The notes under the pieces are model-generated. The model made no database searches. It saw only the letters and a list, made by a program, of their open reading frames with translations, and was not told where the DNA came from. A stretch of DNA of 64,000 nt from Ectocarpus siliculosus (Eukaryota > Sar > Phaeophyceae > Ectocarpales > Ectocarpaceae): positions 397,751-461,750 of the forward strand of contig FN649149.1 in the NCBI GenBank assembly GCA_000310025.1, read 5' to 3'. Within the stretch, counting starts at the first letter, position 1, and each line of letters begins with the position of its first letter. Of the stretch, positions 1 to 64,000 are shown piece by piece. A program made the translations under genes and the position numbers.

Positions 1-311
1 CGGCAATGCTATTTGCTCCACCGGTGGAGTAACCTCTTATTTGCTCCACCAGGTGGATCTCCACCCACACAGCTCCAATCGACCTCAAACCAATTGCATC
101 GTGTAGGTATGGACTACAGTTCTCTGCAATGCTACTTAGAAGCTAAATCCGACCGGGGGCTACAGAGATATGGGTTCCGCAGCATGTCAAGCAGCAGTAA
201 TCGTCTCGACACTCCGTCCACCCAGCTTCAATTGGCCTCTAAATATAATTTGTCCCGCAATACCTCCCGTCACATAGCTAAACCGCGCCGAACTCTGACT
301 GCACCGTGTTA

Positions 312-760
312 GCACGGCTCACAGCTATCATTCAAGCCACTGCGCACCCCGATCGGACTAGTGGATGCAGAGAAATACCCACCCGCGGGGGCTCAGTCGC
401 TCAACGGCCGGTGGAGCAGATAAGCTTAACTGCTCCCCAGGCCAAACTCTATGTAAAGGGTGTTGTTTGCCCTAACAAGACTTGGATTGTGTTGCTGCGA
501 CTCACAGCTATCATTCAAGCCATGAGACACCCCGATCGGACAAGTGGTGCAGAAAAACGCCCACCATCGGGGGCTCAGCGACTTAAGGGCCGGTGGAGCT
601 TATCTGCTCCACCAGGCCAAACTCTATCTACCGGACGTTGTTTGTCTTACGAAGACTTTTATTGTGTTGGCACGGTCTACAGCTAACAAACGAGCCATCG
701 GGCATCCCGATCGGACTAGTGGGTGCAGAGAAACGCCCATCCAAGGGGCGTATTCACGCA
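312..760. repeat. Tandem repeat, about 180-bp unit, three decayed copies
   Basis: Copies begin near 312 (shared word CTCACAGCTATCATTCAAGC at 318), 501 and 676, so the units are 183 and about 175 bp. Each carries a CCCCGATCGGAC-like block, a GGGGCTCAG block, a GGTGGAGC/GCTCCACC inverted repeat and a GGCCAAACTCTAT block. An older partial copy of the hairpin part lies at 16-60. No coding signal is convincing in any frame. Confidence 0.8.
592..613. repeat. Perfect hairpin GGTGGAGC-6 nt-GCTCCACC
   Basis: Eight-base perfect arms with a TTATCT loop sit inside the second tandem copy. The same arms occur in decayed form at 411-440, and as a 14-base palindrome at 16-29. The hairpin is the best conserved part of the repeat unit. 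Confidence 0.7.
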
Positions 761-2213
761 GGAGATGGCAGAAATCGAGGCCAGGACGGGAACTGGTGGG
801 AGGAAGTCCCGGCGGTGTTGTCGAGACACAAGGCAAAGGCTCGATCGCTCGGCTTGGGGAATCTCTTCATGCCCAAGGTATACTTGGTGTGAACAACCAT
901 CTGGTGGGCCATCCACTTAAAAGCTGCTTTCCTGGCAGGGATTGCTATGCGAGATTTGCGAGATTTGCCCCGATTGTCCCGCTACAGGGGGCGGCATGAG
1001 GCCACAGAAGCAGTCAGACGGCTTTTACTCACCTCTTTATCATGCAGTCTCAGACTTAGCAGGCATGGAAACATAGCATACATCGTTAGCTGCAGCATTA
1101 AGTATTGACTCTTGACGTATGCGTACAGCAGTAGAGAGGAACGTAGTTTTTTTGAATCAAATGAATAAAGAAGCTGTGTCACCCCGGCTGGCATGTCGAA
1201 ACACATACACCGAAAGGTGTGTAGTGCCAGCAAGATGGGACGAACACCCACGCACAACTGCAGTCAACACTTGACGTCATCGTCTTATGCAGCGGCTCAC
1301 ATCTCACACCAAGGTATAGGTCATAAGCGCCCTCGTGACTACCAAGGCTATGTCCCAGCGCTGCAAGTAGCTTGGTTGCCTCTTGTGGCCGAAATCTACT
1401 GTATGTATAGTGGCACACATTCTGTCCGTTCGACCCGCTTTCGCGGCGCACCTGTGTTGGAAAATGAACACGAGGTGGACGGAGGCTGCTGCCGTGATGT
1501 TTCTCGGCAAATGAACCCGTTGTTTCGACAATTGATTGCCCATCCCTTTTTCGTTCGAGACGGAGCAGCACCGCTTCTCTCGCAACCCTGGATGCCCACA
1601 GCTCGGACGATATTTTCTTGTCTACGAAGCCTTTTCCTATTTATTCTGCGGGGGGGGGGGGGGATATGTGTTGTTTCCGCGGAGACGTTGGCATCTTAAG
1701 GGTTGGTTTTTCATCGCCAATCGGGGTGCAGCGAGCCGCTTGGGACCAAAAGCTTCGTCGTTGCGCACACGCGACTCTCGTGCTCGTCATCTCAGCGGCA
1801 GTCTCGCATTGTTACGGCTGAAACCACAAGAAGAGAAGCAACGAGAACGAGCACAAAAAATGCCGGCACAAAAGAACGGGAAACCCACATACCCAGTAGT
1901 TGGCCAAGTATACCTTTTCTCTCACGAGTACACTTGGAACACGAGAAGAGAGAGGTCCAGGATAAAAACACAAAGAAAAAAAGGCCGCTTCGAATTCGTC
2001 TCGTACTTCCTGCACGCTTCCTACGTGTTGTTCGCGGAGACATAGTGAAAATCGCCCTCTCTCTTTGTCTCCCTCTCGCCCCCCCTCTCCCTCTCTCTAT
2101 CTCGCTCTTTCTCCCCCCTCGCGCTTTCTTTCTCAATCTCTGTCTCTATCTGCGTCTTGGTCTCTGTCTCTGTCTGTCGTCTGTCTGTCTGTCTGTTCGT
2201 CTGTCTGCCTGCC

Positions 2214-2244
<31 letters not shown>

Positions 2245-2252
2245 GTGTGTGT

Positions 2253-2314
<62 letters not shown>

Positions 2315-2337
2315 AAAAAACACAGAAACGCACTCAC
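761..2337. other. Stretch without a recognisable gene
   Basis: Open frames here have no recognisable domain or consistent splice borders. The stretch holds a G12-type run near 1651 and a pyrimidine-rich block. The C-terminal exon(s) of the methyltransferase at 2338-5896 should lie here or beyond the window edge, but none could be identified with confidence. Confidence 0.5.
2065..2312. repeat. Compound microsatellite (CT)n-(GTCT)n-(GT)n-(CT)n-(CA)n
   Basis: An irregular CT-rich block passes into GTCT tetranucleotides from about 2160, then (GT)n near 2243, (CT)n near 2256 and (CA)n from about 2291. It lies just downstream, in gene orientation, of the last identified methyltransferase exon, so it is probably intronic. 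Confidence 0.9.
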
Positions 2338-5236
2338 TTCGAAAGATTCTCCACCCACTCCGCGCAGTCCACCGTCGACACGTTGCTGGTCGCAAGGACG
2401 ACTCCCCCTTCCTTGGTGGCTAGCAGCGACGGCTTGAACAGCGCCTGTGATGTGACCACGCACGCATGCACCACGAGGGCGGGGTATACTTACTTCATTG
2501 AGACGCAGGAGGAGCGTGTGAGCCTTTAGACTCAGTGGAATGTTGTCATGCATCCAAGGAGACTTCAACGGACATCGGATCTAGGACTCGACCCTGTATG
2601 TAGAATTTCTTAGTAACACCAAACGAAACAAACACGTTTGTATGCAGCAGAATAACGGAGTTGGAGACGATGACATCACCCAACGCGTGCCACGCACACA
2701 CAACAGACAAGACAACAGACCTGATAGTCCCTGACAAGGTCTACTGCCCCGTGCTTGGATTTGGACCACGTCGGGGGGTCCAAGAAGACCAAGTCGGACT
2801 GCTTGGCTTTCAAGTCCTTCTCTTCTCCGCCCCCCCTCCCCTGTTCGCCCCCAGACCGACCCCCCCTCTCGTCCCCGTAGCCGTTGGATCGCCCGCCGCT
2901 GCCTCGCCCCCCCCGCTGGCCGCCGCCTCGAGAGTGGGGGTTTGCGTACCCCCCCCTGTGTGTTCATTTTTAAGACAGAGGCCGCGAGTGAGAGTTTGGC
3001 ACGATTTTCGGCGAAAATGAGTCTGGTTCTTCCTTGTCCTCGCTCAACATAGTCTTCTTTAACCCACACACGGCATGGCGGGGTATATCGTACTCCCCCT
3101 CGCTCGCCCCCCCAGCGCGCGCCTCGGCACAACAGTGGCCGCTAACTTGTCGCCAAGAATCGAAGGGAAGAAGCAGCAACAAGATTAGAGCCCCCGACTT
3201 TGAGAAAACATGGCGGTAAACGTGTAAAAAAGTGATAAGAGCGTCGTGGGCGTTGGTTGTGCTGCGGTAGCTGAGAAAAGGCTTCTCAGCCACACCCCTT
3301 CCCGTGAGGGATGCTTGTTCCAGGTTAAAAAATATCTCAACATCAAGGCAGACCCTCACGTGCACTAATCGCAGACGGGTGCGTATTAGCTAAAGGCTGA
3401 CCCGTTAGACTGTTCTGTCAGGTGACTGAGTAGTCTAACGGGTGTAGCTCACGACTAGTATGCCATCTGCATCAATGAATCGCGCGGACGAATACCGAAG
3501 AAAAGCCCTTGCCGAACACGCAACACGCCGCAAGACAAGACTCTCTAGGTGTGTACCGCCCCCCGGCGTCCCGGCTGTGTCTCCCCCCCGACATTTTCGC
3601 GTTTCGGCCGCGCCTGTCCGCTCGGTAGTCCTTTGTCGGAGTACTAGCCAGCTGTCTGATAGTCGGCAAGACCTGAGCGATGTTCGCGAGTGTGCGAGTA
3701 CATATACAGCCCACAAAAAAAAGAAGGAACAACTTGTCATGAAAGAAAGAAAGGCTGTAGGTAGGGGCACGCTGGGATGTGGCACGTTCAAAGTCGTATC
3801 TGTGGCACCGAATTGGGGGTCGAGTATGAGTTTTTCTATCAGTACATACGCACGGGGGAGGGGGGGCTACGCGGTTTCCTCGTGTGTGCAACGGGCATGA
3901 CTAAAAACCGTGACCGAACAACCTGCCTGTACATTCCAACGGGTTCGTGCAGGGAAAAAAGTGTCTAATTGATGCGGAGAGTAGACAGGAGTTGCAATGC
4001 ACAGCAATGCAATTGTACGTCCTTGGTGCATCGACGTCGATACGTGCGAGGGTGCTGTCGGCAGCAGCAGCGGAAAAGAAAGGATTGTGAAGTGGGTTAT
4101 CAAGAAAAGGCCAAACACCGGTCGTTTATCAAAATCGATCGACGCCTTTCTGCAACCAAGTTTTAAAAACGTGCACCATCCCTTTTCTGCCCAAGCAAAC
4201 CTGAGCCTCCGACCATTCAGAACGCACGCATGCCTCACTGCTGTAGCTCCCGGTTTCTAACAGATACAAGGTGTTTGGCTCAAGTTGTGCTCAACGTGCC
4301 GTCCGTACTTCCATCTAGAAAAAATCCTGAACCAAGACCTCAAGATTTACGGAACGGCGAGCAAGCCTGCCTGTTTCTTCGACTTACGTCCCGCTTCATC
4401 CACTCGCACTTGCACTCTCCGGCCGAGCCCACGTTGAGCTTCAAGCTCGCCCTCCCAACCTGTTTCAGTTCAATATCGGGGAACGACGGAGGGGGGGAGG
4501 GGGGGAGGGTGGGTGGGTGGGTGGGTGAGGGTGTACTCATAGCCGTGCATGCCGTATTCGCTAAATAGAACATTGCAAAGCCGGGCCGAAAGTACGTCGT
4601 GTTTTCCCCGGACCAGGCTATCACATCACCGAGGGGGGGTGGACGTTTTGCATGCCCTAGTTGTTAGGCCATTGGAACACGCGTCCTCGAGAGGACGGAA
4701 CAGGGAGGGGGGAGGAAGAGCGTGTTGTGGCAGAAACAGTCTCGAAAACACTCGTCTTTTGTTCGAAGGGACATTTTGTATGTACACACATGTCGATTTG
4801 ACTCCTTTTTTTTCGAAACGAAGTGGTGAGCCCTTCTCCACCCTGGAAGTGATCAATTTCTCATTGGGGAGTTGCGTCGCCGGAGGCGTTCTCGACCTTC
4901 CGTGGTGGTCCCTGGAGGACTGAGAAGGTTAGCGTGTGTGGAATACATGCATAGCCTAGGTTGAATGTTCTGTTTCATCAACTGAGGCGATAACAACTTG
5001 CGGCGGCGTCCTTGTGGCAAGAAAACACCAACGCCCCAACACTTCGTATGAAAGGACACAAAAAACAGAGACTGGGACCACGGCAACGGCAACGACAACG
5101 ACAAGGACGAACACCGAGGCAACGGCGACGAAAAGAACGACCATACAAAAGTATGACTATGGCAAGAACGACGGCGACACCACCAGCACCAACAAAAGCA
5201 ACAACGACCAAAATCACAACCACCACCATCATCATC

Positions 5237-5268
<32 letters not shown>

Positions 5269-5896
5269 CGACAACAAACCACTACCCATCACCACCACCA
5301 CCACCAACAGCCACACACATACATGTACCACCAACACCAACGAAAGCAGCAGCTGCAACTCCGCCGTACCTCGTGGGCGCTAGCGGAGAAGTGGACGTTC
5401 CACACGCTCGCGGCTCGCCCGCACGCCGCCGCGGCAGCAATCCCTCCAGTGTAGCTGGACAATAACAACGGGGGGGATGAAGATGTGTTCGGAAAGGAGC
5501 ACCGTTTAAGAGACAACGTCCGCCCCCGCCACAAACTAAACAAAAAAAACTTTACTGCTGCTATGTATGGTACGTACCATTCCGAAAAAAAGGGCAATCT
5601 CTCTTTGATTGTAAGTATATTTTCTAAAAGAAACAGATGAAAAAACAGCACCACCGGGAGTCTCCGTTATGTACGAGAAGAAAAAAAAAACTTCACGATC
5701 GCCGCCGGTACCTACCCCCAACAAGTACAGCGTCACACCCGCAAGTCATACAATACCTGAACAGATTGAGCACCTCCATGCCGTCGCTGTTGTCCAGCAC
5801 CCACTTCCTGGCCGCCCTGAGGTCGAGGAAGAGCCAGGGGTCTATCCCGCGGTGCCTCGCGGCAAGAGGGTACCGCACCCCGTTCTCCAGGCCTAC
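2338..5896 (-). CDS. Class I SAM-dependent methyltransferase (RlmI/PF10672-like), partial
   Basis: Five minus-strand exons were joined by eye: 5896-5757, 5454-5370, 4459-4388, 2816-2721 (an alternative acceptor gives 2840) and 2444-2338. Phases agree at every junction (0, 2, 0, 0, 0, 2). Exon 1 carries the pre-motif WLFLDLRAARKWV. The exon 1/2 junction restores the SAM-binding motif I as VLNLFSYTGGIAAAAA. Exon 3 has the LKLN motif, exon 4 has motif IV DLVFLDPPTWSKSK, and exon 5 has the LFKPSLLAT...GGVVLATSN segment. This order is that of methyltransferases modifying large-subunit rRNA cytosine or guanine (RlmI and relatives); the substrate is inferred only. The N-terminus and the last 30 or so residues are missing. 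The exon 3 to exon 4 border is the weakest join and a further small exon may lie between them. A possible first exon lies at 8322-8402. Confidence 0.72.
4631..4700. repeat. G-run-bounded dispersed repeat, copy 1 (fragment)
   Basis: A G-run is followed by GTTTTGCAT, then a CCATTGG..ACACGCGTC block and the hairpin CGTCCTCGAGAGGACG. The same order occurs at 44990-45070 and 63061-63135. It lies inside an intron of the methyltransferase gene, or between its exons. Confidence 0.6.
5221..5310. repeat. (CAA)n and (CAC)n trinucleotide repeat
   Basis: About thirteen CAA/CAT-type triplets are followed by (CAC)n. They lie in the intron between the motif I exon and the LKLN exon of the methyltransferase. 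Long poly-Asn, poly-Gln and poly-Thr frames here are products of the repeat. Confidence 0.9.
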
Positions 5897-6188
5897 CTGC
5901 ATTCATTTTCGGTTCAGGAATAAACGAACAACAACAAACAATGGGAAGAATAGAATAAATAAGTGTCGACGGAGCGGTGCGCGTGTGTTGTGGGACCGGG
6001 AAACGAAGAAATAAGACGCCTGCCGCGTCTCTTCTCTCTACATTAGGCCTGCCTGCGTTCATTTTTGGCGAAGAAAAATAAAACAAACACAAACGCGGAC
6101 GCTGCATGTATGTGGTGTGGGGGCCGAAAAAGAACAAACAACATGCTCGCCGCGCCTCGTCGCCAGGCCTGTCTGTTTATTTTCGGTC
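5889..6188. repeat. Three copies of an exon-edge sequence
   Basis: The block AGGCCTACCTGCATTCATTT at 5889 spans the 3' splice site of the methyltransferase exon. It recurs as decayed copies at 6045 (AGGCCTGCCTGCGTTCATTT) and 6165 (AGGCCTGTCTGTTTATTTTC). Each is followed by an AT-rich AATAAA-containing stretch. Spacings are 156 and 120 bp. Confidence 0.65.
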
Positions 6189-6448
6189 TATTGCAGGAGA
6201 AAAATAATAAATAGAAGATCATCGAAGAAAAAAAAATCAACGTATAGCAAAGAAACCACGAGCGTTTTCGTTTGCTTGGAGTGAGAACGGTTTTGGGGGC
6301 GATGCATTGCATGTGGGATAGCATGCAGCAGCAGCGAGGCGCCGACAAGCGCTCCTGGTGCAATACATATTTCGAGAACAAGAAACACTCGGTCGATTGC
6401 AAAGAACTATTCATATACCCTAAATTCTCCAAGTTCTCGTGGAACAAT

Positions 6449-6542
6449 TCTTTCGTAGTCCAATGATCAGGATACATACATACGTAGTCCAACGGCAAGG
6501 ATATATCGCTCTCACCGATGAGACCCGGGTTCACTTCCCGGG
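6449..6542 (+). pseudogene. Broken tRNA-Glu copy
   Basis: The 5' part (TTCGTAGTCCAATG) and the 3' part (TATCGCTCTCACCGATGAG, ACCCGGGTT) match the intact tRNA at 7621-7692. The D-arm region is duplicated (CGTAGTCCAA twice) and the 3' acceptor strand is destroyed. Both copies are preceded by GAACAAT and followed by a related T-rich tail, which suggests duplication of a longer unit or a tRNA-derived SINE. Confidence 0.75.
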
Positions 6543-6830
6543 GTTTCTTTTTCCATTTCTGAAGTTAGCTTTTTCTTTTTCCTCACCTGCTCTCACGATT
6601 TTTTTATAATTTATGCACCCAAAGGGGCGCATATAAACGCACCCACACCTTATCACCGACGGAAATCCTGTGTGAGGAACGAGCGTCACGAACATGTATG
6701 CGTGTCTTCCACCTGTCGCTCTACTGACAGGCGAAGTGTTGTGTCCCGTCAACCAGCAACTTACATGATACCGGCTACAATCCCTAACGCTACACCCTAT
6801 AAACCTAACCCCAAAGCAACCCGATAGGTG

Positions 6831-7010
6831 CTAGGTTGGCCCTGGGTGGCTCAGTTCTAGGTTGGTGTGCCAGCATTGGCGCTAGGTTGGTATTGATGGG
6901 ACAATCTCTAGGTTGGTATTGCTTGCAAGGTGCTAGGTTGGTGATTATGCAATCGACCTAGGTTGGTTGGCTTGGATAGGTGCTAGGTCGGTGTTGACGT
7001 GGGTAGGTGT
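6831..7010. repeat. 25-bp periodic repeat with CTAGGTTGG core
   Basis: CTAGGTTGG (once CTAGGTCGG) begins at 6831, 6857, 6882, 6908, 6933, 6958 and 6983, a spacing of 25 or 26 bp throughout; a decayed eighth copy follows at about 7009. Sequence between the cores is much less conserved than the spacing. No open frame is maintained across it. Confidence 0.85.
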
Positions 7011-7620
7011 TATGTTGTGTGGGCCTAGGTACAATACACGACACAACGGAGGGATTCTCCCCGATATTTTGTCGTTGACCCAGTAGAGAACTACAGGGGA
7101 TGTATTGTAAAAATGTAAGTTACCTATACAGATGTTTTTGTACGCACCAGCTGGCATCACTGGTATAAATCATCAGTGTATAGCCTTAAAAGACTCGAAA
7201 TAAGTCCAGTACCCAGCCGGTTTCCCTCCACTCACTGAAAAGACTCCTCCACATCCCGTTCGACTGTGGGTATATCTCGAATATAGGTAGTCTTTCTGTG
7301 TGCGTTTTTATTATTCCTTCATTGTTTTCGCACAGGGGGAGTGGACACCGATCCGTGCCAAGACCGGCATCCTTACGGTAGATGGGTCAATGGTTGGAGT
7401 AGGGTATATACTGGGGGCGATGGGTGATTGTCTCTAGAGGTATTTTCTGTGGAAAAATCGCATGCGTGCGTCATTGTCGGCAAAAACGAGTGGACAGACA
7501 AATGGTAGATGTGCCCGATCGTTTGAATGAGGTATTCTTGAAAGGCGATGAATGAGCTAGTGCCAAGCAAAAGTATTCGAAAATATATGCCCAAATTTCG
7601 GACCTATGCCGTTGAACAAT

Positions 7621-7692
7621 TCCTTCGTAGTCCAATGGTTAGGACATATCGCTCTCACCGATGAGACCCGGGTTCAATTCCCGGCGAGGGAG
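7621..7692 (+). tRNA. tRNA-Glu (anticodon CUC)
   Basis: Seventy-two bases fold into a standard cloverleaf. The acceptor is TCCTTCG paired with CGAGGGA, with discriminator G. The D stem is GTCC/GGAC, the anticodon stem TATCG/CGATG with loop CTCTCAC (anticodon CTC), and the T arm CCGGG-TTCAATT-CCCGG. Internal A-box and B-box (GGTTCAATTCC) promoters are present. There is no intron, and CCA is not encoded, as expected for a eukaryotic nuclear tRNA gene. Confidence 0.93.
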
Positions 7693-7696
7693 TCTC

Positions 7697-7702
7697 TTTT
7701 TT
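7697..7702 (+). terminator. Pol III T-run terminator
   Basis: A run of six T begins four bases after the tRNA-Glu 3' end, the expected termination signal for RNA polymerase III. Confidence 0.75.
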
Positions 7703-8010
7703 CATTCTATCGACGGTGTAAGCTTTTTCTTCATCCCCCCCCAGCTCTTTTTTATTTTGTTTTTTCGCCTTTCTTTGTATTTCTTTGCGGCAACCATAAA
7801 TGGTGGTCGAGTAGATCATGTTGTGCGGGGTCGAGAACCGTCTCTCCGCGCAAGGGGGATATGTTTGTGGTACTTTGGAAATGTGTCCGATCTACATGTG
7901 CTGTATGCGTCTGATGGGGGGTACGTGAATGGGTATGAAGTATGAATGAAATGTATGGGGGGTGGTAGGAGAAGACCCCAGGTGCTGGAGAGAGAAAGAG
8001 CCCACGAGCT

Positions 8011-8098
8011 CACTTGTCTGAGGGGCTCGCGTGTAAGATGCCACTTGCCTGAGGGGCTTGCGTGTTAGTGACCAGCTTGCCTGAGGGGCTTGCGTGAC
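8011..8098. repeat. Minisatellite, 31-32-bp unit, three copies
   Basis: The core CTTGCCTGAGGGGCTTGCGT appears at about 8044 and 8075, with a diverged copy at 8013. The copies differ by a few substitutions. Confidence 0.85.
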
Positions 8099-8321
8099 GG
8101 ATATATTATACATGGTCCTTTTTCATCTGCTGTCCCTGGGATAACATAGTACCCAGCCTCAACACCACAGACCGCTGAGGGCGGCAGTGCACACTAACAG
8201 GATAATCGCACCACGTTGTATTAAATTGATCAAAGCACCATACATAGAGAGAGGTAGTTACACAGTGCTTGCAACTGTCTTGGAAGTGAAAGCACTAGAA
8301 AATAAATTAAGTCATACATAC

Positions 8322-8402
8322 ATACGCAGCTGTCATCTGTACGCAAGGAAGTAAGCACAGGATGCCGAACACCCTTAGCAGATGCAGCGCACCCTTCTTC
8401 AT
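8322..8402 (-). CDS. Possible signal-peptide first exon
   Basis: An ATG at 8402 opens a 27-codon segment with a basic start (MKKG) and a hydrophobic core (LLRVFGILCLLPCV), ending at a GTATGT donor in phase 0. This is the phase required by the first recognised methyltransferase exon at 5896. If the two belong together, the protein would enter the secretory or plastid route. The join rests only on phase and strand, and other exons may intervene. Confidence 0.25.
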
Positions 8403-8619
8403 GCGACTGGCCGAATGCCTCACGGAGCTTCGCGCTTGGTGATGTGAGAGCCTGGCCCGTTGAGAACCCGGCGTGCTCCATCCCGGTAGGGATGCGAGGC
8501 CAAAATAAATGGTCTAACGGCTACGATGCACGACTATCTATGAGTGAGTACACCCCCTCCCCCTACTCGCAAGAGCGAATGACCTATGATGATACAATAC
8601 ACACGATACTACTTCGTTT

Positions 8620-8677
8620 CATCATTTTCTCGCTTTAGGCAAAAATGCCATCATTTTCTCGCTTTAGGCAAAAATGC
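8620..8677. repeat. Perfect 29-bp tandem duplication
   Basis: The unit beginning CATCATTTTCTCGCTTTAGG and ending AAAAATGC is present twice with no mismatch, at 8620-8648 and 8649-8677, indicating a recent duplication. Confidence 0.95.
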
Positions 8678-10004
8678 ATTTGCATGCGTTCTGCACAAGG
8701 ACGACACACATTCATTCTTCTATGCCCCTTTTCGAGTGAATGCATATATTATTGCTGTAGTAGTCTTCTTTTTTTTTTTTCTCTTAATATGACACAACGA
8801 ATCCATCTCTATCACAGAAAAATTGTTTTTAATCTGCAATGGCTCCATTTCTTAATTAAGGAATAATAAAAGCCATTTCTTGTTTTTATTTTCCCGGACT
8901 TTCCTGTTCTCTCAACGCTCCTCCTCCGCCCCTTCATCGACGCTTGACAGCGCAGCACATCTTTCCTAAGAAACTCCTCTCGATAAAATTTCCGATTCTG
9001 CGGAGCTCTCCGGTGCACATTGCAAGCCGGGCACACTGATGATGGGTAAACCTCGCGTTGGGAACGCATATTCATCGATCAACGATTTGGGCAGACCCTC
9101 TTCTTCCTATCATATGGGACTGTCACTATGTACATAGACTACACACACACACCTGAAGGGTTGCCCCATCTGGGACCTCCGCTCCTATGCTCCACGACCC
9201 GAGGAGACATATAGCGCAGCAGCATCAAGCAGCGCCAGCAGACGCACGCATATGGTGGGAGTGAAGAAGGCCGACGGCGGTGAGTTTACTTTTCTGTCTG
9301 ACTACACAGTTCATCGTGCCCGTATGTGTACATACCGCGGTTGGCGGTTGGCGGTTGGCGGTTGGCGATCGGGTGGTCGGTAGGAATGCGGTACAATCAA
9401 CAGCGGTTCGGCAGCCGATGGATGACGCGCCGACGCGCCCCTTTTTGTCCTGCTCGTATGTACGTGGCTGTCTTCGAGACGGAGCTCAGGAGCTAACATT
9501 TCCTACACCCCCAAGCTGTGGTGCCGAGTGCAGGATAATGCCGCTGCTACCTAGTCCACTTTCTCAACTACGCGTTGAGCCACAAAGCCCGCACTCTTCA
9601 AGGGAGCATGGTCGGCGGAACAGTAACGAGTTCGGATGGTGGGTAGTGGGTGGGGCGCGGATAGTTGAAGGTTGAGTGAGTGACGAATTCGGACGGTAGG
9701 TTGGACATGTGAGACCTTCGCTCGCATCAGAACATGAACTTGAGAACGTCAGAGAAATCTTTGTGATGGTATTCCCTTGTAAAACGAAAGGTTGGGGTGT
9801 GTGTATGCGTTAGTCCCATCTACAGTGCTGCTTCTGCTGTGATTGTCCGCACTACAGACTGCTGTACAGCGCATTTTTTGCCCCGAGTGAGATGCACGCA
9901 GCGGAGTATCTTCGTCAATCACTCACGCCGTTCCAAACTCTCCGTTAAATCTGCGCTGTTGAATGCACACCGCCACTGCTGCTGCACTCACTCTCCCCCC
10001 CCAG
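8678..10004. other. Probable 5' flank and first exon region of the gene at 10005
   Basis: No complete gene is visible. A short GGTTGGC tandem array lies near 9340. A coding-like start, ATGGTGGGAGTGAAGAAGGC at 9252 with a good GTGAGT donor, could be a first exon, but its phase does not fit the next known exon directly. Confidence 0.35.
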
Positions 10005-12470
10005 GTTCGATATCGAGCCATTACTGACCTCGCGCACAGCGTCCTTCCATTCTGGATTCTGGGACAGCGAGAATGGGGAGGGCGTGTTATTGCAACAGCC
10101 GACCGCATGTAGGCACGACGACGGCAGTGCGCTACCACGCGCTCTTGAACGCGTGTTCTGCTGGCTCGAGGAGGTAGAAGCAGGTTGCCACGTGAGTTTT
10201 GGAAGCATGTGACTAATGCCCTAGACAATAATGGATTCATTTATAGCAAATTGAGGTTTTTGAAAGCGACAGCCTTCAACCTGTTCCTGGGTCTTTGGAT
10301 ACTGGTTTATTTAGGGAAGGTTGAGGGAAAGAGAAAATCGTCGCCTCTTCTCCCCTCTCACTCTCACAGCCTCTGCGAGTGAAGACGACCATTCAGCTGG
10401 GAGTCAAACTTCAAGTCTGCATGCACAACTTTCTAAACGTACAGCGGGGAACTACTGCCGATTGCTATTACGGCCTAGCTTGATGTTGTGGCTTACACCG
10501 GAGCATAAACACCCAACCTGGCAGAGAAGGTTGCATCGAGTCCTGTACCAGCAACCGGTGGTTGGGTACCGACGCACTCACTTCCGAAACTTTCTTGATT
10601 TCTGTCTACTAGTTATTATTATCTCTCAAAGCGTACCCAATTTGGTTCCCTCTCACCTTCGCCCAACCAGGGTGCAAGTGGCGTTGACGAGACTATCATC
10701 AACACAGACGCTTTGCTATCCTTGCGAGCACCTCGCTCTCCGTCCAGGCGAGAGAGTGACAAGGTAAGAAGACACTTATTTGCTCGTGCGCCAGAATCCA
10801 TCGACGTGGAGAGTGGGCACTGCACTGTACTACTGTAGCATGTCGAGCGCGCAACGGGAGCTGTTGAAACATCCCTGCCCAACTGGGTATGCTGGTTGTT
10901 TATGGGGTGCGTCACTAGTCACCCTCAACGCACCTGTCCCTTCCCCACCGGCAGCTACCAAAGGAGTACAGCAACATCCCGACGAATGCGTGTGCCCACG
11001 GCCAACACTGCGAAACCAGGTGGTTGCCCCTTGTGCCGTGACGAAAGCGGACTTCAGCGTGGCATCGAGGGACCAACCGTCTCTCGCGATAGGCATCTAC
11101 GCCCATCGAGTGGTTTGCCGTTCAAGGTGGCTGTTCTTGTCCGAAAGCTACGCGGAGTACCTCGTGAGTTTTTCTATTGTGACGTGATATGCTATTGCTG
11201 CTCTCGTCACTGGTAACGGTATTCTTGGGCGCGAAGTGCTTTCCCGAAGGTATATACGTTGTAGAGGGTACTCCCGTACCACTTTCAAACGTAGAAATTA
11301 GGAAACATATTGGGACTATTCTCAAGTCCTTGGGCGAACCAGTTCCGTCGGAATGCTGTATATCTATGTATGTGTAGTGTTCAGGTCGAAGTCGCGGGAA
11401 TGCGTGTACCAGGTGCGTGCCACGCTGTTGTTGTTGCCATTGACTGAGTAATATGTCAGGGGTAGACCCCTGCAGTAGGACGACACTAGACCGGTATTAC
11501 CAGCTCGCCGACATCCATGTATTATCGTAGACCAAGCACACGACTGAATTACAGCAGTAGCAACGACCCAGTTCCTCCTCAGGTCTCGAAGAGCACTCTT
11601 CATTCCTGGACAGCCAAACGGACGCTCTACCCTACTACTTTCGCGCGGGGATTCCCGACGGTGATTGCTCCCCACGCAGGTAGTCACGGGCACTGAGACC
11701 GAGCTTCTCAGTGCTTGGCGTTCCTACCCAGACTTCTCTTCTCTCGCCCATACCGTGCGGACTCTGCATGCACACGGAGCAGCTGATTTCTGGGACCGGC
11801 TGGATCAGGCACTAGGGCCCCACCGTCGAACGGACCCGGAAGGCCTCCGGACGGAAACCCGGGTGCTGGGCCGCTTCTTGACAACCGTACTGGAGGAGCT
11901 GGTTGACACGGACGTTGGGGTGAGAAAGCGATCGCGTAAACAAGCATCGGACGAGTGTTGACGCGTATGTGGAGGCAGGCGGCTCGCTTCTTTTTGTTGT
12001 TCGCCTCGACAGAAGTGCTGTCTGAAGGAAGAGGGGCTCGATTTTGCGCAGGAGAGAGGGTTCTTGATCCGGAAACTACAACAACCGTGACAAACCGCTT
12101 CTTTCAAGTATCAGGCACATCGTTAGGGTAACCCTCGGTCAATCCCTACCCCCTCCCCGGCGCTTCCGCGCGCCCCCACCGCTGTTCCTTGCAGGTGCTT
12201 GCGGACTTTGTTCGCGAGCCAACAACCTATCTCGTCGTGGGTGTGGAAGACATCGCCAGCGACGAGTCTGAGAAGCAAGGCGAACCACCCGCCTCGACCC
12301 CCGAAGAACTGGAGAAGAGGGACTCAATTCGTGGCGTTGAACGCTGTGGCAGATCGATTTCGTGCCCTCCCGCAGAAAGGATTTTCGGAGCAAAAGTCGG
12401 GCATCCGATGAAGTGGGAGACGAGGGAGTCGTTACTTCAGCCAACGCCGCGGTCTTTGGTCGGGTTGTGA
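10005..12470 (+). CDS. Unrecognised multi-exon protein, 5' end missing
   Basis: Exons 10005-10191, 10671-10763, 11020-11163, 11680-11919 and 12195-12470 (TGA stop) join in phase (2, 0, 0, 0, 0) and have coding-like composition. Exon 1 encodes FDIEPLLTSRTASF... and ends LEEVEAGCH. Exon 3 contains DFSV..., then AHRVVCRSRWLF, which resembles the AHRVVLAARS element of BTB/POZ domains, but the match is short. Exon 4 is acidic and helical (DFWDRLDQALGPHRR, FLTTVLEELVDTDVG). Exon 5 is YLVVGVEDIASDESEKQ and ends in a low-complexity tail whose end is uncertain. No family could be named. The exon 3 acceptor is weak. The gene converges on the minus-strand zinc-finger gene downstream. Confidence 0.5.
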
Positions 12471-14465
12471 CCAGTGCGCGTTCCGGGCTCGTCTGAGACT
12501 CTTGCCAAGAGTGAAGCGTGTGTCGGGGGCGCGATTTGTGCAACGGTGTTGGCTGTTGTTATTGTGGTTTCCGTTGTTTTTGCTGATGCTGTTTTGGTGT
12601 TGTCGTGTAGTCGATGTCTTACGTGTATACCCGTACTTGTATAACGTTCACCGGCACCGTCCGTGGTCACTCCATCCAACTAGTCTATATACCAATAGAC
12701 TTTTGGGTATTAAATCACAGATAAAATGAATGGGCCCGAGAAATCAACACGAAACGCGATTGCAAATACGGAGTATGGCAGAGTGGAGAGATGGTTTCCA
12801 ATCGAGCCTGGTTGATGGCCGCCGATTGGTCTACTTGCGTAGGATCAAACCCGTTGCCTATCATCCCCAGTATTCTCCCGGACGTTGGAATTGTAGGAAC
12901 AATTCTTTTGTGGGGTTGATGTCCCCGTGACTCGCACAAGGGAATCCATCATAATCTAAGAGCTAAGAGCTATAGTTCTTGCCATCCTTCACAATAATTG
13001 AACGCTGGGGGTGGGGGGGTGGGGGAGAAGGAGCGTGCTTCCGATAGATGGAAGTCAGGATTGGAGCCGGACAAATTGCATAGTGCTGTAAAAGAAAGGA
13101 TTTCGTTTTGAAAAAGATCAATCAGCCACCACAAGCATAGAACGTGGAGTTTACTTACTGACGTGTATCCAGTACAAATGAATGCAGTAAAAGCAAGAGC
13201 TGAACCGCTGGGTGTTTGGTAAGCCACTCGCCCCCGTTGTCCTATAGCTTTAAACCTCACAATTGTAGCAGCTAGAGGCCGGGCACTGGAATCCCAGCGA
13301 AGCAAGGCCGCAATCCACATCTACGTACCCTTGGTTCCAGTCGACGAGTACGCTTAACGGAAGGGATTGCTGAGCCCCGCTTGTCTTGCGGATGAACGCG
13401 TGCGCACAGCAGAACAGCTACTCTGTGCGACCCCGGACCGAACAAAACCGCACGGTTGAAGGCACAAAATCCGAGCAACAGACAATGAACGGGGTGTTAT
13501 CAACAACAGGCCATCGTGGCTATTGCGGTCTGTGTTCTAGCGGGAAGTTTCCCACAGCCTTTGCTGTTGGCCGAGACACGGCCAAGAGCGTGAATCTACT
13601 CCAGTGAAACAAGCGGTTGGTGTAGGTGTGGCGGAATTACCCGACATACCTCAAGCAAAAAAACACGCTTCATGAACCGGGTTGGGTGCACCAGCATACT
13701 ATTAGTACATAGCGCGGCGCGCAAAGTCGCGTGCCTCAAGCATGCAGCGGCTTTCCCAGCGAAGGCGGGAGTTCGACACTGCTCACAACCAGCGAACCGC
13801 GAAAATGCCTAATGTCTTCCCGTCGGGTCTTTCATTTTCTGTAAGGACCGAACGATGCTCAGGTCAAAACCCATGGGTTGGTCTAGCGAAACCCACAATA
13901 CAAGGAACCAAACACCAGCACCAGCAAAATAAGTCATCCCTGACTACAAAAAAGTACGCATACCACAACACAAAGACAATTAAACGAACACAACGCACAA
14001 CACGCGAAAGCAATCACACGCTCACCATCAACCCTTCACGCCCAAACGACTCTTTCAAAGGTCTCGGGGGATTCGGTTGATCAAACACACTCTCAAAGTA
14101 CAACACGACAAGCTTTGCAACAGCTTGTCGACACAAACCACAAAATTTTCGTCCTTGTCTTCGCCAAGCAAAAGACACCGCCTCGCAAACATATACAAGA
14201 GGCGATCTCGGCAGGAATAGGATCATGGTCGTGCGCAGGAGGACGTGCGGTGCCAACTCAGAACGTTGACCTGTGCCATCGAGCACGGCGGCGCCGTGTC
14301 CCGCCCACCCAGCCTAAAACCGAACTACCAGCCACCCCACTGCTGTGTTTTTTTGGGGGGGGGCGAAGAATACTCTCTTCTATTTGTTGGTGTTTCTTAG
14401 GGGGGGGAGAAGATAACTAAATAATGTTTTGTGTGATTTACGGGGGGGAGGGGGAGAAGAATACC
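12471..14465. other. Convergent intergenic region, no gene seen
   Basis: This 2-kb stretch separates the 3' ends of two convergent genes. Nothing in it has coding character together with splice borders. It contains GGAACAATTCTTTTGT at about 12897, matching the flank of the broken tRNA copy at 6441. It is probably 3' UTR plus spacer. Confidence 0.5.
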
Positions 14466-17400
14466 CTATGATCGACGGCGCTTCCCGTTGGACTTTACAG
14501 GCGTCGTCACGCCCAGCCTAAAGACCCCCGCCTCGCCCCCGTCACCGGACCCCGACCCGCCGTTGGGGCGGATGTCCGTGTCATCCCGGGCGAGCGGTTT
14601 TGCCGGGGGCGACTGCTGTTCTGGCCTGGGTAGGTCGGAGATGGTCAGCCTCCGGCCCTTGTCGGCCGGGGTCGTCCGTTGTTTCACCTGCGGCGGCGCA
14701 GCAAGCGCGAACACCCACACATACACGCGCGCGCGTACAGTTATTGCTACGGTATCTGTCTTTATTTACTCCGGAAAGTAGCATAGACTCACTCCCCCAA
14801 GACGCTCCCTCACGGGGTCCCGGATCGTGGCATTCAGCAGCATTTTTGTGTTTTCAAACGCACGGAGACTGACGCGTTGTCATTGGTCAGCCGATTAGCG
14901 CGGTCGATGCTAAAGAGAAAAACACACACACCCACACGCAGCAAATGCGTGGTAAGGAGGCGAGCGCGTAGCTCAGCCAGCGGCGAAAAGATGAATGGTG
15001 CTGTGGACAAGTGGGCCGCTTGCACGCAAAGAGTGGGGCGGGGGGGGGGGGGGGGACCCCCGAAAGCCCCCCCCAAAAGCACCCCCCCACCCCTCCCAAC
15101 AACAACCAATGTTTCTACNNNNNNNNNNNNNNNNNNNNNNNNNNNNNNNNNNNNNNNNNNNNNNNNNNNNNNNNNNNNNNNNNNNNNNNNNNNNNNNNNN
15201 NNNNNNNNNNNNNNNNNNGTAGTTCACCCAGGGGGAAAAAAATAAATGGTGCTGTGGACAAGTGGCCCGTTTCCACGCAAAGAGGGGGGGGGGGGGGGGG
15301 GGGGGTACGCCGGAATGCCCACGCTAGATGCACGCCCGCACGCATCGCAACAGCAACGAATGTTCCTACACAGACCTCTTGGTTCTCCTATAACTGTAGC
15401 CGGCGGGACGATGTGGCTCCTACTACGCACACCACAACACCTCTCAAGCGAAAAACTAATAAATAGTACAATGCAGTCCGCACTATGCAAATCACGCCCA
15501 CAACACCCTCGCAAGCGAAGAACTAATGGTACACAGCAGCAGCCCTCCGCTTGGCCGGATTTTCCAGGGTACATAGGGGCTGACAATTGCTCGATTTCCC
15601 GCTTACCCGCGGCCGGGGCTCGCTGCCTCCGACGACCCTGCCGCCCTCCGCCCGGCCGTCTTCCGAGCCGCCCCCTTGATCGTCGTCTTCGTCCTCGCGG
15701 CCTCGCTTACCCTTGTTCGGGAGTTGCATTGCCCGGGCAGGGGCCCCGTAGATGGCAAAGTACCCCTGTTCGGACGACACCAGCGCAGGCAAGCAAGGCG
15801 GCGGGCGCGGCGGCTGAGATAGCCGTGTGGCGTCATGTTCGCATGGTACGGGCGCTTCGTGTGGGGGGGAACAAGCACGCCTGTGCCGGAAAGAACACAA
15901 CACACAGGCAGCAGCGGTGAGTATCGCGCCGGCTATTGGCGATACAACGACAGACAGCGAGTGGTTCTCGAATACCCCACCCCGGCATGGACTTGGTCGC
16001 GCACTGCAGCCCTCTGCACGTGCTCGCATTGCAAAGTTTCCAAGGGCACCATGCCGGCGCATGCATCCTCGATCAAGGATGCCTGCCTACATCACCCAAC
16101 AGCCAGATAAACAGAACGAAGCACATTCAACGCCAAAGAACAGCAACAAGGGCAGAAAGTATCCGCGTCGTTTGTCCGGAAGAAAGGGACGCCAGAACAC
16201 TGCTTTGATTGCATCCATCCTCGTTGCTGGACCTCGAATCATGCATTCGTGACGCCTCCAACGCAACGAAGCTACAGTAGGACATGGCATGCCCTAAGTA
16301 CCTGGCCTTGACAGGTGGGGCACGTTTGGTTCCCCAGCAGGAGACTGAGCGTCCGCTTGACTTCTCCCGCCCCGTTGCAATTGGCACAAGCAGCCACCTA
16401 CCAAAGCATCGTCAAGATAGCACCAGAAGTTAGCAAGAGGGCAAGGAGAAAGCGCGCCGGAAAAGAGCAATCGCCCGCATGGACGAGGATCAGAACAAAC
16501 TTGTAGTTCAAATCTGACGGACGTTGGGATCAAGCCTCATCGTTTGCTGGATCTAGCCCACTCCTTTCGCTGCTGTAAGAAAAGAAGGGAGGGTGGCATT
16601 CTCGAGCAGAGATGTCCGAACCTCCCAAAGAGTGCTTGCATTCAATTCAGGACACGAGGAATGCACCCAGCATCGAACGCGATAAAGGTTCAAAAGTAGT
16701 TAAGACACCCTGAAAGGACCCTGCCTAGCCGGACTAGCTCGTGTATTTCAGCGAAAAATTGTTCAATAATCAATCGTTTGGCCTGGTAGGAAAACGGTCG
16801 GGCCGCACCCCGCATTTGGCTACAGCTTCTGGTTGGGGGGACGGTCGCTTTTGTGGCAGGAACGCGGCCCGAACTGCGCCTGAGTGGATCGACAAGCGCC
16901 GATACAGAACGCGCCACTTCAAAAACTCAACAACCTCTTCCAGTTGCCGCGGGCCCGTCTCTTTCTTTCTCTTTGGGGTAGCCCTACATCGACTAAAAAT
17001 AGGTCTTCGGTGAACATTTTCTTAGTATCACGCTCTCACAATTCTCTTTGTTTCGAGCATGAATTTCTTAACTCCCCAAGTGATTGAATCGAGATGTGGC
17101 GTGTTCTGTGCTCGCTGTGTACTGCATGTCTCGATTCAACACGATGCTGCGTCGACGACGTACATCATGGTGAATGACCCCGTGCCCAGAGCACAGAGTG
17201 CAGCCGTAGCCCCTCAAGCGCCCGGTGCTGTTGCAGCGGGGGCACAGGTACTGGGGGTCGAGGGAGTACCTGCAGAGCAATTTCATCGCAGGGGGTGGTA
17301 TGGGGACGGGCTGCAGGAGGTAAGACAACGGAGGGTATCGTGTTAAAGAACGTCCATACGCCCGGAGGACACAGGACATATATTGGGCAGGCTCGATGAA

Positions 17401-19408
17401 TGACGCGACACAATTGCAAGGGGTACAGTAATCGTGTACTTTCAAGCCCTTACGAATGACAGTGGCCAATGTGAACGATACTTCATCTGTTATGGTACGG
17501 TGCGGCTTAAGTTCAGCGATGTTCATACCATTTGCTTTGCACAGCAGTCAGCAAAGTCCCCGCACAAAAAGGAACGGAGAGGTGCGCTACTGTTTTCAAG
17601 AAATCTCTGCTCTTGATGTAACGGCTCCAAGAACATACATACGCCCCCACACATTTGTTTGCTACACATGCGCTGGGACCACGATAATGCAAGCAAGTAT
17701 GTGTTCCTTTGGCATTCCTGAAAGGCACGAGGATTGGGGGGAGGGTATACCCACGACTTCTCGCCCAGGTATCGTTACAGCACTTGATCGTACCCGGGGA
17801 GCCAAAAAAACACAAGACTCTTCACCTGATACCGTTGCAGTTGATGCACTTGAACAAGTACTTATACAAAGAGGAGGAGGAGTAGCACTTGATGCAGGGC
17901 TTGTGAGGGCTCCAGATGTAACGCTGCCCTTCACACAGGTCGCACGGCGTCGAGAACACCCCTCCAAGACCCTTGATCTGCAGGACAAAGCACCAAGCAC
18001 GTGCAGGGGTGTGCGCCAGATAGAGGGAGCCGTGAACTTGTACAGCAGCACTTGTGTAGGACGCCATTTGCTCCAGAGTCTGCCGCTTTTTACGACGCTG
18101 CCGTACGGTAGCAGCTTCGTCGGCAGGCGGCAAAAGCGCGCCAACGTCATCCGTGCTAAGAATCCTTCGACGAAAAATAAACCATTCTCATCGGCGAGAC
18201 TGTCTTTCCCCGGACGCATACAAAATCTGCGATTATATATACATGTCCGGCGTTATCACTACCGTCCTGATAGCAATGTACACGTGGGCCCCATGGTTTA
18301 CACGCGACAAGGCGCTCGGTGGGGTGAACAGGGAACCCTCGCCGCTGCAGTCACAAGTTCGTGGGGTGACCTTCTGCGCCAATCCAGAGCACAACACGGA
18401 CAAGGAGCGTGGACAAAGGTAACATTCAGAGGATTCACGAGGACTCACCTGTCCAGTGGCCCGACACTTGGGGCACGGCAGCGGCTTGTCGATGAGATAC
18501 TTCAACCCGTGGCACAAGCGGCAAGTGCTCCATTTCAGCCCAAGCCACGACGGAAACCCCCCCTTCGGAGCGCCCGGAAACCGAAACAATCCAGACGGAA
18601 CGGGTTGTTAATCCACGTGTTTTGGAGCCCACACGAAAGCACTCGTTGTGTTATTCGTGGGCAACACGGAAGGCATCCGGGTCAGTTAGATCGGTACGGA
18701 TGATGGAAGGTACCGGGGAGGGACCGGAATGGTTTTAATGTCAAGGCAAACAACACCACTAGAGGAGAGAAAAACAAGAGGCAACGGAGAGACGGGGGTA
18801 GGTAGGGGGCACGCCGTCACCGTAGTATTCGGAGAAGTACGTCACCGCCGTATTCGAAGAAGGACGTTCTCGAGGTTCGAGTGGACACCGGAACGGCCAA
18901 CAACCGACCGCCCTCTTGCAGGCAGCGTGGTTGAAAAAGGGGAGATACTTGCGATCCGTTGCGCAGCAAAGCGCTTCTACCGATACAGCAGTAGTCGAAG
19001 GGTTCAAGCGGCAATTGGCTGGTGGGCGCAGCATCTGGATATTTCGATTCGATTCGCCATCAGTATGGGTGACAAACTCGCATGCAAGAGCGTTGTGGCG
19101 ACAATACGTACGTGCGGGTACAGCTGACAGCCACACTGCACTACTCAGACGTTATTGACCCCCGCAAATCGGGAAGCATGCATGACTCGATACCACGTGG
19201 AAAGTGCGCACACACAAAAGACAGCACCGCAGCTCACGTTGGCGTTGCAACACGGGCAAGGGTTTGGCTCTGTCCGCAGGAAGCATTTGCCGTGGCAGAG
19301 CGCGCAAGTGGTGCCGCCAAAGCCGAGCGTGGTGCCGGTCTTGCCGGAGCCCTCGCAAACCGGACACCTCGTCATCTGAACCGTCGGTGGAGAGAGCATG
19401 GTGCACAC
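14466..19408 (-). CDS. CXXC-repeat (DnaJ-type zinc-finger) protein, 5' end open
   Basis: Seven exons join in phase: 19408-19238, 18562-18449, 17977-17826, 17269-17164, 16397-16302, 15765-15607 and 14687-14466 (stop TAG). They give 339 residues as seen. The first five exons hold twelve CXXC pairs, among them CPVCEGSG, CALCHG, CRLCHG, CPKCRATG, CDLCEG, CINCNG, CPRCNSTG, CTLCSGHG, CANCNGAG and CPTCQG. These resemble the zinc-binding CXXCXGXG repeats of DnaJ, but there are about three times as many and no J domain was found. Exon 6 has the basic-acidic run KGKRGREDEDDD. The C-terminus ends in KSNGKRRRS, a possible nuclear localisation signal. A start is possible at the first Met of exon 1, or upstream exons may exist. 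The exon 2 acceptor is the least certain border. Metal binding and a protein- or RNA-binding role are inference. Confidence 0.68.
14968..15305. repeat. 251-bp tandem duplication spanning an assembly gap
   Basis: Sequence at 14968-15050 (GTAGCTCAGCCAG..., ATGGTGCTGTGGACAAGTGG, CACGCAAAGAG, G-run) recurs at 15219-15300 with scattered differences. The N gap lies inside the first unit. It is located in the last intron of the CXXC protein gene. Confidence 0.75.
15119..15218. other. Assembly gap, 100 N
   Basis: One hundred N follow a G-run and C-rich stretch. The round length suggests a placeholder, so the real distance is unknown. Confidence 0.99.
17533..17558. other. Near-match of the recurrent CAGCAGT word
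   Basis: GCACAGCAGTCAGC at 17537-17550 is one of several near-matches of the word TACAGCAGT described in the findings. It lies in an intron of the CXXC protein gene. Confidence 0.3.
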
Positions 19409-22400
19409 CTGCGGCGAAAGATACAGAGTGGTGCGAAAAACCGTAATATTGGAAGGTACAAAGCGCGCCCTCGGAGTGGGCCCATCCGAGCATAGTACTA
19501 GTGTCGTCACGGCGTGATAAAAAACGAAAGTAAAGCGGTGTTGGTGTGAATCAACAGCCAGCTGCCAACAGTGACGTTTCTCAAGCTCGAACAGCTCACA
19601 CGTCTGGCGTGTTTTCGACTAGAAGAGCCCAGCGAACCTCAACAAACCGAAAAGGAAAATTCAAAAATCTGGATACAGTCTTACTGAGCAGAGACCGGGT
19701 GGACTTTCATTGTGAAGACAACAATAATGAGACAACAACAAATGTGACGAGAGGTTAAACACAAACAACTTGCTGCGAGGGTCAGCAAAACACAACAACC
19801 ACTCCTGGTTCTGGGTCTCCGTCACTCTCGCCTTCATAGGTGCCCTTCATCCAGAGGCAGGACACGGATTGTCTTACGCTAAAACCGCGCGTCGTTGTCA
19901 CGCGCAAGTCGTGTTTCAAGACTGGAAGAAAGCGCGGCGTCAACTTGCGACGCAAAGTTTCGCACTGCGAGCCACCACGTGTCATATCGAGGATGAATGG
20001 GACGTTCTCGGCTGCTTGTGTTCGTTCCCTCTCCTTCTCGTCAACACCGTGGCTTGCCTTAGCTCTTGCTACCCTTTCCTCGGGCTGTCTCTTCCCCCTT
20101 CCTCCAAACCGTGCCCAAGGTCAAGCTCACCCTTGTCCTCGAGCAAATGGATTTCGTTTCGTTGCCTCAGGGGTACATTTTGGCTCCGTAGGAGGGAAAT
20201 TGTAGTAGCTAGTATATTCCACAAGAACAACCACCCATCCATTAAATGTGTACCTGGTACAAGTGACCATTATGTTGTATAGCGGTCTGAACAGACTCAT
20301 GCCAAAGAGGCCGTTTCAGGTGCGAGGAAACCAATTCACATTCACAAGTCACCCCGTAGAAGGATCAGCGGGGAATGACTCGGGCAGAAGGATCCTCCAA
20401 GATGTTCTGCGGCAAGGGATCGGAGCTCGTGATTCGAGCGAAACGGCTGCTGTAGGGTAGACGCACCCATGGTATTACTGTACACAGGTTCGGATGGTAC
20501 CAGCGCTCGAGACAGCTATTGCCCCCCAAATCACCCAGCAAGAGCGCACAGAGATACCTACTTCATCGCCGCAGCATGACAAATCGTCGCAGGCCCAAAA
20601 GGCATGCCAGCGGGTTGTATGCTAGCATGCCCAAATGCCTATGCCTGGATGGGGACGTGGCAAAGAAAATACAGCACTTGTATACCTCGAACTAGTATGC
20701 ATAGTTACGGAGTAAGCTACTGCTTGAAGTCTTGTAGAAGACCGTGGATTCAACACAGATGGACCCAAAATGGACTGTGTTTCTGTACATAGATCGGGAT
20801 CATCACTGAGGGTGCGAGCCCCTCTCTCTGTGAACGACTTTCGTTTCTTATTCTCTCTACAGGATGTTGTGAAGTGATGAAGTGTAACGACCGGCCGCAT
20901 TGCGTTCGAAGTTCGGACACACGTATTGTACACGACCTCAGCCGTTACCATATACCGTGTAACAGGTGATACAAGATACCACACCCCCTGGACCGAAGCT
21001 CGAGTTCTCCACGACGAAGAGGATGAATCAATCAAACGAGGCGTTGTCGGAAAGCTTTCGACGAGACGGTTCCCACACCGCCATTTTCGGCACCGCCAAC
21101 TCTGTGTCCTGTGGGGCAATCGAGCTGAAAAATGGTCCAAGGGGTGTGGTATCTTGCGTCACATACCGTGCGATGCCGGTTCATCAATCTCGGTAGAACA
21201 CTCGACTCTTTGAGCGAGAGAGCGATGGCGTTGCGAACAATGACAGGCGAATCGAAGGCTGTAACAGAACTGTGGGCCAAGAAATGATTCCTCTGCTGCT
21301 CTGCTGTGATAAAGGAACTCCGAGAGGTGGATCAGAGGGGAAGCCCAACTTTTTCATGTCTTCGTTGTGAGAGAGGTGAGAAAACCTCATCCTGCTCCTA
21401 TGGGCGATTAAACTTAATACCAGCTCCACTACTACCACAGGGTGTGACTCACCTCTCTCTACTAACGCGTTGTCTCCCTACCTCTCTACGTTGACGGCGG
21501 AGACGGCGGAACAGAGGGCGGTCTGCGGTCTGCGGCGATGGGTGTAGTGGGATGTGCGGGTTAACTACATCACCCGGTCGGGGATTCCGTGGACTAAAGT
21601 GAGGTATACCCCCTCCTGGAAAAAAAGGTCCCTATGGGCATCGTGGAAGAGAGCGGAGTCCTCAGTGTCATGCCAGCTCGCACAGTGATCCAGAAAGATC
21701 TTGTGAATGCAGGAGAATAGCGTGGGGGGAGTGCTAGCCGGTGTTCGCAAGTGACAAGGCCTGGCTGAAGCAAGGATAGAAGAACAGGTGTGTTCACAAT
21801 GGTTTATTTTTGCTGCAGCCAGCCCCCCACCTCTTCCGCTCCGGCTCTGCTGGTGTACATTCATACGTCGGCATCATGTCGTTTGCAATCAAGCTTGTGC
21901 ATGTATCCATCCCTCCCTCTCACGTCACTGGCCTCGATGTACGTGGAGTGCTGGTCACGCAACCACCGCTACGCTATGCGTATTCTGTAGCGTGGTCACG
22001 CAGCGAGGTTTGTATCCTTCAGTATTTACTACACAGCAGTTGGAAAAACGAAGAGAACTTCAGAAACTCCCACTCGCTCAGCCGGTACAGCAGTCACTGA
22101 CGACCACACTGAGGGGAGTGTGCGGCAACAGCACATGATGGCGGGCATATTTTGTGAGGCATACTTAGAGAGGGGAGAACACCTATCAGCGCTGCTTCTC
22201 AAGACTCTGATGCATGCTCGTGTGCTCCCAGCAGCTAGAGAGCGAGAGTCGGAACATTTACCGACACGGACGTGAGGTACAGAACTTGCCTAGAGACAAG
22301 AAGAGCGAGTTCAACCGCAGCATTCGAGGAACAAAAGGCCTTCGCGTGCAGCGAATCAGGCACACACCGTAGTGTCTGCACAATCAGATCACTAGCGTCC

Positions 22401-24147
22401 CGGCGCCTCATGTCTTACACAGCAGTCAGCGCCCCCCAGTTGTAGCCTGCAACCAGACGTAGACCTCCTTCCTCTACCCTAGAAAACGCCTGGAAATTTC
22501 GAAATTTCCACCGCTCCGACTTTGGCCAGTCCGTTGATCTCCGGGATATCACACATCACACGACGGTTTCAAAGGGTGATGTTCTAGGCTGGTATTTGTA
22601 GCCCCTAACTCTTCCTTACAGATCCACAGATTCTTCATCCTCATCATTCCCCCCTGGAAGTCTCGGGGGTGGATGGTGTCTACCGCCCCAAGTTTAACGT
22701 TCATCCTCTGAGGTCTGTATAATAGTCGTACTGTATGCGTGTATGCGTACGTAGCTCCTGTTTGTGCAACTGCTGTCTGCCGGGTCGGACTGTCTAAATC
22801 ATCCCAACCCCGCCACCTTGGTGGGCTGACTGTTCCGTTCGTCCGACTCTGGCGTTAGCCTCCGAAGTCGCGTTGCCAGCTGCCTATGCACGCCATGCAC
22901 GCTCCTATGTTCCCCCTGTGTGGTTGTGTTATTGCATGAACATACGCTGAAAGGCCGGCAGACCGGAGTCCGGCGCGTGAATAAATGGGACGAACACACG
23001 AACACACCCACCCACCACACACTGCTTCCAGTTCCTCCGCTGTTCGAATATTCTAGTCAGAGGAAATGTAAAGGAAACCCGAAAAGTTGGGCGTTTCCAA
23101 ATCCACCTCGGAGACTATATCCGCCCCTCGGCTGTGTGGCCTTGGTAAATACAATAGTCCACTTGTGGGGGCTGGTTTGCCTACTGGAGTTTTGGGGGGG
23201 GGGGGCGCTCCGGAATCGCCGTTCATCTCCGGAGGCCCTGCGGTTTTTGTTCCCATCATAATCAAACAATAACATTATATTCCGATCCCCCCTGTGGGCT
23301 GGTGTATCCATGTTTTCAAACGTGGCTGCTGCTGTTGCGAGCCAGTGGGGTGGATGTTCCCTGTATCTCTGCAAGGAAGCAGATGTTGTATACAGGCGTA
23401 CGTCTGCCTGCGTGAGTCCGGCTCCTGCGTCCAAAATCAGAACGAAAAGAGTGTCACTGATGTCGACGTCCAGAGTAATTGTGGATGACAGAAACACACA
23501 CACCTTATCTTTCTCCCGGGCCATGGGCCTATCGCACTTGGACAACAGTAGTGAGTCGGCCTTCTGGCTCCACTACAAGTATTACTTCTGGATAACAATG
23601 AGAGCTTGGTTGTTCGTGCACCTAATGTACCAGCTGTGAAAACGGCAAAGGTCCCGAGCTGCGTGGGCGTTCTTTTCGTCTCAGCTATGCCGGCCGTTGT
23701 GAAGGTGGGGTTAACAGCCATCCTCCGGGTAGAGTACAACGCATGCCATAGCTTTTTGAACGCTGCTGGCGTGTGCGCTGCTCGAACCGCATTTCACTTC
23801 ACCCACTTGCAACACTGGTACCCACTAGGTGGCACTGCTGAACGCTACGTGCGACCCGATGAGAAGTGTTCCCGGTACCAAAGTTGTCCTGTATTGGTCC
23901 TGTCGCGCCCGGCGCTACTCTCGCTGTCTAATGCAGTCTTTGTTTTCCCTCTCTGTCTCCCCTTCCATATTTCCCTCTTCTTTCTACCCCTCCTTTCTCC
24001 TGTTCTCTTTCCCGCTCTTTCTGATCTTGTCTCATATATCTGTCTCTGTTCCTGTCCCTGTCCCTTTCTGTCTATCGCTCTGTCTGTCTCTTCTGTCTCT
24101 CTGTCTCCCCCCTCCCCGTCCCCCCGCACCTTTTTGAGGCCCCGCAG
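19409..24147. other. 4.7-kb stretch without an identified gene
   Basis: Between the CXXC protein gene (minus) and the sulfotransferase gene (plus) no exon could be supported. The open frames at 19770-20282 and 19840-20205 are mutually overlapping and domain-free. Any upstream exons of the CXXC gene and the promoters of both genes should lie here. The stretch includes the inverted repeat at 20949-21170, a G11 run at about 23196 and a CT/TCTG-rich tract at about 23940-24120, immediately upstream of the sulfotransferase start. Confidence 0.45.
20949..21170. repeat. Inverted repeat with flanking direct repeats (MITE-like)
   Basis: CAAGATACCACACCCCCTGG at 20972, with ACC following, is repeated inverted at 21134-21156 with one mismatch over 23 bp. 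Inner parts also share AGCTCGA-type words. The direct repeat CAYATACCGTG flanks the arms at 20949-20959 and 21160-21170. Size and symmetry suit a small non-autonomous DNA transposon. Confidence 0.6.
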
Positions 24148-27100
24148 ATGGGCGGGCGCACCCGACGAGAGAAAAGCAGCATGCGGAGTTACTTGGGTTG
24201 GGCCTCCCTCGCCTTCATGGCGACCTGGGTCTGCATTACGATCAATTTTGTTTCTCGGAACCGCGAAGACGATGGCTTGACGAGAGGACGAGACGACGAA
24301 ATCGCAGGAGCGGCGGATGTGCGTGTGGGTTCATGGCGCCGAGCGGTCGTGGCTTGCCTTCCTCGAAAACAGAAGTGATCCAACGAATGTACAGAACGCG
24401 CCACCGTGGCAGATGATGTGAAGTTGAGCCTCAACAAATCCAAAATCCGAGAAGTTGGACGTAACAACAGGTGCTCCGTCAAGAAGCCCATGCTAAAACC
24501 TATGTAGTCGCCGTGAGGGCACCCCATAGACAAAATATGGAGCGAGCCTCGGCGAACACGAAAAGTTTTTTAGTTGATGGCGCGTTCTGTAGTGCCGAAC
24601 GCCCGACGTGCTTGTGTTTTTTTTCTCGATTTGGATGCATACGCTGTGCTGTCGGCTCCAAGCAGGGTACACACGCGTGTTCTGTGGTAGTCGTCGTAAT
24701 TTTGGAACATATACCATGGTGCCCGGGGTATCGGTGCCCGATAACGCTGGCCACCTCCTATCTCTGGCGGCTGCGTGGGCGTCCTGGCGTTACTCTAGTG
24801 GTTTGCACGAAGGCGTGCTGTTGTGGGAGGGAAGGAGGGGGATATCGTTTTCTTGAAATGGAATGGAATGATATGATGATGTGTCGGGACTCTGGCAGGT
24901 TTTATGTGCTTGCAGAACTTCTCCCAATAGCTGTGGCTGTAGTCAGTCTGCATCTTGCCCGGATCGTACTTTCTTGGAAAAAACGAGTAACGTTTTTTCC
25001 CAGAGAGGCACGAATGGTAGCTCGTGTCCGGTGATCGTTAAACTGCTTTTTCCTCGTGGCCCACCGAGGAGCTGTTAGGGCGCAACTGTGGACCTGTCTA
25101 CTCCGAGTGAACCCTGTTGATTCTGTTTTGTGTTGTCGGGGATGTGCTTCTCGATTAGCTTAATCCCGAAGGATAACACCGCAGTCACGGTGTCCTAGTG
25201 GTGCCGCCTTTTGAAACCGAAATCAAACCGTTTGACTAGTCGGCGCTGTCAAACCCCACGGCTAGCTTTGTTTTTGTTCAGCCGAAATCAAACAATTTGA
25301 CTTGCCAGCGCTGACTATTCTATTGGCTTGATTTCGGCTTCTACACGCAGCAGTTGGGTCCATGGCGCCACGTTTGGAGCAAGCTATTTACTGCGATACC
25401 CCAAGCCGATAGACTAGTCAGCGCTGACAACTCTAGTTTTGTTTGATTTCGGCTGCTATACGCCGCAGTTATTCCCATGGCGAGAAGTTTGGACCAAACT
25501 TTTGCGATACACCCCAAACCGCTTCCTCCCACAACTGTTTGGGGGTTTCTCCAATATTTTCGTTTTTTTTGTTTTGTTTGCTGCAATATCAGCTTCGCCA
25601 GGAGTCGGGGATTGCCTCATTGAAGGTGCTGGAGGGGCGGAAAGGGTGGGACTTGGTGGAGAAGTTGCATTCTATCGGCGTCGCCAATCCAGGGGAGCTG
25701 GCGAGGTTGCTTGAGGAAGAAGACCCGTTTGAGGTAATGGAGGGGATGTCAGGGGTTGGTTCGGTCGAAACGATGATATGGAATCGGTTTTGGCAGGCAT
25801 GTAGGTATTCGCGTTCGGTAGTCATATGGCCCGACTTAGACTCCGGTTTCGATCATACATGGACGTGAACTATCTCTCACAAGGATCAAAACACCCGGTC
25901 GCGTGAGGGGGTGTCATTTTTTGCAAATCGAGTAGTTTTTCAAAATGTTGGAGTTAGTTACTTCTGCACGGATTCCGAGACGATCTCCCAAACGGTACGT
26001 CCGCCTTAAGTTTTGGATGCGATTGATGGCGCGAAAGCCTCCCGCTGTTCGTACCTGTCACGCGTTCTACCACCGGTTGTGTGCCCTAGCTGAAGGCATA
26101 TTTCCTTTTTAGTCCTCTGTGTTCCATTTTTGTAGTACAGCAGTAGAGGTCCCTGTTGAAGATCGCAAATGATCCAAGGGAAAACACCGGCCATATATCG
26201 ACCACCCGACACTGTTCAGAATATGAGACAGCTTGAATAGGAGTATTGAATACTCCATTGCTGCCAAGCAATTCACCGGCCGTAGACAAGGCAACAGGCA
26301 AGCGCCCTTTAACAGGGACCTCTACTGCTGTACTTCCCTTTTATTTCTAAGAAAACGTCGACTTCTCTTGGAACAACGTCGCCGCCGGGATGTGCAGATA
26401 GCGGTGGACTCTCCGGACAGGTTTCAGTGCCCGGCCATCGAAGCAGATCGGTTCTCGTTGCCCGACATCCGAGACCACCACCAGGAGAAGTATTTCAAGT
26501 CGGGGGAGGGGTTCATCTACTACCAGCACCTGAGGAAGGCGGGGGGCACGGGGTTCTGCGAGATGGCCGGCAGGCGAGAGAGGCAGTTTAATTGACTTGT
26601 TCTCGGTAGCCTTCGCGAGGGTATAAGGCTTGGGTTTAGTTGGGGGATAGGGTCAGGGATAGGGATATGAGCCCCCCCTCTCTAGTTGGTAGATTAGTAT
26701 GAAAATGCTCGCGGGGGCGGTCCGTTGTTCTCGGTGGTGGTTTGTTTCGGTAGTGACAAGAGGGATAGCTTGGTGTTTTTTTCACCGCAGCGAAGCGTTT
26801 GCGGCGGGAGGGCTTCCCAATAGGGCAGTTCATAGCAATCCGTGCAGCCCCAGGAATTTGGTTACTGCCGTGCCCGCTCTCGCCCAGAAGGTGTCAACGG
26901 AGGTATACGCGGTCATCTGTTAGACCTAGGCTGTACATCACCTTGTCTCCCAAAAAGAGTCGCTGCTGTGGCACACGGCTGTGTCTTCGAGGAATGGCCT
27001 GATCCGTGTGAAGACCTGCGATTCATCGCCTTTTCATGCCGTTAACTCGGTGGGTGTTTGTTCACCGAATGCGCAGGAACATGCCGGCGCGAGAGGTACC

Positions 27101-30100
27101 GATGTACCACTGCATGCCGGACAACAGGGGTGCCATGGCCACCCCGCCGTGGTCTGACAAGGACTTCCTGCTGGAGAAGATGAAAAAGAACGTGAGTTTC
27201 AACAATCGATTGCTGATGCGGGTGACGTGTTGCGTGGTGCATACCAGCTGCCGTTTGTCAGAAAATCGAGGGCTTGCGGCGTGTTGGTTGCTGCTGCATG
27301 GTTGCAAAACATACAGTATTATACTTGGTAGCATTGATGGTGCTGTATGAACTGGTCTGGTTTAGGAGGCCGGGACTGGAACTAAAAGTATACTCAGCGT
27401 TTTTTTTGCTGCACATCCTTCAACGTGCGTGCGGATGATGACGCGCGCTCTGTCGGCGAGGTGCACGACGTGGATGTGCAACAGCAGTACTGGACGTTGT
27501 TTGTGGGCTCTCGAGAAACACGCTGCCCGGCCGATTTTTTTATGACGAACAAGTGATTCAGTTAGGCGGGTGGTTGTCCTTGGGGGAGGGTGCTGCTGCT
27601 ATATTCCTGGCAGCGTAGGCGTGGGACGGAACGTGGCACATGCCACGCGGGAACATACATACCATGGAACTTGTCTGTGTTATGGTTGTTATTGTTGTCT
27701 TCACATTAAGAACCGTTCCGATCTCTCTACTCAGTACCTTCATCTGTCCGTACCGATCAAACACTTTAGTGTTTTTTTAATCTCGTGCGGTTTTTTAGTG
27801 TTTCTGGTGTGAGGGAAGCTGGGGTATGTTCCACGTATAGGAGTGTGAGCAAAGAGGGAGTCGTTCGATGGGTGGGGGGAGTTGAACCTAGGTTGCCTTC
27901 CACCAAATTCGGGTACCTCTTCACCGAGTGCCAATGTGAGAAGAGCGAAAATCGTCCGCGACTGACGTTAAGGAGATGGAACCCTTGCACACGTCACCTT
28001 CGCATCATGCGTGTGTTTCGTTTGATTGTTTTGCCTTCCAGGGAAGCAACAACGTATGTAGCCTGTCCTGTCGCGGGGGTCTTTATCTCGCGCGGTTTGA
28101 ACACGCGTTTTAAAGCCCAAAACTTGACTCAACCATATCGCGCGGATGTCCCCAACTCACACGGTTCGGATATACGATATACTTCGTACGCCCAAAGCGT
28201 GACTCAACGGTAACGTTATCTGCCATGACGGCACGCGGCGTGTTTGTTGTACCAGGGCCACCGCATCACCGCCAACGAGTGGGATGCCTTCCCGATGTCT
28301 CACCTCAACCTGCCGGGGGCTGTCTTTGGGACAACCTTCAGGTACGGTACGCTGATAAGGTCACCCGGCATTTTTTGTTGTTGTTGGGGTCGACATCGGG
28401 TGCTGCCACTTGACGTTGTATATTGTATAGTGGTGGTCATTTCGGCACGAGATTGAGATTGGGGGGGCTTGTAAGCGTGCGTTTTTTCCAGATTTTTTCC
28501 CCGTAGCCGTTCGCAGAGAGGATAGCCTCACGGCAACATCGGTACTAGGACAGATTCCACCATGATGGTGGAGGTATGGTGTGGTACCATGCCAGATGAC
28601 TCGTCTTAGTCGAGGTCTTTAGGGACCTGCTCATGCTGGCACCGCATGCTCTTTCCGGGACGTACGTAGATACAAATCTTGGGAGATTTTGAAAGGCTTC
28701 TTCCCTGCACAGTAGGGAGTGCTGGAGGTAACGTCCGTATCTCTGAACCAGATGTGCTGTAGAGCCATCAACGCACGGGATAGTTCGTGTTATTCTCAGA
28801 CCTTCAGGGGCAGTATAAATAACTTGCGAGCGGGAGGTGCTGAGTGGCACGACCAAGAATCAAAAATAGAACATATATTTCTTTCAATGCATGCTTCTTT
28901 CGTGCACTAGCCGGTAGCAGCAGTTGTTCGTGAGGAAGGTTCGCTTGTTTCACCCGCTTACACCACTTGTGAGAAGAAGCGTGGCCCACGGCGTTCGACC
29001 GCAGCTGCTGTTCCTTAGGTTTGGTACGGACACAACCTCACATGCTGAACGTTGCGGCACCGGCCATGAAAATGTCCGCGCGATGCTCGTCCAGGCATCC
29101 GGTGGATCGATGGTACAGCCAGTACCGGTTCGAGCACGTGGAGCACCGGGACGGTTCCGACCCGGAGAAAGAGAGCATGCCGTTCCTCGTGTAAGCAGCG
29201 CACCCGATAGGGAATAATACTGAAAATTTAGCAACACGGTAGGATAACTTTGGTGCGCCGCTGGCCGCAGGATGCCGGTGTTAAGAAAAACGCGTTCACC
29301 GTGTGTGGTAGCACTGAGGGATGGCACGTTGGTTCGTTTACTGTGGTTGGCGCCAGACCTGACGATCAGAAACGTTTGTATGCTGGAGACACTATTAGAC
29401 AGTTGTCTGTCCACGGCAGCGTGGCAGTGTATCATGTCTTCATGTTTGTTTGGGATTGGTCGGACCGTCACAGGTTGTACATGTACGCAAGTGGAGAGCC
29501 AGGTCCAACTCAGAATAATTACCCTTCCGTGTGCACCGAAATTCTCCGCGTATGTCATCTCGTGGCCACCGGGCGTTCCTTGTAACATTACATTGCATTA
29601 CATTCATAGCATCGACGGTGATCCGAGTTCTCAGTACATTTTCCTTGCAGGAGATGTCAACGATTAATTTTTTTGTGACCAATAAGTTAGTATTTAGGAG
29701 TAAGCCCTTAGATTCCGGTGTCAAAGTTGGAAACGATGAACTGACAACAAGACCAACAACTACTGTTGGTGTGGCAGGTGGTACAAACGGATGAGGCCGT
29801 ACATTATGGGGGACAACTACTACGTGAAGACTTTCTGCGGCAAGGCCAACCCGCCCGCTGAGAAGCTCATGCAGGTGATCCCTTGGCCGGGGAACTACCG
29901 TACCTCCCTTTGACGGCGTCACTGCTGTAGCTACCTAATCTCCCTACCTTTCTTTTTTGTCCAAGAATATTGCCTGCTGATGTGAAGTTAGCACAGAAGC
30001 GGCCGGATTTTTGTTCCCGTAAGATATATTGCTGTGTTTTGGTGGTCGGTTTACGTCACAAGAAGGACATTCTTTGCGCCAACCGGCGGTAGCAAGACGT

Positions 30101-31444
30101 AGCAATACATGACAGCCATTTTCCCCCCGGATGACGGGTGCGCCGGAGCGGGAGTTACCCCCGGACACCCACAAGCTCTCTTATTCCTCTCGGTGGCATT
30201 TTCTTTTGTCCCTGGATGATAGAGCGGTCGCGCTTGTTGCCGAACGTTGTAGAGTTTTTGCGCTCTCTTGGCTGCTGCTGACTGACTATTGACGCGCCGT
30301 GATGTTTTGTGACCTTATGGCCTCGTACCCCGCACTGCTCTCTCGCGCTTATATCGACCTCATCTACCCAGGACTTGAACGCGAAGGGGAGCCCGAAGCA
30401 CACAAATGATTTATCGTGGAGCTACCACAAGTTTAACAACTGGAAAGACAAGGTGAGGGCGCGAAACGCTTGTGCGGGGCAGTGCTTGCTTGTCCCTCCT
30501 TTTTTTTGGAGTGATGCGGGGACTACCGCCTTGACCCTCCAACCTGTTTTTGTGCGCGATCATTTTTCAGACTGAACTCGTAGCTTCCCCATCAAAGCGC
30601 GCATAGCTCTCTCGAAAAGGCAACAAACACAGCACGAGGGACCCCCCCTCCAATTCCAATGGTTGGCGCGCTATCCATCCTGACGTGACCAAGAAGTATG
30701 ATCTCCCAAGCGTTGTCGCGACCATGCCGCCCTTGATTTTTTCCACGCTTGTTCATGGGGAGTATTTGGTGCGCGGCTGCTCGTCCTCTTGTCTGTGTTT
30801 CTTGCCCCTTGCCTTGCCCTTTGTCGGGATGCGAGCACAGGTCACCTGGAAGGACCTCAAGATGGCGATGGAGATTCTTCGAAGATTCAACCTCATCTTG
30901 ATCCTGGAGTTTGTCGACGATGAGATGTGGGCGTTGGAGGAAGCGTTGGGCTGGACCCAGGCACGGAAACAGGTGAGTGTGTGTGACAAACAGGACGCGG
31001 CGAGTTCGGGGACGATAGGTGGCGACAGGTAGTAGCGTCGTGGCCCTCAAGCGGTACATACATGACGCCGCCAGCACCGCACATGACTACCCCTTTTCTC
31101 CACACATGAGAGCGGAGCGCCGGTGTGAATCCCCCCCCCCCCCCCCTCGAAGCCGCTGTTCAGTTCGACCGATTGCAGTTGTCTTTATCTCCCTTTTCCG
31201 TGGCCGTAAGGTGCTACCGCACGAGAACCAGGCGAAGCGGGAGGTGAAGAAGTCTATATCCGCGAAGGAAGCACTGCCGTCGGGGGTCTGGTTGGAGATG
31301 TTGACAGCGAACGTGTTCGACCTGCTGCTGTTCCACTGGGCGAAGCGCATGTACCTGGAGCGAAGCGCCTGCCGCTCCTTCGACGAAGAGGCGATCTTGA
31401 ACCTGCCGCCGAGCATTGAGCACCAACAGGCCGTTGACGCTTGA
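24148..31444 (+). CDS. Golgi-type sulfotransferase family protein, 442 aa
   Basis: Ten exons join with consistent phases: 24148-24318, 25593-25733, 26398-26573, 27077-27191, 28256-28341, 29095-29190, 29778-29874, 30372-30452, 30841-30972 and 31211-31444. Residues 1-12 are basic and about 13-34 form one membrane segment, giving a type II topology with the catalytic part in the Golgi lumen. The PAPS 5'-phosphosulfate loop is YYQHLRKAGGTG (145-156). The 3'-phosphate motif RHPVDRWYSQY (230-240) is created by the exon 5/6 junction. These are the two hallmarks of carbohydrate sulfotransferases. Brown algae make sulfated fucans, so a cell-wall polysaccharide acceptor is likely but inferred. The third intron (26574-27076) has a GC donor. 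The last two exons are rich in helical, charged sequence. The exact end of exon 1 could be 24324 instead. Confidence 0.75.
25216..25500. repeat. Nested direct and inverted repeats
   Basis: AGCCGAAATCAA at 25280-25291 and its inverse TTGATTTCGGCT at 25328-25339 bound a short palindromic unit. Further copies lie at about 25217 (forward) and 25441-25454 (inverse). A 55-bp block starting ATTTCGGCTTCTACACGC at 25331 recurs at 25445 with changes. All of it lies in intron 1 of the sulfotransferase gene. Confidence 0.75.
26134..26334. mobile_element. MITE-like element with 24-bp perfect terminal inverted repeats
   Basis: AGTACAGCAGTAGAGGTCCC plus TGTT at 26134-26157 is matched exactly in inverse at 26311-26334. 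The 201-bp unit has no coding capacity and contains the internal palindrome GAGTATTGAATACTCC. A diverged second copy lies near 54005-54135. It sits in intron 2 of the sulfotransferase gene, 63 bp before exon 3. No clear target-site duplication was seen. Confidence 0.7.
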
Positions 31445-33698
31445 GGCAAAGCCCGGTTGACTCCTTGTCTAGGCGCCACAGCAGCTTTGTCCTACAGTGG
31501 GGGGCCCTCAATAAGAACACCCGGCGAGTCGACCGGCGATATTCCGAGGGACCGGCGCTTTACAGGACCACCGGCGCTATTCAACCGGCGTTATTGTACC
31601 GACCGGTGTCTTCGGCCGGGAGTACCTACAATGCGCGACGAAAGGGTATTGTTTCCTCCGGGGTACGGGAGCACCGCAACACCGGGCTCAATGTCCGCAG
31701 TGCTCACGTGCTTGGGAGCCTCCGCCACGGCTCCCGCGAGCATAACAAGTCGCACTTTGCCATCGTGCTCTGTCCAACGATGCGATTGGTTCGCGGCAAT
31801 CCCCGGCAATGTCCCGGCGGGTCAAAGAGTAGCCCGTTTCGTCGTGTTGTCACTGCCCCAACAAGAGGCTCGTGTTTCGTCTGCCGGCCACTGCCAAGAT
31901 GCCATTAGTTGTGTTTTGCTTAATACCCATTTTTGTCGAGCTCCCGCTGCGAAATGCACTCACGGCGAGCGCGGGCGGGAGGGGGGGGGGGACGGGCAGT
32001 GTTGGATGTCACGGGTCGGAATTCGGGGTGCTTGTTGCACTGCGACCCTTGTTTCTGGCTAGAATATTAGGGGATTCCGCGGTGGGGATTGTGTCTGTCG
32101 TTTTGCGCTCGGGAAAGAAAGGCAAGCTGCACATGGCGACGGCGGGACAGCGAGTAAATATAGTTGCATGGTATTATTGTCGTATGTGCTTGAGGGAGTC
32201 GTGAAAAAAAAAAAAAGAGTCTTGTCTGAAGGATACACGACGCGCTTGCCTATGGGGGAAAACTGCTAACGTCGCTGTATCTAGATGCGTTTTTTGCTTC
32301 TCAGATGCTCTCTTGGTGTGTTAGCGAGCCTCTGGTGGGGGCTGGCGAGACAGTCTAATAGCGCAAAGTACGATCCATTTATTATAGGCTTTTGGGTGCG
32401 GTCATTTGTGTGTACCTTGCACTACCGGTGATAAGGTCGGTGTTGGTTATCTTTGTTGGTGGTGTCCGATGGCCTCAGTCGCTAGCTTTGCCCCAAGGGT
32501 GCAATATGTTGTCCCGCTGCTTGAACTTTGAGCTGCGACGAAAATGACTTGCCGTTATTCCAATAGCGCGCTGCGGTTGAGCTTCTCTTTCTCGTTGCCT
32601 TTGCAAGGCGGCGTTCTTCTGTGATGGGTCGGTGGATGGGATCGTCGATGATCTGTTCCACGCCGTCCGTTTGCGTTGTGTTTGCCTGTCCAGTGGTTGT
32701 CGGTGTTCGCCTGGGGAGTATGTCTCGCGCCGCGGGAGACGAGAGCTGTCCAGTCAGTGAACGACGGCTGGAACTCAGCAGTACATACCTTTACGTTTTT
32801 CGTGTCCTTTGATCTTCCTAGGACGTCGATGGCGGATCGACAGTTTCCGTCGTTGCGTAGCGTATACTTCGTTGGTGTGGTGATTGCTTTTCAAGCGTGT
32901 GGTCTCCGGCAGGGTGGTGGAGATGAATGTCTGTGTGTGGTGTGTGTTGGGGGGGGGGATAGGCTGTGTTGGCGAGTCGGCATTGGCTGGGATGCTGTCG
33001 ATTGTTGTCGGTGGCATCAAGTCAAGGCCATGGCCTTTTTTTCCTCAAAGAGTCGTGTTTATGTGTGAAGTTTATTACTCCTCGTTAACTTCGTCGTGCT
33101 TACGGGTGTCATAAGTCAGTCAGTGCATTGGAGTGTAAATTATCAACTACAATGACAGGGAGGGCAGGCCTGTGCCACAAGTTGGCGTTGCCTTGAACGT
33201 GCGGCTGGTTTGCCGGGAAAGGGTTGTGCATGCTCTTTTTTCACTGCCCCATGGAGAGTGGGTGGAAATCTAACGAGTACGAACGATTCGGGGGATGCAG
33301 TAGTTGGTCACAGGCAAGCAAGCGGAGGGGGTTGATCTACCCCTGGGACCACTACTGGAGATCCTCGAAATCGTTTTATGTGCATGATCTCACGGACACA
33401 CCCGAAGGCACAGACAGTCGACAGTTTCGACGAGAGAAGGAAGTGCCCCAGTACCTGTGGTGCCAGCGCATTCTGGGAGACTGCGACGGTTTCCATTTTG
33501 CACGCTTATCCATTCTAGGTCAAGAATTGACCGTACGCTCTGGAGATCGACAAAACACGCCTCACCATCAAATCGGATACAAAAATTTATTCTTCTTAAT
33601 TGTTTTTGGAGAGGACATATCCAAGGTTTTCGACGATTTTCTACGCCTTGTACAGGCTGCCGCAGCCAAAGCCTAATGACATCACCGCGCCCCTCCCT
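31445..33698. other. Convergent 3' region of sulfotransferase and acetyltransferase genes
   Basis: No gene is supported. A 150-codon open frame at 33224-33676 has no domain and overlaps the presumed 3' UTR of the minus-strand gene. The region probably consists of long 3' UTRs and spacer. Confidence 0.5.
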
Positions 33699-36600
33699 TC
33701 ACACTCCCATGTACAGCGAGCCGTAGTTGGAAAACAGCCGCCGCGGTTTCACCGTAGGCGTGCGTTCCTCCCCTTCCTCCTCCGCTGCCCCTTCCTCCAC
33801 ACCAACCGCTACGTCCTGATGCGGATCGCAAACGACCCAGGCGACGGTTTTCGACGGCACACCCCTGTTGATGGTGTACGGCTTGATGGGTTTCACAACC
33901 ACGGAGGCGGCCTCGATGCGGGAGCCCTGTCAACCGCGACAGAGGAGACGGGGGAGCGGAGTGAGGGGCAACACGTGGGAGACCCAACAGCTAGCTGTGG
34001 CTTTGGAAGGACGTTGGTGTGGCTACCAACAACGCGATTATCGGCAGCGGAACTAGCCACGCCGTTCTGTCGAGTCACTCCCTCAGTCGCTCTCGCCGAT
34101 CAATCGCTCTGGCGTCGAGACCCCACCGAAGGACCTTTGGCGGTTTTTGGTTGCTTTCTTGACCACTTGTGAACGCGAATATGTATGTCGCGTTATATGA
34201 TGTCTTGCCTTTAGATCGCGGGAACATAAGAGGAGGCGAAAGGGGTGCTGCTGCGGCTTCACCGGTTACAGTAAAGCGTCCCGAATCACGCGCAGCACAT
34301 TTTCGTTGACCGGTCAAGGTCGTCTTTCCGTCCTCTCGACAAAACTCCAAGCATAGTTTTCACTACAATAGAAGCGAGATACTACCTCGGTCAAACGATA
34401 TTGCTTTCACACAGACCGTCTCAGACTTTCGCGCTACCACACCAGAGCCTGAACGCGCACCAACACTATACCAGAGGACTCTTTGGGCACGACTGATAAT
34501 TTTTGCAGAGCAAGGTTTTAAATCCATGCTATCGTTTCATGGCGAAGCCAGCTCGGCCTAGGAAGACGGTAAGATATGAGGAAGGAGACTGATTTTGCGA
34601 AGGGCGAGTCACGCACAGGCTTGAAACAAAATCGAAACAAAGAGTGTCAAGCGCAACCAACCTTCATCCAAAAAAGACTAGCAGGGGAGGATTGACTTGG
34701 ATCCGACTCCAAAGTGGGCCACATCTCTGGACAAATCGACTCGGCTTCGACTCTTGTCTTCCTACGCTTGCTGCTCACCTCCCCCAAGGGAATGTTTCCA
34801 AGGATAGAAGAACCCACACCGATGTGGCATCCCTTGCCGACTTTGGGGTGCCTGTTCCCAGTCTGATTTCCCGTACCCCCCAAAGTCACGCCCTGCAGAA
34901 TACAAACGCCGTCCCCGACCATTGCAGTCTCGCCGATAACTGTCATGTCAGGTTCGAGCGGCGACGGGGCGGGCATCGCGTTGGTGGGGCACCGCCAAGT
35001 CAATCACTGCAACGCACCGCCTTTCCTTTTCTCTAAGAGCGTAGACTTCTCGCTAGTTTCTGCTTGCCACCGACTTGACGTACTACCACTGTGAATAGAG
35101 GAAGTCGGCAGAAGGCAATGATGGTGCGTGCTACGAACGATCATCGCATCGTACGGAACGCCGTACCTATGTCGCAGCCGCCGGCCATGAGGATCCCTTT
35201 GCCTATTGTAGACGCCGGGTGGATGTCCGCGGCACACACCTGCAAGAACGGACAACAAGCCGAAATACACGCAACGTTCCCATCATTCACATGCATTGGC
35301 GATGTCAACGCTAGCCATCGATAGTAAATCAAATCGAATGAGGAGACGAACCAGCGCGTGCAATGCAAAATGCCACAGACCTGTTCACGAGAGGTGAAGA
35401 ACATAGTGGCCTGGCTGGCAGGGGAAAGGCAAAGTCATCCTGTCCGGAATGGCCTTCGACCACACCCAAACACCAAGTACTTGGCACAAGGCATGCCACA
35501 CCATGCCCTATGCAAAAACAACTGACCACATGCACATACGAGCGTCGCGTGCTACCTCATGTGTACGGATGACTGAAGGCCCTGAGCAGAGATTGCCACC
35601 GTTTTCAATGCGGCGACGATACCAAAACCGTGCCGATACTGCTGCAAGCCGCTAAACAAACCGTTGTTTTGGACACGAATCTGTGGCCGGCCACCGTGAT
35701 ACCAGAGACTTTTGAAACTCTCGTGGGAGGGGACTTCGTCTCATGGCCATGGCAATTTCCCATGGCATTGACAGCGAAGAACCCGAGCATGTACGAAGAA
35801 ATGGTGCAACTCCGCGAACAAGTTTTTACCCGCTTGATCCTGTAGTCGGCATCTCGAGACACACCTCAGAGCAAATCGATTGCAGATACCGGGCCAGGTT
35901 GTGCCTGTCTCTTCTCCACAGCCAGTTCATCAGCCGGTAGGTCGTCAGAGCCGTGAATCCCTTGTGGAAGAGCATCGCCGTGAGCACGTCGGGCAAGGAC
36001 GTGTCCTGCATGGCATGGGCCAGCAGATCCTCTGCAACAACGAAGTCCAACAGCGGCTCGTCCGCGTACATGTCACTCATCAAAGACCTCACCTGTCAAC
36101 GTGTACAGCAGTATAGCCAGGTGTAAGGTTGCTGTCCGGCTGGGTGACTGTACGTGACGACTACGACGGACCGATTCGGCAGAGGGTTCCAAAGGGCAAA
36201 ACTTTCGCTTCTGGGGGCGCCCAGTGTAACACCCAAGAGGGCCCGGAAGGTATAAGGTTGCTCCAGAGTATCACGTCCGTAGACGTACAGAGTACCTTTA
36301 TTAAGCGAAGCGGAAGAACTTATTACCACGGTCGATACGAATCTCGAGATCGACAGGACAATCATGGAGGCGGTCCAGCCGTGGTGCACACCTTTACACG
36401 GAAAGACTCGCGGCATCGTAGAACGAATGGAGAGCGCGAAACAGCGGCAACCCTAGGGCTACAGACGACACAATAAAATACCTCTGTCGGCGACAGGAAG
36501 GTGGTGGCCATCTTGTCGGCGACATCGCACGAAACGGCGTCTTCCAACGAAGTGCGAGCCAGTACCGAGCCGTGTAGCATGGACGATACGTGCGACTGCT

Positions 36601-37666
36601 TCGACGCCTCTCGGCCCTGTGTACCGGATGGATGGATGGATGGATAGATTGTGAGTTTGTGTGATCCGTGTGCATGCTTTCACGAGGCTGAGAGCGGTGC
36701 GGTCACGGTCCTCGAGAAACGACTTACCCCTGAACATCACTATACTGCACATAACTATAACTATGCTTTGATACCGTTTTGACTGACGTTCTGTGGCGAA
36801 GCGACGAATTGTTTCATATTTCTCATGTTACAGATGTATTTGAAGCAGAGCTACCAGCCGTTCGTTGTGAACAGAGTGGTGCTGTTGTTGCGTGCGCTTG
36901 TCATGAATGCGACAATTCAAACGGGGAGTGGTCTGCATGACGATGGAGATAGACGGCAGCACGCGACGCTCTGTTCAAGGAATGCATGGACTAAGGGCAC
37001 CAAGGAATCGCGTAGTCTACAAAATTCTCCCATGCCACACACCTCGAAGCGGACCAACTCCCAGAGAGGGTTCTCCGAGACTTCAAGCAGCTTCACCAGA
37101 TCCACCAGCGAGTGTACTCTTGGATCCTGGCGTTCGCCGCCTCCACCGCTACCATCACCCCTTCCCTCGACTGCTGTCCCGCCAGACCACCGCGGCTTGG
37201 CCTTGATGTCGATAGAACCTGAAGTGCTCGAGCCAGCGGCGGTGGAGGTGCCCGCTTCGGCGACATCGTCGTCATGATCTGTTCTCGCATTGGCAATGAT
37301 GAGTCTCTGCTCCGATGAACGCGTGCTCCGTACGCCCTGACCACCTCGCAGTAGCCATGGCCATGACGATACTGATGCCGATGACCACGCCCTTGTTCCT
37401 GCCCCAGGTCCTGCAATCAGAGCCGCCGTGCGACTGCTGCTTCGTCTGCTGTGCACATGTTCAAGGACGTTGCTTTCCGTCGCGCCTGGAGGGACGGACA
37501 GCAGCAGCAGCGCTACCACACAAGTTAGTGCTCGTCGTCGTCGTCGTCGTCGTCGTCGTCCAGGAGGAAGCATCCTCCCGCAGCAGCAAACGTTGGGTTG
37601 ATGGAGGTCCCGAGGCCGCTGAGATAGAGCAGAGAGAAAGGGAGAGCTGCGCCGTGTAAAGAGCAC
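33699..37666 (-). CDS. Serine acetyltransferase-like protein, 482 aa, catalytic His absent
   Basis: Six exons join in phase: 37666-37043, 36616-36482, 36092-35865, 35239-35167, 34939-34779 and 33926-33699. The N-terminal 195 residues are an extension with an Arg9 run and a hydrophobic segment (ALTCVVALLLLSVP), probably a targeting signal. The SAT N-terminal helical domain follows (NPLWELVRFE, LARTSLEDAVS, GFTALTTYRLMNWLWRR). Then comes the left-handed beta-helix with DIHPASTIGKG, VIGETAMVGDG, GVTLGGTG, RHPKVGKG and ILGNIPLGE. Aligned to E. coli CysE without gaps, Asp143, Arg192 and His193 are kept (334, 383, 384). The catalytic pair Asp157-His158 is Ala348-Gly349. The C-terminus is an acidic extension ending GSLYMGV rather than the terminal Ile that binds the sulfhydrylase. 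Fold membership is secure; cysteine-pathway activity is doubtful. Start could be a later Met at about 37573. Confidence 0.82.
37533..37560. repeat. Coding (GTC)n microsatellite
   Basis: About nine GTC triplets on the plus strand read as an Arg9 run (CGA codons) on the minus strand, just before the hydrophobic segment of the acetyltransferase-like protein. The length is likely to vary between individuals. Confidence 0.8.
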
Positions 37667-37900
37667 AGCACTTCCTACTTGCTCCGCCTCGGAGTGCGGC
37701 GTAATGTGGGGGGGGTACGCGAATTCTGCCCGGGGTTGCCTAGTACCACTTGCGTCGCCGCTGTCCTCCCCTTACTCGAAAAATGCCTCTGTCCAGCCGC
37801 CTGCTGTGGTCTCTCTTCGGAACACACAGGCACGCATCATCGACCTTTCGTCTCTCTCCCGGCAGTAGCGTACGTCCCGGACACAGCACACATAGCAATC
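37667..37900. promoter_or_regulatory. Divergent promoter region, 234 bp
   Basis: This is the whole space between the start codons of the acetyltransferase-like gene (minus) and the V-ATPase subunit c gene (plus). Both 5' UTRs and both core promoters must fit here unless an upstream non-coding exon exists. No TATA-like box is obvious. Confidence 0.45.
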
Positions 37901-40900
37901 ATGGAGACATGTCCTTCCTCGGCGGCCTTCTTCGGCTTCATGGGCGTTGCTTCGTCCATGGTTTTCGGAAGTGAGTGGTGGTTTTGGCGCAGAGATAGTG
38001 ACCGAACATATTTGCAGCACAATCGATGCCAGCGAGACGGAGAGAGAGATAGAGAACAGGGACGGGCGTTCACCGCTAGAGATAAAACTGCGGAGACGAG
38101 TTCTGCCTCGCTTGTGCCTCGAGATTTGGCCGTGCTTGGGAATGCCATCCAACTCCCCAGGTTTGGGCACGGTGTTGAACGCGTCGAACACGAGATTCAG
38201 AGCCCGCAGAACGTTGTTGCGCGGCTCGCATTTTCAGCCCGTCTTCTGGATCACCGTCACACCAGAGCACACAATAACCCCATCTAGGTTGCCAGCGGTA
38301 GTTACGCATCGAGACCGCTCTGTGCAAACTCCATTGCAGAGGGGGTCACACACCGAGTGCTAATTACTTACGTTCGCTGTACAAATTATTGGCTTGTGTT
38401 GGGCTACGCTTCTGAGTCCATCCGAACCGTTTGGGGCGCCAACGCTGGCAGCTCGTGTTTTTTGGTCAGCACACGGCACGCAGCAGTAGGGAAGAACTTT
38501 TGTGCGCTGCGTTCGCTGGTCCTGCAGAAGCACTGAAACAAGTTTGCATTGGTTCTCTCTCCGCTCTGCTATTAGTCCGGTCTGCCGCCTAGCCAGCTTG
38601 TCGTTTGCAGGCGTTGGTTCGAGAAAGTTCCGAACGTCACAGGAAATCCTGTGTCTCTGTTTTACCGCTCTCGATATGCGGATGCATATGGGTGCATTTC
38701 TTAGACATACCAGTACAATATATTTCGTCACTTTGGTCTACACGAGGAACACGACAACACACAACGGAGCGGCGCAAAGTAGGTGTGCAGCGCCACCAAA
38801 AAATTTAAGCTGCTCTGGGCTCGCGCCTCAAATCTGGCTGGTGTTGCTGAAGTGGTTGTGCTTTGCCGCTCTCGTGAGCCTCATGTACGAGATGTTGGGG
38901 GGATTTGTCCAGCTCCGTAAACTACTCTGTAGCGTAGACACGTCAGTTGCACTGCCTGTTGCAGAGCCTGCAATCTCAAATGGCTTCGCGTTGTGAGTAC
39001 ATGTACTCAATGGCTTCGTTGGTCGCAACGAGCCTAGCGGTGTTGATGGGATCATTCGCTTGGAATGTTTATCTCTACTGCTGTGTCATTTGGAGGTTCA
39101 AAATCCTTCATTGTACCTCAGAGATATCATACCGGATGTAGTTGGGTACCACCGTGTCGCTACACAGCAGTTATCGTACAATCTTGTTACAAAAGTAGCC
39201 CCTTTTTGAGGTTACACACAACGTTGTCATCATCAGGTCTGTTCGTCCACAAGCACACCCGATCCGTTTGTCCTTGAAAGGGTTCCGGTATTACGGTGAC
39301 TCGCCGCGGTGCAGTGTCCAAGTTCACCTTGTGAAGATTTGTTCTGTGTTGCGCCTCTGCTGCCGTGTGATGCGGTCTTGTGCACAAACGTTTGACGGAA
39401 TTTCATTTGTCGCTTGATAGTTAACCTGGCATGGCTCGTGTTGTGCCACTGCCGGGGCTTCGGTGATCGCAATAACTTTGTGGACAATTTGAACATGCTT
39501 GCAAGCAACAGCACGCGAAAACTGCGGTTCAAACCCCAGTGCGATTCGTACCTTGAGTTGGTATGTTGCCAGGCATGTCGATATTTTTACGGTTGCCTGC
39601 CGGCACTCTTATGTTTCTTTACTGCAGGTTTACTGAAATGGTCAGTGTCTTGCTTGCCACCAGTGTCAAGCGGCTCGTCCCTGTACGGGATCAATGAAAA
39701 GCTCTCAATAACATACTGACTGTACTTGTGCTCCACACGGGTAGCACTGCTGTAGCTCCATGCTTTCAAGCCACCTCCTCGCCAGATCCCTCTCGCAACG
39801 CTAACACTTGGACAGCGTTTCTGGGAATGCCATATGTGTGTTGGGTGTTGGTACAGTAGCATTCTCCGCGATAGGGAAGAGAACGTCGCACCGCTTTTAG
39901 CGTTTCTGCCGCAAACGCCCCTCTTGAGTGTTAGAAACCAAGATCCTAAACCTCCCTCGTTGCCTGTCCTGTCCGCCTCCTGCCCGCATCTGTAACGATC
40001 CTTGGAACGGCACCACCAATGGAAAACAGACATCGGCGCCGCTTACGGAACCGCCAAGTCTGGCGTGGGTATCTCCTCGATGGGTGTGATGAACCCCGGA
40101 CTCGTCATGCGTAACATCATCCCCGTGGTTATGGCTGGTGTGCTGGGCATCTACGGTCTTATCGTGGCGGTTATCCTCTCGGGAGCAAGTGAGTACAGTA
40201 GGAAGGGAGCCGGCTTCGGTTTCACAGCAGTTGCGGCAGCGGCGCTACTTTTCAGGGCAAGACACGCTTTGTTTCGCTTGTTCCCCCGCGCGAAAAGTGG
40301 ATCCAGGTGTAGGGTTGTAGAGGTTTGGTGGCTGGCAGTTCTAGTAGCAGGTTCTTTCGACGATAGCGGTGTGTTCCGGACTTATGTCGTTCCAGATTCT
40401 CTTCTAGTGTGCTGTTAGTGTTCCCGGCCGGTAGCATGTGCATCCATGTCGTGGTGGGCGGAGACAAACTCGGCAAGTTCGTGTCCGACCAGCGTGAATT
40501 CTCCCTCTCGTAACCCAGAGACCGATAGCGATGTGACGTCTGCTCCCAACCCCCGACCTTTGGTCGTTAAGAAGCGAGTTTCAACGCGGTCTTGGGCATG
40601 TTTTGTAACGACAAGGGAAGGGTTTCTATCGTCAACGTAGCCTCTGCGGGCAGGTGGGCACATCTTGCGTCCCAGTTGCGACAAACGGTCGTTTCGAGTG
40701 GACTTATCGTGAACTTTTGTTGGGCTGGCCGACATACGGGTGACTCAAAGTGTCCGTGTTTCATACCCGTACATCGTGTTCGAGATACTGTTTGATCTCC
40801 AATTCCACGCGGCGGGGCGCCGTAGACAAGACGCTGACCGAATGCTGTAGGGTGTTCCCGCTCATTGGGTCGACAGCGCTCGGACCCTTCCCTTGACACA

Positions 40901-41722
40901 TCCGCCCCCCCTTTTTATTGGCCAGCCGCTTCCGGTGGTGATGACGACATTTTTCCCCTCTGCTTGAACCCCGTCCCTACACCCCACCCCAACTCGGCGA
41001 TTATTTTCTCCAGTCGGAATGCCATCGGACACCGGCAACACGTTCTCATCTTTCTCGGGGTACGCCTTCCTCGCGGCAGGGCTCTGCTGTGGGCTCAGGT
41101 CAGTCAGTCACTATGCTTTTTAACGCGCTTTTCGTCGGTATTGTTGATCGTTTGGAGCATTGTGTTGTGCAACTGTTTGCCTGGCCGTGCGCACGTGCTC
41201 GAATGCTTGTGTTCAGCCATGGAATGTTGTTGGAGTTCTGGGTTTGGACGAACAATCGCGTCCCCCCGGTCCTGGTGCATCGTGTCTCCACCGGTGGTGT
41301 GCGCGTCGGTGGGATCTGTCACGTCAGTTAGCCCACGAGCGTTTCCTCCACACCTGCATTGGCGGTTCTTTCCGCGGGCATCGTTGCCTTACAAGAATGG
41401 TGCGACGCTTTGCCCCAAACTTGCTGCTCGATTGGCAACGCTCAAGAACCCGGCTTGATATCCCTGTATCCCCTGTCGTTTGTCGCCCCTTTTTCTTCAC
41501 CGCACAAACTACTCTTGCCTGCGGAAACCTCGCCACAACAGCGGTCTGGCAGCAGGCATGGCAATCGGAATCGTAGGAGACGCAGGGGTACGCGCTGTGG
41601 GTCAACAGGAGCGCCTTTTCGTCGGCATGATCCTCATCCTCATCTTCGCCGAAGCGCTGGGCCTCTACGGAATGATTGTAGCCCTCATCCTGTCTCAGCA
41701 ATCATACAGTTGCGATTCCTAG
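37901..41722 (+). CDS. V-type H+-ATPase 16-kDa proteolipid subunit c
   Basis: Four exons, 37901-37970, 40030-40188, 41014-41098 and 41542-41722, join in phases 1, 1 and 2 and encode 164 residues, the usual size for this subunit. It forms the membrane rotor ring of the V-ATPase that acidifies vacuoles and other endomembrane compartments. Visible family motifs are [19 protein letters not shown] at the start, [56 protein letters not shown], and [10 protein letters not shown] with the proton-carrying Glu at 142 in the fourth helix (equivalent to Glu137 of yeast Vma3). All four expected membrane helices are present. Three junction codons restore Asn24, Ile77 and Ser105 of conserved blocks, which supports the splicing. 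It starts 234 bp from the divergent acetyltransferase-like gene. Confidence 0.95.
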
Positions 41723-43683
41723 GTGTCGTATCTACAAAGAATTAGCCGCTCGGTATTGCGGTGGGCGGGTGCCGATTTGTAGCTACAGCGGACTAGGTGG
41801 GCGGGTTGAGCGCCCTGAGATGCGCGAGAAATTCCCAAGCATTCAGCAGAAGTTTCTCGCGGGGAGAGGCCCAGCAGGAGGAAGAGGACAAGAGGTTGGG
41901 TGGCGGGTAGATGACGTTTTAGTTTTCGACCACGAGTTGCTTTGGGCCCTCTAGGCCTGTGCGTCGCCTATAGTTTCCCTCTTGTTTTTCTCTGTTGGCA
42001 GGTGCGAAAATTCTGGTGTGCGGCCGCTTGATTTTTGCCCAGGTGTGTGGCGTATAAAATATCGCCTGTGCCCATCGGCGTTGAAGCAGTCGTTGTTTGA
42101 TACTGGGTCTCTCTGGTGCACGGCGAGCAGAGGCCGACACGCCTAAACTGTATACTTTAGGATTGTCAGGAGGCAGGCGGGGGTGGTTTGATGTGCAAGA
42201 AGCTACATTACGTAGTTTCCTTGTTTGTTTGTTTTTGGGGGGGGCTTTTTTGGAGACCACCTTTCTGCTCGCGGCTCCCCCTAACTGAGGGTATGCGTGC
42301 CAAATAATAGTTTCTCGAAGGTGCTGGAGAAACTTGTGTACCCACTTCATGCTAGTGAGAGGGAGGCAAAGACCGAGATGGACAGCCAACGATGGTTTGG
42401 CCATTTGTTTCTGGTTATCTCTGGGGGCCGCCCCCCCGTGATCGACCGCGGCAATTGGCGCCCCCAAATGTCCAAGATCGTTTGCCGCGCCATCACGTTG
42501 ACAGCACGATGTGTTGACTGTCTCTACCTCCCACCAATTGGTGCCAATGTTGGGTGGCGGGGCCCACAGCTTGTTTTCAGTCACACAAAACAATCCAATT
42601 GCAAATTATGTCATCAGCAGCCATCCGCGCTGCCTGGGGACCGAAAGCAAAGAAACCTGCTTACAACACAAACAACCCAGATATCACACCACCGTTTTAG
42701 ACGAACTCGTTCACGAGAACCTTTCAGCACAGGCCAGGTTGAAGCCGTTTTGTGGAGCGCGCGCGTACTGCCCGACGAGGGTTCCGCTCCTAGTGCTACT
42801 TCTGGCTCCAAGCCTCGAACCGCTCGAGACCAAAAAATAACAGAACTCCTCGTCTTCCCTCTTTTTGTTTCACTTTCGACAACAAACATTTTCCCGACTA
42901 TCTACAGTTACCTGCCGTCCATCAACGAAAAGTCCACAAAGTTCTTCAGCGTGACTGGCTCGCCTTTCGGGATGCTTGTGAGCGCGGCATGGACATCGTG
43001 GCAGCACCACGACTTGCTTCTCGCCGCGTCCACTCATGCAGTCATGGCAAGAAGGGAGCATAGCACGCACAAAGGCTTCACAAACTCTAGCAGTCATGTC
43101 GTGAGCACAACAAACTCTGACCACCGCAACTAATAAAAACCATGCAACACATTCAAACGACCAACTTTCGGAGTATTTACTAATGGGCAAGTTCCCCATT
43201 GCCTCCGCTTGTTCAATGCCCTTAAAAATGACCACGGCCATGCACAAATAGTATCTATCACCTCCCTCGATCTTCTTATCCCCAAGATGCGGAGTAACAA
43301 CCACAGCTCTCTTGCCCCCCCTCCTCGTATACACGCGTTCTCCGCAAGACCACCATACTTCGGAAAGAACGCCTTGTCAGAGCGATCAGGCTACCCAGCA
43401 CACAACTTCTTGTTAAATATTCCTCACCCGGAGTTCCACCACCACAGACAAGCGGGTGTGCTTAATGTTACACGCCCGGGTTTTCTCTCAACCGCCAAAT
43501 AGCCCCCCTAGGCACGCGCACAATTTGTCACAGAACGACCACCACACACGGACGTCCGAACCGCACCGTATTCAAGCAGCGCACCAAACTCTGTAATAAT
43601 CTCGCCTATCGCGTCAACACCAACCAACCGCCACGCACACCACGCGATCTTTAGCGAGCACTCAAGGCTCTAAATCGATCCGT
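41723..43683. other. Convergent 3' region, no supported gene
   Basis: The stretch lies between the stop codons of subunit c (plus) and adenylate kinase (minus). A 278-codon open frame at 42297-43133 (plus) has no recognisable domain, and the opposite strand is also open over part of it. It is more likely 3' UTR or spacer. Confidence 0.5.
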
Positions 43684-44732
43684 CTAACCGGCTGCAGGCT
43701 TGCCCTTGGGTAGCACCTCAGCGAGGAACTTTCTGACCTCGGCGTATATGACGTCACTTTGTTCTCCGGAGAAGGAGTGCAGGAGGCCTTCCTCCCCGTA
43801 GAGGTCAAGAAGCGGCCGGGTAGTTCTCTCGTACTTGGCAAGGCGTTCTTCAACCACCTGTCATGTTGATATACATGCGAGAGACATGAAAATAGGGCAC
43901 AACGGGCAGGAGCCGGGGGGGTGGGTTCAATCACTTTGCCCTTGGTCGCTGGAAGGTGTATCGCGGCGCTAAAGCTGCTTACGCGGCTAGTATATGTGCC
44001 GGAAGAACCTTGTTTTTTTTTGTCTGTAACAATACGTGTCATTGCGGATTGCCTATGACCTTGGAATGTACGAAAGTCTGGTCGGCATGAAGAGGAGCAA
44101 CGGGCTTTTACCCAACTGAAGTGCCGCGTCGAATCCACGTGTTTCCACGAACAAAATGGGAAGCCTCGCAACCAACCGGTGGGAGACGCACATACTTCGC
44201 GCCCGCCCAAAGTTGAAGATACCAAATCAGCATTGTTGTTGGGCGACTCCTGGCAGCCTACCGTTCCCTTCGACGCCACAACGTGCCCCCCTTCTTCCCA
44301 TCTTTGAGTCGCGCTTCTCCAGCACACATCTCTGCAGTCGAGTTACAGGACAATGCGCACTGGCCTGTATTCATTCGCTGCCTCCGGAAAAAGACAGGCG
44401 TGGCGATTGCTTTATGGTCTGCAGCAACCAACCGGCTGCGCCGCCTACTGCAGCAGCAGTGCGGTATCTCTCAGAAAACGACTGGTAGTACGTGTGGAAC
44501 GTTTAGTTCGGCAGCAATCTCACCTCTGGCTGGTCGTCGTCTCTACGGACGAGCTTTTCCCCCGTGACGTCATCCACCCCGTGCTCCTGGCCAACCAGGT
44601 AGCGAGGTGTTGAATGAATACGTAGCAGCGCCCAGAAGCCGAGAAGAGCCCATTAGTCAGAGCAAGAGAAACACGCCCAGAAACATGAAAAAGGGAGCAA
44701 GCACGAAAATAAATACTTGAAAGCTAGGGCGG

Positions 44733-44763
<31 letters not shown>

Positions 44764-47700
44764 CTTTTTTTTTTTTTTTTTTTTGGGGTTGTCTTTTTGG
44801 CCCCCGTGTCCCGGGGGGGGGGGTCTTTTTTCCCCGGGGGCCGGGGGGCGGGGGGCTTTGTTTTTTTTTTTTTTTNNNNNNNNNNNNNNNNNNNNNNNNN
44901 NNNNNNNNNNNNNNNNNNNNNNNNNNNNNNNNNNNNNNNNNNNNNNNNNNNNNNNNNNNNNNNNNNNNNNNNNNNATAGAGAGGAGAGGCGGGGGGGGGG
45001 CCGGGGGCGTACTCTTATGTTTTGCATTAGCGGTTAGACTATTGACCACGCGTCCTCGAGAGGACGGAGCATTGTTCCCACAGGACCGATCACCGATGGC
45101 CAATCGTTCCTTCCTATTTTGCCAAAGGTGGCTCAAAAATGTCTTCCCTAGTATGTCTATCCTACCGATATCCCTTCCCGCCTTTTCAAACCACTTCCTA
45201 CTCCCCAGTGCAGCTACCGTCCTCTCCTCTCTATTCCATGCCTCAAACATCTCCCTGTACGTCCGGGGGGGGGGGGGCTGAACGGCACGCTTTTGTTTGA
45301 ACTTGCTTTTCCACCAGTGGTGGGCATGTCACGACGGCCGTGTCTTCTTGTTTGATTTGTGGCACTGCGTTGTTGACTATTTACGGCAAATCGTGTTGTT
45401 GTCTTCAAGAGTAGGGAAGAGGACGTACTGAAAAGAGGCGAACAGAGGATCTCAACATCAAGACAACAACAATGTTGACCGCCCTTACAACAGCACGCTG
45501 GGTGTTCGTTCTCCTCGTGAACCGCCAAACAGCTGTAAGTGCTCTTTGTGGCATCGTGTACTTTGGTGACTGTCCGCCGACAGCAGTGCATAGAGGCTGA
45601 CGGACTGCCGAGTGGTAATCCGTGCAGGAAGATCAGTCCGCACACCCCCAGATAATTTGGAGACTCTCAAACGACCCATCACATAATAAGGTGTGTGTCC
45701 CAGAGCGAGGGAAAATGGGAAAGAAGTTGAAAGCACAGGGGGCGCTGCCATGGGGCCAAATCGATCACCAGAGCCACCGTGACAACACTCATCGATGGAC
45801 TATGCACACGTATATCGTCGACACCAACACGAAACGGCTGCTTCGGGCCCTAAGGTTGTTTGCGATCGCTACCAACAGGACGTGTACAACCCGAAGACTA
45901 TTTCGATGTAGCGCTGTGTAGGCGCTAACGTGCCGACTGCTGTAAATTTATGTGGTAGGATGAGACGTGCCGAGGAATCAACACCACTAATTCCAACACA
46001 ACAACAGCATGGACGAAGAGAAAGGGTCGTCCGAAGAGGCGACAATTTGATAGGCGTTGGGATACATGAGCGATACAAGTAGTGACCGGCGGGGGCAAAC
46101 ATCAGTCGAGACACTCAAATTGTCTCCCTTTGGGAGATCTTGCAACTAGTATGGGCACCAAAGAGCAACATCCCCCCAGGGAATGCCGACAAAAAAAACT
46201 AAGGTAGATAGCGTACCTTTGGGGGGCGGTAGGCGTACGCGTAGACCCTGCCAGATCCCGGGTGTATCCAACGGTCCGTGAGTCGATCGATAATTATCTG
46301 TCTGGGCACGTCCAGGTTCATCACCATGTCCACTGGCAGGTGATCCTTGAGAGCTTTCGCCTGAGCTGTGGACCTACGGGCATCCATACAACCAACCGTT
46401 GTGGTGAGCACCGTTGTCCCAGTCAAAGCGAAATTTTTCCTCTTGAACAGAAAATATCTGTCACCCGTGTGGGGGGAGTCTGAACATCACAATGGTTGCC
46501 GAATGACAAGGTTTTGTCTGAGCAAAACGAAGAGGTACACTGATGTACAGGCATTTGTGCAACCAGGGGAAAAACAACAGAAAACGCACGGGGCCATCGG
46601 CGGTACCAAACTCTGTGTTGCGGGGGCTTGGCAACGTGAACATTCTCATCCCGGCATCAAGCGAGGCGACGCCTGCCGAGGGAGACAAGGGCCGCTGTCG
46701 AAAAAGCATAGCCTTCTCGGTCAGGTAGGGTTTCTCGCCAGCGGCACGACCGAGTACACGTCGAAAACAGAGCCAGCCGCAATCAAGACAAACGTCACCT
46801 CCCACCTTGGGAAGCCATCGAGAAGTATATGCTTTCCGCGGCCCTTGGCTCGCTCGACCGCAGCCATGAGCACCTCGAAAATGATCTCATCAGGGACGAA
46901 CTTCCCCTGGTCCATGAACTCCTTGGCCGTCTTACCCGTCTCCGAGCCGGCCTGGATCTCATCGCGAAGCAGGTCCCCCGTGCTAATGTGGGCGAAGTGG
47001 AAGTCTCGTAAGATCTTCCCCGATATCGTGCCCTTTCCACTCCCTGTGCATAATTGCGTGATGGCCGTGTAACATGGAGAGAGAAAAGATTCGAAACGGC
47101 AGTCCAGATGGTTGAGAGGGATGTTCAACAAAGAGTCAACTCGGGAGCAAACGAGTGTGGTCTTGATTCTGTCCATGACGTGGGTGTTCTGACGCGTCCA
47201 ACGTGGTGTAAACGAGAACAACACACGGAAAAGAGAGCTGCAGCTCCAGGTTGAACATTTGACCGAATACCGGAGAGTACACCTTGAACAGGAAATCATT
47301 GAAAAGGAAGAATCAACCCCGATACCAATGTGGCTCACCACACTGCCAACCGCGAAGAGCCCCAACAGGTACAACTGCTGTAGGTCGCAGCAGGGACGTC
47401 TAAACGGAAGCACCTTTTGCTATCATTTGGGCTTGCGTCAGGGATGGGGCGTGGACGTGTAGCTTGGCTGGGCTCGTTTCTAGGTGAAGTTTCTTCGCCC
47501 ATTACAATGCCTCCCCCTACCCGTCAATGTACGTATCGGAAAGCGATAACGGTACATCGGCAGAGTTGAAGTCAAGCTCGTTCTTTGGTGTTGTTGGACG
47601 CTCCGAATCAACAAGTACTACATGGTAAACGCCAAGGCTTGAGCCCCCCGCAGAGTAGCAGCCACCGGTGCGATTGCTGCTGTCGGCGGTGACATCGTGT

Positions 47701-48033
47701 TCGATGTGGCACACGCGTACGCCGGTGCTTCGCTGCTCTCTGGCACAAAAAGGTTGCCCCGTGTCGGCCAAATTAGTTCCGATACACGCTGGTCTTGCTC
47801 ACGAAAACCACCAGCGTGTAGCAACCTCTGCCAGCAGACAACCCCGCACAGATAGACGCCTGGTTCGACTCAAACACAGCTCAAGCATTCGACCGACCTG
47901 GAGCTCCCATTATGACCGCTGCCATCTTCTTTATGCCTCTTGTCTGCGGATGCTGATGCTGATGTCGCTGTCTGAACGGGCTGCCTCGAATGCCAACTAG
48001 CCGGAAGGCGCCACGCGGAACCGTCAGCACCAT
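43684..48033 (-). CDS. Adenylate kinase, AK3-like (mitochondrial type), 255 aa
   Basis: Five exons, 48033-47898, 47043-46806, 46373-46217, 44586-44524 and 43857-43684, join in phases 1, 2, 0 and 0. The exon 1/2 junction builds the P-loop GAPGSGKGT (43-51). Exon 2 has the NMP-binding segment (HISTGDLLRDEI) and HILLDGFPR; exon 3 has RWIHPGSGRVY; exon 4 is the lid (DDVTGEKLVRRDDDQPE); exon 5 has LHSFSGEQSD. The lid lacks zinc-binding cysteines. The lid and FSGE region resemble AK3 (GTP:AMP phosphotransferase) more than AK2. Residues 1-36 are rich in Arg and lack acidic residues, as in a mitochondrial presequence. It interconverts NTP + AMP and NDP + ADP. The ATG at 48033 is the first in frame after a stop-limited region. 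The gap at 44876-44975 lies in intron 3. Confidence 0.92.
44734..44784. repeat. G30 run followed by T20 run
   Basis: Thirty G, one C and about twenty T precede further G- and T-runs up to the gap at 44876. Pure runs of this length beside a gap are often assembly or sequencing artefacts, so base accuracy here is low. Confidence 0.9.
44876..44975. other. Assembly gap, 100 N
   Basis: One hundred N lie within intron 3 of the adenylate kinase gene, flanked by homopolymer runs. Confidence 0.99.
44990..45285. repeat. G-run-bounded dispersed repeat, copy 2
   Basis: It begins after a G-run with GGGGGCGTACTC and GTTTTGCATTAG, then ATTGACCACGCGTC and the CGTCCTCGAGAGGACG hairpin. It ends at a second G-run near 45266. 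The order matches copies at about 4631 and 63061. Confidence 0.6.
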
Positions 48034-49461
48034 GGTCGGTCTTATGCGAGGGGTTAATAGGCTTGGCAACCTACCCTAGCCCTTGCAAACTCGCCGCGAG
48101 GGACGGGGGGAGAGGGAGGCAGAGGGAGGGTCACTGGGTTAGGTGTGCGTGTGCGTGCGAGATGCTTCTTCGCTGTCGAGCTCTTGTCGAGATGTCGATG
48201 CGGCGGAATATCGCAGCAGTGTACCACGAAAGGGTACGGGCAGGTGGGCGAACCGCGAACCGCCGATTCTCAGAATTTGAGCCACGGCTCGTCGGCTCGT
48301 CGGCCTCTTCGGCGCTTCGGCGTGTAATAATAATATTCCAAGAAAACATGCATACAATCACTGAAAGACTACCCGTTCGACATAATACCCCAGTGGAAGG
48401 GGTGTGTCGGAGTTTTTGCAGTGAATGGGGAAATGAACCTATACCTGCCGTATACTGCTGTTGTTGCTGCTGTTGTTTATAATGTAGCCCGTACACCTCT
48501 TTTAGGCATACCTTTTTCCGTCACTGGAATATGGCAGAGTTCCGATAAGGATCTACTTGTAGGCTACTGTAACCTGGTCCAGGTTTTTGGTACACGATTT
48601 CATCATGAAGGAATGTTCGAGGCAACGAGGCAGAAGCCTGTGTACGAAAACCTGTGTACTACTAACATCAGATATTAGCAGACCAACACGTTGCCTGCGC
48701 ACACAGCGTCTTGGCGAGCAGTGCAAAAGACCGTTGTGTCGCCGTGTCGCCCGGGTAATAGTAGTGCGCGCGTGCAACGCCGCCGATCCACCCAAAAGTT
48801 ACACTTACTTGTAGCAGACAACACGAAGTACGAAGTACACTTCGACCGACCGAAAGTTTAACATGACCTGCTACGTTTCTCCGGGCCGCAAGGAGGCCGA
48901 TACAGATGCCTTCGAGTTGACTGCCATGTGTGTGCAGTACCTGACATCATACGACCTACTACCTGTACCACACACACACACACTGGTTACACGTGTCTGT
49001 TATGTACATCAGCGATTGGGACTAGGCAGACGACCACGTGGTGTGACTGCCCGCCTCGTGGTAATACTCCCCTGGTTGTTGCGTATTCAGAGCGTCTTTT
49101 AGTTATGCAACGCACATGATGATTGGCGGCGCACGATACTACGCACAATGAATGATCGAAATGAAGAATATTACCGATATGTTCGGCAGAGCCAGAGCCA
49201 CCTGATAAAGGCAACAAACCGTTCGTCATCAGCCTCGAATCCACTGGTCCAGTGTGACGTCAAGCCCACGCAAAGCCCGTAGGCATGGGGGGCAGGCCAA
49301 AGGTAAGAGGCTTGCCTCTAACATGATGTGTTGTACTTATCATGGATCAAGACGATAAGCAAGGGTTTGAGAACGACCTATAAAACAGCAAAACGCACGC
49401 TGTAAGCAGGTTGTGTCGTAGGTCCTCCCTCCCATGCGTTTCAAAGATCACGCTTAATTGG
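48034..49461. other. Adenylate kinase upstream region, no gene seen
   Basis: The 1.4 kb lies between the start of adenylate kinase and the stop of the next minus-strand gene. Confidence 0.5.
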
Positions 49462-52400
49462 TCACGGTCCTTTCCCATAAATGTCACAGAGCAGCCAGCC
49501 CACAACGCATAGAAACACAACAAATATGTCAGCATGGTAAGCAATAACAACATCAACTAACCACATCACGACACCTCCAGAAAACACGATCACTGCATGC
49601 ATGTGTGAAGACTCAATAATCTCATACAATCTCGCCGCAATGCGCTTTGAGGTACGCACAACGACGGCGGGTAAATTCAAGGGTTCTTCAAAACCCTGTT
49701 GCCACGTCCGCCTCAGTAAAGTTGACGCCATACAGTAGTTGTATCAAACAGCCACATAGACTAACCCATCTGTCTGGAAAACTAGGGCAAACGTTTCCCA
49801 ACAACAATTTTTCACTCGATACACCCGCCTCACAAACAGAAAATAAGAATAGAAGGAGGGTTCAGCATGAAAAGGCGTGGACAGGTAGAAAGCTCACCTG
49901 GCACCACCTAAAACCTAATTGCGCTGCGTCACCTTTCCTCTCTATTGTAGAAACAGTGCAACAGCATCAATGGCATCTCATGTACAAGAGGAATATACAC
50001 CAGGATTCGGGTGGGGGAGGGAGGGGGGTGGGGGCTTCCGCCTCGGCTATTTCCTCCTCGCTCCATTATCCTTGAGAAAGACAAGTGCGAAAACGCCCGG
50101 ACAGATAAACGTCTCGCAACAAAACTATACACATCAACGAAAACCAAAATTGAGGCCAGATCGCACGCAATTTCACGCTGAAACACAAGCCATGCCACAC
50201 TTAATGACAACAAGCCCGTGCACCGCAACACAGGACTGGATGCATGGAAACGGGGTAACACCCGGTTTCGGAACTCTCAAGCACGGTCGTGTCCGCAATG
50301 CGAGGCCACGCCCCCACTCTCTTGCTTGTTGACAGCTTGAAAATGACGGAGGAGGTCCTAGTCATGGTGTTGGGAGCTCGATCGTCCTTTTGCGCACCGG
50401 TGTTGAGCGCGGGAAATCACTCCGAGTCCGTCAAGCTTCGGTCACACTGACGAGAACAAAAGAAGAACGACGAGAAGACACAAAATTAGATTATGTCAGG
50501 GCGTTGCTGGGGTAAGGATGAGACATGTCTGGAATATACCCACATTCGCTCCTAGTACAAAGGCCTCGCGTTCAGGTGATTTTCTTTCAAGCACTTTGAT
50601 CCAAAGCTGTTTTCAGATTTCTGACGCCCGTTACACAGGAGACTACAAAAAACAGGGGGGTCGAAACGTTTTCAATTTTGTACACCATACGGGTCTGGGT
50701 GTATCGTTGTGCCAATTCGTGTTTGTTTTCTCCAAATCTCACCGATTCGGTGGAGAGAAAATTGTTACGCAAGCATGCGCTCCCGACGTCCTGGTAATGC
50801 TGAAGAACGTTCGGTCTCCGGGCAAGGTACAAACCCATTGCCTGTGGATGTTCAAACGGAAGGCCCAGGGGGGGTAGGTTTACGGGAGGATAAATTAGCA
50901 GAGGTGGTCGCTTGAACGTTTTTTTTACATTGAAAAATCGTCGAGTATATAAAAGCATCGCGAGACACAGATCAGCGCGAACTCCTACTCATCCACCCTT
51001 CTTCCAAAAGAAAATTCGGGTCACCTCACGGTGGTATCTACACGAGACGGGAGGAGCACGATTCGGTATCACAAGCACTATTCTTACCTCTGCCACCTCG
51101 CCGAAAGGATCTCTGTCGAGAACGGTCCAGATATCCCCCTCATCGGTCATCAGGGCAATGCTTGAGGTAACCTCGAGGAGCGAGGACACACACTCCTCCC
51201 ACTCGGCCTCTTCGTCGGGAGTGGGGGATGGAGAGCGTGACCAGTAGGGCTTGAGAGATTGCGCCAGCTTGGGCAGGCTGTGCTGGTGGGCGAAATTGTT
51301 GGCCATGTCGGGCGCACCCTTGATGAGGATGTGCACGTACCTGTTGGGCAGGGAGAGAGAGGCAGGGAGAGGGAGGCACAAGTGAGGGGGGGGGGCAAGG
51401 ACCAACGGCCTGGCGGGACACCACAGCAGTGCTGCCTGCAACGAAAATGGAGCCCTGAAAAGAACTCCAGCACAAAATGCGCACACGTAGGCTAGATTCT
51501 ATCCTAACAGGCTGGGTGCTGCCCGATAACTCTACCGAAGAAAACAATCCTTGCGTTGCTTCAGGAATGTTGCTGTGATCTTTCATGGCCAAGAGCGCAA
51601 TATCACTATCTGATCATCGACATGCGCGTACTCACCCTACTGCCAAAACCACCCGGCAGGCGTCGAAAGACACGCCAAGGGTGTGCTTGGACCCCGCCAC
51701 GGTCCTAGCAAGCTCATAAGCCTTCTCGAGGAACGAGGTGTCCCCATCGCTAGCAGCGTAGCCGTGCAGCGCTGCAACAGCGCCTTGGAGAGCCGGATGA
51801 TCGAACTCTTCCAGCGGGTTCGTATCGCTCCTGGTTTCGGTAGGTTGAGTTTAGAAGAATGTCAGTCGATGTTGGCACCGGCATGTCTGCGCTTTTCGGA
51901 TACAAGAAGGGCCATCAGTTGCAAGAGCCAGCGGCGCAAAACGCAAGACAAGACAAAGCGTTCATGTTCAAGAATTCGGTCGTCTCAGCTCCCTCCAGAC
52001 TCAGTTTTCTTGGATAGGTCAGAGGCCTAAGGCCAAGAGTGACTCAGAAGTTCTAGTTGCAACTCCATCAAGTTGTCGTTCCACGTGTCACTGCGTGGTG
52101 TACTGTAGTCTAGACCAAAGATACAACACTTGCTGAGGACGAGCCATCAGCGGCAGGAGTCAGCGGCGAAAAATGAAAGACCAGACAAACGTTCGTGTTC
52201 AACAACCTGCAATGCGGTTGTCTTCTCTCCGGTCGTCTGAGCGCCCCCCAGAATCAGTTTTCATGAGCAGTTCAGAGGCCTACAGCCAACAGTGACTCAG
52301 AATAGGTCAAGTTGACACATATGCATCAAGGGGTTGGCCCAATTTTTGTCACTGCGCTAATTTATGTACAGGAGCCTAGGCCAAAAGAGCGCTAGTAGTT

Positions 52401-53201
52401 GAGACCGAACATGGCAGAGTCTACACAACTTCCTAGAGGCTACGAAAGGCACCAATGCACGTATCGCATGGTCGGGGAAACCAACCCTCAGTCTGCAGCT
52501 GGCTGTAAAACTCACCGTTCATTGCAGAACTGCTGTTGTTGCTGTCGGATAGATGAGGAGCGTTGTTCGAGCTGCAGCAGCAGGGTGTCGTCGATAGAGT
52601 TGACAGTTCTAGCGCCCGCCCCCAACCGGTGTCGGTCCTCGAACACTAAGCCATCATCTCCTTCTTCCCACGAAGCGACGGAGGACTCATCCGAGCTGCC
52701 GAAACTAGCAGGGCGGGAGTCAACTATCATCGCTGAGGTGGAGTTGGTGGTCGTCGTGGATGAATAGGATGCCGTCGTATGTGAGAGGTCGTGCTCGAGA
52801 GATGCTCCTTTCCCTGCTGCTGTTGTTGGGGCAATGCTGTCGCCGGAGTTACGCAGGGCGTGTTGGAGGGAAACAGTTTTTCTGTGGATCGGCGATCCTG
52901 GCGAGCCGCTGGTGCTGCTGTGCGAGCTCTCAGGGGTGTCCTCGAGAAGCTTGAGCGCGAGCCGCGCAGTCAAATGCTTCCGGGGTTGCCGTTGTTCGCC
53001 GTCGTAAATCATGAGTACGTTGCTGCTGCTGCTGCTGCTGCTGCTGCTAGATGGTGCTTCGGGAGACGACAGGAGGAGCAAGACTGTCGTGCGCGTGTGG
53101 GTGTGGGTGGTGTCAGTGGCTCGGCGTTGTGGTGAGGTACGGATGTGCGGATGCACCCTGCTCAGAAAACGAACGGGTGACTCAACAGGCCGACACGTCA
53201 C
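49462..53201 (-). CDS. Unrecognised Ser-rich protein with a C-terminal membrane exon
   Basis: Four exons join in phase: 53201-52516, 51830-51636, 51340-51088 and 49695-49462. They give 455 residues from the first in-frame Met, or 392 from the Met at 53012. Exon 1 is low-complexity and polar (Ser10 run, Thr-rich, RQQQQQF). Exons 2 and 3 have ordered sequence, e.g. DTSFLEKAYELARTVAGSKH, YVHILIKGAPDMANNF, EWEECVSSLLEVTSSIALMT and DIWTVLDRDPFGEVAE. Exon 4 has two hydrophobic stretches (AVIVFSGGVVMWLVDVVIA and IFVVFLCVVGWLLC). Joins 1-2 and 2-3 are convincing; exon 4 joins in phase but 1.4 kb away, so it may belong to something else. No family was recognised. It is divergently arranged, 215 bp from the thiolase gene. 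Confidence 0.5.
51912..52300. repeat. Imperfect tandem duplication, about 235-bp spacing
   Basis: Blocks GCCATCAG, GCCAGCGGCG, GACAAAGCGTTC, CGGTCGTCT, CAGTTTTC, GTCAGAGGCCT and GTGACTCAGAA at 51912-52051 recur in the same order at 52146-52300 with about 20% divergence. It lies in an intron of the Ser-rich protein gene. Confidence 0.75.
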
Positions 53202-53416
53202 TGCCGACGGACTGTCATCCAGTTTAAAGTAACCAATGAGCCGGCCGCGCCCGCCAGGAGCCCCAGGAACAGCCCCCCAGAATTTTCACGGAGCCTCTAA
53301 CTCCACCCGGCGCGTCGCCGCAACAAGCTGCTTGCTTGTTCAATGTTGGCTTGAACGAACTCTGCGCTGTGGAAGTTGTGGCTGAAAGCCTGCATCTCGC
53401 GTGTCGGAGATTAGCA
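53202..53416. promoter_or_regulatory. Divergent promoter region, about 215 bp
   Basis: This is the space between the start of the Ser-rich protein gene (minus) and the thiolase start codon (plus). If the Ser-rich protein begins at 53012 the space is 404 bp. Confidence 0.4.
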
Positions 53417-56400
53417 ATGGTCATCCGCCCGACCTACGGTGCTCGGCTTCGGCAGGTGCTGCGTCGGACTTCTCCTGGCGCCACTGGAGGTGTCCAACGT
53501 CCGCAGTCAACGGTGGGTCCAACTTGCAAGCAGTACACCCGATGATATGTGTGCCCCTACCGTCTCCGACAACCTGTATGCGGCATGCCTACATCCCACA
53601 CTGTAGCGCACTTGCAGGCTTCTGCTGCCTGTCACACACGATCTACCCATGCCCCCCTGAAGCATGCGAGAAACTGACGGGTTTTTGGTTGAGGATGGTG
53701 CGTGCTGGCTCACGCAGCTTCAAGTGAAGATAAAGTTTGGTCTGGCAACTGGCAACACAGCAGTCACCAGCACGGATCGAAACTCTCGAAGCATCTCGCT
53801 CTTGTACCACAGTACAACCTCAAGTTTCCAGCTCTCCGCACCTGCCCAGGAGGTGCTTTGAGTCGAGCAATATCACGATATCACGGGTGGATCTACCCGT
53901 TGAAGTCGCCGGGTGTGAGCAACTGGATTGTTGCAGACCCTCCGCTTATACTGTCTGCTGTTTTTCTTTTACCCCATAATCTTTTGTGGACGGCTCAGAG
54001 ACTGCAAGGTACTGCTGTATGTAGTGGCCCCTGTTTTTAATGGCCGCTAGCGCCAAATAATTCGGTCGGCCTGATGCCGGGCACTCAGCACAGTTCAGAG
54101 TATATGGGACAACTTGAAACTCGAATAATATCGAACATTCCATGCGTGTCGCGCGATTTCACCAGAGGGTCTTTCAGAAAGGCTGACCGGCATTATGTGT
54201 ACCTTGCGGCGCACCAAACGTTTTCTCCCATGTCTTCGATCAATCATCAGTGCTATCCGCACCCGATGGTGACCCCTCCCCCCGCCGGCCGGTTCCCTCC
54301 CTCAAAGAACCACCATCGACTCGCGGCGTGTTGAATTTCAGGATGCCGTCATTGTCAGCATGGCCCGCACGCCCATCGGCAATTTGGGGGGGGGAATTTC
54401 CGCGCTTTGGGGCCCAAAGTTGGGCGCTATTCCCTTCCGGGAAGCTGTGGCCAGAGCGGAAGGTATTACGCCCAGTAGTTTTTGTTAAATTTAGACGGGA
54501 ATCGTGCCTATTTCCAGGGAGGGGGGAGTTTCCCCTGCCCCCCCCCCCCCGCCACCGCGGCTCAAAAACAGCACACGATGGGGTAATCTAGGGTGTTCTG
54601 CAGCGGGAATGCTTAAGCACGTGTGTCGAGTACTTGATGGCAGACTCCGCTTGGCGTGGAGGTCATTGTTGATTCATGGAAACGAAACTAGCCCCGGGTG
54701 GTTCAAAATGTCTGTGTTCGCATGCTCGCGCCGTGATCGCGATACGCTCTCTACCCAGGGCTACAGCCCGCTCTCGTCGAGGAGGTGTTCATGGGTAACG
54801 TGGTCAGCGCAGGGGCGGGCCAGGCGCCAGCGAGGCAGGCGGCAATCTACGCAGGCAAGCAGCAAGCCCGTGCAGGCTGCCATGTTGTTGTTGGTGGTGG
54901 TGGTGATGTTTGTACACAGGATTGGGATCTTTCATTGTTTTGACAGAGTTTTGCTAGAAATAATCATGTTCTCACCCCCCCCCTTACCTGTCGAATCATG
55001 CCTTTTCTCCGCAGGGCTCCCCGAGTCCGTCCCGTGCACAACGATCAACAAGGTGGGTGCTGCTCGTTGTGGTGGTTGTTCTTTGCATCGACGATACCAC
55101 CGCCGCCGCTGTGTAGTAGTACGGTGGTGCGGACAGGACACGAAAACTACATCGGGACACAGCGGTAGCGCTTGGGGCGAGGCAGCAGCTCAGCGGTGTA
55201 CCTTTTGGACCTAAGCATGGCATTGCTTGTCGTTGTCCCAAAGAATGCTGACCGCACCTGTCATTGCACTGAGCAAGGAGGGCCAGAGACACACCCACAT
55301 GTATAGCTCCTTCCATACTAAAAGGGAGCGAACCAAGCAGGCTAAACGTAGACCCTGCCGTGCTTGTCGCACACGCCTACCGCGTGGCTAACGATCAACA
55401 ACCAGGTCTGCGCGTCCGGTATGAAGTCGGTGATGCTGGCTGCGCAGAGCCTCTCGCTGGGTCACCGAGGGGTGATGGTCGCGGGAGGTTTCGAGAGCAT
55501 GTCGAACGTGCCGTACTACCTTCCCCAGGCGAGGGGCGGTCTTCGCCTCGGTAACGGTACCGTCGTCGACGGTGAGTCTCTCTCTGTCTCTGTCTCTGTC
55601 TGTGTGTGTCTGTCTCTTTCCAATGACTCTGTCTCTGTCTGCCTCTTTCCAATGACTCTGTCTCTGTCTGCCTCTATCTCTCTGTGAGTGTCTCTCTTTC
55701 TGACTCTCTCTTGTTGAGTCATGAGGGAAGGACTTCCCTTCCCTAGAAGGGGTCCCGTAGAATATTTTTGCAGTTTGTTGCAGTTAGGGTTGGTTACATT
55801 ACACCAGTCGAACCAAAACGCCGGCAGAGAGACAGTGTTGTAGAAACCAGTTGCGCGAGAGGTCCAAAAGGCTTTTGACGTGGCGCCGTACCGTACGAGT
55901 TGACGCGAGAAGTCGCAGCGCCTGGTAAGATGATTTTCATGCCCTCGAGGGGGTGAGCAGGTCACCACGTGGAAAATTCCCGGAAATTTCTTTTGTTCCC
56001 CGCCGACGGGACGAACCCTTCGTAACAACTCAACGGCTCCAGGAACCACACCGCGGCCACCATGACCACGAACGCTCCATCCTCGGTTTCGTCTGCCACA
56101 CCTGCTTATTTTTTTTTCCTCTGACGATGTTGCCATACATTTTCCACAACGGGCTGCGGGACGTGTATCTTGGCTTCACGTATCTGAAACAGCTACACTC
56201 CCGAACCTGCAAGATAGGTATCATCCATGACGGGCTGTGGGACGTTTACAACGACCACCACATGGGCATCTGCGCCGAGAAGTGCTCGTCTGCCTACGGC
56301 ATCAGCAGAGAGGCCCAGGATGAGCACGCCACTGAGAGCTACCAGCGGGCGGCCTTGGCTTGGGAGAAGGTTTGGAAAGTCGTTTGGGGTGTGTTGGGTG

Positions 56401-57274
56401 CAGCGGACTGCAACCGTAGTCTCCCGAATAGGGTCTTGGTGTCGTGTGGCGTGGGCAAGCGCAACCAGCGGCAGATAGAGAAGCAAGGCCAAGGCGATCG
56501 CCCGGTTCCCTGCTGTTCTTCCAATTTTGTGGGGTGTGTTGTGTTGGGTTGGTGACTTTGCTCTCTTGGCTGTTGGTTGTCTGGCGTGTTGTGTCGCCAA
56601 GTTCCAGGTGATAACGTGCCCACCCACCTCTCTCTCTCCCCCCCTCCTCTCCTCCCCTCTTCTCTGTTTCTGTCTGTCTGTTTGTCTGTCTGCCTCTCTC
56701 TCTGTCTCTCTCCATCCCTCTCTCTCTCTTGTCCGGCTTGTCTTTCCCCGTGCGCTGTGTATGTCGCTTCTCTCACACATTCAACACCATCACCAACCAA
56801 TACATGACGAAAAACAACCACAATAAACAACAGGGACGCTTTGACGAGGAGACGACACCTGTGGAAATCTCTTCTAGGAGAGGCTCGCCGACGACCATCA
56901 CCAAGGACGAGGAGTACACAAATGTGAGCATCAGAGGATACAACCCTGTCGATTTACTATATTAGTATCCTACCAACACGTCGGGGGACTGTTGCAAACG
57001 CGGTATGACCTCTCCTTGTCTTTACCGTCAATCTTCATCTTCTCGCGTGTTGAGGAGCACTGGCCGACTCTTTTTTCCGTCGACGTTTGTTTCGGCAACG
57101 TGTACATGTATGCACGTATGTCAATCGAAAACAGATCGACCTCGGCAAGCTGAAAGGCTTGCGGCCTGCGTTTGAGCGAGAAGAGGGCACAGTGACTGCG
57201 GCCAATGCTAGCAGCCTCAACGACGGGGCGGCCGCGCTTGTGCTCATGAGCACCGCAAGGTACTATACCCTTGG

Positions 57275-57305
<31 letters not shown>

Positions 57306-60233
57306 GCTGTTGCTGTTGTGGCTGCTGCTGCTGCTGCTGCTGCTGCTGTCAGAAATCTGAATTTTCGACCACCTCACATCTACGTGATTATTGATGTTAC
57401 AATTTGCAGGAACACGCGACAGGTATGATTGTGCTAGCCTTGCGAAACCCGTCTATGGCTGCATCGCTCTATACCCCCCCACACTAACATTCATCCGTAT
57501 TCATACAGGAAACTATTATATGACAGTACGCTGAACAAAACGCGGTGGAAAGCATGTGACGGTCCTCAGACGTTCATTCACGAATGACAAATTGCTTCTC
57601 AGTCGTAGCCGAGATGCTTGGTGGTTGGTGTAGGCTGTTGAGGCGAAGATCAAGCAGGCACCCTCCCAAAAACAACGCAGCGGTCGCTCGGATTTCGATG
57701 CTGAGCAGGGCGGAGGAGCTCGGGGTGAAACCGCTTGCGAGGATCCTGGGCTACGGGGACGCTGCTCGCGTGAGTGTTTTTTTTCTGCTCCCGTTCTTCT
57801 GCCACCCATCTCGTGGGCGGCGCGAATTGAGCTAAGACAGACGAGATACATGTTCGATAAGCAGTTCTTGGACCCAAAGGCAAGGAAGGCTCGTGGAGGG
57901 TCAGCCGAGTTTAGCCGTGCTTGTTGTTGCTGTTGCTGTTGCGGAACGGTACCATACGATTAGTATAGTAGCTGCGGTAGCACGCCTTCCCAGCGTTCTC
58001 GTGAGAGGACCCCGGCAGTCAATCTGTCGACCGATTGGTGAAGCGACTGCTTGTCCATCGCGTGAAGAGAGGGGGGCAAACCTCTCGACGGCTCCACGTT
58101 GTCTTGGAGCACATCGTTCTCACAGGCGTAGAAAAACGAGGAGCGTGACGAAAGCCGGCTACACTAGACGGAGTTCCCACTCGACAGGAATGTTGTGTGT
58201 ATGAGCGCGGATATACAGTAATATCAGAACAAAACTAGACGAGGTGGTCGCCAGTAGCAGAGCGAGCATGTACTCGAACCAATGCGCTCCTTCCCCGCAC
58301 GAGAACAAAAAACGGAGAATCACAAAAAACATGCCCAAGACCTTTCTTTCTCGAGCCGTTTGACGATGGGTTGCCTCCCTCCCCTGCTGAACACCACCGA
58401 CTCGCAGGCTCCGGTAGAGTTCACCATAGCACCCTCGGACGCGGTGCCGGTGGCACTGAAAAACGCCGCGATATCTCTGGGAGACGTCGACTTCCACGAG
58501 ATCAACGAGGCATTTAGTGTCGTCGCCTTGGCGAACATGAAGGTAAGGCGTTCCGGGCGTGCCGTTTACCTTGTGTGTGGATAATAGGGTGGGGGTGGGG
58601 GTGGGGGTGGAGAACTGGGTCTGGCTGGAACGACTCATGGAAGCAACCAACCCCGTGCGACCACTTGGGATTCCTGGTATGTCGCGTAGAGCACTGGGTC
58701 GCTTGCTGCCCCTGCCGTCGTAGTTGGTAGAGCTGTATCTCCGTTTTTTGCTGCGATTTGGTGGCGTGTGACGCTCGGGTTGGCAAGGTTGAGAGGGAAC
58801 GGGGTCCTTTTTTGTGCAACAGCGTTCTTGCTGCCTTGTCGCGGTGTTGGTTGTTGGCTGTGCGATCGCCGGGAAAATGTGGCTTGCTGTTGGCGAAAGA
58901 AGAGGTCGCTAAGAATGGAGGAGACTGCTGGTGGTGGGGCAGAAGAGAGGAAACGACCGGAAAGCTCGTTACCGCCGCCGAGTCGCGGAATCAACACTAG
59001 GATTTGCCCATCAGCCTTTTGGGCCACCTCGGGCATCATCACAAGAAGGGTTACTTATATCTTGCAGTATTTAGTCGACTCTAGGACAAGCGCGACTGGG
59101 GTTATTACATCTTGCCAGCGTAAGATCAGTACCACCTTCCGATCACACTCTTTCGGCATCGAAGGTGATGCGCTAGGGGAGAGAAGGCTTACTATCCCCC
59201 CTCCAATGGGACGACGAAACTCTGAATGTATCACTCATCCGCCGTAGTAAATCCACGGCTCATTCGTTCTTGCTGCCCTTGCCAATAGAGGCAGCAGCAA
59301 TAGTAAGGTATCGCCCCCCTACAACCTTTCAAAACGAGTCCCTTTCCTTTCCGTTCGGTGTCGTGCAGATTATGGGTCTCGATCCTGCGAGGGTAAACGT
59401 AAACGGAGGAGCGGTCGCTCTCGGACACCCTATCGGGTAAGCCTTTTGAGTTGATTTCTGACGCATCTCTAGTTTTTTTGGTGGCAGGGGTGCCGACCCC
59501 TCGTTTTCTGAGCTTCATTTTTTTTCCACGGTAGCTGGTATCCCCGGTTCCGCGCCGTAATGAGCATGTGTGAGCATGACTCACAATTCCGTCAGGCACG
59601 ATGTGTGATTGCTGAATATTCTGGTGATGAACTATTGCTGTGAGTAATCGTCATCAGTTACCTTATTATCAACAAAAACAACGTTAAGACTAACTAGGTA
59701 CCAACGGGATGCCGAGATTGATATTGAGGAAAGGAAACAACCGACCTATTTAGTTGCCATTCCCATACGAAGGGTCGACATATAGATTATGGGCATGGAG
59801 TCGTGATGCATACATAGAGAGTCTCCTTCGATCCATGCTGGCGATCGAGGTACACTCAGACACGACACGTGACCTATCGCCCCTCTCCCCCCCCCTTCCG
59901 GTAGTTTTCTGTGTTACACTTGACGTTCCTGCTGCAGCTCCTGTAGTTCCTCACTTCCTCTCTGTCCCGTCACCTCCCTCCCCTCTCCCCATGTCGTGCG
60001 TTACGTCGCCGTCTCCCGGTCATCGTATGCCTGTCGCTTCCCTCCCCTCAACAAAATATGCCCAACACACATCTTCCTGCTGGTGCTTTTGGCACCGCGG
60101 TAGGTCGTCTGGTGCTCGCATCATCTGCTCCCTGTACCACGTGCTCAAGCAAAACGATGGCACGGTGGGGTGCGCGTCCATCTGCAATGGAGGCGGCGGA
60201 GCCTCGGCGATCATCATCGAACGCTTACAGTGA
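53417..60233 (+). CDS. Acetyl-CoA acetyltransferase (thiolase II), mitochondrial type, 425 aa
   Basis: Twelve exons join with consistent phases: 53417-53512, 54342-54462, 54759-54854, 55015-55052, 55406-55571, 56218-56369, 56834-56923, 57135-57259, 57709-57769, 58408-58542, 59369-59436 and 60104-60233. Condensation of two acetyl-CoA to acetoacetyl-CoA, or the reverse, is expected. Exon 1 is a 32-residue Arg-rich, acid-free presequence. Family motifs in order: [47 protein letters not shown] with nucleophile Cys119, [47 protein letters not shown] (347-351), [11 protein letters not shown] with His380, and [10 protein letters not shown] with Cys410. All catalytic residues are present. Intron 3 (54855-55014) uses a GC donor. 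Length equals that of animal and plant mitochondrial thiolases. The exon 1 assignment rests on phase, position and composition only. Confidence 0.94.
54005..54135. mobile_element. Second, diverged copy of the 26134-26334 element
   Basis: The order GTAGTGGCCCCTGTT, a CGGCC block, CACAGTTCAGAGTATATGGG and CAACTTGAAACTCGAATA parallels GTAGAGGTCCCTGTT, CGGCC, CACTGTTCAGAATATGAGAC and CAGCTTGAATAGGAGTATTG of the first copy. ACTGCTGTA lies at its left edge (54011). No second terminal arm was found, so the copy is truncated or decayed. It lies in intron 1 of the thiolase gene. Confidence 0.55.
55614..55671. repeat. 29-bp perfect tandem duplication
   Basis: CTCTTTCCAATGACTCTGTC plus TCTGTCTGC occurs twice in a row, within a CT/TCTG-rich stretch just after the thiolase exon 5 donor. 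Confidence 0.9.
57275..57350. repeat. (GTT)n(GCT)n trinucleotide repeat
   Basis: A compound triplet repeat starts about 15 bases after the exon 8 donor of the thiolase gene, in intron 8. Confidence 0.9.
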
Positions 60234-62909
60234 CAGCAACGGCGCTGTACATCTTGACGTCACGTGCTACATACTTACCGCCACCCGTACTTGTAGCATA
60301 GATGTTCCGATTTTTTCGGGCGCTGCGTTGTTGTTGTCGTTCTTGTCTTGACGTGGAAAAACCGTTCCGGTACAGCAGTATCTGCTCAGTACCTTTCACC
60401 GCTGACACTGGTCCACCTAGCGCGGATGCCTTCCGTGGTCAAAGGCGAACTACCCTAGAGAGGCACGCATGAGACAATCGAAGATCGTGCAAGCTTGTTG
60501 GGCCCATTTTTTTCGGTGTGCGTGGGACAGGTTTCAGGGGCATTCATTTTTTTTTTTCTCCCACAACTACAAAAGACGATTTCATCAATAACCACAACGA
60601 GCTCTTTGTTGTTGAGACAGAGACGAGAGATTCGACATGTACCGTTGGTAGTTTGAAGTTGACCTCGACAACTTTATGTTAGGGCTTCACGCAGACGGAA
60701 CCAAGTCTTCTCGCGGGGCTGGGCGATCGCAGCCTTGTGTTACCGATGTGATGGGGTGACTTTTGTCAAGTTGTTGGGGTCCTTTTCATCAATCTCCCGA
60801 TCAGCGGAGGTGACGATAGTTAAAACCCCTGCAAAGACATGCATCGATCGGCCGAGCGTCTCTTTGTTTTAACCCACAACCCACACGAGTACTTAGGTCG
60901 TTGTTTTCTCCTTGTAAAAAGTAAAAAGTCACCACCCCGCTGCCACCGCTCGATCGAACGGGCCTAGGCAGGGGCTAAAGAAGCCGAACCGCCTTGGCTG
61001 GGGGTGTGGAACACGTGACTCTGTAATGAACCAAAAAGTCTGCCGTAAAAGCCACTCTGATTGATCGGCTTATCTTTCTCTTCTTCTCCCTCTCGCTCCG
61101 CCTCCTGCCGGCGTGGACCACAGCTACGGTGAGCGAGCGCATCGATCGAAACTCGGATGGATGCCCGTTCGGATAAATGCTGATGATGGAGGGACATAGA
61201 TATTGTACATCCCGGCAAAAAATCACCCCGTTCAGAAGGCTAACAAAAAAGAACGGGAAAAAGAAGAGACGCAAAAACAATTAAACTAACCAAAGCTACA
61301 CATGAAACCGCTGCTCGCCTCCCCCCTGTCTTCTGCCTCCGTCTCCTGCACAGAACAGGCTTGACGCCTGTCGCAACTAACGACCACACCAACGCGTATT
61401 GCGTCGTTCCCTTTTTTTCGTACCCGCAAATAGAAAGCAGTCGCGTCATATGAGGCCCGGCGCTGTGCGGGTGATTGGCTACTTGCCCCAATCAACACCC
61501 CCACTAGCACAACGCGGGCGAAAGCTCCTAACACGAACGAGCCTTTGCCTAATCCCTCCTCCCCCCACGCAGCCACATCCCTGACGGCCATGCGCAATAG
61601 CCGATTTGAGACGAGCGCGCTAGGGGGCTTGTGATCGATCGCGCTACAGCAACAATGGCAATAGTCCCCCCCCCCCCCCCCCCCTACCACCTCCCCTCCA
61701 AAATGCCTCTTGCTCAAACAAAAACTTACCCCAAGAAAAAACATCGTCAAGAGTCGTCTCGCATGCGGTGTGTACAAAAACCCGTCGCCCCCACGGAATT
61801 TGCGCGCTCACTTCTCAACGGTTAACATTTCAACGGTTGCATCCACCCCATCGGTTGACCGGACGGAGGCAGGCTCAAGCCAAAATGAACTAAGTAGGAG
61901 CGGCGACTGGAGGAGTGGGTTAGTGGGGGCGGGACGGTCTCTACGCACGCAGCACGAAATGACCCCCCCTCCCCCCCCCCGCCCTCCGACGCCCAGGCCG
62001 ATAAGGAAAAACCTAAATATACATCAGGCGTTATCAACCCGAGGCCCCAGCCAGCAGGCAGAGTGTTGATTAAGCGATAAATGCACGATGCCAAACATGT
62101 GTGCCTTTCAAGACAACAAGCAACCGATATTACGGCACGGGCAAATTCATGAAACTATTAAAAGCGATCTGAACGAACGCAGGGGGGGTGTGAGGCAAAA
62201 ACCCTCGACTGCATCAAGGTAGTGATGCCTCGGCGCAGGCTCCTCCCAAGATCTGCTTCGCCTGTCCCAAAGCAGGAAGGGGTCCTGCTTTCCAAAAAGC
62301 CGAAAGCAGCTTCGGCTCCGACTGGCAAGGCTTGAGCTTCTTCCGCAGTCGAGTTGCCAGTGCGCGACCCCCTCCCCCCCCCCCCCTCCACCCCCCGGTG
62401 TCCTCTAAGATCCGTGTGTCCCAATCCCCCCCGACTCGGCATTCGGATCGTACCGGATCTGAAAATNNNNNNNNNNNNNNNNNNNNNNNNNNNNNNNNNN
62501 NNNNNNNNNNNNNNNNNNNNNNNNNNNNNNNNNNNNNNNNNNNNNNNNNNNNNNNNNNNNNNNNNNNNNNNNNNNNNNNNNNNNNNNNNNNNNNNNNNNN
62601 NNNNNNTACTCTGGTATCGCAAACGCCGGGTGTTTGGAAGAGGGGTGCAAATATGTGTATCCATACACCATATAAAATGACTCTAAGTACCCTATCCGGC
62701 CTGCAGAACTTCGGGGAAGCTGTCAATTGCCATCGCCATGGATTGCAGTAGCCTAGGACGATATCCCTTACCGTCTCCCGTTGCTACAAGATACCCGCAG
62801 AAGGTGCCCATGGGAACAAAAATTGAACGCTTGGTTTGTCGATTACTCTCTTTCCTCTTTCTCGCTACAGCCATCCATCCCACTCTCCCTTTTTCTCTCC
62901 CCCTCTTAC
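60234..62909. other. Thiolase 3' flank and spacer, no supported gene
   Basis: This stretch holds a C18 run at 61667-61684, C-rich tracts near 61970 and 62380, and an assembly gap. Frames near 62692-62883 (minus) could hold a terminal exon of the membrane protein at 62910-63717, but no join was supported. Confidence 0.5.
62467..62606. other. Assembly gap, 140 N
   Basis: One hundred and forty N follow a C-rich tract. Unlike the other two gaps, the length is not a round hundred, so it may be an estimated size. Confidence 0.99.
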
Positions 62910-63717
62910 CGCCTTGGCAACGACAACCAACGTCCCGACAGCCATGAGGAGCGTTGTAATGATGCCCACCCCTGATCCGGATGGGCCGGACTTGATTTGA
63001 CCGGAGGAATCCTGGTTAAGGTCCGAGTACCTATACGGGTGCGGACGGCAACGAGGGAGGGTGAGGGGGGCGTACTCATTTGTTGCTTGCCTTAGTCATT
63101 TGACCATTGACCACGCGTCTCTTTCGAGGCGGAGCACCGTTCCTACCCCTACTAGAGACACCAACATTTGGGAGCTCTTTACGTTTCTGCCACAAACTAC
63201 ATAAAAATTTCTTGCACATCTTATCGGAGGGTGAGGGGGGGGGGGGGGTACAAGAGAGATACAAGAACGAGAAAGGGACACGAACCGTGGACAAATTAGA
63301 CATGCATGGACCAGAGATGGCCTCGTAGATGGCACGAAGTCACATGAACGGAATGAAGACATGAGGGCATACGAATGTCTGGTTTATCGGACGTCTGTGC
63401 ACGTACGTGACGAGAGAGGGGAGGCATGGCACGGTTGCCTCAAAAGGAACCAAAATGTTGTCATCCAAAGATCCAGCAAACAGCAGGACCATTCTTGACA
63501 TCCCCTTCGAGACAAAACGAGCCTCTTGCTCCTCTCCCCCACCGCCTCACCCGAACTCAAGCAGTGCCGTGAACCCGAACAGCCAGAAGAGAAGGTGGGC
63601 GAAGACGAGGTTGAACATCCAGCCACCGTTGTTTTTGACAAAGTGAACCATTGTTGGGCCGAAACCCTTCACGATGAGGGCCTCCCTCTGTGACTGCGTT
63701 AGCGATGCGTTGTCCAT
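62910..63717 (-). CDS. Small membrane protein, partial model
   Basis: Exon 63717-63551 starts with ATG and encodes MDNASLTQSQREALIVKGFG, then a helix (WMFNLVFAHLLFWLFGFTAL). It ends at a GTGAGG donor in phase 2, or could simply stop two codons later (56 aa). A second coding-like exon at 63011-62910 encodes DSSGQIKSGPSGSG and a second helix (VGIITTLLMAVGTLVVVAKA) ending at GTAAGA. Its phase 0 start does not fit exon 1, so an exon is missing or the border is wrong. No family was recognised. Confidence 0.4.
63061..63250. repeat. G-run-bounded dispersed repeat, copy 3
   Basis: GTGAGGGGGGCGTACTCATT is followed by GTTGCTTGCCTTAG, then CATTGACCACGCGTC. The unit ends at GGAGGGTGAG plus a G-run near 63240. 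The same order occurs at 44990-45285 and, in part, at 4631-4700. Confidence 0.6.
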
Positions 63718-64000
63718 TGTGATGCAACTGCCGCAGGGGTGGGCCGAGGGAGGGGGGGGGGGGGTGATTGTTGATTGTAGCAATGCCGCGTGTGCTTAGC
63801 AGTCTGTCAGCTACACAGCTATTCGTGCGACTTGAGTTCGTTAAGGAGGAGGTTCTAGGGAGCCTGAGAGACGGCGGTGTCAGCAAGATGGGAGGGAGAA
63901 AGAGCGAGAGAGAGAGAACAAGAAGCGGGCTTCACAAATGGAAAAGAGACACGCACTTGCTCGCAGCTACGCTTGGGCTTGGTTTGTCCAGACAATAACC
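63718..64000. other. Upstream flank of the membrane protein gene
   Basis: A G12 run lies near 63752 and a GA-rich tract near 63890. No gene was seen in this end piece. Confidence 0.5.

Follow-up and report, generated by a model that had tools for sequence, protein, structure and literature searches.

Serine acetyltransferases (SATs) catalyse the opening step of cysteine synthesis. In SATs, His158 is the general base, with Asp143 assisting, and the active sites lie between neighbouring subunits, according to excerpts of PMC8786284, PMC13256707 and PMC9547175. The N. gonorrhoeae SAT has one subunit that gives Asp96, Asp161 and His162, while the next gives Asp147, Glu170, Arg196 and His197 (excerpt of PMC8786284), and Gln178 and Gly190 are also named for the SAT site in an excerpt of PMC9547175. 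Thalassiosira pseudonana has three SAT genes and Phaeodactylum tricornutum has one, with no inactive SAT mentioned in the excerpt of PMC3901274, and a red-algal SAT phylogeny is mentioned in an excerpt of PMC3777023. A search of the open-licence literature by title or abstract found no description of a SAT without the catalytic His, which is weak evidence of absence. The left-handed beta-helix is the fold class of the gamma-carbonic anhydrases. In the gamma-carbonic-anhydrase domain of plant complex I, the CAL subunit is without two of the three zinc-binding His residues (excerpt of PMC7447434).

Here we describe a SAT-like gene of Ectocarpus siliculosus whose product has Ala-Gly where other SATs have their catalytic Asp-His. 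The window is the whole stretch of DNA that was analysed, 64,000 nucleotides of contig FN649149.1, and positions are those of the window unless another contig is named. The genome searched was an assembly of 189 Mb in 492 contigs, and the gene structure is eukaryotic.

Gene structure and protein model

The SAT-like gene was modelled on the minus strand (37573-33699) as a spliced gene of six exons, with 451 codons and a stop, and all five of its introns have GT-AG borders. Its features are as follows.

Exon 1, 37043..37573, minus strand: Arg-rich and hydrophobic N-terminal extension, low-complexity linker, and start of the SAT N-terminal domain at about residue 170
Exon 2, 36482..36616, minus strand: SAT helical N-terminal domain; placed by GT-AG borders, kept frame and homology
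Exon 3, 35865..36092, minus strand: end of the helical domain with D252 (E. coli Asp92), and start of the beta-helix; placed by homology
Exon 4, 35167..35239, minus strand: beta-helix coil; D303 (Asp143) kept, Ala317-Gly318 at Asp157-His158
Codons GCC GGC (Ala317, Gly318), 35180..35185, minus strand: place of the catalytic Asp-His pair
Exon 5, 34779..34939, minus strand: E326, Q338, G350, R352 and H353 kept (E. coli Glu166, Gln178, Gly190, Arg192 and His193)
Exon 6, 33699..33926, minus strand: last beta-helix coils, acidic tail and stop codon; end without Ile

The architecture of a SATase_N domain followed by a hexapeptide beta-helix is present. The Pfam model PF06426 (SATase_N) matched from residue 170 with 58.5 bits against a cut-off of 21, the PF00132 hexapeptide model gave 23.4 bits, below its cut-off of 27, and solved SATs align through the beta-helix. 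Exon 6 completes the beta-helix, and the acidic tail that follows terminates in SLYMGV; an earlier note on this DNA, made from the letters alone, had likewise reported an acidic C-terminal extension and no terminal Ile. Its description of a hydrophobic N-terminal extension with a run of nine Arg residues holds in part: the sequence does contain the Arg9 run, though within a trinucleotide repeat, and up to about residue 170 the model has the open frame as its sole support, without homology.

A plus-strand gene (37901-40200) lies head to head with the SAT-like gene and starts approximately 330 bases from its start, and the stretch 40020-40200 (+) of this neighbour matches ATP-synt_C (E 1.8e-13). 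The presumed first exon of this ATPase gene had no Pfam match; a 23-residue segment at 37901 (+) bears what we take to be a resemblance to the start of V-ATPase subunit c. The only tRNA called by ARAGORN in the window was a tRNA-Glu (CTC) at 7620-7694 (+).

Loss of the catalytic Asp-His pair

Twenty-four distinct solved sequences matched the domain at E ≤0.001, and 22 of them are named SATs. The solved SATs matched the domain end to end; the best was Vibrio 4h7o (E 8.7e-54), and E. coli 1t3d matched with E 1.8e-50 (residues 10-229 against 42-261). Over the domain, the alignment to solved SATs is gap-free but for a single position, close to the start, in 4h7o. Spliced across the exon 4/5 junction, the window protein reads ADIHPASTIGKGILM-AG-GCDIVIGETA, and the segment GILM-AG-GCDIVIGETA stands against DIHPAA.IG.GIML-DH-ATGIV.GETA in the solved SATs, which places Ala317-Gly318 at Asp157-His158 (E. 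coli numbering). The earlier note had described a SAT-like protein without Asp-His at 35167..35239, and this interval is exon 4. The two replacing residues were named correctly there, but they had been numbered Ala348-Gly349 and stand at positions 317-318 of 451 here, the two models differing by 31 residues upstream.

The other mapped published active-site residues are present, with D92, D143, E166, R192 and H193 found as D252, D303, E326, R352 and H353 (the equivalents of Asp143, Arg192 and His193 had already been recognised as kept), and with Gln178 and Gly190 kept as Q338 and G350. When 156 is added to the N. gonorrhoeae numbering, D252, A317 and G318 fall on one face of the site and D303, E326, R352 and H353 on the other, so that the second face keeps its full set of four residues while the first has lost the catalytic pair. 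Further changes lie close to the site: the substrate loop RDPA reads QDTS, and GDRHPK reads GNRHPK. At least three base changes separate GCC GGC from Asp-His codons, and the neighbouring residues are altered too; one base-call error therefore cannot explain the Ala-Gly.

The beta-helix of the window protein also contains three Cys residues, 320, 335 and 360 (35174-35176, 34902-34904 and 34827-34829, minus strand), which replace the usual Thr/His, Ser and Val, respectively. Cys at position 360 was found in one of 271 homologue rows. These residues may form a metal or redox site, or may have arisen by chance.

Conservation across homologues

Homologues were retrieved with patterns that lacked the DH motif (80 + 35 loci), and further homologues were taken from six genomes, four bacterial phyla and 39 lower-scoring or second-copy regions, the last of these being added to a sample that is biased to good matches, as it was built from the top matches of the individual searches. 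A protein row was obtained from each of the 276 loci, and after two SATs of the same genome had been added and identical rows removed, 271 homologue rows remained, which are not 271 independent genes, since some genes entered twice with different borders.

His158 is kept in 271/271 homologue rows and Asp157 in 269/271. The two rows without Asp (L303 and L311) both retain the His, and they score as distant relatives. No bacterial relative without DH was found among the 271 rows, and no DH-less relative was found on viral contigs, where all 35 loci carry DH. The window protein keeps 18 of the 21 columns that are conserved at ≥98%, and the three lost are D157, H158 and V200 (window positions 317, 318 and 360). 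In the first set of homologues DH is present in 117/117 rows, and 23 columns are identical in all covering rows; the window protein keeps 21 of these and loses only the Asp-His pair. Sixty-five columns of the first set are conserved at ≥95%, with 47 kept and 18 lost. In a quick tree with SH-aLRT support only, the window protein is the longest tip among 177 rows, at 2.83 where the median is 0.24, and its placement is unsure owing to this long branch.

As judged from the sequence, the general observation that the SAT domain is intact and the Asp-His pair gone is correct, and it exceeds a chance substitution, since it is the catalytic pair in particular that is lost.

Other SAT-like genes in the genome

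The genome carries at least four more SAT-like genes with Asp-His in place: one on contig C2 (DHATG), one on C102 (DHGTG) and two on C25 (DHGAA). The gene model on C102 terminates in Ile. With the TIGR01172 cysE equivalog model (cut-off 210.65 bits), the C102 protein passes at 218.6 bits, the C2 protein falls just below at 202.1 and the window protein is below at 162.5; with the EpsC model the window protein scored 133.6 bits against a cut-off of 150. Over the SAT domain, the window protein is 36% identical to the C102 protein and 35% to the C2 protein, and the tree joins the C102 SAT to soybean SAT (support 84). Provided that the genes on C102 and C2 are active, O-acetylserine would be made independently of the window gene.

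Recent duplication of another SAT of the same genome is unsupported as the origin of the window gene, given the 35-36% identity to C2 and C102 against up to 45% in the best bacterial SATs, although the long branch leaves its placement in the quick tree unsure.

The two SAT-like genes on C25 (L033 and L034) are near-identical, lie approximately 6 kb apart in opposite orientation, and read IDHGAA at the pair. Downstream of the C102 SAT (L011, C102:123500-132500) lies a run of N that is flanked by poor-looking repetitive sequence.

Decayed copies and selection

Contigs C330 (L031, 8001-18000) and C21 (L032, 2597001-2607000) each carry a segmental copy of the gene's 3' half together with downstream sequence. 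Both copies begin approximately 10 bases before exon 5 and hold exons 5 and 6, and neither showed a match to exons 1-4. The copies are approximately 82-83% identical to the window and approximately 95-97% identical to each other. They have two frameshifting deletions of exon 5 in common, of 2 and 11 bases, and in exon 6 the C21 copy has three insertions (3, 1 and 1 bases) and the C330 copy none.

The window copy keeps an open frame. Its 705-base domain and ten splice sites carry neither a frameshift nor a stop nor a splice lesion, against a neutral expectation of 6.4 disabling changes (P 0.0016). In this test intron 5 served as the neutral yardstick, half of the divergence was given to the window branch (equal rates assumed), and 70% of indels were taken as frameshifting; in the comparison with C330, 11 of 12 intron 5 indels shift the frame. 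The exons also differ less than the intron. Between the window and C330 there are 27 differences in the 376 positions of exons 5 and 6 and 123 in the 831 of intron 5 (P 1.5e-4), and the corresponding counts for C21 are 30/376 and 123/831 (P 7.5e-4). From the lack of lesions and the slower exons we infer that the frame was guarded after duplication, at least until recently.

The pN/pS of the window copy was 1.14 against C330 and 0.91 against C21, values to which the free branches of the copies contribute along with the branch of the window gene. The slowness of the exons calls for more than amino-acid constraint, as synonymous sites also changed slowly (pS 0.064 and 0.085, compared with 0.148 in the intron). 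Among the changes common to both copies in the aligned core, four polarise to the copies and one to the window gene, with two undecided, which are too few to test. Strong purifying selection by dN/dS is unsupported, with pN/pS at about 1.

Interpretation

We lean slightly towards the view that the gene encodes a SAT-derived pseudoenzyme, in which the SAT fold would be complete while the general base His158 has been lost together with Asp157. At the level of the sequence, a catalytic residue is lost and the fold is kept, the combination that marks a pseudoenzyme. In its favour are the replacement of Asp-His at a near-invariant site, the scaffold (18/21 columns), the intact frame, and the DH of the other SATs; against a maintained pseudoenzyme, the pN/pS values of 1.14 and 0.91 and the longest tip fit relaxed selection as well. 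Without His158 and Asp157 the known route to O-acetylserine should be closed, and the protein would then be kept for a role other than catalysis, the likeliest being that of a SAT-oligomer subunit or of a serine/cysteine-responsive binding protein acting on the true SATs as a modulator. The earlier note had offered a pseudoenzyme, a regulator or an acetyltransferase with a different substrate, and the first two fit best, any regulatory role of the window protein being putative. In view of the retained D92, D143, E166, R192 and H193, some activity could remain. By extension of the CAL precedent of a dead subunit to the SATs, it is conceivable, if quite unlikely, that the window protein acts within mixed SAT trimers as a half-site subunit, which would complete the site of its partner on one side and form a dead site on the other; such a trimer could tune O-acetylserine output or cysteine feedback.

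The main competitor of a maintained pseudoenzyme is that selection no longer acts on the gene, function having been lost recently with a frame that has survived so far. A pN/pS of about 1 against the decayed copies, a tip longer than any other among the 177 rows, and changes at 18 of the 65 columns conserved at ≥95% all point this way, but zero lesions where 6.4 are expected since duplication (P 0.0016, with equal branch rates and 70% frameshifting assumed) and a loss confined to the Asp-His pair among the identical columns of the first set speak against it, and we regard it as rather unlikely. We consider it unlikely that the protein works as an acyltransferase on another substrate or through another base, such as His353 (E. 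coli His193), or Cys320/Asp321, which stand two and three residues past the lost His. The equivalents of D92, D143, E166, R192 and H193 are kept, and the new Cys residues at 320, 335 and 360 in the beta-helix would suit such a change; nevertheless, His158 is retained even in the two Asp-less rows, which score as distant relatives, the substrate loop RDPA has become QDTS, and no known precedent for such a base swap was found. With the general base gone and further near-invariant residues changed, the data favour a putative pseudoenzyme over a different acetyltransferase.

The earlier note had named an alternative exon that restores Asp-His, or a sequencing error, as what would undo its claim, and neither finds support. 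The Ala-Gly is read from one assembly, and in principle an unseen exon 4 or an assembly error could conceal an Asp-His pair, but this is very improbable. The two codons need at least three substitutions, which no single-base error could supply, and their neighbours are changed; exon 4 is flanked by GT-AG on both sides and its frame continues the fold; and the exon 3-4 stretch has a single match in the genome, namely itself. The minus-strand frames of 33600-37800 contain no Asp-His in a beta-helix context, a search which a junction-split pair would escape, and the three DH pairs that do occur in these frames all lie elsewhere, in exon 1 or in introns.

This is a finding from a single genome. 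If expressed and conserved, the gene would represent a SAT-family pseudoenzyme and a natural probe of the control of cysteine synthesis in this lineage, and the kept half-site allows a clear and cheap biochemical test.

Comparison with known systems

The window protein resembles the CysE/SAT family (PF06426, TIGR01172; 4h7o, 1t3d and soybean 4n69) in having the same two-domain sequence, alignable nearly without gaps, and in keeping the substrate-side residues D92, D143, E166, R192 and H193. It differs from this family in the Ala-Gly at Asp157-His158, in its score (162.5 bits against the cut-off of 210.65), and in being without the C-terminal Ile for sulfhydrylase binding, a feature that is not universal among SATs. 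CAL of plant complex I belongs to another family, has a zinc site and is proven by structure; for the window protein, it is the residue pattern that is compatible with such a subunit. The likeness lies in the kind of change: CAL is a beta-helix subunit that has lost residues of an inter-subunit active site and takes its place in a mixed trimer (excerpt of PMC7447434), as the window protein might do among the SATs.
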